From positions 2,539,013 to 2,603,012 of the forward strand of contig OY811981.1 in NCBI GenBank assembly GCA_963681505.1: 64,000 nt of DNA, in the 5' to 3' direction. The stretch comes from Eunapius fragilis (lineage: Eukaryota; Porifera; Demospongiae; Spongillida; Spongillidae). Below, in pieces: positions 1-64,000 of this stretch. The notes beneath the pieces were generated by a model that saw only the letters and a program-made list of their open reading frames with translations, ran no database searches and had not been told where the DNA came from. How positions within the stretch are numbered: position 1 is the stretch's first letter; every line of letters starts with the position of its first letter. The position numbers were made by a program, and so were the translations under genes.

Positions 1-80
1 ACCACGCAGCAGGCCAATATTGCTATTGCATTCTTACTTGTCAGTTTTCCCACACATGGTGCGTTTGACTGGCCATCTAT

Positions 81-526
81 ACCATATCCTCATAAGCTGT
101 GTGGTTTACCATGTGTACCATATCCTCATAAGCTGTGTGGTTTACCATGTGTACCATATCCTCATAAGCTGTGTGGTTTACCTCATAAGCTGTGTGGTTT
201 ACCAGGTGTACCATATCCTCATAAGCTGTGTGGTTTACCATGTGTACCATATCCTCATAAGCTGTGTGGTTTACCATGTGTACCATATCCTCATAAGCTG
301 TGTGGTTTACCATGTGTACCATATCCTCATAAGCTGTGTGGTTTACCATATGTACCATATCCTCATAAGCTGTGTGGTTTACCATGTGTACCATATCCTC
401 ATAAGCTGTGTGGTTTACCATGTGTACCATATCCTCATAAGCTGTGTGGTTTACCATGTGTACCATATCCTCATAAGCTGTGTGGTTTACCATGTGCACC
501 ATATCCTCATAAGCTGTGTGGTTTAA
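81..526. repeat. 36-bp minisatellite, about 12 copies
   Basis: Tandem 36-bp unit built around CTCATAAGCTGTGTGG and TTACCATGTGTACCATATC, nearly identical from copy to copy, with one shortened copy near position 180. It lies in the intron just upstream of the first PRKDC exon visible here. Because 36 is a multiple of 3, both strands stay open across it, but the peptides are pure repeat and not genes. Confidence 0.95.
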
Positions 527-544
527 TTCCTGCACGCTCTGTAG

Positions 545-3500
545 GAGCACAACCTTCCACACATCATGAGGGCCAAGCTGAAGTTGGCTTGTGGTGGGGT
601 AAAAGACGAGAAGTTTACTGCCTTCCTAGACAAGGCCCTGGATAGTCCAGAGCACAGGGGACTCCTGCACGCGCGCTATTCAACTGAACTGACTCTCTAC
701 TACGTCTTGAAGGATGACCTGGATAAGGCGAAGTACTTTGCAGGGAACTGTGTGCAGTCCTTCCTGCAGGTAAGAGGGGAGGGAGAGGGTGGAGGGGAAG
801 GGTTGTGCTTCGCTTGGAGGCTGGCAGGGGAAGTGTTATCTATATGCGTTGCCATGGTGCTTGTAGGAGTGGCCAAACCTGAGCATGCTGCTGGAGAAGA
901 GTCGGGCAGCCCATTTGAAGCAGCTGCAGCCGCTCTCTGAGATGAGGGAGTACCTTGAGTTCATGTCTGCCTCTAGTAAGTACCTTTATGTATGACTGAA
1001 TTAATTAATTGTTAATCAGGTTGTAAGGTTCGTGGACATGCATGTTGATGTGGAAGTACCAAGGGTGTGCACAAGGAGTACCCTACCTTGTGGTTGCTTC
1101 ATGCATTGAGTTAATATTTGATCTGTTTTTTGTAGAAAACTTTGAATCTACTGGACCTGTGGAGCAGCTATTGAGCCGTTGGAGGTCCACATTTCCTCAT
1201 CCAAAATTGGATCCAATTAGTGTGTGGGATGATGTTGTTACCAACAGGTGAGACCCAGTTATTTCCCCTCATTCCTCTTTCCCCCCTCTCCCCCCCCCCC
1301 CCCCCCCCCCCCCTTTATTTTTTTCTGGGGTTGGCCCGTCACTTTTTCTACCATCACTGCAGGTGTATGATGATGAGGAAAATGATGGAGCGATTTAACG
1401 AGTCATCTGCACCAGTGGTTGGGTATGCCTTCAATGTGCTTGGTGGTTACATTGGGTTGGCCATCTTGTTTTGTTCCCTGCTCTGTGTAATTGCTCGGTG
1501 ACGTTTTTATTTTATTTTTGCACTCATGGTAGTCTTGCTGATCGCATGGAAGTGGATGGGGCTGGTGAGAGTGTTACTGTCACCAAGCTTCACCAGCTGT
1601 TCTCACGGGAGTACATCCAGCTGTACCTGAAGATAGCCTCCACAGCCACTGCACAGGTAAGTCAAGGGAGCCCCATGTTAGGGCCACCAGCCCCATTTTA
1701 TGGGATGTAGACCACCAGCCCCATATTAGGGGGTGTAACCACCAGCCCCATGTTAGGGGGTGTAGGCCAACAGCCCCATGTTAGGGGGTGTAGACCACCA
1801 GCCCCATATTAGGGGTGTAACCACCAGCCCCATATTAGGGGGTGTTGACCAACGGTCCCATATTAGGGGGGTGTTGACCAACGGTCCCATGTTAGGGGGT
1901 GTAGACCAACGGTCCCATGTTAGGGGGTGTTGACCAACGGTCCCATATTAGGGCGTGTAGACCAACGGTCCCATGTTAGGGGGTGTTGACCAACGGTCCC
2001 ATATTAGGGGGGTGTAGACCAACGGTCCCATATTAGGGGGTGTAGACCAACGGTCCCATGTTAGGGGGTGTAGACCAATGGTCCCATGTTAGGGGGGTGT
2101 TGACCAACGGTCCCATATTAGGGCGTGTAGACCAACGGTCCCATGTTAGGGGGTGTTGACCAACGGTCCCATATTAGGGGGGTGTAGACCAACGGTCCCA
2201 TATTAGGGGGTGTAGACCAACGGTCCCATGTTAGGGGGTGTAGACCAACGGTCCCATGTTAGGGGGTGTTGACCAACGGTCCCATATTAGGGCGTGTAGA
2301 CCAACGGTCCCATGTTAGGAGGGTGTAGACCAGTATCCACTTTATTTGCAGTCTAACTATGCTGTGGCCAGGAGATACCTTCACCTGACCGAGAAGGCTG
2401 CCAGTGAGGTAAAATGAAACCATTATTTAAAGATGTACAGACATTAAACGTTCTCTGGTTCCATAGCACTTTGCACATGACCCTAGTCTGAAGATACAGT
2501 GGATCCATGGAGTAGCAAGTATGAGAATACAGCAGTCTCAGCAAGATCCTTCGCCAACAAAGTTGGAACCCAACATTGCACTCCTGGAGCAGCTAGGTAA
2601 GAGGTTTTGTGCAGCTGTAGCAGGATACCTCGTAATGTGCAGTGTCCATCTACATGTATGTGTTAACTGCAATAATGAGCAGTAATGCACTGAAGAGCAG
2701 AAGGCATGTGTGTGTCACTGTGGTACCAGAGAATCCCACAATATACGAAAATCGTGTAATTAACAATCAATGCTAAAATCATGCTAGCACAGGAAGATTA
2801 TTATGCTTAAAAACTCTCCATAACCGAGCACTATATTGGTACCCCCACAATAAAAGATTATTTGACTAATTTATCAATTTACAAACCGTCATGATTTAAT
2901 CTTGATTCAATGATTTGAATTTATTTATAAAGTTGCTATAATTGAATTCAAACAGTAGGTTGAACAATAAAGGTTTATGTCCAAACTTTTACCTCCCACA
3001 TTGGTACAACGGGGGGGGGGGGGGGGGGGGGGGAAGTTAGAGGTCATATTGGAATTGTGCATAATTTCTGTTGCTTTATGTCATTTCTCCATGTTGTAGA
3101 GTCTTACGGCAAGGGGCCACTTGATTCTGCTGATAATTCCTTAGCCTGTCACCACTGGCTCCTTGAGGGTACTGTCTATGACATCATGGCCAATGCATTC
3201 TTGGAAGATGGTAAGCTGTTTTGGAACGTTTCAGGTGCCCTCACACTAACCACATTATCCACGAAAGGTGTGCTGCTTCTGAGCACACTCTCAGACCCAA
3301 AGATGAAACAGCTCAACACCTTGATTGGGGAGCCGGCCACAAGCAGACCGAGGCCAGAGGAAGTCAGTTGTGCATAGCAGTGGTGGTGCCACCCCACAAT
3401 ATGGTGGTGCCCTCCCATGGCTGGCTGACCCACTCATGCATGCCCGTTGTTTGCTCTCCTGTGTAGGTGGCTCATCGCCTGCTCCTCAAAGCGCTCTCCT

Positions 3501-6500
3501 CCCTTAAGGCAGGGGTCAAGGCTGGCACAGAGCACCACAGGGCCTCTCAGGACTGCACCTCCATGGTTAAAGCTCTGGTCGCTATGGCAAAGTTCTGTGA
3601 TGCAGCTTTGAGAAGCCAGGAAGAAGGTAGACATTTGACTTTCTCCTACCTGTATCATAGAGTACCAGACACCCCATTTTAAAAACAGTTCACATTTTTA
3701 AACGTGTACGTATCTCCATATTTACCTGTAAATGCTTCTGCATGAAAATCATGTCGGGAGTCGTCTCTCCCCCCCCCCCCCCCCCCCCCCCCCCCCCATT
3801 TTGGAGGGGGGGGGGGGGGGGGATCATACGGATTTTATGCAGTACTTTACGGTACATTAAAACCCATCTGGGCGTATTCCACAGGTGGTGATGTGCAGCT
3901 GGATACCAAGGTGTGTTTGTTCTTATGCTGGTTGTTCTCTGGAGCGTGCTTATGACCTTAGTTATCTATGTGTGTGTGTGCATCCAGCAATTTCCCAGTG
4001 TGGTTGTCTCGTATGCTATGAAGGCCATGCAGTATCACTCCCAGTCTGCGACACAGCAGTTCCCAAGGCTACTTCAGATTGTTGAAATATACCCTGACAG
4101 TTTGGATGCATTTTTGAAGAAGGTACCTGGGCTATTATGTACCCCACCCCTCCTCCCTCCTCCCTCCCCCTACACACAGATGTACATTTGCAGGTCTTTA
4201 TTTATGTAAACTTTAATTGTGTAGGCGTCAGATGTACCCACTTGGATGTTCATTGGGTGGATATCTCAGATGGTTGCACTGATGGATAAGCCTGTGGGAG
4301 CGGCGGTGCACAAGATATTGCTGTCAATTGCAAGCGACTACCCTCAGGTAGGTAGAGGTGGTGGGTGGGTGTGGGGGGGGGTATGGGTGCGTAGGAAGAT
4401 GACATGTTACAAGCTGCTGAGTGTGGTGAAAGCCGTGCTATCTCCACTGCAGGCTCTCACATATCCCTTTAAGATCAGCAGCTCTGACTTCAAGTTTGGG
4501 AGCAGCCAGGGGGACAGGGTGAACCAAGATGCGGTAGAGCAGTTGAGTAGTATTTTACAAAGTGGTCGCAAGGTATTACTTGGGGTGGATGTTATTATTT
4601 AAGGGTGAAACGCAAATTGGAGAATGCTGTCATCAGTGACTTTATTGGAGCTTTGGAACAATTGAGTTCACCTGAGCTGGTTTGGAAGGCAAGTTTGTTA
4701 TAGTGGATAATGAGCTATGCTTACCCATACTTCTAGTGTATATCATCGTACTGTGTGCTACGATGTATGTTGATGATGTGGGGTAACCATAGTGACACAC
4801 ATCTCATGTGGCCAACACTGCTCTCATGAGCCGATAAGGCTTATGTGACCCTCTTATGTCCAGCATGTACACTATTCACCAACTCAAGCAAATGTCTCAC
4901 ACTATTGTACCTGTGCCCTCTTGCGGTACAGGATGTCTCACACTATTGTACCTGTTCCCTCTTGCGGTACAGGATGTCTCACACTATTGTACCTGTTCCC
5001 TCTTGCGGTACAGGATGTCTCACACTATTGTACCTGTTCCCTCTTGCGGTACAGGATGCAGTGGACAACGAGCTGAAGCCCCTCATGGACCAGTCGGCGG
5101 GCAGCCGAGATGAAGCCAGACTAAAGCAGGTTTGGCAGCAGATCTACTCCAACCTGTTCGACCACAAGTCCTGGGAGGGTAGCCAAGATGGCTCGCTGTA
5201 TGGGACGCCCTCTGCACCATCAATGATGGTCGGAGCCAGAAAGAAGAAATTTGCACAGGTACTTGTGTGCTATTTGTAATAGTCAAGTGATATTGGAGGG
5301 GTGTGGCACATAATGTCAGAGGGTGTGGCATGTGATGTCAGAGAGTGTAGCATAAACAAACACTGTACGCCTGCATGCATGCTGCACAAGGATTACGTGA
5401 AGCAAGTGGAGGAGAAGTTTGGTAAAGATGGGTCTAAGCTGTTGAAGATGAAAGGGGCAGATTTCAGCAAGTTGTCCGGTGAGATATACGGGGCAATGCA
5501 GACCAGCCTGGCCAAGGCTACAGGGGACAGTCTTCTTAAGAACTATTCACCTTGGCTCCATAACTTTGATTCAACTTCTATTGGCCAGTCGATTGAAGTA
5601 CCAGGTGAGGATGCAAGCATTTGTGAGTTTGTAATAATGTTACTTTTCCAGGACAATATGATGGGAAGTCAAAGCCACTTCCTGAATATCACGTGAAAAT
5701 AGCTGGATTTGACGAAAAGGTGAATGTCGATGTCTGTAATGCTACATGCTGCATGTAGTGGAAACATAATTTATTAATAATTATAACAGTTTGGAATAAA
5801 CTGTTTGTTTCCCATTTGAGGATTCAGTGCTTCTATTACATATTGCAGCCCTACGTGAAGCTGTACATGCATTGTATGAAGTGTGTGTATTTATGTTCAG
5901 ATGCTACATAAGTGAAATTGTTAACTAACTCCTACAGAGAGGGGGGGGGGGGAGAGAGGGGGGGGGAGAGAGAGAGGGGGGGAGAGAGAGGGGGGGAGAG
6001 AGAGAGGGGGGAGAGAGGGGGGGGAGAGAGAGATGGGGAGAGAGATGGGGGGGGAGGGGGGAGAGAGAGAGTTATAGCAATTGTAACTAGAAATTGGGAA
6101 TAGAGGAGGAAGGATTTAAATAACCAATGGGATTTTGGTGCTCTTCCTGTATAGGTACTGGTGATGAGTTCTATCAGAAAGCCAAAGAGGATCACCATAC
6201 GAGGAGATGATGAAAAGGAATACAAGTTCCTGGTGAAGGGTGGTGAAGACTTGAGACTTGACCAAAGAATTGAGCAGGTCTGTCTGACTCTTCAACATTA
6301 TGTTTGATTGGTTAATTTCATCTCTTGCTGTGGTAGCTGTTTGACATCATGAATGGAATACTGTTTGAGGATGCTGCTTGCTCACAGAGGGGTCTGTCCC
6401 TGAAGACGTATAGTGTCATACCAATGACCCATAGGTACCTCTTATCAGTTTGCTTTATCTGCACTTGGTGTTTGAAAAGACAGTATGTGTGTTTGTATAC

Positions 6501-7731
6501 AGAGTTGGTCTGATTGGCTGGGTTGAAAACACTGTTCCACTGAAAGACTTCCTTAAGAATGTCCTCACAGAATCAGAGGAGAAGTACTATATGTTAAGCT
6601 CCTGTGCCTGTGGTTGGACCCTGTAGCATCATGTGTGTATCTGTCCAGGAATGGTGCAGACTGGCATGATAAATGGCTTAGGAAGTTCAACACTGACAGG
6701 AACAAGTCATACAAGGAGATGTACAAGTGGGTGTGGCCTGGTGTTTTGCAACAGAACAATAGATGCGTGTGCTGTTGTGGTCTTTTTTGTCAGGAAGGCT
6801 AAGAGAACTGAAGTCGAGAAGGAATATCGCAATAAGGCCACTTCGGTACCTCAGGATCTGTTGAGGTGGGTCATTTACATTTTTATACTATGTTCTGTTG
6901 TGCCACAGCAGCATTAAAATTAGGAACCATTCCTGCTGTCACGGTGTGTGTACCATAGCAGGGACCATTCCTGCTGTCACAATGTGTGTACCATAGCAGG
7001 GACCATTCCTGCTGTCCCATAGCAGGGACCATTCCTGCTGTCACGGTGTGTGTACCATAGCAGGGACCATTCCTGCTGCCATGGTGTGTGTACAATAGCA
7101 GGGACCATTCCTGCTGTCACGGTGTGGGTACCATAGCAGGTACCATTCCTCACGGTGTGTGTACCATAGCAGGGACCATTCCTGCTGTCACGGGGTGTGT
7201 GTACCATCAAGGCCACAATTAATTAAAACTTAGTTGTTTTTGTACGTCACTGGTGTCTATGTTAATAATGAAGCAAGCTCTTTGAGGAAATACATGATGT
7301 GGCATTATATAACCACGGAATGCTTTTGCCCCATTCAGTAACAATAACAGTATCACAGTGGAGTAAAAGTCATTTCAGATCCTTCACAACATATTTTTTA
7401 AAAGTGTACATGTTGGTCTTTATCCTAACATTAATGGCACATACGTACTGATTGAATTAAAATTTGTGGTCGTGTTTCAGGCGAGCATTTATGAGCCTGG
7501 CAGTATCACCAGAAGCCTTCCTTGCTCTTCGCTCTCACTTCATCAATACTTACGCCTCCCTCTCCATCTGCCACTATGTGATGGGTATTGGAGATCGCCA
7601 CCTTTCCAACTACATGGTGGACCTGGAGAGTGGAGGGGTTGTGGGGATAGACTTTGGCCACGCCTTTGGCACTGCAACCCAAGTGAGCAACTTTTTTGGA
7701 CCGTTGGTCTTCTACCCCCCCTCCCCTCAAT

Positions 7732-7803
<72 letters not shown>

Positions 7804-8580
7804 CGATCCTTGCCAGCTCTGTCCTTGTCTCTTCTCTGTTGATACTTCTCTCCCTTCATTAACCAACAGTTCCTGCCTTTCCCGGAGCTGATGCCTTTCA
7901 GGCTAACCCCACAGATTACCAACCTCCTTCTCCCTCATGCGCACGGCTCAGGCCAGCTGAGGAACTGCATGGTGCACACTATGAGAGCTCTCAGGACTTC
8001 CCACAACCTCATCCTCAACACAATGGACGTGTTTGTGAAGGAGCCAAGTTTGGAATGGAAGGTAAGAGGAACAACCTTAGATGCTCAGTAATGTGTGGTC
8101 ACTGATGTCCCTTCATCCGCTTCAGTCTAATGCCAGGAAACAAGCAAAGGAACAGAAGCTGAATGAAAATGACCGTGAGTGTGTAAGGGCATCTACAGTG
8201 CTTGCGGCATCAGTCCCTGCCCCGCAATGTAGTGTCTCAGCTTGATGCTGCGTGGTACCCCAAGGAGAAGGTCCAACAGGCCAAGAAGAAACTGGTTGGG
8301 GGAAACCCTGCTTACATCATGATGTAAGAGTTCAGTGCGGTTTTTTTACTTGTCTGTAAAAGGGCACTTTGTCAGGTTTGATTTGGAGAAGGGGCACTCA
8401 AAGAGTCCTGAATATAAAGCTCTCGAGGCAATCCTGAAGGGAGACCCCGCATACAACAAACGTGCCAAAGTTGGGGATAGGTGCAGCAGCGTGGAGGAGC
8501 AAGTGGACTGCCTCATTGATCACGCAACTGATCCCAACATCCTTGGTCGCACTTGGGTTGGGTGGGAGCCTTGGGTGTGA
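545..8580 (+). CDS. PRKDC: DNA-dependent protein kinase catalytic subunit (DNA-PKcs), C-terminal part, 28 exons
   Basis: A PIKK-family Ser/Thr kinase that joins broken DNA ends with Ku in nuclear non-homologous end joining. The 5' part lies left of the window. Exons: 545-769, 867-975, 1136-1247, 1363-1422, 1533-1656, 2352-2408, 2467-2596, 3100-3210, 3268-3362, 3467-3626, 3885-3910, 3988-4122, 4225-4347, 4453-4572, 4623-4688, 5055-5258, 5391-5604, 5652-5719, 6155-6277, 6337-6434, 6503-6592, 6649-6726, 6794-6865, 7481-7682, 7870-8061, 8126-8182, 8241-8323, 8376-8580. They total 3339 nt, in frame to a TGA (1112 aa). Seen: part of FAT; the kinase N-lobe with [10 protein letters not shown]; the catalytic loop GIGDRHLSN and GIDFGHAFG in exon 24; [11 protein letters not shown]; and a FATC end [16 protein letters not shown]. 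The last residues match vertebrate DNA-PKcs rather than ATM, ATR or mTOR. All catalytic motifs are present, so it looks functional. The exon 4/5 and 8/9 boundaries are the least certain. Confidence 0.93.
1688..2333. repeat. 28-bp minisatellite in a PRKDC intron
   Basis: About two dozen copies of a 28-bp unit (GTAGACCAACGGTCCCAT followed by GTTAGGGGGT) fill most of intron 1657-2351. Variants alternate in higher-order order (ATATTAGGG against ATGTTAGGG, GTTGACC against GTAGACC), which suggests unequal exchange of multi-unit blocks. Confidence 0.93.
3769..3822. repeat. poly-C then poly-G homopolymer hairpin
   Basis: A long C run, then ATTTTGGA, then a long G run in the intron 3627-3884. The two runs can pair as a hairpin. 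Similar G or C runs occur at about 1289-1312, 3011-3033, 30391-30405, 30440-30464, 36830-36856, 39639-39667, 40162-40203 and 54556-54584. Their exact lengths are likely to be unreliable in the assembly. Confidence 0.85.
4892..5054. repeat. 41-bp tandem repeat carrying a duplicated splice acceptor
   Basis: Four copies of a 41-bp unit of the form GATGTCTCACACTATTGTAC, then CTGTTCCCTCTTGCGGTACAG. Each copy ends in the pyrimidine-rich CGGTACAG that serves as the acceptor of PRKDC exon 16 (5055), so four near-identical AG acceptors lie in series. The last copy abuts the exon. Confidence 0.9.
5939..6074. repeat. GA/G-rich low-complexity tract
   Basis: Irregular GAGAGA and poly-G tract in the intron between PRKDC exons 18 and 19. 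The duplicated PRKDC copy carries a cleaner (GA)n tract at the equivalent place (about 14002-14090), so the tract predates the duplication. Confidence 0.9.
6917..7206. repeat. about 38-bp minisatellite in a PRKDC intron
   Basis: Roughly seven imperfect copies of GGGACCATTCCTGCTGTCAC followed by GGTGTGTGTACCATAGCA, with internal deletions, in the intron before catalytic-loop exon 24. Confidence 0.92.
7733..7800. repeat. (CA)n microsatellite
   Basis: About 34 uninterrupted CA dinucleotides in the intron between PRKDC exons 24 and 25. Confidence 0.97.
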
Positions 8581-9325
8581 GGCTGTCTTTTTGTATTTGG
8601 TCATTTTTGTCGTTGCATTTATTCTGCTGCCGTATATATCCAATCCTCATATTTAAACGTACTGATGTGTCATCAGACTAATGATCTGAAATCAATATTG
8701 GGTAAAACCTGATCCAAGCTGTAAAAAATCTGCTCGCGTAAGTTTTCACACAGGATAAGAATACTCTTTGCAAGTCAACAATATTAGTTATGCATCCTGC
8801 TCACATCGTCATTGCTTATAGTGGCGCTCGTTCAGTGAGGGGCGTGTTTGTGGGCGCCAAAGTGCCGAACAGCGGTGATACGGGCCACGCCCAACTATAG
8901 ACCAATGGCTAGCCCCTCGCTACTAAAGTTACGTTATTTATAGCAATTGTCCATGCAGATTTTATCCATATATACATGTAGAGTATATCTGATTATAGCG
9001 TCGCAGTACTTTTCTTACAATATCTATTTAACGCTTGTCTGATTAATCATTTACGTATTATTAATTCAAATGAATTCACACTAAATTAAGCTAATAGGAC
9101 AACTCCCAACGTATATCTGTGTAAAATAATGCACCATTAAAACAAATTTATTCTTGTTGTTTCTTGTAAGGTTTAACTAATTATTTAATTCGCAATTTTT
9201 AATTACCAATAATTATCCATTTCAAATCATATTGGAAAACCATAACGTTCATCTTCTTGATACATTTACACAAGTACTCTACAAATCTGCACATGGATAT
9301 ATAGGCCTACTATTGTGTCTGAAGT
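8581..9325. other. Intergenic stretch between PRKDC and P450-1
   Basis: No gene seen. Segments at about 8735-8830 and 9237-9300 recur at about 15160-15245 and 15713-15775, upstream of P450-2, so this spacer is part of the tandem duplication and probably holds the P450 promoter. I see no clear TATA box or other element. Confidence 0.6.
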
Positions 9326-12300
9326 ATGCTAGGCTCCATCCCCTGGTGGGTCCTCTACCCTGGAGGAGGACTGCTCCTTCTGGTGGCCATGGTCTTCCTC
9401 CTGTTCTCACTGTACCTAGCCCACACCCGTAGGAAGTGCTCTCACATTCCATCTCCCAAGATGAGCAGGTGGGTGCTATGATGCATGATGTGGGTGCTGG
9501 GGCTTTGAGTAAATGTTTAATCTGGTACATGTATTTATTTGTGTATCTCATGTGCACAGATAAATTTTTCCCCTATCTGTGAAGCTTCTTTTTAGGTCAC
9601 ATTCCTGATGTAATAGCTTCACTGAAGCAAAGTGAAACTGAATTTGGACCATTTTCCACTGTAGTAACGAAATGGTAGGAGCAAGAGCAAACTTTTTCCA
9701 TCTAATTAATGCCCACGTGCACAGGACTGAAGAAGCAGGTGATTTGTTTGTAGTCTTTATTATCTCTACACCTTTTGTTTATTCAACCAATCCTGACGAT
9801 GTAAAGGTGAGGTGGTTTGTCCCAAAGAGAAGATGCTTAAAAATCAGAGAGCAAAGCACATCTATGTAGCTTGTTGCACCAACATTGGCCACAATCAACT
9901 ACAAATGTGTTCAGACTTGTACGTGATCCAATTTAATTATGCATGATCACTTTCTCCAGAGGATAACAGCTGATGAGGGCATAGCTAAATCTGATTACAG
10001 CAGCAAACCTCTACGTACCCTATTTGGAAGGAGGTTAAAACCCCCACCCAACCCCTCCTTCCCCCTACCCCCCCACCCCCAAACCCAAAAATATACACTG
10101 AACACTTATGCAATATCACATTCTAGGTTGATGGGTCAAGGTCTGCTCACAATTCCAGACTATGAGACATGGAAGCCTCAAAGAAAACTTTTTGATCCTT
10201 CATTCAAACGAAGGTAACCCTGCTGCGAGAGGATAATTGCAATGTTGCTAATTATGAAATTGCCGTAAACGTCCCATTTATAGTTCACTGAAGGATCTTC
10301 TTCCTGTGTTCAATGAGTGTGTCAATACCTTTCTGGAGAGGTTGAAGCCCCTTGCTGATGGGAAGACAGAAGTACCCATGAAGGAGGCATTTCATAACAT
10401 GGCTTTGGATGTCATTAGCAAGGTATATCACATTGTCCAGCAATTTTGTATTTCCAAAGTGGCAATTATTGCAGCAACCAATTCAAACCTGTAAATCCAT
10501 GCAAATTAAGACTGCACATTCTCTTAAATATGGTAAGGCAATGATGTAAGAGCTGCCTGTGATGGAGTAAAAATAGTATTCAAAAAGTCATGAAAGTGCA
10601 TAAGAAAAAACTTGATGCAGAATATATTGTGCATGCTAAGTATGCAGTTTGGATGTCATCTGATGTGTCCCCACCCAGAAGGCATTTAGTAAATAGCCAG
10701 CTCACTAAAACTTGCACTTAAACTTGCAATATGCTTGTATCTCTTCATGGTTAATATTATCTCTATCGACCTGTGCATGTTAAATAATTAATTTTCCCCT
10801 CAGGTTGCCTTCTCTACAGACTTCAGTAAGACATGGGACAGTAAGAGCCTTGGACTGAAGTATACAACAAACTCCAAGTTGAGCCACCTCGCTTCATCTA
10901 CTTTCAAAGGACTTCAGAAATCATATATTTCACCCTTTCCAAAACTGTTTATGGTAATATATTTCACTGCTGCAATCAGACACTTTCCCTTTATGGCATG
11001 CCCACACTGCAGCTATTACACCCACGTGAGACAGCAATGTACCATGAAGCAGTGGATGCTATGAGGAAGATTGGTCGGGACTGTATTGAGAAGAGGATCA
11101 AGGCTGTGACTAGTGGGGAGGAAGTTCCCAATGACATCCTCACCCAGATACTCCAAATCAGCAGTGGGTGTGGTCATTATGGTCGTTTGCTATACGTGTG
11201 ACTCCCATCTCTCCACCCAGTTGATGACAGAAGTGTCAACATGGATACTTTGGTGGATGACTTTGTCACATTTTATATAGCAGGTGAATAGTTTATCAGA
11301 TTCCTTACTTTGGTCATGTGATCCAACCCTCAGGTCAGGAGACCACAGCAAACACATTATCATTTGCAATCATCCTTATTCATCAGCATCCTGAAGTGCT
11401 TGATAGGTCTGTTATTAAGTGCACGTTGTGTTCGTAGTTCAGGTCATATATCTGGATAATGTGTTGCATGTAATATGTTCTAAAACTGTAACTTTGTATG
11501 CATGTAGGGAGGGTTTCAGTTAATTTATTGTTTACAATAGCAGTTGCAAACTAATCAATCTTGTCTTTGTATTGTCCCATCAGTGGTTACCGTCTTTTCA
11601 GGTACAGTATTAATACATTGAATTTGTTCCCCAATTGAATAAAATAGTGAATGCAGATGTTAAATGTACTTTGCATAATTGAACGGCCATGCTACTGTGA
11701 CAATGATTAATGCAGCAAGTACACACAGGTGATAATACATCTACAGTCACATGGGATAGTCGCATGAGAGGGCAAAGGGTCAGACGTGTTGGTAGCAGTC
11801 TCTGCGCTGTAGGTGACGAGGGTTCAATAGTAGCAGCAACTGCTTCTTCAATGTTACTGGTCCGCTTATGTTTTGCTCCAAAGAGCACTGTGGATCTTCA
11901 ATCTGCGAGAAGTACTGATTCAAGGCCAGGCGTTCATAAGTCAGAGTAAGCTTTGTTAGAGAACACCCATAAAGCATCTCTGAATGGTCCAACCTCTCTG
12001 AATGGTCCAACCTCTCTGAATGGTCCAATCTCTCTGCACTTCTTTCTCGTGTTCGGCTACATACAACTCTTGCCTGCTGCCAGAAGCGAAATGCCTCTGT
12101 AATGCCTCAATGCACTCACCATCCACAGGTTCAGGCCATTTCATGATGATCATCTGGGCCTTTCCTGTTAGTTGTACTCCCAGTCATTTCAGGTTTTCTT
12201 CATCCACCTCCCACTTGTTCACCACCGCAACGTTTTCTAAATGGGCTAGTTTCCTAGTTCACCATTAAAGGGCTTGGGAAGGAGAACAGGTTTGGTGTTT

Positions 12301-13197
12301 ACCATCCTGACGACTACTCCAATATGGCTATCACAATGGTCAATGTAGCATACACACAAATATAAGTGCTCATATCTATACACAATCACATGAGGGGGCA
12401 AGGGTCAGATTTGTGGGTAATAGATGTGTAACACCTCAATAGATGACATCTGTAAGTTTACAACCACGTATATGTTTTTCAGACTTCTCTCTGAGATAGA
12501 TGAGGTCCTTGGAGACAGGAAGGAAGTCACAGGAGATGACCTGGACAAGATGAAGTACACAGAACAGGTACCGGTACACATTGAATAACTTTGTTTTAAA
12601 TACCAATCTTTGCTAAGGTGGTCCAAGAGGTGTTGAGGATGTACCCTGTAGTGATTGGTGTTACTAAGGAATCTCCCAAAGGAGGAGTAATTTTAAATGG
12701 TTACCATGTTCCTGAGGGAATAGCTATATCCGTAAGCTGCAGATGCAAACTATTCAGTTGTACATGTTCCATACATTGCTGTAGCTTCTTACTTCAGTGA
12801 TGAGTAGAAAATATTTCAGTGATCCTGATGCATTTGACCCGTCTCGATTTGATGTAGAAAAGCCACGGTAAAATATGCATTACAGTGATATGTGTATGTA
12901 CTAATAAATGTCCACAGACCAGGTCCATTTGTGTACTTCCCATTTGGTGTGGGTCACCGTTCATGCATTGGACGTCACTTTGCCATGGTGCGTTAGGAAA
13001 CAAACCAGTTTGAATATTGCTTTCACTGCACCATGTGTTGGAGTGTTCAACAGATTGAGGCCAAGCTTGTCATAACACGACTGCTGCAAACCTTCAAGCT
13101 AACACTGCCTCCTTCATTCAAGCTGGTGGTGGAACAGCTGACTACTCAGCAACCAAAGGGTGATGTTCCTTGCACTCTTCGTGAAGTTTCTCTTTGA
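9326..13197 (+). CDS. CYP46A1-like: Cytochrome P450, CYP46A1-like (P450-1), 15 exons
   Basis: Membrane-bound ER monooxygenase. The closest family I recognise is cholesterol 24-hydroxylase; the real sterol substrate is unknown. Exons: 9326-9468, 9585-9674, 9725-9806, 9960-10033, 10127-10213, 10284-10422, 10804-10953, 11013-11163, 11221-11283, 11334-11406, 12483-12567, 12618-12731, 12785-12867, 12918-12987, 13054-13197; 1548 nt, 515 aa, no internal stop. Seen: an N-terminal membrane anchor rich in Leu/Val/Phe (residues 1-37), the hinge HIPSPK, helix I with AGQETTANTLSF (acidic-Thr pair present), the ExxR motif in EVLRMYP, and the heme loop FPFGVGHRSCIG with the Cys thiolate ligand. The segment IGRDCIEKR...GEEVPNDILTQIL is characteristic of CYP46. 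The start is the first ATG of the anchor exon and is shared by all paralogs. Intron 10 is enlarged by a retroelement relic. Confidence 0.93.
11700..12290 (-). mobile_element. Degenerate retrotransposon gag-like fragment
   Basis: Minus-strand open stretches read WEVDEENLKW, then KAQMIMKWPEPVDGECIEAL, RHFASGSRQELYVAEHEKEV and, after frame changes, RLALNQY and EAVAATIEPSSPTAQ. This has the style of a Ty3/gypsy Gag capsid region. The frame is broken several times, and a 20-bp unit (CTCTGAATGGTCCAAC) is repeated three times at 11981-12038. P450-2 has only a 292-bp intron at the same place, so this is an insertion in P450-1 intron 10. No LTRs were identified. Confidence 0.6.
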
Positions 13198-13559
13198 TGC
13201 AGAAAGACATTGTGCATGTTGACAAATTTGACATATTACGTTTTAGGTTAGCTGATACTTGTATAGTGTACTGTGAGGAAGGCAACTGACATTGATAAGA
13301 TTAGTAGGGTGTCTGAGCTTTAAATCTGTTTGATATACAGATGGTCTTAAAATCTATTTATGTCAAATTCTAGTGAAGAAACATAGCTGTTGCAAATGCA
13401 GCCCTGATGAGAAAAAATGCACACAGTGGCCACTACTGAAGTTTGGTTTTACCACCAAATTTACAAGCAGCAGCTCATGTATATGATACATTCACAGCAC
13501 CTTTTGAAGTCCTAAAAAGACTAGAACCAAGATCTAGCACCTTTCTTCTTTAATTTACC

Positions 13560-13702
13560 TAGTTACTCTGGCTGTCATAACATGACTGCTGCAAACCTTC
13601 AAGGGGTCAATGCCTCCTTCACACAAGCTGGTGGTGGAACTGAAGGCCACACAACAACCAAAGGGTGATGTTCCTTGCACCCTGCAGAAAATTGCCGACT
13701 GA
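13560..13702 (+). pseudogene. Orphan relic of a P450 last exon
   Basis: Matches the terminal exon of P450-3 (21988-22131) almost throughout, including the 3' end PKGDVPCTLQKIAD and the flank after the stop. A CGA codon has become TGA near the start and the exon is isolated. It shows that a third P450 of the P450-3 type once lay between P450-1 and the PRKDC copy. Confidence 0.85.
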
Positions 13703-13867
13703 AATCAATTAGCATCTGTGTACAGCACTAAGGACCTATTCTAAAGCGATTGAAATCAACCAAATTGATGATGTGTAAATGAAGAACTAAACAGTTAGTG
13801 CTATTGGGCAAAATTTATGTTCTAAAGAGAAATACCATAAAATGAGGTTTAAACATGACCTATTTCC

Positions 13868-13998
13868 ATTTTTCCCATTTGAGGATACAGTGTTTCTGTT
13901 ATATATTGCAATCCTATGTGAAGCTGCACATGCATTGTATGAACTGTGTGTATTTATGTTCAAATGCTACATAGATGTGGTAGTGGATTTAAATTTTC

Positions 13999-14092
<94 letters not shown>

Positions 14093-15003
14093 ATAGCAAA
14101 AGTGCTGAAGTGTAACTAGAAATTGAATTGTGAAGGGGAGTAAGGATTTAAATAACCAATGAAATTTTGGTGCTCTTCCTGCATAGGTACTGGTGATGAG
14201 TTCTATCAGAAAGCCAAAGAGGATCACCATACGAGGAGATGATGAAAAGGAATACAAGTTCCTGGTGAAGGGTGGTGAAGACTTGAGACTTGACCAAAGA
14301 ATTGAGCAGGTTTGTCTGACACTTGTACATCATGTTTGATTGGTTAATAAGTTTCAGTTTAATTCCTTGGTATAGTAGCTGTTTGACATCATGAATGGAA
14401 TACTGTTTGAGGATGCTGCTTGCTCACAGAGGGGTCTGTCCCTGAAAACATACAGTGTCATACCGATGACCCATAGGTACCTCTTATAAGGTTGCCTCAT
14501 ATGTGGTTTATAAAAGACAGTATGTGGGTTTACAGAGTTGATCTGATTGGTTGGGTTGAAGTTCCACCGAAGGAGTTAGTTACAAATGCCCTCACAGAAT
14601 CAGAGGAGAAGTACTATATGTTAAGCTCCTGTGCCTGTATAGCATCATGTGTCTGCCTGTCCAGGAATGCTTGACATAACAAAAGCATACAAGGACTCCA
14701 AATGTACAAGTAGGCGTGGTCTTATGTTTTGCAACAGAACAATAGATGGGGGGAAACCCTGATTACATTATGATCATTATGATGTAAGTGTTTAGTGCAG
14801 ACTTGTCTATAAAGGTCACTGATTTGTTTGATTTGGAGAAGCGGCACTCAAAGAGTCCTGAATATAAAGCTCTCGAGGCAATCCTGAAGGGAGACCCCGC
14901 ATACAACAAATGTGCCAAAGTTGTGGAGCAGGTGAGCTACTTCATCGATCACGCAACTGACCCCAACATCTTTGGTCGCACCTGGGGTGGGAGCCTTGGG
15001 TAA
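13868..15003 (+). pseudogene. Partial, broken duplicate of the PRKDC 3' end
   Basis: Collinear with 5813-8580. Copies of intron 18 with its (GA)n tract, exon 19 (14189-14311), exon 20 (about 14378-14477) and exon 21 (about 14536-14627, with an in-frame loss in the GWVE region) are followed by a mangled exon 22 (about 14665-14712). The sequence then jumps to the end of exon 27 (about 14750) and a shortened exon 28 (about 14833-15003). Exons 23-26, which carry the catalytic loop and DFG segment, are missing, and the FATC end lacks the last residues. No kinase could be made. Confidence 0.92.
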
Positions 15004-16573
15004 GAGGCTGCTTGAACGTTTGTGTTAAAAATAATTATGGTCATTTTTATTCATTTCCAATTTAAACTTATGTGTCGGCATGCCGGATCTAACTAATAAC
15101 AATATGAAATATTGGGTAAGTTGGCCGGTATATAATCATCTACTCCGGTAAGTAGTACCAGCGTAAGCTTTTACACAGGATAAGAATATGCAAGTAAACT
15201 ATATTAGCTCTGCACCATCCTCGCATTGCTTGTAGTAGCGCTATGGTGAAGAGCGTATACTTGTGAGCGTCAAGGGCCGGGCCCGGGCCACGCTCAACTA
15301 GTCTAATGGCCTCACTGTGAAGCGCGAACGTGGGCATCAACTACCGGTACTTCAGTAGTTAAACTTTTTATATAAGATTTTTATTCAAGTCATACCTGTA
15401 CAGTACATTGTAGTTGTCACGTGCACACTCGTACCTTTCAACAGTGAATAAAGCTAGGCCACTGTAAATGGTGCATGAAATTCTTACAACTCATCTATTT
15501 TGACTATTACTTTTAAAAAGCCTGTCTGTTTAATAATTCACCATCAACTCAACATGTTTTGTTAGTTAGCATAAAATTAAGATCGTGGGACAACTAATTA
15601 CTGTATTCTCATAGTTTCTACTATGTGGATGGTTTTGTAAGGTTTAACTAACTATTTAATCTCGTAAATTCTAATTATCAACAATGATCAATTACGAATC
15701 ATTTTAGGAAAAATATAACGTTATCTTCTTGATGCATTTACACAAGCACTCTACAAATCTGCACATGGATAAATATACATACACGAAACGTCATGAAAGT
15801 GTTTTATAATTGAGGCCCTAAGATAAATATAACTCGATCTTGAAGCATTAGAAATGAATTAACCCTTACATAAACGCAGATAACCTTATAAATATCATTA
15901 CTACCCAGTTGAGCCGTCGGCTGCCATTACTACCACACCCTAGAAGCAAGCACATTGGTGTGTACAAGTACGTATACGTCGCATCGCATGGACGCATTTG
16001 AAGGGGGGGGGGGGGGGGGTTACGGTAATGTTGCATCACACTAGAAATTTTTTTGATTTCTGTACATGTACCGAGTTTCTTATATTTATATTCACCTGCT
16101 TTCAAGAATACGCGGTTTTGTTAATAGGCAATCGGCAATCGGCATTCTCCCTTCGCGTGTAGGAAGTTTATATATCAGGGGCAGGGCGGCGTAACTAGAT
16201 CAGGCCGGCCCGCCCACCTGTACCGTCTACAGTAGCGGAACTCCGTGGGTTGACACCGCGATGTGATCATGCATCCGTTAGCGTTTAGGTATCAGGCCAC
16301 AGGGTCGCAAAGTCCTGTAACTCGACTAATATGTGCCTTATCATTTTTACATCAGACTAAGTGTGAAATGCAGTGAGGTGATCGAAGCAGTCGAGCGTAC
16401 GTATTGACCTTACAAAGTGGAAATGTACATAGAAACCAACTAACATTTCATTCAGCATACTATCTGTATGCAATGTACACATGCATACCGTATGGACACG
16501 TGGTCATGTGTACAAATGATGCATGGAACGTTCATTGCAATACTATAGCTTGTATGCTTCCCTCCATGCAGAT
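15004..16573. other. Spacer upstream of P450-2
   Basis: No gene seen. The part up to about 15775 resembles the spacer 8735-9300 upstream of P450-1. About 800 bp (15780-16560), including a G run at 16003-16019, has no counterpart there and must have been gained here or lost from the other copy. Confidence 0.6.
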
Positions 16574-19500
16574 ATGCTAGGCTCCATCCCCTGGTGGGTC
16601 CTCTACCCTGGAGGGGGACTGCTCCTTCTGGTGGCCATGGTCTTCCTCCTGTTCTCACTGTACCTAGCCCACATCCGTAGGAAGTACTCTCACATTCCAT
16701 CCCCCAAGATGAGCAGGTGGGTGCTATGATGCATGATGTGTGTGCTGGGGCTTTGAGTAAATGTTTAATGGTGGTATGTGTGTTTATTGTGTGCATAGAT
16801 AATTTAAATTTTTATAATTTTTTATAATTTTATAATTTTTAAACATAATTTTTAAATTACTTTTAATAATTTACTTTTTTATAATTTATGTACTTATGAT
16901 TTATTTTAAAAATAAATTTTTATTGTGTATCTCATGAGCATAGATAATTTTTTCTTCTCCCTGAAGTTTCCTTTTAGGTCACATTCCTGATATAGTAGCC
17001 CTAAGAAAGCAAAGTGAAACTGAATTTGGACCGTTTTCCAATGTAGTAACAAAATGGTAGGAGCAAGAGCAAAGCTTTTTCCATCTAATTAATGCCCATG
17101 TGCACAGGACTGAAGAAGCAGGTGATCTGTTTGTAGTCTTCTTTATCTCTAACCCTATGGTTTATTCAACCAATCCTGATGATATAAAGGTGAGGTGGTG
17201 CGTCTCATTTTTAATCTCAAAGAGAAGATAAAATCACATTTGTGATAAAGATAACAAAAAAGAGATATGATAGGAATTGATAACAGTCCAGCTGTAAGCA
17301 CCAATAACACAGAACACTACAAACACTAGATGAATACACACTTACTAGATATGCAGTTCTTTTCTTGTTGGGATGATGGGAGCAGGCAGGATGGATCATA
17401 CGCTGACAAGTGAATATAGCTGACACAATAAGGACCTTACCACAAATGGCCAAGCAGAAGCCTCTACGAGAAGACCTTTTAATGCCCCCTGGGCTCCAAG
17501 CTCCCTTAACTCTCCACGCCTAAGTGGCATACGTTGCTAGCACACTTGGCATCACTTTCTGTTGTGCTTTCTGTGCTCAGCTGTCTTATCTGCTGAACCA
17601 TAAGCCATACAATAGTAGATGGTCTGATTATAAGCTGTGCAGGGGGGGGGGGGAGGTGGGGTGTGATGCAGTTGAAATTCAGATTGCTATGCATATCGTC
17701 ACAGCCATACATGTAGTTGTACTACTGTACACATGAAATATTACAAATGTAGTGTTTGCACTGTGACCACATTATGTTGTATGATCACTGCCTCCTGCAG
17801 AGGATGACCACTGACGAGGGGATAGCTAAATCTGATTCCAGCTTCAAACCCATACGCACCTTATTTGGAAGGAGGTTAATAATGTTCCCCCCCCCCCACC
17901 CCCCACCCCCCACCCCGCAACATATGCAATATCACACTTTAGGTTTTTGGGTCAAGGTCTGCTCACCATTCCAGACTATGAGACATGGAAACCTCGAAGA
18001 AAACTTTATGACCCATCATTCAGGCGAAGGTGCTGGATTTGGAATGGGTATGAGATTGGCATTAATGATTTCCTATTTTTTTACAGTTCACTGAAGGATC
18101 TTCTTCCTGTGTTCAATGAGTGTGTCAATACCTTTCTGGAGAGGTTGAAGCCCCTTGCTGATGGGAAGACAGAAGTATCCATGAAAGAGGCATTTCATGA
18201 AGTTTCTTTGGATGTCATTAGCAAGGTATAGCACATTTACCAGTAGCTTATTTTAAGTGGTGATATAGGTTTTGATGCTTTCAAGTGGTGATATAGGTTT
18301 TGATGCGGCTAAACATTGCATAGTAAATTCCAGTTCCCTTAGCTGTACTCATTAAGCCTGCAGTTTTATGGTGAGGAAATGATGTAAGAGTTGTCAGTGA
18401 TAGAATAATAATATTCAGAAAGTCACGAAAAAAAGCCTTGATGCGGAATACGTTTTTAAAAATTGCTAGGAAGGCAATTCAGGTATTTTACGTGTCCCCA
18501 CACAGAAGCTTCTAGATGATAACACGTAAATAGCCAGCTCACTTATCTTTCACTTCAACAGTATCTCTTCATGGTCAACATTATCTCTATCAATCTTTTA
18601 AGCAGTTACCTCTGAGTGTACCTGTACTTTCCCCTCAGGTTGCCTTCTCTACAGACTTCAGTAAGACATGGGACAGTAAGAGCCTTGGACTGAAGTATAC
18701 AACAAACTCCAAGTTGAGCCACCTTGCTTCAAGTAGTCTCAAAGGACTTCAAAAAGCATTTGTCACACCCTTTCCAAAACTGTTTATGGTAATACGTTTC
18801 ACTGCTGCAATCAGACACTTTCCCTTTATGGCATGCCCACACTGCAGCTATTGCACCCACGTGAGACAGCAATGTACCATGAAGCAGTGGATGCTATGAG
18901 GAAGATTGGTCGGGACTGTATTGAGAAGAGGATCAAGGCTGTGACTAGTGGGGAGGAAGTTCCCAATGACATCCTCACACAGATACTCCAAATCAGCAGT
19001 GGGTGTTGTCATTATGGTCATTTGCCATACATGTGACTCCCATCTCTCCACCCAGTTGATGACAGAAATGTCAACATGGATACTTTGATGGATGACTTTG
19101 TCACATTTTATATTGGAGGTGAGTAGGTTAATTCCTTACTTCGGTCATGTGATCCCAACCCTCAGGTCAGGAGACCACAGCAAACACATTATCATTTGCA
19201 ATCATCCTTATTCATCAGCATCCTGAAGTGCTTGATAGGTCTGTTATTAAGTGCATGTTTTTTTGTTGGTATATATGGTAAGGAGTGTAATTGGTATAGC
19301 AGGATTGTGAGGGCTGCTTTATTAAATTAAAATACCAGATCGGAATGTTTTCATTCATTTTAATGAAAATGGTTAACATTTAACACTTTCCTTGATTATG
19401 GGACACTATTTATTTAGTTAGTATGTTCTCTTTACTTTCGCTGGTTTTTCCTTCGTCTGATTAACTTTGCTCAATTGAATAGCTACACATGTTAAGTTGT

Positions 19501-20247
19501 GCACTTCATAACCACGTATTTGTTTTTCAGACTTCTCTCTGAGATAGATGAGGTCCTTGGAGACAGGTCTGAAGTCACAGGAGATGACCTGGACAAGATG
19601 AAGTACACAGAACAGGTACATGTTGAATAATTATGTAACTGATTTGGTGCTATACCAATCTTTGCAAAGGTGGTCCAAGAGGTGTTAAGGATGTACCCTG
19701 CAGTAAATAACATTGCTAAGGAATCTCCCAAAGGAGGAGTAATTTTAAGTGGTTACCATATTCCTGAGGGAACAGCTATATTCGTAAGCTGCAGATGCAA
19801 ACTATTCAGTTGTACATGTTTCACTAATTGTTGTAGTTTCTTACTTCAGTGATGTGTAGAAACTCTAAATATTTCAGTGATCCTGATGCATTTGACCCGT
19901 CTCGATTTGATGTAGAAAAGCCACGGTAAAATATGCATTACAGTGATATGTGTATGTACTAATAAATGTCCACAGACCTGGTCCATTTGTGTACTTCCCA
20001 TTTGGTGTGGGTCACCGTTCATGTATTGGACGTCACTTTGCCATGGTGAGTTAGGAAACAAACCATTTGCTTTCACTGCACCATGTGTTGGAGTGCTCAA
20101 CAGATTGAGGCCAAGCTTGTCATCACACGACTGCTGCAAACCTTCAAGCTAACACTGCCTCCTTCATTCAAGCTGGTGGTGGAACAGCTGACTACTCAGC
20201 AACCAAAGGGTGATGTTCCCTGCACTATTCGTGAAGTTTCTCTCTGA
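16574..20247 (+). CDS. CYP46A1-like: Cytochrome P450, CYP46A1-like (P450-2), 15 exons
   Basis: Near-identical tandem paralog of P450-1. Exons: 16574-16716, 16967-17056, 17108-17189, 17801-17874, 17943-18029, 18087-18225, 18639-18788, 18848-18998, 19056-19118, 19166-19238, 19531-19615, 19670-19783, 19837-19925, 19976-20045, 20104-20247; 1554 nt, 517 aa, uninterrupted. It has the same membrane anchor, helix I (GGQETTANTLSF), EVLRMYP and heme loop FPFGVGHRSCIG. Exon 13 is 6 nt longer than in P450-1. Exons 8 and 15 are almost unchanged between the two copies while introns have diverged in length, which suggests recent duplication or gene conversion. Intron 1 contains an A/T-only tract (about 16801-16925). 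Confidence 0.93.
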
Positions 20248-20977
20248 TGCAGAAAGACGCTGTGTCCATTGACAAATTTGACAGATTACATTTTAGATTA
20301 CTTGGTACAAAGCTATTAGTGTACTGTGAGGAAGGAAACTGACATTGGTGAAAGTAGTAGTGCATATTAACTTGTAAGTGTGAGATGGTGTTAAACATTA
20401 ATGTCTGAAGAAGCTTAGCTGTTCCAAATCTGAGTAAATACATACTTTGGCCAGTGACACTAAGCATTATAAAGGAATGATAGCAACTGTTCATGTAAAT
20501 GACACACTCACAGCATCTTTTCTAGTTCTAAATAGACATAGCAACATTGCATTAGCACCTTTCCTCATTAAATTGGCGACCAAAGTTACATGTATGCAAC
20601 TCTGTCTGGCTTTGTTGGTGATTAGATCTGCAGGTCAGTTACAAGATTAAGCTATTCAATAGAAGCAGCTGTATAATTTTTTTCCCTTTGTCTTACCACA
20701 AAATTAGTTGAACTGAGGTTTGCAGATTGCACCAAGGTACCATATAGATGTATGCCAGACCAATGAGGACCAATGCTAGGGGCATCTTATCCAGAGTGTA
20801 ATTAAGGTGGGTTTTGTTTATTAAATACATTCATTTGAGTGTTTTAGAACACCTATCCTCCCTCTCACCTGGTACAGTCCAGGTGCTGTTGCTGCTTGGG
20901 TGGAGGACCTGAAAACTCATATTTTCAGGCCTATGTTGTTTTACCCCTATCGCCATAGAAACATCAGGAGTACTTTG
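20248..20977. other. 3' flank of P450-2
   Basis: Similar to the 3' flank of P450-1 (13198-13560) for its first few hundred bases, which marks the downstream part of the duplicated unit. No gene seen. Confidence 0.6.
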
Positions 20978-21262
20978 CAGGGGCGGATCCAGGATTTTTG
21001 AAAGGGGGGGGCTTATTATAAAAAAGTTGTATTCTAAATATGTGCATGGGGCACTAATTAAATACCATTTCGGTTCAAGTAGGAACGATGCTTCCCTTTG
21101 TGCGCATAAGTTAATACAGGTATAGCATTATAAAAATACATGCAGTGAGCGCGTATATACATGTAGTTAATTAGTCGTAATTATTTTCGTTACTTATCCG
21201 AAAGGGGGGGGCTACAGCCCCCATAGCCCCCCCCCCCCCCCCCCCCCCTGGATCCGCCTCTG
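20978..21262. mobile_element. Non-autonomous inverted-repeat element, about 285 bp
   Basis: Starts CAGGGGCGGATCCAGG and ends CCTGGATCCGCCTCTG, with internal G and C runs that extend the inverted repeats. CTTTG is found directly on both outer sides (20973-20977 and 21263-21267), a likely 5-bp target duplication. The CAGGGG ends are hAT-like, but hAT normally makes 8-bp duplications, so the family is open. There is no coding capacity. Confidence 0.85.
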
Positions 21263-21987
21263 CTTTGCCCTCATTTCCTGATCTTCCGGAGAGGAACTAG
21301 GTTGCAGACTCTCAATGCAGCTACTGTTCGAAGAGGCAAAGCAGACTCCATCCGAGGAACTCTTCCTCTGCTGTGTGTGTGTGTGTGTGTGTTTTTTTTT
21401 AAAAGTGTTTAGAACAATGCTTTGTGAATGGAATTATCAATGATGAACATTCCCATGCCTCCTGCTGCAATTAACAAGCAGCTGATTTAGGGATGGGGAA
21501 AAGCATATAGTGTTGAAAGGAAGCGCTGTATAGGGTTTAGTTAAGCTGGCTCCTTTCTATAATCCTCTGAACTAAACCAGCCCTATCCACAAACCAGATT
21601 GTCTCTAACATCAACGTCAGGCAACACCCTTCGGGCTTCTATCCAGATCAACCACCCAAGCCACTGACTGCATACGTGGTATGGCACATCTGGTCACCCA
21701 TGGTGTGACTCAGCGTTATCCTTGGTCCCAGGTCGGTTCAGCGGTAGACTCTCCCATGACCACTTCATGGTAATGGCACAGGTGCTTGCACCAAAGGGTA
21801 CCCTGCACTAACCTGTAACATAACATATTTACATTTAATTATATACCATTTCCCATTGTAATTAACTTCTTACATGCAAGGAAAATTACTTTTTAATGGC
21901 CTGACTGTGTAATTGCACAGCAAGGTTGCATCATGCTTTAGAATAGGTCCTTTGCATACTCCCTAGTGCTATACACACTCATTGATT
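21263..21987. other. Intergenic stretch
   Basis: No gene seen; a short (GT)n at about 21376-21392. The last 50 bases before 21988 match, in inverted orientation, the flank after the orphan exon at 13702. Confidence 0.5.
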
Positions 21988-22614
21988 TCAGTCAGCAATT
22001 TTCTGCAGGGTGCAAGGAACATCACCCTTTGGTTGTTGTGTGGCCTTCAGTTCCACCACCAGCTTGTGTGAAGGAGACATTGTCATCTTGAAGGTTTGCA
22101 GCAGTCGTGTGATGACAACTTTGGCTTCAATCTGTTGGTTGCATAATTTATTAGTCAATGTTTTCAAAAAGCCCTTTTTAAGTACGACAAACCCCTTTAT
22201 GGGGTAATGTCTGTGAATCATAAACAGACCCAATTGTAAATATTTATGAATGAGGAACTGTATGTTGCTATTGGCAAGAGTTTATGTTCTAAAGAATGTT
22301 TTATAAGCCTGATTAAATTTTTTTAAATGTGGCTATAATTTAATTTTCCAGTTTTTACATTGCTTAAGAGCCGTTGAAGCAAGACGTGCAACTTTCACTC
22401 CCTTTGTATACTTTTAGGTCATGAAGCAAATGCTGCAATGAAGTGTTTCACTGCAAAAAACAGCTTTCAAGTGGGAGAAGTGCTTGAGTGAAGTAACAGG
22501 TTGGATACACAGGCCTTTATTATTCTTAGGTTACAAAGCAGCAAAACAAAATGGAGAACTGCAAGGGACTGGAACAGATGATGGTGCAGGTTTACTCTTT
22601 TGTGAGAGTTAAAA

Positions 22615-22675
<61 letters not shown>

Positions 22676-25600
22676 CTGTGTTATGGTTTGTACATATGTA
22701 TGCATCTCATTATTATAATTAGCGTGCATGCGTGTGTGTATATATGGGACAGTGTCCAACAAAATCGGGCTTCTGAGGTTACAATTTTATCCCTATGAAA
22801 ATTGTATGCTAAATAAATCAATATATCTTCGCAACCGCACAACGCTTTCATTTCAAATTTTGTACACATGTTCCAGCATCATTTCCCCCCCCCTCTAATT
22901 AAGCCAATTTTAGTGTTCTAGCTGTTTTCATTGCCGTGAGTACAAAGTTCGCACAGAGAAAAAAAACAATTATTGATTCACAATTGATTTGACAGTAAAA
23001 TCAAGTGCATTTGATTTTACTGTGAAATCATGCATTGATTTAACAACAAAAATCCATTGGGAAATCAATAATTGATTTGAGGCATTTTTTCACTGTCATC
23101 GGGTTAGAATTCCGCGTCAAATTCGGTATATTTATAGAGGAGTCTTGTAGCTATTTAATAGTCCAGAACGTTGACTCGAATGTTATCCATTACGTAGATA
23201 TTGCTGTTCCGCTCGATTCGTGTCAAACAAACCACGTCCCATTCAATGTATGGTAGGCGGGTGCCTACATCATTGGCGTGAATCGAGCGGGAAAATGTTC
23301 ACTTACTTTACACAGCTCTTAACACCGGTTCCGTGTAAATCGAAGGTATTTTTTGTCTAACGTGGTTTTTAGAAAAATTAGTCGGAAAACGTTGCATACG
23401 TAGTAAAATACATATTCGGATAGCCCAACTCTTTTTACGACGGCTGGTTCTATTCTTAGCTCCATATCATGAACGGTAACGTACTTGTATTAATTTAAAG
23501 TTACGCGGTCGTCCGTTTTTCGATGTCCGAATGCTAAGAAGTACACTTTTTTCTGGAGTAGTTCTAAACAAATTTTAAGCTGTCATTAGATTCTTTTAGG
23601 TACCCAATAGAATACATATCAGTTAAAATGTTCACAACCTACGTGGTTCTCGCAAACCAGTTCAGTTTGCTACTCTTTATCTCGTGCCCAGACTCGATTC
23701 AATCATCACAAATTATAATAATTAAAATTTGTCACATCATCCATAGCTAGCTCGAATATGTCTCTCGCGTGTTCTTCGAAGCACAAAAAGCCGGTTTGCG
23801 ATAAGTGCACTGCAGGAACAAACTGCACGAAATGCTGCATGTGCCAACCCCGTTCGCGCGGTCGCGGTCGACCGAGAAAGGAGGATAGCGTTTCATCCGA
23901 TTGTGAATCTGTTCAAACCCCTCTTCGGTCTAACCCAGAACGCCGAGCTCGGATCCATCCCGATGCACTAGCGCCTGCAAGTGCTGCCGATGATGTGACG
24001 CCTTCTACGACTACGTTCGTATCAGACGATCACTCGCAGCATGTGTCTGGATCGCAAGCGCAGATTTTGAAGGTATTGGAGGTAATGAATTGTGAGGACG
24101 GATACGAAAGCAGCGTGCGAAGGCTTCCTAACATTGATGTCCGTCGTCGTGTGCAGCATGAAAATGATCTTGGTGCTGCTACCATCCAACGCATTGATAT
24201 TGTGTTTCGTAAAGGCATCAAGGCCTGGGCACGCATGCTGCTGCCACATATGAAAGCGATAGATGGCATCAGTTTCAAGAATTCATTCAGCATTACATCG
24301 CTTCTAGCCCCCATGGCAGAGACCACCCAGGATGAGGAGGGCAGTGAAGTGCATCTCTCATCTGTTCCTTCTGCCTCCATCCCTACCCAAGTGCTTGATA
24401 CCATACCTGACACCATCAGAGATATGCTGAAGTGTAAAAAGCCTTATACCTCCATTGATGCAAGGACACTTCTTGTCACTCTGGCTGATGTGCCCCAGGC
24501 TTACATTGCATCATTGCTCACCATCAGCAACAAATATGCAGGATCTTTACATTTCCAAGCCAAGGTGGACAAGCTATACATAACAAAAGGTGTTACACTT
24601 CAAGAATACAGGCACTCCCGTTCTCGTGTCAATAGTGCAATGGTCAACCTTGCAGTGGAATTCATTTATGATGATGACAACATCAGTCGGCTTGCCTGGG
24701 AAGCTAAAAAACGCGCTCCAAACAGGGATCTTAGGTGGAAAGGCCTAGCAAACATGTTTGCAATGAGATCCCTAGTTTTAAAACATGACGTCGCAACCAT
24801 GTACAGGCACTATGTTGATAAACAGAGGTCTGTGATGCCAGGTATGCCACCTATAGGGAAGACTCTCTTTTACACCATTGCGAACAACATCACAGGTGGT
24901 GGAAAGTTGCAAGAGGCGCGGGCAGGGGTGGACTACCTGAAAGTCAATTTTCACTCTGAAAATTTTACCATCATCGACAAGGTCATTGATGTTCTAGCAC
25001 CCCTGTCTGATATTGACCACACCCTGCGGGATGAGTTGCTCTGCCTCCGTTCTGACGTGTTTACATTCCTCAGCTACGGCTTTGCAGTACATGTGAAGAG
25101 TGGAGTGCAGGCACCCGACGACACTGTAGTGCAAAGCCGTGAGCCCCAAGAGCATGAAGCACACCAGTTTGCTGAATATAAAAAGCTGGGGGAGCTTCTT
25201 TCACAACCAGATTTGTTTGATGAGCCAGCTACACAGGAATCCTTTATCTTTCAGGTGCATAATCAGCTCAATATGTGTGCAAGTATTGGGGGATTTGTGG
25301 CAGAGCTGGGTGTGAACAATGGCTGTGCATCTACTCACTCACCCGCATATGCACTAGACTTGGTGCCTGACAGGAGACCAAATATGAACCCCAAGCTTGC
25401 AGGCCACATGGACTGCAGTGCTTGTAGGGGAACATTCTTGTTCTACGACAGGTTGAGACGTGTGGCTTTATCCAAACTGGATCAGGACCCCACAAGGCTG
25501 GCAGAGATAGCTGATATGCTGTTGTCAATCCACCAGTGTGAGCGTCGCACATTCAGGTACATGGCCCATGTGATGCTAGCTGCCCAACAGTCCCACAAGA

Positions 25601-28600
25601 TGAAGCAGGTCATCGCTGAAATGGACTCCAGCACAGCATATGCTGTCTTTGACTTCAAGCAGAAGTTCCTGGCCAAGGGTTTCCGGGAAGGTGGTGACTC
25701 ATACTATGGGAAAAAAGGTATGCTATGGTTTGGAGTGGGTGTATACATCAAGCCAGACTCTCAAAGTGCCAGCTACAGTGAGTCTCCTGACAAACTCCAT
25801 GTGGAAATGGATTTCACTGCTGATGTAATCCGTTTACAGCAAGAAGCAGAGATGGCAGAGAGTGTTTGTGATAGGCAAGACAAACATGTGGATGAGCAAG
25901 AGGATGAGGATGTACAGCTTAAAGATGTACAGGATATGGATGCTATGGGTGAAGACGAACATGATGAAGACGTACATGATGAAGACGTACATGATGAAGA
26001 CGTACATGATGAAGACGTACATGATGAAGACGTACATGATGAAGACATACATGATGAAGACATACATGATGAAGAAGACGTACATGATGAAGACGTACAT
26101 GATGAAGATGTACATGATGAAGACGTACATGATGAAGACGTACATGATGAAGACGTACATGATGAAGACGTACATGATGAAGACATACATGATGAAGAAG
26201 ACGTACATGATGAAGACGTACATGATGAAGACGTACATGATGAAGACGTACATGATGAAGATGAACATGATGAAGAAGACGTACATGATGAAGACGTACA
26301 TGATGAAGATGTACATGATGAAGACGTACATGATGAAGACGTACATGATGAAGACGTACATGATGAAGATGAACATGATGCAGCTGCCATTCATTTCATT
26401 GATTGCATTGTGCAGGGCGAGCAGAGGGCTGATGGGAACATTGTTCTTTCATGTTTGGAAGCAGCATTTCATGCCTTGAGGCAGCGGTTTCCATATGTTT
26501 CCAAAATAATAGTCCAGAGCGACAATGCCAAAAACCTGGCTGGCAAGCAGACTAAGCTGCTCCTGCCATATGTTTGCTCAGCTGCAGGGCTCAAGCTATT
26601 GGCCTATTATCATAATGAGGCCCAGAGTGGTAAAGATGTGTGTGACACTCACTTCTCACACCAGCAGACACAAGTTGATACCTACCTGGTGCAGGGAGAT
26701 GGTGGTAGGAAGGTTTCCACTCCAAAGCAACTTGCAGTGGCTCTAATAACCAACTCTGTAAAAAACACAACTGTGCTACTCGTGAAGCCCGATTTTCATG
26801 CTCCGTGTCGTACAGCTGTGATACCGGCAATACATGGCATATCTGGGTTCTATGCAGCTAATTACATTACTACTGATGGTAATCCAGAAGTCCAATTCTT
26901 TCACAGTCTTGGTCAGAAAGTGCCATCAGTCACAGTTCCGATTCCTTCATGCCATGCCTGCTCACTGAATACCCCTATGGGTTCAGACGGAGTCAACTTC
27001 ACTGGTGTTACTGTTCTATTGAACAGTGATTCAAAAGGAACTTGTGTGCAAGCAAACAAGGATAGAAGTCGATACGCGAGGAAACATAAGGGCATGAGTC
27101 ATCGTGAAGTACAGCGTCTGCAGAAGCGAAGGGATGATGAGGAGGCAATGAATGAGATACAGGCAGCATACCCACAGTGTGCTAATTGTCTCTACCACCT
27201 CAAATCCCAGAAGCTGCTGATGAATCATATGTGTGGTGGAGTGTTCACAGCTAAAGATGTGCTCAGCAAAGCAATGAAGCATGCAGATGAGCTCCTTTCC
27301 AGGATGGACTTTACTCTAGAAGGTGCTATTGATCGGGCCTCAAATATGTTCGATAATGCAATAAATTATGCAACATTCGAGCCAAACTTTTATGCTGGTT
27401 GGGCCCACACCAGAAAGGACATGCAACCAGAGTTGACTTCCAAGGTAATGACCATTATTCATCAGTGCTGGAAAGCTGGGGAGTGTATTGACCAAGGTAA
27501 GGTGAAGATTTCTGTGGATGGTGTGTTTGCCAGGCTGGATGAGCTGCAGTTGCAGAAAGTTATTAGGCTTAGTGAGCTTCCACTTCCAGGGAAGATACGT
27601 GCAGTGTACCAGACCATTGGCAGCAAGGCAGAAGCTCCAAGTGCTGTTGGTAAGCGCAGAAGGCCGCAAACGTATGGTGGACCGACTGGAAGGCAGAAGA
27701 AGGCCAGAATCACATATGGGGAACTCGATTTTGAGAAAAGCCTATCCAAATGGAAGAAGCCTGAATTGGAGGTTTATCTCACCCACCATAAAATGGCTAA
27801 GTCAGGGAACAAGTCAGAACTCCTCAAGCGTGTCTCTGATCACATAGACTCCACTGCAATTGAGCAACAATGAATTTTTATGCTTATGTACATGTAGTTA
27901 GTAATTACTTAACTTGCGCAATTGCAAACGAACAATAATTGTTACATTCATTTACCTAAACATTGTAAAATTTAGGTCTGGGGTCGAGGGTGGTTTCCAG
28001 CTGCGTTTGGTTCCAGCGCTTCCGTGCAATTAGAGGGTCCAAAATCGTGGAACACTATGTATCTAGCTTAGGTAAGAACCACTGAATAGTATTTTGCCTG
28101 TAATAAGGCCCAGGAAAAAAGTGTACTTATTATCGGGAAGGGTCTAACCGTTTAACTTCGAACGAACGGTCAAAAATAGCGAAATGACTTACGAAGCTAG
28201 GGATAACACTAAACGTCGTGAAAAGGTTGGGCCATTACGTTAATACCCGTTTGTGAGGCTTACAATTTGTCCGACAATTTTTTCCAAAAAGTGAGTTCGA
28301 CAAAAATGTGCTAAAATACCTTCGATTTACACGGAACCGGTGTTAATGGATAACATTCAAGTCAACGATCTGTAATTAAATTGTTACAGAGCTCATCTAT
28401 AAATGTACTGACTTTGATGTGCATGGAGATACGCAGAATTCTAACTGGATGGGTTGGTGAACTTGGTATTCACTGCCGTGAAAATATCTACAGCACCAAA
28501 ATCGGTTTGCATAGAGCAAAATGGTGTGGGAACAAGTGTACGAGATTTCAAAAAAGGAAAGCGCTGTAAGGTTGCAAAGATATACAGATTTATGTCACAC

Positions 28601-31600
28601 TTTTTATATAACCCCAGGTGCCCGATTTTGCAGGACACTGTCCCATATCTATATAAAAAATGCTGTGTGTAGGTAAATGTGAAAAAGATTACATAGTTTG
28701 ATCGTTAACAAAAAATGATTTTTAACCTTTTAAATCTACAATCATAGAAAAACAGTTAGACTACTACTGGTATTTTTATTAAATTAACTCACCATGGCAA
28801 GGTGACGTCCAATACATGAACGGTGACCCACACCGAATGGAAAGTACACAAATGGACCAGGTCTACGGGGGGAACCAAACATGTATATCATATAACTATG
28901 TGGTTTATGCATCTCTATAATACCGTGATTTGTCTGCATCAAATCTGGATGGGTCAAATGAGTCAGGATCATTGAATTTTTCAGGATTCCTGCACATCAC
29001 TGTGGTATCAAACTGAAAAACTATATGGAAACACACACGGGTATTTTTTTGAAGCTCCAGCTCACAACCATGGTGGTGCCCTCAGGGATATGGTAGCCAC
29101 TCAGTGTAAGTCCTCCTTTGGGAGACTCCTTGAGAATACTGGGCACGGGAGGGTACATCCTCAGTACTTCTTGAACCACCTAAATGTGACAACAGGTGAT
29201 GTATTAATAGAAGGCATCACGTGGTATAGTGACATGTTCTGATTACCTGTTCTGTGTACTTCATCTTGTCCAGGTCATCGCCTGTGACTTCCTTCCTGTT
29301 TTCAAGGACATCTTCTATCTCTGAGAGAAGCCTGAAGTTATGAAAATGTTAGGTTTAGGTCAAAAATTAGAATAAAATACCATTGACATGGAAAGTTATA
29401 AAATACATAATCAATCAATCTAAAGACACACCAAACAGCCAGCAAACAGAAGTATCTTAACAACATGTTAAACCCATCTTTCCATCACTAAATATGAACA
29501 TCAGTACCCGCACACCTATCAAGCACTTCAGGATGCTGATGAATAAGGATGATTGCAAATGATAATGTGTTTGCTGTGGTCTCCTGACCTAAGGGTTGGA
29601 TTGCAAGACTTAATCATGGCCATAACAAGGTCCACTATATTATACCTGCTACATAGAATGTGACAAAGTCATCCACCAAAGTCTCCATGTCAACATCTTT
29701 TTCAGCAACTGGATGGAGGGATGAGTCGGCATGTGTGGTAAATGATCACAATGACCACACCCACTGCTGATTTGGAGTATCTGTGTGAGGATGTCATTGG
29801 GAACCTCCTCCCCACTAGTCACAGCCTTGATCCTCTTCTCAATACAGTCCCGACCAATCTTCCTCATAGCGGCCACTGCTTCATGGTACATTGCTGTCTC
29901 ACGTGGGCGCAACAACTGTGTTGTGTACAAGAACAATGGCATCAATTTGACATCCAAACGCATAATGACATCATTGTACCGGAAATAGTGCAGGTATGGG
30001 GAACATAAATGATTGCTGAACTCCTTTAAAGCTGACGGAAGCGAGGTGGCTCAACTTGGAGTTTGTTGTATACTTCAGTCCAAGGCTCTTACTGTCCCAT
30101 GTCTTACTGAAGTCTGTAGAGAAGGCAACCTGAGGGGAAAACATTGTAATTAAATTTAAAAAATATATATGTATGATCTTTATTGAGCACTGAAGGATAT
30201 TTCGTAATAAGCGCCTCCATGTGTTTACGGTGCCTCCTCCATCGTGCACATACTAGTGGTGTACATATTTAATCCCTCCACCCATTTCATTGACGTATCC
30301 AGAGGGGGTGCTCCGGGTGCTTGAGCACCCCCTCTGCCAAAATTGTAACCGTTAATTATTATCGATAATGTATTTATGCCAAACAAAGGCCCCCCCCCCC
30401 CCCCCACTTTTCGTATCAGGCCTGAAGCGGACAGCAACCCCCCCCCCCCCCCCCCCCCCCCCCCACTTTTCGTATCGGGCCTGACCTGAAGCACCCCCTC
30501 GCTGAAATCCTGGACTGCCTTCTCCACACACCCTTACCTCCACTTCTTCTCCACACCCTTCCCTCCACCCCTTCCCCCTTTTCTCTACTTGCTTCTCTAC
30601 ACCCCTTCCCCCTTCCCCCAATTCCCTTCCCCACATCCCTTCCCTCCAACCTTTCCCCATACCCCTTTTCCACACCCTTCTCCACACCCATTTCCCACCC
30701 ATTCCTTACCCACTTCACTTTACCCCTCCCACACCCTTCCCCACACCCCTTTTCTCTACCCCTTCCCCATCCACCCAGGGCTTCCCCATAACACCAAAAT
30801 TCAATCAGTGCTTCCATTTCTCAACCACATCAGACGGAGCTGAATATTTTGGCGTGAGGCTTGAACTTAATTATGTACGAATTTAAATGGAAAACTGTGG
30901 TACCTTGCTAATGACATCCAAAGAAACTTCATGAAATGCCTCTTTCATGGATACTTCTGTCTTCCCATCAGCAAGGGGCTTCAACCTCTCCAGAAAGGTA
31001 TTGACACACTCATTGAACACAGGAAGAAGATCCTTCAGTGAACTATAAATGGGACGTTTACGGCAATATCACAATTGCGATTCCACGCTAAGCGTATACA
31101 AGCTTCTGCACATCTATCTCAAATTTCATCCAAACTTATTTAATGGCTAGGGGTCATGAGATATTATTACATACAAAAGGTCACCTTCTAGATTTCAGTC
31201 ATTGTGAGGATGTTATTAAATAAAAGCTCCTTCATGATGTTATTATGTCTGCTAAAAGTTAGTTTATTAAGCGTCTGTGGGGAAAATAATATGTTTTAAA
31301 AATCATAGATTACAATTGCTTTGTCACACCAAATTTTACTAAAATCACAAATGGAGTTTCATATGCAGAGTCAAAATTAAGAGGTTGGTAGACACTGAAG
31401 TCAGGATGTGAACATACTGATTCCAGCATGGCAACCCTGCCTCCAACTTAACCACAGGGGTTTATGTTTTGATTACCTTATCAAAACATCTCACAGCTTC
31501 GATGCAAATATCAATGCATGCACTGTGGTATAATGCTGTGTAATGATTGTGTACCAGCTACGGTTTTGGCTATCGAGAACCTTTCTTGCAACCAAGTTTC

Positions 31601-33604
31601 TTCATTGCTCCAGGGCTGAAAGTAAATAGTCCACGTGGTGTTGCACTATGTACATGTTTCAAATTGGCCTTGGCCGCCTATCTTTCTATATCTTTCTATG
31701 ACACCACCTAGAGGTGCCATCACGGGGAGACCCCTGCCATGACTGGTTGGCAAAGAAGTGCCATTCTGCAGGTATAACAAAGTCATCCAAATGGTGCCAT
31801 AGGTTAACAAAGGTTTTTGCAATTCTTATGCTGCCCAGCAATCACTAATTAAAAGTATGTAATTTTAGTAACTTGGAAGGTGCTCTTCGCCGTACAAGTT
31901 ATGGTGTACATGTATGTGACTGTTGCTCATGTGAGTCTGGCAGGTCAATTTATTATCCACACAACGCAGACATCTTAGCAGCTCATACAAGTGACATACT
32001 AGCTTTTGTTGAGCCTACACCCTATGCTGTTTTTGATGCATTGACCCTTCAACTCTCATAAATAAATTTAGAATGCTCCTTCTGAAGTTATTATGAGTGA
32101 TGTGGGGAAATAATTTCTGCCTTCTGCCTTTCATTTTCTGTATAATTAGAATCATAATTGGTTTTGCCATATATGCGAAATTAGGAGGTGAACTGACACT
32201 GAGGTCAGGAAGTAGCAAGTGGGAACATACTGATTCCAATGGCTATCCTGCCTCCTACTTAAACCACAGGGGGTTTATGTATCAAAACATCTCTCCATAA
32301 CATAACTCATAATGCTTTTTGCTGGGAAACTGAATGCTATAAAGAATATCCCTTTTTTTTTTACAGCTGTTTAGGGATTAACTCAGAACAACATTTTATA
32401 CACATACATGTACAAACTCTCTTCCCCTTCCTCTTCCCTCAGTTTATGTGATCATGTGCACTTTAAACCCTTTCACTACTTGTGATTCTCAAGTGCTTGC
32501 GTTGAATTTCATTCTCATAAGCGCAAGGAAAAGGTCACAATGATACCAATAACATCTTCACAATGGCTGACCTCAGGGAGGTGACCTTTTGAATTAAAAA
32601 ATATCTCATGACCACCCCCCCCCCCAATATCTACAGAATAGGTATGGATGAAATTTGAGCCAGACATGCGTACGCTTTGTGTGGATTTATTATCCTCTCA
32701 CAACAGGTACCTTCTCTTGAATGAAGAGTCATACAGTTTTCTTCGTGGCCTCCACTGTACGTAGTCGAGGATGGTGAGCAGACCTTGACCCATGAACCTA
32801 CATTGAGGATGAACCCATTGGACTTAACAAAGACACAGGTACTGTATTACAAACCTCATTCCAAACACCGTGCTAAGAGATTTGTTGTTCATGGGTGCCT
32901 TATCGATACCTTCATCACAAGCAACCTGCTGTGTGTACAAAGTACGAATATGTCAGACATTTTTCATGGGTTTGCTCTATACATGTATGTATGAGTCCCC
33001 CCTGTGGCATAATGTATATGGACAAAGCGAATTAGGTCCAACTAACTATCATCATTTTTAGTTACATATAGTCTTATGTACGATCCCCTGTTTGTCTCTA
33101 AGGGCACTACATTGGCTCTACAATATAAGCGCAGATGCTTCACCTGTACATCATCCGGATTGGTTACAATCACAAGTGGATTAAAGAGAAAGAAGATGAC
33201 AATGAGATTTCCCAGCTGTTCATTCCTGCATACATGGAACAATATTTACAGCAGAATCAGGTGGAAATACCATGTGTATATATACCTTACCATTTTGCTA
33301 CAATGTTGGTCATTGGCTCAAACTCGTTTCCAGTTTGCTTCCTCATGTTTAGTACATCAGGCATGTGACCCAAATAGAAACTGAAAGAGACAAAAAGGTG
33401 GCATGGATATGGGTAACCATATTATAAGGAAGCACAAGTTAACTCTCCACAATGTCACAACCTGCTCCTCTTGGGGGATGGAATGTGAGAGTACTTCCTA
33501 TGGATGTAGGCTAGGTACAGTGAGAACAGGAGGAAGACCACGGCCACCAGAAGGAGCAGTCCCCCTCCAGGGTAGAGGACCCACCAGGGGATGGAGCCTA
33601 ACAT
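21988..33604 (-). CDS. CYP46A1-like: Cytochrome P450, CYP46A1-like (P450-3), 15 exons, transposon in last intron
   Basis: Exons on the minus strand, in transcript order: 33604-33462, 33380-33291, 33225-33144, 32928-32855, 32797-32711, 31042-30904, 30129-29980, 29915-29765, 29708-29646, 29588-29516, 29331-29247, 29179-29066, 29012-28924, 28862-28793, 22131-21988; 1554 nt, 517 aa, no stop. Motifs: N-terminal anchor, AGQETTANTL-type helix I, EVLRMYP, and FPFGVGHRSCIGRH with the heme Cys. Exon lengths and phases equal those of P450-2 and -4 exactly, which justifies joining the distant last exon across a 6661-bp intron. That intron contains a complete 5.9-kb DNA transposon in the opposite orientation, and intron 5 contains a foldback element. 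The reading frame is intact, so the gene may still work if the long intron is spliced. A transcript ending before the last exon would lose about 48 residues after the heme loop. Confidence 0.88.
22618..22672. repeat. (GT)n microsatellite
   Basis: About 27 GT repeats in P450-3 intron 14, some 75 bp outside the left end of the transposon. Confidence 0.96.
22746..23470. repeat. Left terminal inverted repeat of the transposon
   Basis: Pairs with 28190-28644. It is longer than the right arm because it carries two extra blocks with their own inverted ends. One is at 22952-23096 (CACAGAGAAAAAA ... TTTTTTCACTGT, with ATTATTGATT / AATCAATAAT inside). The other is around 23207-23293 (TTCCGCTCGATTCGTGTCA against TGGCGTGAATCGAGCGGGAA). 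Both look like small elements nested in this arm only. Confidence 0.8.
23758..27873 (+). CDS. Putative transposase: Cys cluster, possible DDE core with acidic repeat insertion, zinc finger, SAP domain
   Basis: Single ORF of 1371 aa starting at ATG 23758. Residues about 4-30 contain eight Cys/His-spaced Cys, followed by an AT-hook-like RGRGRPRK. A large helical middle region is unassigned. Asp632 in AVFDFKQKF, Asp922 in IIVQSDNAKN and Glu954 in YYHNEAQSGKDVCDTHFSHQ lie after predicted beta-strands, as in RNase H-fold DDE transposases; Asp960 and Asp963 are alternatives for the third acid. Between the first two lies a long (HDEDV)n acidic repeat (about 736-873). CANC...H...HMC near residue 1141 is a possible zinc finger. 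Residues about 1323-1365 (KWKKPELEVYLTHHKMAKSG region) fit a SAP DNA-binding domain. The inverted repeats around it make transposase the best reading; the catalytic triad is inference. The frame is intact through the repeat. Left untranslated sequence is about 1 kb, so the promoter is probably within the left arm. Confidence 0.75.
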   Translation: MSLACSSKHKKPVCDKCTAGTNCTKCCMCQPRSRGRGRPRKEDSVSSDCESVQTPLRSNPERRARIHPDALAPASAADDVTPSTTTFVSDDHSQHVSGSQAQILKVLEVMNCEDGYESSVRRLPNIDVRRRVQHENDLGAATIQRIDIVFRKGIKAWARMLLPHMKAIDGISFKNSFSITSLLAPMAETTQDEEGSEVHLSSVPSASIPTQVLDTIPDTIRDMLKCKKPYTSIDARTLLVTLADVPQAYIASLLTISNKYAGSLHFQAKVDKLYITKGVTLQEYRHSRSRVNSAMVNLAVEFIYDDDNISRLAWEAKKRAPNRDLRWKGLANMFAMRSLVLKHDVATMYRHYVDKQRSVMPGMPPIGKTLFYTIANNITGGGKLQEARAGVDYLKVNFHSENFTIIDKVIDVLAPLSDIDHTLRDELLCLRSDVFTFLSYGFAVHVKSGVQAPDDTVVQSREPQEHEAHQFAEYKKLGELLSQPDLFDEPATQESFIFQVHNQLNMCASIGGFVAELGVNNGCASTHSPAYALDLVPDRRPNMNPKLAGHMDCSACRGTFLFYDRLRRVALSKLDQDPTRLAEIADMLLSIHQCERRTFRYMAHVMLAAQQSHKMKQVIAEMDSSTAYAVFDFKQKFLAKGFREGGDSYYGKKGMLWFGVGVYIKPDSQSASYSESPDKLHVEMDFTADVIRLQQEAEMAESVCDRQDKHVDEQEDEDVQLKDVQDMDAMGEDEHDEDVHDEDVHDEDVHDEDVHDEDVHDEDIHDEDIHDEEDVHDEDVHDEDVHDEDVHDEDVHDEDVHDEDVHDEDIHDEEDVHDEDVHDEDVHDEDVHDEDEHDEEDVHDEDVHDEDVHDEDVHDEDVHDEDVHDEDEHDAAAIHFIDCIVQGEQRADGNIVLSCLEAAFHALRQRFPYVSKIIVQSDNAKNLAGKQTKLLLPYVCSAAGLKLLAYYHNEAQSGKDVCDTHFSHQQTQVDTYLVQGDGGRKVSTPKQLAVALITNSVKNTTVLLVKPDFHAPCRTAVIPAIHGISGFYAANYITTDGNPEVQFFHSLGQKVPSVTVPIPSCHACSLNTPMGSDGVNFTGVTVLLNSDSKGTCVQANKDRSRYARKHKGMSHREVQRLQKRRDDEEAMNEIQAAYPQCANCLYHLKSQKLLMNHMCGGVFTAKDVLSKAMKHADELLSRMDFTLEGAIDRASNMFDNAINYATFEPNFYAGWAHTRKDMQPELTSKVMTIIHQCWKAGECIDQGKVKISVDGVFARLDELQLQKVIRLSELPLPGKIRAVYQTIGSKAEAPSAVGKRRRPQTYGGPTGRQKKARITYGELDFEKSLSKWKKPELEVYLTHHKMAKSGNKSELLKRVSDHIDSTAIEQQ
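25963..26380 (+). repeat. 15-bp coding repeat (His-Asp-Glu-Asp-Val)n
   Basis: About 27 copies of GAAGACGTACATGAT, encoding HDEDV with H/I/E variants. Several units carry an extra GAA, which keeps the frame. The unit length is a multiple of three, so copy changes do not shift the transposase frame. Open frames on the other strand here (SSSCT and FIMYV repeats) are shadows. Confidence 0.95.
28190..28644. repeat. Right terminal inverted repeat of the transposon
   Basis: Inverted partner of 22746-23470, ending GGACACTGTCCC. It lacks both nested blocks of the left arm, so CCGGTGTTAATGGATAACATT is continuous here. Confidence 0.8.
30130..30903. other. Low-complexity insertion in P450-3 intron 6
   Basis: Contains a hairpin-prone segment around GAGGGGGTGCTCCGGG and TTGAGCACCCCCTC (30300-30335), two C runs each followed by CACTTTTCGTATC, and a CCCCTTCCC / CACACC-rich tract to about 30780. 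The duplicated motifs GGCCTGAAGC and GGGCCTGACCTGAAGC suggest a nested small element. No gene; the long minus-strand Gly-rich open frames are compositional. Confidence 0.6.
31078..32690. mobile_element. Foldback (inverted-repeat) element in P450-3 intron 5
   Basis: The outer arms are inverted copies: 31080-31230 pairs with about 32540-32690 (shared TCAAATTTCATCC, ATCTCATGACC, AAAAGGTCACC, AGCGTA). P450-1 has a 70-bp intron here whose two halves (GAGAGGATAAT and TTGCCGTAAACGTCCCATTT) flank this element in P450-3, so it is an insertion. The interior holds a direct repeat (about 31400-31497 and 32205-32297) and no recognisable protein. Confidence 0.8.
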
Positions 33605-34099
33605 ATCTGCATCGAGGGAAGCATACAAGCTGTAAATGAGCATACTGTACATCACAGGACCATGTGGCCGTACATGCATGTAACATGTTGAATTTCATAT
33701 AAATTAAGTGGGCTACCCTATGGTTGTTCTAAAGGTTTAGGTAGACATGTACACTTCGCGCTATGGTCAAATAGTCTATATGCCTCCAATTAAATTTATA
33801 GCATCTAATGATGGTATATAATTACCGCTGCAGATGTGATCGTATAAATACGAATAATCTTTTGCTTACCTCAAAGCGGGAGTTTAAAATGCATGCTACT
33901 CAGTGAAACAGTATTTTAAAAATATATCGATCTTTTATTATTACAGAATACACATGATACACGCACAACCAGTGATTAGGCCGTAGACCTCTAACCAGGA
34001 TAGCCCTGCATGGCCGCAGACCTGGTTAGGGTCAGGTTTAAACGACTAAAAATGTTCAGCTGTGGCCTTTGCTTTACACACGCTGTGACTTGCAGCAAG
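33605..34099. other. Upstream region of P450-3
   Basis: The putative 5' region just upstream of the P450-3 start (33604) shares TACAAGCTGTA and GGAAGCATACAAG with P450-2 and P450-4. No recognisable promoter element was identified, and no other gene. Confidence 0.45.
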
Positions 34100-35640
34100 G
34101 CGTGGAGCTAAAATGTCCCTTTGGCCTCCAACTAACAATCCACCCCAACACCCCCACACTTTGGGTCATTAGCTGCATGTTAGCCAGACTCTGCAGCCTC
34201 TGCAGCTGACCCTGCTGTCGGGCAAGTCTCATCAAGGATGGCAGGGAAGAGTGGGGATGTAACTGCTATGTTTAAAGCAGCAGACAAACCATCCTCCCAC
34301 CTTGCTACCAGGACATCTGCTGGACATGAATGGCTACGATCCGGTGTAAGACCACTGCCCATCTCCACTGCTACTCCCGTGTGGGCCCCTCACAAAAAAG
34401 ATGAGCCACAGTGTCCCTCAAGAGGTTGTGCCAAGTGACTACATCACATCGATGTCTACATGTAAGAGCATGGTGACCCAGGGGGTGTCCAAAGCTTTCT
34501 CTGAGCAGACAGGACTCAGGGATCCACCAGAGGTGTCCACCACCTAATAGAGGGCCTGGTTCAAGATGCAGACCCAGGCCAGGAGATGGAACCACAGGCA
34601 ACCATGAAGCAGCACGAGGAGCTGAAACAGATAGTAGGCGAGCTTCGCCTGCCTCAGAGGAAGCCCCTAAGAAAGAATTAAATGGGTGGGGATTCCAATT
34701 TCTTTGCAAAAGTTTGCTGAGAGGCAGGTGTTGTTGTGACTCCTTCTTCTGAGATTGCATCTGATGGAGAAACCTGATTTGTTGAAGCCATTGACTGCAT
34801 ATTGTAGGTGTAGATTTTCTGCACTGCAATGGCCTGATGATAATAATACAGAAGCAAAAAAAATGCTGCACAGGAATGGTGAGCAAGAGAGAGCAGACCA
34901 AGACCCCCAAAACTTAAGCTAAGCTGGGGCTTGTATCCAGGCAGGGTCTATTGTATACGGTAAAGCAGAAAGTGAAGCACTTCCTAATGTCATCATCAAA
35001 CAGCTTCAAGGAATCAGCCAGACTTGATGGAGGTGGTCCTAGCCAGGTGAAAAGCTGTCACACAAGCGCAAGAGAGACAATACCACTTGTGGTTATATTG
35101 CAGCAACATGCGCCAGGGAGATAAGAAAAGGTCCCTGGCCTCGGCACACTTTCCAGCAATGCAAGTAATCCCCATTGGGACACCAATCAAGGCATGGATG
35201 ATGGAGCTGGCCTCCCTCATTTTCCTCACTGATGTGGTTTTATTATTTTCCAAAAGTGCTCATTTCAATACAACTATATATATATATATATGGTCTAAGT
35301 GTATGCTGGTGTACTGTATTGTGTTTGATTATGTCGTTCCTTGAATACAATTGGTTCACCAATGAAGATAAATTAGAAGGTCAAGGTTTGGATGGCATGA
35401 GAATTTTGTTTGAAACATCAAGTCCCCCCCCCCCCATGAAACCCTGCATAGTGACTAAAGAGTTCACATTTTGCCAAGTTGATGTAAATGCCCAAATAAG
35501 GACCTGAGCTCCTCAATGAGGGTGAGTGCCCGTAACACTGCTGAGCGACTGCCTGTGAGGACCCCATCGTCCAGATACCATGTCTGAAAGAGCACCTGTA
35601 AGCAGTCATCATCAGTGTCTATGCTTGAGATCAGTATCTG
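34100..35640 (-). mobile_element. Truncated reverse-transcriptase element (older copy)
   Basis: Minus-strand fragments in order: TWYLDDGVLTGSRSAVLRAL (reverse-transcriptase YxDD, about 35585-35525), then LSVSAPRAASWLPVVPSPGL and HALTCRHRCDVVTWHNLLRD (about 34670-34410), then SGLTPDRSHSCPADVLVARW and AALNIAVTSPL (about 34360-34240). The same order and motifs recur in the element at 60890-63480. It is broken by frameshifts and stops. The C-terminal part, with PADV...W...AALNIAV, resembles a PD-(D/E)XK endonuclease; that is inference. Confidence 0.75.
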
Positions 35641-35790
35641 TGCTTGAGATCAGCCTTTGGAGTACCAAAGAGAACAATGGATCAAGGGGGTCAGATAAAA
35701 GATGTCCTACCACAAGAGAGGGTGTTACTATAGCAGTATGTAACCCAGGGCAAAAGTTAGTATGCATTATCATTACTTTCATGAATATAA

Positions 35791-35937
35791 AGCCAACCAT
35801 ACACTAGGCAACATGTTGTGTGCAACACTATGAATTTTAGTAAAATTTTAGTAAAATTCAGTAAACTAATGTTTTACTGAAAGTATAATTGGATTCATTG
35901 AGATGCATGCAACATTGTTACCTAGTGTATGGTTGCC
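35791..35937. mobile_element. Short inverted-repeat element, about 145 bp
   Basis: Ends AACCATACACTAGGCAACA and, inverted, TGTTACCTAGTGTATGGTT, with an AT-rich centre that is itself partly palindromic (TTTTAGTAAAATT, TTTACTGAAA). Non-coding MITE-like element. Confidence 0.85.
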
Positions 35938-37965
35938 TTAACATAGAAGAATACAAGAGAAGTACCTTATTATTATTGTAAGGTAATACACAAGCACGGA
36001 TAAAGGCTAAATACAAGTCTGCCACAAGATCGGAGTAGGAAGCAAAGGGGTCATGGGGGCAATGCCCCCCCCCCCCCCCTCCCTCCCTTATTATTCAGCA
36101 CCATAAAGGCATAGAGAGCGGTGGGGGGTGCAGGGTTTCATCGAGAAAAAACCTCAAGGGGGGGGGGCAAAAGTTCAGTTGATACTTTTTAGAGGGGGCG
36201 ATAAAAATTTGTTCCTGCAGTGTTGTGCCACATCCCAGCTGACATATTGTGATCTTATATATATATATATGGGTAGGAGGGAAGGGCCCATTGGAACAGG
36301 GGAATGTACATCCCCTCCCACGCAAAGCATGGAAACTGTTTGAAAGGAATGTAAAAGTTTTATAAAAAGTAACACATGTAAAGTGAAGGAGGTAGAAGGG
36401 GAGCTGGCAAGAAGCCTCTCACCTACTCCAGCCCAACCCCCAAAGCCCCTCTGCAGAAAACCAAGATGGCTAAACTACAATTGGTAGGAGAACGTGGGCC
36501 CTCCATTGCTCCGAGTAATTTTACTTGGTTGAGCCGCTCGCCCTATTCCCATTGCCAGGGTGCTGTTCAAGAGCTATTTTCCACCTTAATGGAGGAACAT
36601 AAGTATATAGGTACACAATTAAAGTCTCCCATTGTGGTTTGAAGAATACATTTTTTCTTAACAGCACATTAATGCTCACATGCTCACATAGAGTAAGGAC
36701 CATACATGTACATGTAACAGAGGTTGGTTAATGTACAATGAAGCTTTATTTGAATTGATACATGGAATAGAAAAGACAAAGCTGTTGTGTGTGTGTTTGC
36801 ATTATAAAAGATTACCCCAAAATTGTCAAGGGGGGGGGGGGGGGGGGGGGGGGGGGCAATAATACGGCAAGGGGGCCCCCCTCGCCCCATCGATGAAACC
36901 CTGGGGTGGTGTGTGTGTGTGTGCAAAAAAAAAAAACAAGTGCTCCTAATTTAGGTCAAGTCTCTCTTCCCCACCCCTCCGCCTATATAGACGCGCCCAT
37001 TTATTTGACCCCCTCCCTCCCCCACCTTCCTACGCGGTCTCCCTCTATAACCCCACCCACAGGCCATACACCAATGTACACTGCTAAAACCACCTTCAGC
37101 CTTTACCATCTGAATGCTGATACCTTGAACGGGAGGACAAGGCTTTAGCATTACAGCAAAGGGAGCGAACTAAGCCTCTGGTACTGGTAGATGTTTGCGT
37201 TTATTATTGATGATATGATAGTCATACATATAACACAGAAAAAAAACTGGAATACATAAACCCAATGCACAATGATACCCAGCAATGTTCTAGATGTAAA
37301 GGTGAGCATTGTACATGGCCACAGCGTTTGCTCTCACCGAGTTTGGCCGAAGACTAATAGTTCCACCAGTACAATTTTTATTAAAAATTATAATTCGCGT
37401 GGTGTAAAAATTACGCGATGGATAAATGAAACTAGAACCACAGATGCTAGACCGCTCCGGGCAAAGGTTTACTATAGTACCCAACGGTGAATTTAATACT
37501 AGTATTTGATGCCAAACTCTTCCCTAACCCTATAACTATAAATGGATAGCATGGCTTGTTTTACGCGTATCAAAAATATTTAAGGCTTACTTATCTCGGC
37601 CCAATCTTCGACTTGTCTACCATTAAGCGTAACTATAGGTCCAGCGGCGTAGGATTCTGGAAGGAGTTTAAAAGTGAAGGGACAAAAAAGTTTAATGGCC
37701 TGGGGGCGGTGTAAGATCCCCATCGGGGTCTGGGGCTCCGTCGCAGACGCCAACACTTAATAACCTTTCAAAACAATGCTAGAATCAGTACAAAGCACGC
37801 TGGCATGCATTTGGCACTTGGCTGACGAAACAAATAATCACTGTTTAGACATGAGCGAGGTTGGTCTAATTACTTAGCAATCGGAAGGCAATTGATGCAC
37901 TGCCAGTGCATACTTTCTACAGGTATAAAGTGCCCCCTCTGCCCCGGCCTCCTTTCCCTACACCA
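35938..37965. other. Repeat-rich intergenic stretch
   Basis: C runs (36064-36079), G runs (36830-36856) and a (TA)n at about 36256-36270. No exon or RNA gene was recognised; the open frames here are short and compositional. Confidence 0.5.
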
Positions 37966-37995
37966 CTGTACGGTGGCCCTGGAGGTCATACATCA
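37966..37995. repeat. Single arm of the 38.2-kb hairpin repeat
   Basis: TGTACGGTGGCCCTGGAGGT here repeats the left arm of the hairpin at 38209-38315 without a facing arm, so the hairpin belongs to a repeated family. Confidence 0.75.
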
Positions 37996-38208
37996 TCATG
38001 CATTCAAAGCAAAACCCTTGTTCTAGCAGACCATCAAATGATGCAAGAGAAATGCAACCATTGATTCTTTTTTTTAATGCATGGCAAATTTTGATCAAAA
38101 AGAAATACTCTGAAATTAATACCACCTATTCATCCCAGGGGTACAATTCACCTTGTGATAAGCAAGAAATGTTCTTGTCACTTGTACGTTACGTTTATGA
38201 CACCAGTC

Positions 38209-38315
38209 AGTGGTACGGTGGCCCTGGAGGTCGCGCAGTGGTACAATGGCAGCAAAACTACGCATACCGCATTGTACCACAGCGCGACCACCAGGGCCAC
38301 CGTAGTATTGGAACA
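38209..38315. repeat. Long hairpin (inverted repeat) with 35-nt arms
   Basis: Left arm TGGTACGGTGGCCCTGGAGG continuing TCGCGCAGTGGTACAATG; right arm CATTGTACCACAGCGCGACC continuing ACCAGGGCCACCGTA. The loop is about 25 nt. It is almost fully paired apart from 1-2 nt bulges. It could be a MITE core or a small-RNA precursor. Confidence 0.8.
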
Positions 38316-39310
38316 ACTTGACTTCTAATTAACATTTATTCAGTTGATTTTGGTAACGAACCAGTTAGGTAAGGTTAACTGTCTTCTCAGAACATCAAAG
38401 GTGCAATGCAAAGCTCATGGTGTTGAAATGCCCATTTTCAAGAGGTGGAATCTAGCCATTCTTTCAATTTCTCTGTAAATACGTCATGACATCAATTGTT
38501 CTTAAAAATAGTTCAGGTGCTTGTACAATTCAAGGTCATGCAGTCAGTTGAGTCTTTTAAATTACTGTGATTACAGTTTGTGTTATTTCTATGATCATTA
38601 TAGAATGCCACCGTTCTAGCGATATATAGACGTAGCTAGCCCTGCAATTGCAAAATCATCCTATCCAAAAAGGATCCTAGGATGAATAAAGTGCCATAAG
38701 ATAATTCACTTGTCAAAGAATAAAATTAATTCTAATATTTTATGTTCGTTTTTTCGTCCATATGTCTTGACAAGGAAAAAAATTTAGGGACATATTACAG
38801 GCTAAGTGTTGCTTCTAAATACTGACTCATTCTGTTTCAACTCCCTGAGATTTAGGATGATCAATATATCGATCGATTGGTAATACTGTTTGCTGAAAAT
38901 TGCTATCATCAAACATGCAAGTAAGCAAGAGGGAGTATTATGTGCATATTACGAATGTCTAAAGTGCAAGGATTGTCCCAGGAAACAGAAGGGTCTCTTT
39001 TGTCTCTATGACGTAACCATTACAAATTACAGGTAGTGGGTGCCTGGAGTTTATAAAGGTCACATTACTAGTAGCTCAGTTTGCCTTACAGTCCAGATTT
39101 TCGTAGTAATATGGAGGAAAAAAGAAAAAGTAAATAGTAGCTTACTTTACCATAATACCGTACGTATATACCACGTTTATGTACAAATAGATGGTAATAT
39201 TTTAATAGATAGTGGCGGTGCCCAATTCCATGGCCTGGGGACGACGTTTCTTCGAGTTTCTGATGGCTACAGACATGTTCAGAGGTCAAGGATTGTATAT
39301 TGACTATTAG
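38316..39310. other. Intergenic stretch
   Basis: AT-rich unique-looking sequence; I see no gene or repeat structure. Confidence 0.5.
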
Positions 39311-39361
39311 AAATTTTTTTAAGCATGTGGTCCATGAATCATGGACCACGCGTTTAAAAAA
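39311..39361. repeat. Short near-perfect palindrome
   Basis: TTTTAAGCATGTGGTCCATG, a 3-4 nt centre, then CATGGACCACGCGTTTAAAA, flanked by T and A runs. It forms a tight hairpin of about 22 pairs with one mismatch region. Function unknown. Confidence 0.8.
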
Positions 39362-39417
39362 AAAATTCACTTCATCTTTGACAAGTAACTAAAAACATTC
39401 CCTACGAGAAGGTTGGT

Positions 39418-39591
39418 GGAAAGGTAATAGTGGTGTAAAAAAAAGAGCACGGGAACAAGATTGACTGAAATGGAAAAATGAAATACACCTGCGGTATATA
39501 CAGCACCTTACAATTGTGCTATCAGTTTCCTTCTTTCATTCAGTTCAGTCAACCATGTTCCGATGCTTTTTTTACACCACTATTGCCTTCC
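39418..39591. mobile_element. Inverted-repeat element, about 174 bp
   Basis: Ends GGAAAGGTAATAGTGGTGTA and TACACCACTATTGCCTTCC. The arms extend about 50 nt with mismatches (GGGAACAAGATTGACTGAA against TTCAGTCAACCATGTTCC). Non-coding MITE-like element. Confidence 0.87.
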
Positions 39592-39635
39592 AATTCACTG
39601 AAATCAATTATATGTACCTCTGAACGCCACCCTTC

Positions 39636-39670
<35 letters not shown>

Positions 39671-40632
39671 TCCGGAACGTACGCAAAGCTGTTGTTGTTT
39701 GTATTATCGTTGGATAGCGACAAAGAGGGAAGTAATCCGATTCTTGGATGTCCCTCCAGATGGGAGTCATGTTTTTAATGACATTCATTATACTGCTATG
39801 CATACAAGTTGAATGGTTGCACCATGCTGCACCTGTGAGTCAACCAATTGAGAAGTATGTCCCTTGCAATTCGTACATCCACCCCAGTATGGTACGCCCT
39901 ATCAGTAGATGCCAGCATTTTACTTTCATTAAATAGATTGCATGTTTCATTTTTTCTCCAGTCGCACTTCGGGCTATTATCTTTCCAATTAATCCCACAA
40001 CTCCGAATATAGTAATATCAATATTATTATTATTGAAGTTCTTCCCTCCCCCTACTCTCCCAAATTAAAGATTCAACAGGTCCATTCAATTATCTTGAGG
40101 TGGCAATGGTGTATAAAATGTGTTTTCAATTGCAAACATGCTATATACATGCTTACTGTATTGGGGGGGGAGGGGGGTGGGGGGGGGGGGGGGGGGGGGG
40201 GGGTAAACGAATAATAAATGAGGGAGGGAGGTGGGAGTAAATAGTTAATGAAAATCGCGCATTACTGTTGACAAAAGTGCACATGCAATGAGCCAATGGC
40301 ATGCTAACAGCCTCAGACGCTATTATTATAACAAGGCAAGGGAGGGTTAAACCCTCAAAAAACAGGCCCCATAATCATGATGCAATAACTTCTAGGAGAA
40401 ATATTGTCAGCTTATGTTATATATGATGGTAACATAGAGACCATAATGCAGTTCTAACGCGTTACTAGGTCCATTACCAAAGAAAATAGCGGAAGCCACT
40501 AATCACCATGGCAATTATCTGCTGATAGAGGAAATATAATCAGTTTTCCGGCTGTATCAAATGATTATTTTCAGGGTCACATTATATGCATATTGCACGT
40601 GCCACAGATCGGTTTTCTTGATTGTTTTGAAA
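39592..40632. other. Region upstream of the PH-domain gene
   Basis: Contains C run 39639-39667 and a long G-rich run 40162-40203. No exon recognised. Confidence 0.5.
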
Positions 40633-41408
40633 ATGGCAACTGTTGTTTCTAAAGAGGGTTATTTGTACAAGCAAGGTACGCCTCGCCCATGTACAATTTA
40701 TATCATCGCGTTTGACTTGGATGCGCAAATTAATTTATACTAAGGTGGAGAGATCAGGTCTTGGAAGAAAAGATATTTTGTTCTGGACGGATCTACATTA
40801 ACATATTTTGCGCAACAAGGTAGTTCAGACAGTAAAGGTGCGATCGATTTGAAAGCAGGGCTTGGAGTGAGATCTATGGCCGATTGCGATCGCATCGGCA
40901 AAGTTGATTGGCCCAACCGGTCAAAGGAGAGCCTTCGATTTGGTGTAGCGACGGATTTAAGGACCTACTACTTTCATGGCGACGATGACGTCACTGTTAA
41001 GTAAGATATTAAGTTGAGACGAGAGCACTTCACCTCTATTCAATTTGTTTTCAGGGAGTGGATGTCAGCCATACAGGAAACTATCAAGAGAGTAAGGAAT
41101 TTACGGAGTTAATAATCCGTTGTAATTTTAATTTGCTCATTACTTAGGTAGGGAAACCTTGCTCTAGCTGCGCAAAAGACCCTTATGGCAAAGTGAACTC
41201 GTTCAGAAATTCATTTGCAGGAGTTGCTAAAACAATTAGAAGCACAGTACATGTAGCAGACGTTGCTGCTGATGTCATTGTTGAAACAGCTGAACACGTG
41301 GTTGAAGACTTGGTTGAAGATTTTACAGAAGGAGAAGCCAGCACAAGTACAGGAGAAAAAAAGAAATCACAAGGTTTAGTAAATAAAATAACACGATTGC
41401 TTTCATAA
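40633..41408 (+). CDS. PH-domain protein, 4 exons, 198 aa
   Basis: Exons 40633-40675, 40745-41000, 41055-41091, 41148-41408; 597 nt, in frame to TAA. Residues about 7-105 form a pleckstrin-homology domain: EGYLYKQGGEIRSWKKRYFV, LDGSTLTYFA, a basic/aromatic middle, TYYFHGDDDVTVKEWMSAIQ and a closing amphipathic helix. PH domains bind phosphoinositides or proteins at membranes. The tail (about 112-198) has CSSC, a helical segment rich in Val/Ala/Asp/Glu and a basic C-terminus (KKKSQGLVNKITRLLS); no second domain was recognised. The start ATG matches the usual PH N-terminal position. The small size suggests a PH-only adaptor. I do not recognise a named orthologue. Confidence 0.88.
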
Positions 41409-42378
41409 TAGGTAGCAGTTTATTGCTGTCATGCAACTACCCCAATACATTGCCGTAATTAGACTCTGCCATAGCTGGCTTATTCTTTTGCACAAAGAGA
41501 TACTGACCTATATGATTCATTGTACAATTTCAAGTAAGGATGTATTGTGGTTAGTACCATGCACGTTTCTTTAATTTTCAAGTAACTGGTTTTTCTGGGG
41601 GGTATGCTCCTGCTGTGAGCTGGTTGGGGGGTTACCCGGAGGTATGCATAGCTTTCAGCACTGATGCAAGCACAATTTTGCTGCACTCAATCATCAATCA
41701 TCATTGACATTATTAACGCCTCACTTAATCATCAAGCTGACAAAGGAAAAAACAGCATTTTTTCTTAAGTTCATAAAGTGACCATATATATATAGATGCA
41801 TTGCATCAATCATGACTGAACAATCATTATTAAGTCGAGTTGGCAGATCCGGCAATCGATTGAAAGTGCATTTTAAAAATTAGCTCCTAGCTGTGACTAT
41901 ACTGATGTGGAAATGAGAAATTATGAAGCATGAGAATTACCACACCTAATTAGAGTTATGTTAAAGTTATGCAACATGTAAATTGTTGGGCATCAATCTC
42001 TATGAAACACAGCTATTTTTGAACTAGGATTCAAAGTTTTTTGATGTAGACATAAGATTTTAAATAGTCTGCTATCAATAGGTATACAACCAGCATCTAT
42101 TGTTGTTGTGGTTTTGAAATACTTTTTAACCTTTAAAAATTAACATAGGTTGTGATAAGTTCCAAAATATGCAAGTTATGCAATTTCAAAATTATTCAGT
42201 GCAAATTAAAACATTTTAAATGGTACAAATCGTTTGCATTTTCATTTCAGTTATTATTTAAAAATGTCATTAATTTTTATATTATGATATTATGAATCAC
42301 TAGTATTATAATCTTGCTTGTTTGGGAAGAATTATGGGTCTATTGATCATGGCAATAATTAGCGTTATCATATATGCT
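41409..42378. other. Intergenic stretch
   Basis: AT-rich; no gene or repeat recognised. Confidence 0.5.
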
Positions 42379-42624
42379 GAGATTGTTACTAGACCAACCA
42401 ACATTTTGGAAGTTGTCATAACACACGGTTTTGGTTTATGGTTATTTTGAAATCACAGTTGTAAGTATGTGCACATTTAATGGTGCAATAATTTAACGTG
42501 CATATTCATGCTATATTATTGCAACATTCAATGTGCACACACAACTGTGATTTCCAAATAATCATAAACCAAAACAGTGTGTTATGACAGCTTCCAAAAT
42601 GTTGGTTGGTCTAGTAACAATCTC
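42379..42624. repeat. 246-bp foldback with about 106-nt arms
   Basis: Left arm 42379-42485 and right arm 42520-42624 are inverted copies at roughly 90 percent identity (shared TTACTAGACCAACCAACATT, TTGGTTTATG, AAATCACAGTTGT). The loop is about 35 bp and AT-rich. It lies about 210 bp upstream of the likely start of the next gene. Either a MITE or a transcribed hairpin. Confidence 0.9.
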
Positions 42625-42835
42625 ACTATTGCCTGTTATTTGCTGTGTTCATTAACACATCCAGCATTGTTCATTGCAACTGTAGAAATGGGGTCATTTA
42701 ACCCCGTTATTAACCAGAAAAAATCCTCCTCCCCTTGTCACAAAGGCAACTGCAATGTTGCAATTGTGATCCTAACCTGTGCTTATGTTGTATTATGGAC
42801 TGGTGTCTTCAATCCCAATAGCTAACCGAAATGTC

Positions 42836-45800
42836 ATGGTCCAAAAAACTCGGCAGATGTTGGATGGGACTAAACATGAAAAAACCAAAAGTACTGAGAT
42901 AAAGAAGGTTTCAAAACAAAAATGCTCCAAGGCCACAGCCAAGAAAGATACAGATGGCGCGGTCAAGACAAGTACTGCAACTCAGAAATCTGGCAGTGCT
43001 GTAGCGAAGAAAAATACTGCAGCCAAGGAAGTTACTGCACCCAAGAAAGATGCTGCACCCATGAAAGTTACTACAGCCAAGAAAAGTACAGCAACCAAGA
43101 AAGATATCATGAAAAGTACAGCCAAAAAAGATATCGCGAAAAGTAAAACAGCCAAGAAAGATATCACACCCAAAAAACTAACTATAGCCAAGAAAGATAC
43201 TGAAACCAAGACAAGCACTGCAGCTGAGAAAGGTAAGAAAGTTACTGCACCGAAGAAATATGACGCACCCATGAAAGGTACTACAACCAAGAAAGGTACA
43301 GCAGCCAAGGAAGTTACTACAACCAATAAAACTGCAGCAGCCAAAAAGGATATTGCAGAGAAAGTTACTACTGCTAGGAAAAGTACAACCAAGAAAGATG
43401 CTGCACCCAAGAAAGTTACTACAGCCAAGAAAACTGCAACAGCCAAGAAAGATACCAAGACAAGCACTGCAGCTGAGAAAGTCATTGCAGCCAAGAAAGA
43501 TACAGCAGCCAAGAAAGATACTTCAGAGAAAGTTACTACTGCTAAGAAAAGTACAACCAAGAAAGATGCTGCACCCAAGAAAGATGCTGCACCAAAGATA
43601 GATGCTGCACCCAAGAAAGATGCGGCACCCAAGAAAGATGCGGCACCCAAGAAAGATGCTGCACCCAAGAAAGATGCGGCACCCAAGAAAGATGCTGTAC
43701 CCAAGAAAGATGCTGCACCAAAGAAAGATGCTGCACCAAAGAAAGATGCTGCACCAAAGAAAGATGCTGCACCCAAGAAAGATGCTGCACCCAAGAAAGA
43801 TGTGGCACCCAAGAAAGATGCTGCACCCAAGAAAGATGCTGCACCCAAGAAAGATGCTGCACCAAAGAAAGATGCGGCACCCAAGAAAGATGCTGCACCC
43901 AAGAAAGATGCTGCACCCAAGAAAGATGCTGCACCCAAGAAAGATGCTGCACCCAAAAAAGTTACTATAGGAAAGAAATGTACAGCCAAGAAAAATACTG
44001 TAGCCAAGGCAAGCACTGCAGCCGAGGAAGATACTGTAGTTAAAAAAAAAAAAACCAATGCCAGGACTGGTATTGCAGTCATAGGTACTGTGGCAATTAT
44101 GACAGGTAATGAGGCTAAAACACAAATAGTGAATAACCATGCAGCTTCAAGTGATGCTAAATCAGTTGCACAGAAAGGTAAAAAGATCATGGTTGTCACA
44201 ACAGATCTGGTTATTTCAAGACAGAAAAAAAAGAAAAGTAATACAATTGTCAAGTCGCCAGGTAAAATGTTAGTTAGAGGAACACACAAAGAAAAAATGG
44301 ATAATAAACAAGATGAGGAAGAAGTTGAGGAAGATGGAGAGGGAGATGAAGAAGTAGAAGGAGAAGATGGAGAAGATGGAGAAGAAGATAGAGAAGACCA
44401 AGATGAAGAAGTAGAAGGAGAAGATGGAGAAGACCAAGATGAAGAAGAAGATAGAGAACACCAAGATGAAGAAGGAGATGGAGAAGATGGAGAAGACCAA
44501 GATGAAGAAGAAGATAGAGAAGACCAAGATGAAGAAGGAGATGGAGAAGATGGAGAAGACCAAGATGAAGAAGAAGATGGGGAAGATGGAGAAGACCAAG
44601 ATGAAGAAGAAGATGGAGAAGATGGAGAAGACCAAGATGAAGAAGAAGATCGAGGAGACCAAGATGAAGAAGAAGATGGAGAAGATGGAGAAGACCAAGA
44701 TGAAGAAGAAGATCGAGGAGACCAAGATGAAGAAGAAGATGGAGAAGATGGAGAAGATGCAGAAGATGGAGCAGAAGATGAAGTAAAAGAAGATGGACAA
44801 ATAGGGGAAGATGGACAAGATGGGGAAGATGGAAAAGAAGGAGAAGATGGACAGGATGGGAATGATGGAGAAGATGTTGAAGAAGGAGGAGAAGATGGAG
44901 AAGTTGTTGAAGAAGGAGAAGGTGCAGAAGATGGAGAAGATGGACAGGATGGACTTGAAGAAGGAGAAAATAGACAGGATGGAGAAGATGGACAGGATGG
45001 AGAAGATGGACAGGATGGAGAAGATGGACAGGATAGAGAAGATGGACAGGATGGAGAAGATGGACAGGATGGAGAAGATGGACAGGATGGAGAAGATGGA
45101 CAGGATGGAGAAGATGGACAGGATGGAGAAGATGGACAGGATGGAGAAGATGGACAGGATGGAGAAGATGGACAGGATGGAGAAGATGGACAGGATGGAG
45201 AAGATCTACAGGATGGACAGGATGGAGAAGATGGACAGGATGGAGAGGATGGACAAGGTGGAGAAGATGGAGAAGAAGATGAAGGAGGAGATGGAGAAGA
45301 TGGACAGGATGGAGAAGGTGGAGAAGATGATGAAGGAGAAGGAGATGACGGAGAAGATGGAGGAGAAGATGGAGGAGATGTAGAAGATGGAGGAGGAGAA
45401 GATGGGGAAGATGGAGAAGGAGAAGATGGAGAAGGAGAAAATGGAGGAGAAGATGGACAAGATGGAGAAGATGGACAAGATGGAGAAGATGGACAAGATG
45501 GAGAAGATGATGGAGGAGGAGATGATGGAGAAGATGGAGTAGAAGATGGAGAAGATGAAGAAGGAGAAGATGGAGGAGAAGGAGAAGATGGGGAAAGAGA
45601 AGTTGGAGGAGGAGATGGAGGAGAAGGAGAAGATGGGGAAAGAGAAGTTGGAGGAGATGGAGGAGGAGAAGATGGGGAAAGAGAAGTTGGAGGAGGAGAT
45701 GGAGAAGGAGAAGATGGAGGAGAAGATGGAGGAGGAGAAGATGTAGGAGAATATGGAGAAGATGTAGGAGAATATGGAGAAGATGTAGGAGAATATGGAG

Positions 45801-45910
45801 AAGATGTAGGAAAATATGGAGAAGATGTAGGCGAATATGGAGAAGATGGTGGAGGAGAAGGTGGAGAAGGAGATGGAGAAAATAGAGATGATGGAGATGG
45901 AGATGATTAG
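42836..45910 (+). CDS. Long two-block repeat protein: Lys/Ala/Pro-rich then acidic Gly/Glu/Asp-rich
   Basis: Uninterrupted frame to TAG 45910. I prefer ATG 42836 (MVQKTRQMLDG, about 1024 aa); ATG 42785 is an in-frame alternative. Residues about 15-380 are strongly basic, with KKD/KKVT-type units (TTAKKSTAKKD) that turn into about 22 exact KKDAAP repeats (43559-43960). A short mixed linker follows, containing the only hydrophobic stretch (TGIAVIGTVAIMTGN) and KKKKSN. From about residue 485 to the end the chain is acidic: DEEEDGEDGEDQ units, about a dozen DGQDGE repeats, then GEDGGE and EYGEDVG repeats. No known domain. The basic half resembles linker-histone-like tails and the acidic half resembles acidic chaperone or matrix proteins, but neither is an assignment. 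No intron was needed. The very long open frame with period-3 units supports translation; expression is unproven. Confidence 0.65.
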   Translation: MVQKTRQMLDGTKHEKTKSTEIKKVSKQKCSKATAKKDTDGAVKTSTATQKSGSAVAKKNTAAKEVTAPKKDAAPMKVTTAKKSTATKKDIMKSTAKKDIAKSKTAKKDITPKKLTIAKKDTETKTSTAAEKGKKVTAPKKYDAPMKGTTTKKGTAAKEVTTTNKTAAAKKDIAEKVTTARKSTTKKDAAPKKVTTAKKTATAKKDTKTSTAAEKVIAAKKDTAAKKDTSEKVTTAKKSTTKKDAAPKKDAAPKIDAAPKKDAAPKKDAAPKKDAAPKKDAAPKKDAVPKKDAAPKKDAAPKKDAAPKKDAAPKKDAAPKKDVAPKKDAAPKKDAAPKKDAAPKKDAAPKKDAAPKKDAAPKKDAAPKKDAAPKKVTIGKKCTAKKNTVAKASTAAEEDTVVKKKKTNARTGIAVIGTVAIMTGNEAKTQIVNNHAASSDAKSVAQKGKKIMVVTTDLVISRQKKKKSNTIVKSPGKMLVRGTHKEKMDNKQDEEEVEEDGEGDEEVEGEDGEDGEEDREDQDEEVEGEDGEDQDEEEDREHQDEEGDGEDGEDQDEEEDREDQDEEGDGEDGEDQDEEEDGEDGEDQDEEEDGEDGEDQDEEEDRGDQDEEEDGEDGEDQDEEEDRGDQDEEEDGEDGEDAEDGAEDEVKEDGQIGEDGQDGEDGKEGEDGQDGNDGEDVEEGGEDGEVVEEGEGAEDGEDGQDGLEEGENRQDGEDGQDGEDGQDGEDGQDREDGQDGEDGQDGEDGQDGEDGQDGEDGQDGEDGQDGEDGQDGEDGQDGEDGQDGEDLQDGQDGEDGQDGEDGQGGEDGEEDEGGDGEDGQDGEGGEDDEGEGDDGEDGGEDGGDVEDGGGEDGEDGEGEDGEGENGGEDGQDGEDGQDGEDGQDGEDDGGGDDGEDGVEDGEDEEGEDGGEGEDGEREVGGGDGGEGEDGEREVGGDGGGEDGEREVGGGDGEGEDGGEDGGGEDVGEYGEDVGEYGEDVGEYGEDVGKYGEDVGEYGEDGGGEGGEGDGENRDDGDGDD
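43559..43960 (+). repeat. 18-bp coding repeat (KKDAAP)n
   Basis: About 22 copies of AAGAAAGATGCTGCACCC with a few synonymous or single-residue changes. Frame-preserving length. Confidence 0.95.
44972..45220 (+). repeat. 18-bp coding repeat (DGQDGE)n
   Basis: About 13 copies of GATGGACAGGATGGAGAA inside a wider GA-rich acidic region (44310-45905) with other period-3 units. Confidence 0.93.
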
Positions 45911-46514
45911 TGAAAGGTTTAAGAACAAAATTATGAGTATTTACTATTTGGCAAAATTACACATCAAACATGGAAATGTATTGTATTGAAACTATGACAC
46001 AAACTCCAGCATGAATGTGTTCTGCCCAATTTATAGGTCTATTATCACCCAAGCCTTGTCTGTGCTGTGCAACAAATGGTAAAAATTATGCCATCAGAAA
46101 TAAATTTGGATGCTAAAAATTATTCAATCAGCGGTAAGACAGAATAACTGTACACTTATGCCCACCATTTAACCCTACAAATTATAGGCTTGGTGACCAA
46201 TTTTCTTAGGAAATACACCCGTACTTGAAGCTTTAATTTCTTGAGAAGTATGGTGATCTTTAGGAAGCACTAACCTATGCTTGTTGTTTAGGTATCTGTC
46301 ATGTAATTGCTATCCTATGAATGTCATGTACTGTTGTAGGTGTTTGCGCATATACACCTCTATGCTATTCAAAAAGGTGTACACACCTACACCCATCAGT
46401 TACCCCTATGCCTGTTGTGTAAGTGTTACCCTACACCAGTTCAGTAAAGGCCATTGCCGATGCATGATCTGGGCAATTACAGAATTGTCAAAAAGCTGTC
46501 AGCAGTCATGTACA
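45911..46514. other. Intergenic stretch
   Basis: No gene or repeat structure recognised. Confidence 0.5.
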
Positions 46515-46578
46515 AGCACTGTACCTAGCCTACACCCATAGAAAGTACTCTCACATTCCATCCCCCAAGATGAGCAGG
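46515..46578 (+). pseudogene. Orphan piece of P450 exon 1
   Basis: GTACCTAGCCTACACCCATA and the following AAGTACTCTCACATTCC...AAGATGAGCAGG equal the 3' half of exon 1 of the CYP46A1-like genes (YLAYTHRKYSHIPSPKMSR), up to the splice donor. The anchor half is absent and nothing P450-like follows on the plus strand. Confidence 0.88.
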
Positions 46579-47587
46579 TGCCTAACCCTGAGTGATGCAA
46601 TATTACCTTTTTGTACGGCGAATAAGAAGTGAACAAAAACATCGAGCAGATGGGGGGCGTAAAGTATATTTTTTTACCTGCAATATACTAAGCAGTAGAG
46701 TTATATTTATCTTAAGGCCTCAATTAAAAACCATATTCGTGATGTTTCGTGCTAAGCACTTGTTATGAAGGAATCAGCATGATATCCTGTGTTCATGTTA
46801 TATTTTTACCAAATCCTGTTTCTCAATACACTGAGGATAACTGAAAGAAAGACATCTGTTGTTTACATTGTACAATGTAGGATATGGATACAACTGCTGG
46901 CCTGGGTACTTTAATCCCTATTCGCTGTGGGTTCAGATAAAGAGGCATCACACTGTCTGATAGTTGGCATGCGGTTTGGTATGTTTTTTGTTATAGTGTG
47001 GAATTAAAATTTACCTTGCCACTGGATGGAATTTCATTATAGGAGAAGCTTTCAATCAAATCAATTACAATGGATAATGCTTGGAGGTTTTTTAGGTACC
47101 GAAGATTTTGAAGGGCGCATGCCAACAAGTAGATGTCTTTTTGCTGTATACAAATTGGAACATGGTTACGTCTGTTTACCCAAAGCAATCAACTTGCACT
47201 GATCAATGATAGTATCACAAGGAATGGTGATTTCCATTTACACCAGCTTTAATTTGACTGGGTAAGAGAAGGAGAATACTAATAGATATATAGCCATACA
47301 ATTAGATGCCTTTATTGTTACAATATCAGTCTAATCTTGACAGCATCAGAATCACCTCAAAGCTAAATGAATCAAGTGCAGTACCAGTACATTCAAATGT
47401 GTATAATGTATAACACTTTCTAGATTGCTTATTTAACACATTCCATCAAAATCATACATCATAAACTAATTACTGTATTAAAATAAGAGCCAATTGCCTG
47501 ACTGCTCTACAACTGCACATGATATACAATTTCAATTTCGGCCACTTTAAAATAGATCAGTAGTACATATGAGCTACATCCATCGAT
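46579..47587. other. Intergenic stretch downstream of P450-4
   Basis: The segment GGCCTCAATTAAAAACCATAT near 46714 faintly resembles the P450-2 upstream region. No gene seen. Confidence 0.45.
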
Positions 47588-50500
47588 TCAGCGAACAATT
47601 TCCTGAAGAGCGCAAGGTACAGCACCCCTTGGTTGCTGTGTAGCAAGCTGTTCCACCACCAGCTCGAATGAAGGAGACAGTGTTAGCTTGAAGGTTTGCA
47701 GTAGTCGTGTGAGGATAAGTTTGGCCTCAATCTGTGATGATCATGGTCACACATGCAGGAGATATTTGCTGCTACAATACAAGGCTTATATTCTTAACCT
47801 TACAATAGCAAAGTGACGTCCTATACATGAACGATGACCAACACTGAATGGGAAGTATACAAATGGACCTGGTCTGAGGGGTAAGACAGCACACCTTATT
47901 GCATACATTCTACAGGTGTAAAAATGTGCTTTGTACCGTGGCTTGCCTTCATCAAACCGAGATGGGTCAAACACGTTAGGATCATTGAAGTACTCAGGAT
48001 TTCTGCACATGATTGAGGTAATAAACTGGCAACAGAAACAATCATAAAACACATGCGCACCACAAGGTTTGAATCTCCACTCACAGTCATGAGAGTACCC
48101 TCCGGAATATGGTAAGTACTCAGTGTTATTCCTCCTTTGGGAGACTCTTTGTTCATAAAAGCTACTGTAGGGTACATCCGTAATACCTCTTGAATCACCT
48201 GAATATACAAGTCACTGTGAGGAGACAAAGAAGTGGCAAAATGGTTCAGTACCTGTTCTGTGTACTTCATCTTGTCCAAGTCATCTCCTGTGACTTCCTT
48301 TCTCTCTCCTAGGACGTCATCTATCTCTGAGAGAAGCCTGGAAATACACAAAACTCAATAACAAGTATCATTCTAGTACAACCCCTGATAAGTATCCACT
48401 TGGAGCACGCTGTATGAGCACCATGTTAATTTGATGGCAGAACATCTCCTGTATTAGAACTTACATGATTGTTACTATTTATATATATATATATATATAT
48501 ATGGGGTCGTGGCAGCGAAAAGGGACCTAGCGCATATTATAAAAATTTTCCAGGAAGTAACTTCTAACAAGATGCGTGCAATTAAAATGTATGTGTAATT
48601 ACAAATTCAGGCCACTGTAACTCCGCGATGGACAGACCATTGTCCAGTGCGTAAGAAAGAAGTTGTGGAGGGCATAGATGTCTCTTAGAAAATGAAAACA
48701 TGCGCTATGTCCCTTTTCGCTGCACGATCCCATATTATAATATAATGGGATCAAGGGGACAATGCTTGCATTTCATGATATTCACCTACAACTTCCTTCT
48801 TTTAAATGATGAGATCATTGCAGTAAATAACATCATTTTTTAGACATCACTAGAATGCTCCTCATTCTCCATTTAACTAGCTCAGAAGTGATCGGAATTG
48901 GAAGGATCTCTAGCACTGAGCTCAGTTAAATTCTCCAGCAAGGTTCTATTTAATTACAATGGAAGTGGCAACTGTGGTAGCTTTGTAAACTGCACCCCAA
49001 GGAGATGCAGAAGTTCTACCACTGTATAATTAATTGCATTGCATACATTACAGGATCCCCACACACCTATCAAGCACTTCAGGATGCTGATGAATAAGGA
49101 TGATTGCAAATGATAATGTGTTTGCTGTGGTTTCCTGACCTGAGGGTTGGATCACATGATCTAAGTGCTGCTGCAAAAAGGTGCTACCTACCTGCTATAT
49201 AAAATGTGACAAAGTCATCCACCAAAGTCTCCATGTCAACACTTTTTTCAGCAACTGGATGGAGAGATGGGTTGACATTATGGTAAATGATCACAATGAC
49301 CACACCCACTGCTGATTTGGAGTATCTGTGTGAGGATGTCATTGGGAACTTCCTCCCCACTAGTCACAGCCTTGATCCTCTTCTCAATACAGTCCCGACC
49401 AATCTTCCTCATAGCGGCCACTGCTTCATGGTACATTGCAGTCTCATGTGGGTGTAACAACTGCAGTGTGCAGAACAGAAACAGAAAAGATTAGAATGTT
49501 ACACTATAGAAGCAATTTACCGGAAAGAATGTTGGGAAAAGAGTTATGAATGATTGCTGAACTCCTTTAAAGCTGACAGAAGCAAGGTGGCTCAACTTGG
49601 AGTTTGTTGTATACTTCAGTCCAAGGCTTTTACTGTCCCATGTCTTACTGAAGTCTGTAGAGAAGGCAACCTTGAGGGATGAACCATTGCAGTAATGCAA
49701 CTAAAATGAATATTTCGTATAATGAAAACAAAAGCTACAATATTGATTATTTAAATTACGCAAGTAATGTCATTAAAATTATAACTGAAGCTGATTTAAA
49801 ATTTTCAAAAGTGAGGTGTCCTGGTTGGAATTACCTTAGTACAGATTGTAAGTGAATCATTATACAATAAAGGAGATTCTGCAGAGACATTCCCCTTCAA
49901 CACTTGTTATGACTTAGTACCTTGCTAATGACATCCAAAGAAACGTCATGAAATGCCTCTTTCATAGATACTTCTGTCTTCCCATCAGCAAGGGGTTTCA
50001 ACCTCTCCAGAAAGGTATTGACACACTCATTGAACATAGGAAGAAGGTCCTTCAGTGAACTACATTTGAAAGTTGATGTAAAATAGAATAACTGAAAAGA
50101 CATGAACTCCTATTGAAAAGGGCACCTTCGTTTAAATGAGGGGTCATAAAGTTTTCTCCTGGGCTTCCAAGACTCATGGTCCGGAATAGTGACCAAACCA
50201 TGACCCAAAAACCTGAAGTGTGATTTGCAACTTCATTCCTTTGTTCCATTACTAGTGGTTGCTAACCTCTTTCCAAATAACCACTTTAGTTGTTTGTTAT
50301 TGGTGTCAGATTTACCAATGCTTTCATCAGATGCCACTCTCTGTGCTCATCGCATTGTGGGTGGGGGAAAAGACAAATCATGCATGGTACACACAATGAA
50401 GTTCCAAGGAAGCAAATTTATTGAAGGACCATTCAAACAGAAACGGTATATCTAGGATTTGAACTGTCACCAGAGGCACCCACCATTATAATTTCCACAT

Positions 50501-53500
50501 TCTCTTGCATGGGGCACATGAAAGAAACTACTGCATTATTGCAAACAACGCCATAAGCTAGATTTAAATGATACTAAAGTGGCTGAGGAAAGAGGACTGG
50601 TTCAAATACTGTTAGGATATCAATTATATTGTAGCCAGTGAGCAGCATAAAAAATTATATATCTTACCTTCACAGTGTCTGGATTTGTTGAAATCACCAT
50701 GGGAAGGACCATGAAAAAGACAACAAACAGATCACCAGTTGTATCAACCCTGTGTAACAAAATATGGTATGGTGGACTCTAGTAGAGAATCATACCATTT
50801 TGCCACCATATTGGCAAATGGTTCAAACTGATTTCCACTCTCTTCTCTCATGGCCATTAAATCTGGAACATGACCTAAAAAGAAGCTGAAACAAGAAAAT
50901 CAGTTTGAGAGCTACCAAAGACGCATTAAATTTAGTCAACGCATAGGAATTTTAATACTATACTTTGGCCCATGCAATTATCATTTCAAGTGACAATTGA
51001 TTGTACTGTTTTTGAAATATACAATGTGAATGTGCTATTATTAATACAGACCGCCCTTGTCATTCGTGGCAACACCGAATGTACTGGAACCTTCCATCAA
51101 CAGAAATTGTGGTCACTGACATCTTGTGAAGTTTGAAATAATCACCAAAGCACTACTGTGAGTACTACGTGGATATATACTCATAGAAGTACAGGTGGGT
51201 GGTACTGGGGTTAGAGGATAGAAGTGTCCTGGGATTAAAGGATAGAAGGTCTAAGGCTCTCTTTCTATGATAACAGGAAGCCACTGAGGTTGTAGCTAAC
51301 TATATATATGAAGCTGCCATGAAGCTGCCACCTAACCTATGGAGGATCCAACCTTTTTGGCGTGCTGTGTCACCAGAATGGGACCCAAGTTGTCAAAACA
51401 GATGCTGAACACAGTAAAACCAGCAACACAGTAAGAGCAATGCATTGAAAATACTTTTTTTTTAAATTGAGAATTTGATTATGTTGGACACTTTTAAATA
51501 TAATATTTGTGATGGAGTCCTTTGTAGATGGCTTAAATCTTCTGACAAATTTGCCACGCATATCTTTCTTCACTGATTGGATGAAAACATGAGATAATGG
51601 AGAAATTGAACGAATGCTTGAGTATTTTTTGCTGACAAATACAATGCCATTGACAAGAGAAGCCAGTGCCAGCCTTGACATAGTGTGTTCCCAGAGAGAC
51701 TTATGGATCTACACACTGGTGGTCAGAGATCTGTTTACCTTTGTGCATAATTCGAGCACTTCAATTGCTCTTGAGAGGCAATTGTGGGCATCAGAGGAAT
51801 GGCTTATAAAAATAAATCCATTAATGAACATTTCAATTGATTGGAGGTACCAAAAAACTGGTTGTATATTCTATACAAGTTTTTACATAGGGCAAGAGTT
51901 CCACACTGTGAGAACGTCGCAATGATGAAAAAGTGGAATAAGGCAGCAAAAAACTAGTTAGTGAATGATGTCCATCTGGTGACATTTGAGCCAGGCAACA
52001 AGTTTCCAATGAGAGAGAAGAAAAGGACATAGCCTATCTTACTAAACATTGGCAGGTAAAGTGATGGCAGCCTAAAGTTTGAGACAAAGAATATATGGTA
52101 ATAGCAATGAAATTAATCGAGAAGAATGACTGTGATCACAACTATAGATATGTATGGAAACCCGCTTGATCACTGTAGTGTAGGGTCTATTGGACAATGG
52201 TAGTAACTAACCTTAATTTGTAATGTGTTTGTGTAGATGAGACGGTAGTCTGGCATTTGAGGTTGTAATTGTCTTCCACCGGTAGTCTGGCATTTGAGGT
52301 TGTAATTGTCTTCCACCGGGTATTACAGGTATTACAGGTCCTAACTGGTTGCTGCACTGGACAAACTGGTTTTGGGTGCATAACTATTTAATCCTTGAGC
52401 AGGTTCAGGACCCACAGACCAACAGAAGTGGAAGTGCTGCAGGAAGCGGTTCCACCCTGGACTCAGTCATTTGGTTCATTGGTTTTCCTGCGAGTGCCTT
52501 GTAAGACATTGCGGTGGATTAATTTGGTGTGTCCAAGACTGTTGGCATGTAGCGGCTGCAGGCAGCGTATAGTGAACACTACAATCGCAAAAGAAAGTAT
52601 GCAGAGCAATGGTTGGAGGAAGGAAGGGTGGTGAAAGAATGTATTTAGAGAATTTATTAAAAGCATTTCCGCACTAGCAGCCGCAAACTGGATCAATCCT
52701 GTTTGGGGGTGCGTCCACACTAGGCAATTAGGATTTACTGCCCAACCGGATCGATGCATAGCCATGACAAAAACGGCCGTCTCACATTGGGGTTTTGAGG
52801 AAACTTGCACATTTGACGAATTGTGGAGATATGGGACTGCTGATGTGCGATGATGTGACATGGCATCCCACCATCCACTGGTTTAATTAAGTACCATGCG
52901 GAATACAGGATTAAGGGGATGGGGGGTGACTGCAAAATGAAGAATGAAAGAAAAGTGATACCCCCCAGAGGAGATTGTGGGAGGGAGTGCCCTTCCTGCC
53001 CAGTGAGAGGGCATGGGGAGCATGAGTACTGTAAGCACCCCCATCAGTTTTCTGCATACACATTAAGCTAAAACTAAAAAACTACACAAAACAACATGCA
53101 ACATTATTCATTGTGGGTCCAAAATTGTTAGTGCATTTCAAGAGATATAAACATTGGTAAGCCTTGGTGATGGTGGTGAAGACTCCTCCCCTTGTAAACA
53201 TATTAATGATACCCTACTGCATGGGGCACTTTAAATAAATTTCTCTTGGTGCTGAACAGTGGTCTATTAGTCCACAAAATAATCCACTGCTTTGGTCCTT
53301 CTTAGGTCCTGGCCCTGGCGTGGATCTATGCAGTGAATTTAATTCTATTTCACTGGCAGATGCAGTGAGGGGGGGGGGGGAGGGGTTAAAAAAAACCCTG
53401 GAGTCTGTGGGTCAACATGGTGCAGCATTGATGTGAGTGCCCCCTAATTAGACACACCTGATGCTACCCTATCCAAAAGCCAATCCCCAATGATAGGATA

Positions 53501-53661
53501 ACTTTATACCCTACCCACCTGCTCATCTTGGGAGATGGAATGTGAGAGTACTTCCTACGGGTGTAGGCTAGGTACAGTGAGAACAGGAGGAAGACCATGG
53601 CCACCAGAAGGAGCAGTCCCCCTCCAGGGTAGAGGACCCACCAGGGGATGGAGCCTAACAT
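47588..53661 (-). CDS. CYP46A1-like: Cytochrome P450, CYP46A1-like (P450-4), 15 exons
   Basis: Exons in transcript order: 53661-53519, 50885-50796, 50749-50668, 50340-50267, 50212-50126, 50059-49921, 49670-49521, 49460-49310, 49254-49192, 49139-49067, 48337-48253, 48198-48085, 48025-47937, 47873-47804, 47731-47588; 1554 nt, 517 aa, no stop. It has the same anchor (MLGSIPWWVLYPGGG), hinge, GRDCIEKR, AGQETTANTL-type helix I and EVLRMYP. The heme loop is FPFSVGHRSCIG, with Ser where the paralogs have Gly; the Cys ligand is kept. The 2.6-kb intron 1 is far longer than in P450-1 and -2. Intron 10 carries a TA-flanked MITE. It looks functional and is the most diverged of the four intact copies. Confidence 0.92.
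48502..48732. mobile_element. TA-flanked MITE, 231 bp, in P450-4 intron 10
   Basis: Ends TGGGGTCGTGGCAGCGAAAA (then GGGACCTAGCGC) and GCGCTATGTCCCTTTTCGCTGCACGATCCCA inverted. It sits in TA-repeat DNA with TA on both sides, as expected for Tc1/mariner-type target duplication. No coding capacity. Confidence 0.9.
50886..53518. other. Content of P450-4 intron 1
   Basis: A 37-bp direct duplication (52245-52320, GGTAGTCTGGCATTTGAGG...), a G run near 53369, and open frames at 51614-51925 (+) and 52463-52861 (-) that I cannot relate to any family. Probably decayed repeats. Confidence 0.5.
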
Positions 53662-54552
53662 ATCTGCATGGAGAGAAGCATACAAGCTATAGTATTGCAA
53701 TGAACGTTCCCTACATTAGATGTAAATAGTATGGAGAATAAAATGTTATGTTTATGTATGCTTCCACTTTGCAGGGTCAATACATATGCTCAAGTGCTTC
53801 GATCGCCTCACATTATTTAAAAATCATAATCGCAAGGCTCTATAACTCGTCTAATATTTACCATATTTACCATATAATATTAGATGACCTAAATTTTTAG
53901 AGGCCTATATACTGGTTAACTGGTAGGCTCATAGGTGGTATAAACATTACCATTTACGGACAGGCCCTTGAATGAACATCCTTTTTAGCCCTGGCCCTAC
54001 ATGTATCAGTTAACTACAGTTCCGGGAGCCCCACGGTGTCAAACCACAGGGATGTACTTCCGGTTCAATTTTTGATAACTACGTTAACTATAGTGCCTTG
54101 TACAGATACATGAACTTCCTACGCGAAGGGAGAATGCCGCGTGCCGATTAACACTTCTTTGAAAGCAGGTTCAACTACATGAACATAAGACACACAGTAT
54201 AGAAATCAATCTCGTGTGATGCAATATTACGACGAACAAGAACATCTAATCGACGGGGTGTTATTTGCCTGCAATATACTAAGTAAATGTACAACTTTTT
54301 AGTAGCTTTGTGAAAATCAAACGGTATTCATCCCCAGTGGTGAATCGGGGGAGGGCACCATAATGTAATGATCGCAAAACATCGGAGGTATAGTCTCAAC
54401 GACTTAAGAAATACTAAAGCTTCACCGCTTCTGGGGCCCCTATGGGAGAGTGTACAGCGCTCCCCCATACCCTCTAGAATGGAAGGGGGGGGGGGGGGGG
54501 GGTACCCGCCCCGACTACGCCCACCGTCTCCAAGACCTCGACCCGCTCCTGC

Positions 54553-54584
<32 letters not shown>

Positions 54585-54763
54585 ATGCATCTCTATGCGG
54601 TGCTATGTATACGTACCTGTACAATATGCTTGCTTGTAGGGTGTGGTAATGCGTAAATGGTAACCGACGACTACAGAGAATCAACTGAGTGAAATATTTA
54701 TACGGTTACCTCCGGTATTGTAAGGGTTAATAAATTTTATGGGCGTGATCGGGGAGTACCGGC
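53662..54763. other. Upstream region of P450-4
   Basis: Shares GCATACAAGCTATAGTATTG CAATGAACGTTC-like sequence just upstream of the ATG with P450-2 (about 16520-16570), probably the conserved 5' region. Further out, 54060-54190 resembles, in inverted form, 16140-16260 upstream of P450-2. G and C runs at 54486-54502 and 54556-54584. No gene. Confidence 0.5.
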
Positions 54764-54942
54764 TGGGTCGTAGAGAAAATTCGCAGGTCGATCATGGAAA
54801 AAATAAAGCGTATACATTGGCAACTAAAGAAACCATCAGTGTTCATAGCAACCACTTTGAAAACTAATAGTTGGCTTAGTTACCAATGTATACGCTTTGT
54901 TTTCTCAATGATCAAGCGCGAAATTTCTCTATGACCGAGCCA
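54764..54942. mobile_element. Inverted-repeat element, about 180 bp
   Basis: Arms of about 70 nt: GGCTGGGTCGTAGAGAAAAT ... AAAGCGTATACATTGGCAAC against GTTACCAATGTATACGCTTT ... AATTTCTCTATGACCGAGCC. The centre contains a second small inverted pair. Non-coding foldback/MITE. Confidence 0.88.
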
Positions 54943-56177
54943 CACATGACTTGGCACTACACAATGGGCACACATTATTACACCTAAATATCACAATATC
55001 CCTTTTCAATTTATTAATGTAAGCTCCGTGCTGTTCATGCAGACATGGCGTGTGCATGTGCATATCATGAAACATGCTAGACCACAGATGTCGAGCTAGG
55101 TAGCATCATTTATCTTGTGCAGGTGCCACTGCTTTTGTGAAATCAATTGTCCATTTTGGAGCCATTGAGTTGCAGTCAAAAGTTCTGAACCTCAATAAAT
55201 CTGTGACGGACAATTTGATATGCAAGATAGAGGGACAAGCAGCCAAAATTTTCTCTGTAACTTATACATGCAATCACAGCAATCAGTGATTTTGAGAGCT
55301 CCGATGACTAAGCTCCGAGGAGGGAGCTGGCTGAGTTGTTGTTGGAATGCATGAAAGTACCAATAAAGGATATCTTCTTCTCAACACAGACAAATTAAAA
55401 ATGAAATTTTAAGAGAAGAGCAGATAAATTCCCTCACCATTGCATTCACCGTGATCCATATGAACCACTGTTGTAGCCTAGCTAGATCCTCTACCCTCTA
55501 GAGGTAGTTTTGGAGCAATGGAATAACAGCCCTTTACATGACTCAACTGCATTAAAACTTAATCACAGATGTGGTACAGCAAGGCAGTTTTAAAATATTG
55601 AAAATTGCTGCATGCAAGTTAAAATAAAGTCAAACAGCATCTTATTGTAATGTCTCTTGACCCAAAAATTTAATAATATAAATAAATAAATTATAAATAA
55701 ATTATAAATAATTTATTTATTCACTGATAGTGGGATTAACTGCAAAATGGTTCAATGTTCAGCAAGCACACACTATCCTAAGTTAACATGCATTACCTGG
55801 AGACTTAACCTATGTCATCTAATTTAAAGTGTAAACCTCTGATCAGGTAATTTCATATAAAGATTTTAGAAGGCTGAATTTTACATTGGATACTAACTTG
55901 AACTATCTGTACAGATCAAATAATTTTGAAAATCTTTTTCAACTGTATAGGTCGTTTTATCTCCTGAAGAAAGTGGATGGGAATTGGCTTACTCAAGTGT
56001 TCGAAAGCATCCAAGGAACAACAGCAATCTGAAAGCTTCTGATAGAACTGATTACAACACTTGCAGTGCTGTTTGGAGTTAGTGTACCTTTTGCTTACGG
56101 TTAGGGTTATGACTTGTGATTTCTGGATATAGTTTCGGGTCTTGGTTGAAACATGTCACGCTTGCAACATGTATCTA
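54943..56177. other. Intergenic stretch
   Basis: AT-rich with an AAATTATAAATAAATT patch near 55680-55720. No gene recognised. Confidence 0.5.
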
Positions 56178-56312
56178 TGGACTGGGGATGAGGTACCAGG
56201 GCGGAAGGTGAAGAGAGGCAGACCTCTGGTGGACCTGGAGAAGTCTGTGGACTGGGGATGAGGTACCAGGGTGGAAGGTGAAGGGAGGCAGACCTCTGGA
56301 GGACCTGGAGAT
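56178..56312. repeat. About 70-bp direct duplication
   Basis: Two adjacent copies of a unit starting GGACTGGGGATGAGGTACCA and ending GACCTGGAGA, differing at a few positions. Confidence 0.85.
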
Positions 56313-56320
56313 GGAGTTTC

Positions 56321-56860
56321 TCACATTTTACCTATCAATATACCATGTGCTATCTTGTTGTATATAGTCCAGGGTACAACCAACTGGCCACATGCATTCA
56401 CGTACCTATACATGTAAATTGTAACCGCATCCACACACTTGCCACACACGTAATGGTTGAATTTTTCCAGCCCAATTACTACAGGAAGCAACTCCTTTTC
56501 GATTTGTGCATACTGCACTCTGTTTCTATCAATGCTCATGTTGCATATGCTACTGGCTGGCCTCCCTGCAACAAAACTGCACCTAGACCAAACTGGGAGG
56601 CAACTGTTACTGACAGGTTTTTACGCATCGTAAGAGGCCATGACTGGTGCTTCAACAGCAGATTTTTCAACCTCTTGAAAGTTTCCTCATGCTCATGACT
56701 CCACTTGAATTGGACATCGTTTTTTAGTAGACCTTGTATGGGTTTTGCCACTATGGCCATGTTGTGAATGAATTTCTATACACAGTTGAGTACCCCAAGA
56801 AGCCTTTCCACGTCCCTTTTGTCATCTGGTGGCGGCATTTCTGACTTTTTTCCTTATTAG
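56321..56860 (-). mobile_element. Ty3/gypsy-like pol relic (RT/RNase H region)
   Basis: Minus-strand reading gives IQGLLKNDVQFKWSHEHEET, FKRLKNLL, SQFGLGAVLLQGGQPVAYAT and, after a frame change, YAQIEKELLPVVIGLEKFNH and YVCGK. These are the connection and RNase H start of LTR-retrotransposon polymerases. The rest of the element is gone, and the frame is interrupted. Confidence 0.85.
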
Positions 56861-57595
56861 AAGTGTGTATGTGTATGTGTGTGTGTGTGTCTAACTAGTT
56901 CTTGAGCAGAACAGCAGCACTAGAACCTCACCATTAATCCATTGAAAGTGAGAGTGTTGGCCAAGGGTGCGCTATTCAGGTCACAAAGGCAAGGAAGCAC
57001 ATAGCTAAATATCCCAAATGTTCATAAATAACTATAGGTTGGATGTGTGGCATTGGTCAAAACATATGAAGCCTATGGAGAAGAGGCTTCTGCCATCATC
57101 CCTTCCCTTGCCTCAAAACCTGCCACCTCGACAAGCAGTGGTGCTCAAGGACTCATGACAATTTAAAATTTCAACTGGTTCATGCCAATGCCACGGTTAG
57201 GATATCGCTACTAACTTATAGCAAGACATTGTTATGTGTTTTTCCTTTGTGCCTTTTCTGTAAGCCTGCATTTACAATGAACTATTAGCTTACTTTACGA
57301 TCCATAAACGTTGAGCCTAAAGATATACATACACCATTTTTGGCACATTTAATTTTTACACATTGTACATTTCATTAGGATGTTCAATGCAGTCACAGTA
57401 AATGAAGTTCTTTTCACTTATTGTACACATGAGGGACTAATAACATAACTGCACTATGCTTCACTCCAAATTACAACTTCATGTTTTCTTACACTAAAGA
57501 CCATACATACTTTATGCTCCCTAAATATAAATTCTAATCCCGGCATAGCAATGCTACTTCAATCTACGCCTATAAAATGCTCTTCACAGGGCATA
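56861..57595. other. Intergenic stretch
   Basis: Short (TG)n near 56867-56890; nothing else recognised. Confidence 0.5.
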
Positions 57596-60390
57596 CTACT
57601 TCCTTGGTAGTATTGTGCAAATGATATCATCATGAGTACGCCTGTCTACAACTTCAAACCAGTATCCATCAGGTAATGTAATTGTATATTCTTGCATAAG
57701 TCGTGTGATCAGCATTTTAATCATTATCTGTGGGAAGCATAGAAGTAACATTTAATACTTTTTGACTCATTGATAACTAACCATTGCAAAGTACTTTCCA
57801 GCACAGTAACGTGGACCAATTCCAAAAGGAAAGAAAACAAAAGGACTAGGCCTGAGGAAAAGAAAAAGGAACTTCATTGTTACTTGGTGATGAAATACCT
57901 TTTATTTTCAGGACTGAAGCGTGATGGATTGAACATTTCTGGGTCATCAAAATACTGTGGCATTTTATTAGTAGCAGCTGCGGTTGTCTATGATATAATA
58001 ATAAAAAGTAGTAAGTCTCATGACAAAACTTTTACCTCCATCGAATGATTTATACAACGCTTGGTGAATAAAATCCAGAAAGGAGTGCATTTTGGCTTAT
58101 GCAAATTTCATTTATGGTATCCCACTATTTCAATCATATCATGCTGCACCTTCTTCATCCTTGAACCATCCTGTTGGCATTGTTATTATTTTCTATGTCA
58201 CTGCCGTGGTGCATGCCCTAGCCATAAGGTGACAGGAGACGACGTGAGCAATGATCAGTGATCATGATCATCATAGGTATTTAATAATCAGTTCTAAACA
58301 CATTTGAAAAGATACTTTGACGTGCATTCAAAACATAGCTTACCGCTATTGATGTTTCTTGTGGTATATAGTATCCACTTAATGTTAGTCCACCAACTGG
58401 ACATTCCCTTGGGAAGGGATTTGCTGTAGGATACAACCTTATAGTCTCTTCAATAACCTGTAAATATATGTACATGTAGAATGACATGTGATGAACTGCA
58501 TTTTACCTGTTCTGTATATTTAAGTTTATCAAGGTCCTCAATTCTGATTTCTTTCCTCTTCCCTAACACAGCATCAATCTCAGACAAAAGCCTTTGCAAA
58601 ACATCAGCATGCTGGTTGATAAGGATAATAGCAAATGAGAGCATGCTGGCAACCGGGTCTCCACCTGTGATATAGTGAGGAGAGAGAGTGATTTGAAACT
58701 ACTTGGAATCCAATGCACTGATCTACCCAGTTATTGATTGCACACTATTTATCACATCAGGTTGATAACCATGTAACTAAAAAACATTTCAAATCACTAA
58801 CTGAACTGAATGACACAAAAAACTTAGTGCTCTAGTGCAGTGACAGTAAAAATTGAATTTAAAAAGCTGTGCTGGTGTGGTCAAGGAGCCACACTCAGTG
58901 CAGTGAAGATTGAAATATTACATGAGTAATAGTGTATTCTTTGGATCGCAATAGGAATTACATGTATCCAATGAAGCACATACCTCCTAAATGTAAATTG
59001 GTGAAGTGATCAACCAGATGTTCAATATCAGCTGCTTGCTCCTTGGCTAAAAAAACCAAAGACAGTATGGATAGCAGAAAGGGTGGATTAACTTGAGTAC
59101 TTACAGGCCAGTCTAAGAGTGTGGGTGAGGATATCATTTGGTACCTCTTTCCCCATTTCCAGAGCCTTCTTTCTCTGCTCTATGCACTCCCTGCCAATCA
59201 TCCTAAGCTTTTTTGCAACTTCACGATAGGCCTGTGTTTTAGACCGATGCAAATACTGCAAAAAAATACATTGCATAAGATTTTATGCACTTCCTTTCTC
59301 TCAATGATTTAGGAATAAAATTACTATTACAAATGAAAAGTTATTATTACCATTAGTAGTAGACATATACCAGTAGTAAAAGAACAGTGTGTTATTATGA
59401 AGTATACGTTTATATAAAAATACGAATATCCTTTGAAAAATTTCTTGAAACAGCAGGTTATAAATACATTTTGCAACAAACCTTATAAAAAGGATCACTC
59501 CTTCCAATATCTATTCCTTCCACTGCATAGTACCAAAGTGAGTAGATGTCTAATTTGTTAACACTTTTCATATCTAATGGCACACTTCTCCACTCAGTAG
59601 GAACATCTAGAGAGAAAATGACCTGCAGTAGGAATATGATTATAGCAGGCACACAATTCTGATTGATTGGCAAGATAGATTAACTATTTTAGCGTGTTCT
59701 ATGTGGAAGTTACAATGCTATAACAATAGGATAATTAATAAGCAATCAGAGTTAATTAATTACCATAGAATACAAATAAATTCTGAGAACGGTATGAAAG
59801 CCAGCTACACTACTATGTTTGTTCTGTATAGTACATTAAAATAAGTGCATTTAGAGGCTCTGTAAAAAATGTACATTATTATATTTGAAGGATGCACTGT
59901 ATTATGTTATTCTATTAGATTGCAACAGTCCATGTGTATGTTCAAACTATTCTTTACCTTGCTAATAAAGTTCATTGATGTTACATAAATTTGCCGCTTC
60001 ATGTGAACAGCAGTTTTGCCATCAGAGAATGGTTGCAGCCTTGCCACAAATGCATCTGTACATTCACAAAAACTTGGTAGAAGGGTCTGCACAAAACTTG
60101 AGAAATAGGACACTTTAATAGGACTGTTAGCAATATTGACCATTAACTTACTCTTTATGGAAACTTTGGTCATAAAGTGGTCTTGTTTTCTCCCATAGAT
60201 CATTATCGTAGAGAACTACCAAACCATTTCCAACAAGCCTGTAAATATTCAGTGACCAATGCAAAGTGTGCAATTGTTAGTTTCTGCCATTTTATTGATA
60301 TTGTGAACACAAATACCCATCAAGCATTTTCCCAAAAATGGCCTGAATGATAGCTTTTAATTAGTACCAGCTTCGAGGATATTTTCATAG
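57596..60390 (-). pseudogene. Divergent CYP46A1-like P450 (P450-5), 5' truncated with an in-frame stop
   Basis: Exons in transcript order, numbered by homology: exon 4 60390-60317; 5 60238-60152; 6 60096-59958; 7 59622-59482; 8 59255-59105; 9 59046-58984; 10+11 fused 58664-58507; 12 58457-58344; 13 57987-57899; 14 57851-57782; 15 57727-57596. Exon sizes and phases match the other copies, except for the 10/11 fusion, a 9-nt shorter exon 7 and a 12-nt shorter exon 15. EETIRLYP and heme loop FPFGIGPRYCAGKYFA are present. Helix I reads GGDPVASMLSF in place of AGQETTANTLSF, so the acid-Thr pair used in oxygen activation is gone. Exon 4 aligns well (LKAIIQAIFGKM) but has TAA at 60363-60361. Exons 1-3 were not found before the retroelement at 60.9 kb. 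Everything from exon 5 on is open, so an alternative start or a non-classical P450 cannot be excluded. Confidence 0.75.
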
Positions 60391-60889
60391 AAAATGTAAA
60401 TGAATATGTTGTACAGGGTGGAACCACCTTTTAAGCAGACAAAAATACTCAATTACAACAAATAATTCGATATCATTAAACTTTATCTATCATCAGAATT
60501 GGTATCCAGTTTTTACACAGTTAATTGTATACTGGTGGCACCCCCTGAGAAGAATGTGGATATCATAATTACTAAAATTCCTCCATTCTGAACATAATGC
60601 AGGGAGTTCATGTAGAAATGCAGTATATTTGAAAGACCAATTGTGTTTTGTATTAAGACAACATACTAAAATGGATGATTTAAAATATGCATTTAGCACT
60701 AGAAACTGGGAACATCACAGAAATGTACAAAATTAAAATCACATATTGGTGAGAATATATAATATTACATAATAATAATACACTAACTAAACACAAGACA
60801 ATAAACTATGTACTTAAGTAAGCAGCCCTATTGGTCTTACGGTTACAATAATACGTATATAACACATTACATAGAAAAATTCAAAAGAT
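60391..60889. other. Stretch between P450-5 and the retroelement
   Basis: AT-rich. I looked for P450 exons 1-3 on the minus strand and did not find them. Confidence 0.5.
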
Positions 60890-63480
60890 ATCCTGGAGGC
60901 CGAGGGAGGGAGCACATCTTGCCAATAAGGCTCTAGACACGGCCCGAACTAGGGTGAAGTTCAGCCTGCTGTATAGATCTGTGAGCACCTTACCTTTGTG
61001 GGAAGAGGTGATGATGGCCAGGTGAGAAGCTAGGCAAGAGAAAGTAGATTGGGCTTCCCTACCTCAGTTTCCATAAGTCTCTACCGCAAGTGGGATACAC
61101 ACCCAACCCAGCTCTGAACACTTGGGGTCATTTGCTCTATGGTTCCTGGCCTCCGCCTCCTCCGCTGCAGCCCCTTCAGACAAGCTTGCTGCTGTTAGGA
61201 TAGACGGGATTAAGGGAGAGGCCACTGTGATGTCAAGGGCAGCATGTTTCCCTCTCTCCCAATTGAGGACAAGTACATCCGCTGACCGGGTACGGCTTAA
61301 GTCTGGTGTAATGCCACTGCCCGACTCTACTCTCACCCCAAGATAGGCACGATGGCAAAACTCAGCAATTCACGTTATGTAGATGGTTGTGGCGGGTAAC
61401 GACATCACCACCCCGTTTACATTTAGCAACGTGGTTGCCAAGGCGGTCAAGAGACAAGCCAGGGCACAGAGAGCACGAGGAGCCTCTAGCTGTGTCTATC
61501 TCTAGCCACCATTGGATGGAAATTTGCAGTTCATTAGGGTCAAGGTGCAGGTCGAGGCCAGGAGAAGGTGTGACCAGTAGCCAGGATGCAGCATGAGGTG
61601 CTGACACAGAGAACAGCTGAGCCTTGTTGGCAGGTGATGATGCTTCCAACGACAAAGAGAACTGGTGGTCCTCTAGTTTCTTTGACAGTACCCTTTGGTG
61701 GATGGGCGAGGCAGTGATAGCATCCACAGAGATTACCTCAGACGGGGAGACAAGCCAAGCTTGTTGAAGAGATCAACCGCGTGAGATAGGTGTGGATTCT
61801 GCTGAGGAGTGGTGGGAACTGAGCGAAGCCCAAGACCTCCATGACTTAGATTCAGTTGGGCCTGCTGCCATGCATGATCTGTAGCTTCTACAGCTGTACT
61901 CTGTGTGAAGCATTGCCTAACCTCAACATCAAACAGCTGAAGTGCCTCTGAGACTAAACTTGGCGGGGTAGCTCTAGCCAAATGGATTAATTTACAGTAG
62001 CTCCCACACAAACGAAGCAGAATCAAGGCAACCTGAGGGTCCGATGCCCCTACTTCTACCAGTCTGGATAACAACTTCAAGGCCTCTGAACGCTTTGATG
62101 CTGCATACTTTCCACAGAAAAGGTAGTCCCCTTAGGGGCTCCTAGTAAGTCAAGATGAGGTACATGGGAGGATTTCATAGATGGGGAAACTCACTGGTGT
62201 CGCCTTTATAAAACAACTCACATTTGGACATATTTATAAAAATGCCAAGGGATAGACTAATAGAATCCAACAGAGAAAGTGCACGAAGGATAGCAGATTT
62301 CTTGCCGGCTAAGGTTCCATCGTCGAGGTACCAGGCTTGATATAGGATGTGGGTACAGTCATCATCAGCACCAATGGCATTTAAAGTCTTCTGTAGAACC
62401 CTGCAAAAAGCAGGGGGCCCAGGGGGTCACCTTGTTGGACACCTGTTTCTGAGGAGATGCAACCCATGGGGTGCCACAGCAAGGGGATGAGCAGCATAGC
62501 ACCATGTGGCCCAAGGTAAAAGCTCAGGGAAATGGAGAGCGCATTCGTCTAGAATGGCCTGTCTGGAGACCAAATTAAAAGCATTGCGCATGTCCACCTT
62601 TACTACTGCAAAATCATCATCTTCCCAGTGCTTATCCATGCATGCCCTGAGGCTATGTACAACCTTCTCAGTGCCTGAAGCACAAGAACTCCAAACTGAA
62701 GAGGCTGAAAAAATTCTGAGGCCTTGAACTTTATCAAGGAACACAAGCACTTCCCAGTTAGCCTCCTCAATGCTTCTTCAACAGCAATAGGTCTGACGTT
62801 AGGGAGACAGCCATGTTTGAGTTTGTTTAGGGCAGTCAAACTGCCTCCAGCCAGAAAAGTAGACAGAGGTGGGTGCCTTGCCCGATGACAGGAGATTGAC
62901 TAAGTCTCTGAGAGAGGAACATATGGAAGTTGGTAAAGGAATGCTTGCTGCATCTAGAAGGTGCTGTATTCTGAGGCCTGATGGACCTGCAGCTGATCGC
63001 TTTGGAAAGGACTGCAGGACTCCTAGGATGTTGAAATCAGGACCAATAGATATCTGCACTGTTGGAACCTGGGGAACCTGTGGAGGTGGGCAACTTGGAT
63101 GCTTGGAAAGCAAAAGCTCCCATGTATTATTGTTGTTTGGAGCAATGCCTGCAAAGAGAAGAATGCCACAAGCTTTCCCAAACATACCTGCCTTAGCTAA
63201 TGAGACAACTGAATCTATCAATCTCTGTGGTTCTTCAGCAGAGGCCTGTCTACCACGGAAGTGGTAGGTATTTCCTTTCACTAGGTTCCACAGGAGACCA
63301 AACTCATTGTCGGACCAAAGTTTGCACAGAACCTCAATGGAGCCTTCAGCTTCCCTGAGATCTGTTCTGAGTGGTAATTCAGAAGAGGCTTGGCTTAAGC
63401 TGTTATGTTGCCAAAGTGCGTTCTCCCATCATCAAAGCGCAGAGGGAGAAACCTTAAGCCGAGGAGGGCTTAAGGTTGAT
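60890..63480 (-). mobile_element. Non-LTR-like reverse-transcriptase element, frameshifted
   Basis: Minus-strand order: an N-terminal segment (NTYHFRGRQASAEEPQRLID, about 63280) with KRSAAGPSGLRIQHLLDA; then RPIAVEEALRRLTGKCLCSL; VVKVDMRNAFNLVSRQAILD (first RT acid); GDPLGP after a frame change; YQAWYLDDGTLAGKKSA (RT YxDD, about 62340-62290); a helical region GLGLRSVPTT (about 61810); LFSVSAPHAASWLLVTPSPG; CPGLSLDRLGNHVAKCKRGG (Cys/His cluster); and SGITPDLSRTRSADVLVLNW with AALDITVASPL, a possible PD-(D/E)XK endonuclease. At least two frameshifts (near 62850 and 62440) break the ORF, so it is inactive. No 3' tail or target duplication was found. A shorter relative lies at 34100-35640. Confidence 0.82.
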
Positions 63481-63499
63481 TTTTTTTTTCCTTATATAG

Positions 63500-63768
63500 C
63501 TGCACTCCTCAGCGAACTTAACAAGCTGTTAGATGACTTTTCTCTCTTATTCAAAAGTAAAGACATCGGAGGAATGGTTGCCTTTCATACCAAGGACTGC
63601 AAGATAATATCATCACACGAGAACTACGAGAATGAATCAGGTATTGTAGGCATGCAGGGCCGTGGGCAACGCGACCTTCCCCTCCTGGAAGACCCCGTTG
63701 AAGTTAGCCGCACATTCAGCCTCACATTCTTCGGCCGCACATTCCAAGCAATTATCACTTACAATTAG
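63500..63768 (+). CDS. Exon of an unrecognised gene, possibly with a SnoaL/DUF4440-like start
   Basis: After a pyrimidine run and AG (63499), the frame reads LLSELNKLLDDFSLLFKSKD and IGGMVAFHTKDCKIISSHEN. An amphipathic helix followed by a strand with 'xxYTxDC'-like spacing is the usual start of NTF2-like/SnoaL proteins. A donor is possible at 63641 (CAG/GTATTG), or the frame continues to TAG at 63768. There is too little sequence to assign a product. It may continue beyond the right edge. Confidence 0.35.
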
Positions 63769-64000
63769 GCCGTACGGCTAATGATAATCATTTCGATTTG
63801 AATATTCATTGTTGTGCCATGCATAGGTTTGTATTTGCAGTAATTATGGCAATGTGTGGGTAAAGACATGCGAAATAGCCGCTTCTCGGGTTGTATCAAA
63901 CTTCGTCGTTATAAGAGCGGTGATAGTCTGAAAAGGGAATAACCGAATGAGTACTAGCACTGAAGAATGTAGCTTACTTCAGGCCAAACGATGAATTAAT
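63769..64000. other. Right edge of the window
   Basis: Nothing recognised. Confidence 0.4.

Follow-up and report, generated by a model that had tools for sequence, protein, structure and literature searches.

The window analysed here comprises 64,000 nt of contig OY811981.1 of Eunapius fragilis, and all coordinates are positions within it. At the locus lie what are very probably two elements, a young inner transposon bearing a long ORF and an outer element interrupted by it, with the following features:

22746-28644, no strand assigned: outer MITE-like element, interrupted, with ends GGGACAGTGTCC and GGACACTGTCCC and ATAT on either side
22963-23096, no strand assigned: third insert, a palindromic repeat in the left outer arm (self-alignment, genome matches)
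23319-23322, no strand assigned: left TTAA target-site copy (junction reading)
23323-28342, plus strand: inner, autonomous-looking transposon of 5,020 bp (copy comparison, ends, TTAA)
23323-23352, plus strand: left terminal inverted repeat, CACCGGTTCCGTGTAAATCGAAGGTATTTT (self-alignment, copy ends)
23758-27873, plus strand: transposase-like ORF, 1,371 aa, intronless (ORF listing, dN/dS)
23770-23880, plus strand: N-terminal Cys cluster and GRGRPRK AT-hook-like patch, about aa 5-41 (sequence)
25399-25758, plus strand: first half of the presumed catalytic core, aa 548-667, with FDFKQKF (D632) and YYGKKGM (alignment, dN/dS)
25759-26388, plus strand: acidic insert, about aa 668-877 (alignment, repeat finding)
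26389-26937, plus strand: second half of the presumed catalytic core, aa 878-1060, with QSDNAKN (D922) and HNEA..GKD.CD.HF (C962, D963, H965)
27178-27234, plus strand: C..C...H.C finger, aa 1141-1159 (alignment)
27376-27417, plus strand: conserved block FE.NF..GWAH..K with E1208, a candidate third catalytic acid (alignment)
27742-27846, plus strand: SAP domain, aa 1329-1363 (Pfam)
28313-28342, minus strand: right terminal inverted repeat, 30/30 complementary (self-alignment, copy ends)
28343-28346, no strand assigned: right TTAA target-site copy (junction reading)

The outer element begins with GGGACAGTGTCC at 22746 and closes with the reverse complement of that motif at 28644, and its inverted, imperfect arms of several hundred bp are diverged yet alignable (joined-flank self-matches of 70% and 82%); these ends and arms, like the ATAT on both sides, had been noticed in the sequence-only reading and were all recovered. 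Outside the inner element it has no visible coding capacity. Elements of this kind are very abundant, with 1,724 GGGACAGTGTCC ends in a genome count against 24 for the reversed pattern. The palindromic repeat in the left arm (query positions 218-351) has its own genomic matches elsewhere, on both strands.

The inner element is bounded by a perfect 30-bp inverted repeat, which begins CACCGGTTCCGTG, with 5'-CACCGG first, and is flanked on both sides by TTAA; the self-alignment pair 23319-23352/28313-28346, complementary at 34/34 positions, corresponds to this terminal repeat. With at most one mismatch, TTAACACCGGTTCCGTG occurs at 209 places, versus a single one for its reversed version. None of the 39 non-self matches (among 40 scored of 623 candidates) starts before query position 568, and in all 12 loci read the match opens with TTAACACCGG, at window 23319, or with a diverged version of it, after flanks that look unrelated by eye except for those of the two C9 copies, which share theirs. 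The 3' end reads ...CCGGTG-TTAA (window 28346) in 4/4 near-identical copies read, and a fifth, diverged copy retains it with slight degradation. Both ends were read in five of the six copies that are at least 96% identical (the window, C13, C8, C9a, and C9b; the C3 copy was left out); as C9a and C9b have common flanks, these five represent four distinct sites, the window included, with identical ends and TTAA in the four other copies at three distinct sites. L076, a 39%-identical relative, likewise carries these ends with TTAA at both termini, and the termini are 5'-CA...TG-3' in all six elements read at both ends (the five near-identical copies and L076). Shorter, internally deleted derivatives with these ends also occur (L016, L018, L019, and L021). 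Terminal repeats accompanied by a target duplication of short and fixed length, with flanks unrelated to one another, as found here, are characteristic of class II cut-and-paste elements.

Relatives of the outer element were read at the corresponding position. Six of seven non-self loci align across the insertion junction, and all five inspected at the junction are uninterrupted and lack the ORF element. Their junction letters are GTAA (three), ATAA (one), and CTAA (one), none being TTAA, and approximately 7 additional letters lie just left of the junction in four of the five; thus, no exact pre-insertion site of the window locus was seen. In a second family member, L033/L075, of which only the 3' end was seen, a TTAA end lies within another GGGACAGTGTCC element. 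We conclude with high confidence that the gene-less GGGACAGTGTCC-ended element is the older of the two and received the inner one (23323-28342), a cut-and-paste DNA transposon specific for TTAA, by insertion.

The sequence-only reading had instead proposed one transposon at 22746-28644, with GGGACAGTGTCC at its ends and the 1,371-codon ORF between inverted repeats of several hundred bp. Both GGGACAGTGTCC-type ends do flank the ORF in the window, and L033/L075, the second ORF relative, also adjoins a GGGACAGTGTCC end; however, L033 has its own end, ...GCGGTG-TTAA, inside the MITE, and four other near-identical copies begin and end at TTAA-CACCGG, with neither GGGACAG nor its complement around them (1.5 kb of 5' flank and 0.3-0.5 kb of 3' flank examined). 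Outer relatives also continue through the insertion point without the ORF. In our view refuted by the copies with independent flanks, a single transposon retains a negligible probability. The GGGACAGTGTCC ends, long arms, and ATAT were assigned to the wrong element because the ORF element, which has 30-bp repeats and TTAA, sits inside an unrelated, gene-less element, while the underlying proposal of a DNA transposon is borne out by an inner element with terminal repeats, TTAA, and several copies. Beyond correcting a plausible but wrong single-element reading, recognition of the nesting changes the transposon's ends, target site, and size, and hence its classification. It is likewise exceedingly improbable that the ORF has been domesticated by the host instead of serving a mobile element: the family is under purifying selection (dN/dS 0.165, falling to 0.055-0.065 in the presumed catalytic parts), as a domesticated gene would be, but several of its copies are near-identical, have terminal repeats and TTAA, and lie in differing flanks. 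Coding relatives of the ORF number 43 matching pieces, six of them at 96-100% (the window's own included), and one copy is identical to the window element over the 3.8 kb compared; L076 is found at four places, itself included, that are 100% identical over 1,459 nt, and the frames are open in L076 (whole) and L077 (1,323 codons fetched).

The single intronless ORF of 1371 codons (23758-27873) stands as first described, as do its Cys cluster, AT-hook-like patch, zinc finger, and SAP domain. FDFKQKF, YYGKKGM, and the acidic residues D632, D922, D963, and E1208 are invariant across the three members aligned, each of which carries the SAP domain (best E 6.1e-9); the acidic insert, which contains a DEDVH-type 15-bp tandem repeat at 25950-26380, differs in each of them. 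The finger is formed by C1141-C1144-H1157-C1159, and the same block in L075 yields a weak C2H2 match below the cut-off (E 0.0021). Single-sequence AlphaFold runs returned no usable model for aa 548-1270 (mean pLDDT 39.6) or aa 874-1070 (mean pLDDT 35.9). The sequence-only reading could name no superfamily for the ORF, and none of the transposase families searched matched it, SAP being the sole clear match: Pfam gave the SAP domain and no transposase model, NCBIfam no transposase model and one chance-level match, and the PDB no match by sequence at E up to 1 and 17 chance-level matches by profile, none better than E 0.28 and several falling within the SAP region. No piggyBac-type domain was found in Pfam up to E 10 with P0001, its pieces, and three family members, a search in which HMMER filters can hide weak matches, and no prokaryotic or viral relatives were confirmed.

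The ORF is a plausible transposase, and, from its sequence, the protein is best read as a putative TTAA-specific cut-and-paste enzyme whose RNase-H-like core would be divided by an acidic insert of variable sequence. The N-terminal Cys cluster and AT-hook would bind the terminal repeats, and within the RNase-H-like core D632 and D922, together with either E1208 or D963 as third acid, would cut the ends and join them to TTAA; the acidic stretch would be a variable loop separating D632 from D922, and the SAP domain may aid DNA or chromatin binding.

We tentatively propose an undescribed superfamily of TTAA-specific DNA transposons, of which the inner element would be a representative that was active in this genome recently and perhaps still is. 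Its transposase, of 1,300-1,400 aa, would have an RNase-H core broken by an acidic repeat loop that is rebuilt rapidly, with a zinc finger and SAP domain at its end; it would constitute a further independent solution to TTAA targeting. No such element is described in the titles or abstract openings listed by word searches of open-licence PMC text, which is not proof of its being unpublished. A core related to the transposase-like domain DUF7869 (PF25273), in which the third acid would be D963 (D-x-[HY]-F-[SG]), is rather unlikely. PF25273 has 90 matches in the genome, of which several lie within long open frames and 11 were taken for comparison; the mobile-looking PF25273 proteins show FD[FY], strand-like blocks, [AS]DN, and, by eye, D.[HY]F in a similar order, and the best alignment, obtained with the realignment threshold off, pairs FDFKQ/FD[FY]CQ, YY..WFG/YF..VFG, and QSDN/QADN. 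The profile comparison nevertheless gave no match at default settings, two tests with shuffled columns did not lift the similarity above chance (14/300 and 11/150 shuffles reached its score), HMMER reached at best E 0.12 across eight sequences, there was no Pfam match, and D963 falls off the third acid in the profile alignment, its correspondence having been drawn by eye.

A diverged Kolobok seems more doubtful still. Kolobok is characterised by a TTAA target, a C/DxxH motif past the second D, a zinc finger between that motif and the last E, and 5'-RR/YY-3' termini (PMC9587614). The inner element offers TTAA, D632 and D922, CxxH at 962-965, the finger at 1141-1159, and then E1208, all the residues concerned being invariant in the three aligned members; its CA/TG termini differ, however, and in this respect the element does not fit Kolobok. 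Pfam also returned nothing for the Mutator domain PF20700, which we take to cover Kolobok, and a low-power profile comparison with two of the four genomic PF20700 matches stayed at chance (132/150 shuffles equal or better).

The Kyakuja-Dileera-Zisupton (KDZ) group joins zinc-binding and SAP modules to an RNase-H-like transposase, whereas Zisupton target duplications are 8 bp rather than TTAA, and P0001, its pieces, and three family members had no profile match to the KDZ transposase domain in Pfam, which presumably contains a KDZ model. Sola3, like the inner element, targets TTAA. The same sequence is given as the piggyBac target-site duplication (PMC9587614). This target and a single large transposase ORF are both shared by the inner element, although its protein has no piggyBac-type Pfam domain and in that respect does not fit piggyBac. 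Begun with CAC, the inner element would fit the 5'-CMY of piggyBac ends, and its protein is about twice the length of the piggyBac transposase. TTAA targeting has made piggyBac useful as a seamless vector, and a TTAA-specific family whose copies are open and recently identical, and whose transposase resembles none of the families searched, would provide a testable source of new enzymes and help to assess how frequently targeting of TTAA has arisen.

An intact, intronless ORF of 1,371 aa at 23758-27873 encodes the transposase-like protein P0001. The GGGACAGTGTCC ends at 22746 and 28644 were placed correctly by the sequence-only reading; its description of one transposon with long inverted repeats merged two elements, a gene-less, MITE-like outer element and the ORF-bearing TTAA transposon that it surrounds. 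Nine inverted-repeat pairs were listed, the sole perfect one of which (23319-23352/28313-28346; 34/34 positions complementary, TTAA at its start) is located away from the outer ends. The boundaries, target and mobility of the inner element are evident from its copies in the same genome (219 Mb, 24 contigs). When 22746-23757 was used as a DNA query, 41 matches were listed (40 of 623 candidates scored), two being the window's own, and each of the 39 others begins at query position 568 or later. At 12 loci read directly, the flanks 5' of TTAACACCGG or its diverged forms appear unrelated by eye, with the exception of two copies on contig C9 (C9a and C9b) that have common 5' flanks. At the 3' end, four near-identical copies have ...ACCGGTG-TTAA and then different DNA, the 3' flank of the C9 pair again being common; in a fifth copy, which is more diverged, this end is slightly degraded. 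The window, C13, C8, C9a and C9b copies, at four distinct sites, all consist of CACCGGTTCCG...CGGAACCGGTG between two TTAA; the 30-bp terminal repeat has no mismatch in the window, C13 and C8 copies and 2-3 in C9a and C9b. These are five of six near-identical copies, the other being on C3 (96% identity). GGGACAG is absent from the compared sequence pieces of the four other copies. Independent copies end at TTAA-bounded repeats, which therefore delimit the inner transposon; its coordinates, and those of a repeat in the outer element, are:

23323-28342: inner transposon, 5,020 bp (from copy ends and TTAA)
About 22963-23096: third, palindromic repeat, ~134 bp, in the left outer arm (from the inverted-repeat listing and genome matches)

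MITE-like elements with GGGACAGTGTCC ends (22746-28644 in the window; loci L032-L061) are very abundant, and each such end is itself near-palindromic (GGACA-G-TGTCC). Genome-wide, GGGACAGTGTCC occurs 1,724 times, versus 24 for the reversed letters. ATAT directly precedes 23 of the first 30 ends listed (all on contig C1, the two ends of one element being counted twice) and stands on both sides in six of seven short elements (249-421 bp) with both ends in view. The palindromic repeat of 22963-23096 is also found alone, on both strands, in many other genomic places. When the two window flanks were joined around one TTAA and used as a query, six of the seven non-self outer loci aligned across the insertion point, at ~70-73% identity over the main pieces, the match in the seventh being confined to the palindromic repeat. 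All five relatives inspected at the junction (L068, L070, L072, L073 and L074) are without the ORF element; their junctions read GTAA (three), ATAA (one) and CTAA (one), with ~7 extra letters just to the left in four of the five, so the exact pre-insertion TTAA of the window locus was not seen among them. A second ORF relative (L033/L075) also lies within a GGGACAGTGTCC element and has the 3' end ...GCGGTG-TTAA, the 3' end only having been read. At L075:1300-3619, a different transposon, which we take to be hAT-like by sequence, apparently lies within or next to an ORF-family member.

The inner element is real and recently mobile. With at most one mismatch, TTAACACCGGTTCCGTG is found at 209 places genome-wide, versus one for the reversed control, and when the 3' third of the ORF served as a DNA query, with 40 of 128 candidates scored, at least 43 matching pieces were obtained, six of them, including the window's own, at 96-100% identity. 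The C13 copy shows no mismatches to the window in the 1,939 + 359 bp read and a listed 100% identity over another 1,485 bp, a comparison that leaves out its acidic-repeat region. L076, 4,960 bp long, is a complete relative with TTAA-CACCGG ends as in the window and an intact ORF, the protein of which is 39% identical to P0001; its 3' part is present at four places, itself included, at 100% identity over 1,459 nt. A further relative, L077 (58% identity), is open through 1,323 codons, its 5' end falling outside the sequence compared. Between the window and L077, dN/dS is 0.165 (1,091 codons), and by region 0.055 (aa 548-667), 0.065 (aa 878-1060), 0.249 (aa 1-547) and 0.180 (aa 1061-1371), with dS exceeding 1 and therefore itself rough; dS against L076 is mostly saturated. 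Many other family copies are broken, and at L016, L018, L019 and L021 no more than a few hundred bases separate the 5' end from the aa 877 codons, a pattern expected of internally deleted, non-autonomous derivatives.

Alignment of the three members (window, L076 and L077) reveals invariant or near-invariant blocks: GRP.K after a Cys cluster (this cluster being present in two of three, the L077 sequence being cut there); QCERRTFRYM; FDFKQKF, with D632; GFREGGD.YYGKKGM; HFIDC; QSDNAKN, with D922; HNEA..GKD.CD.HFSHQQ; VSTPKQLA.AL; NTTVLLVKP; C1141..C1144...H1157.C1159; and FE.NF..GWAH..K, with E1208. All three carry a SAP domain (best E 6.1e-9), P0001 alone scoring just under the Pfam cut-off. 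The acidic stretches between the D632 and D922 blocks differ among the members, that of the window being a 15-bp tandem repeat. From FD, the blocks run through two strands, an insert, a helix, a strand with SDN at its end, another helix and another strand to a conserved helix, an order that suggests an RNase-H-like core; AlphaFold models made without an alignment (mean pLDDT 39.6 and 35.9) were uninformative on the predicted fold either way. Most likely, the protein would bind the 30-bp ends, cut where these ends meet TTAA, by two-metal chemistry that uses D632 and D922 plus a third acid (candidates being E1208 in a Kolobok-like reading or D963 in a DUF7869-like one), and join the cut ends to another TTAA, cutting and joining being the chemistry that we infer; the inner transposon is probably ordinary in mechanism.

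Elsewhere in the window, an exon-like frame at 47899-48354 (- strand) matches cytochrome P450 (PF00067, E 7e-10), and no Pfam match was found in the nine other frames scanned alongside it. Repeats of the KKDAAP and EDGE/DGQDGE types make up a long open frame at 42779-45910 (+ strand), which resembles low-complexity sequence more than a clear gene, and minisatellites occupy 1-645 (36-bp unit keeping an open frame) and 1692-2332 (28-bp unit, ~23 copies).

Pfam, NCBIfam and PDB searches returned no transposase match, and by its sequence the protein is unassignable with these libraries. The DUF7869 domain (PF25273) has 90 matching pieces in the genome, 11 loci being sampled for comparison. Profile comparison with the ORF family gave no match at default settings; with the realignment threshold off, the first two landmarks fell in register, and 14/300 and 11/150 shuffled profiles scored as high, so that this likeness of profiles does not suffice for assignment. 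Mobile-looking DUF7869 proteins are abundant (e.g., L098 and L099); several lie in open frames of 690-991 aa, and for some the score is the same at several places. Comparison with two of the four genomic matches to PF20700, which we take to cover Kolobok, was at chance level (132/150 shuffles as high). Such an element was not found in the titles or abstract openings of the literature searched, mostly non-subscription; unannotated animal proteins with similar blocks presumably exist. TTAA is the target of Sola3. It is likewise the target of piggyBac and Kolobok, and Kolobok ends are 5'-RR/YY-3' (PMC9587614), whereas the inner element ends in 5'-CA/TG-3', so a defining Kolobok feature is lacking. 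The ORF protein nevertheless resembles Kolobok in having D, D, CxxH, a zinc finger and E in succession.
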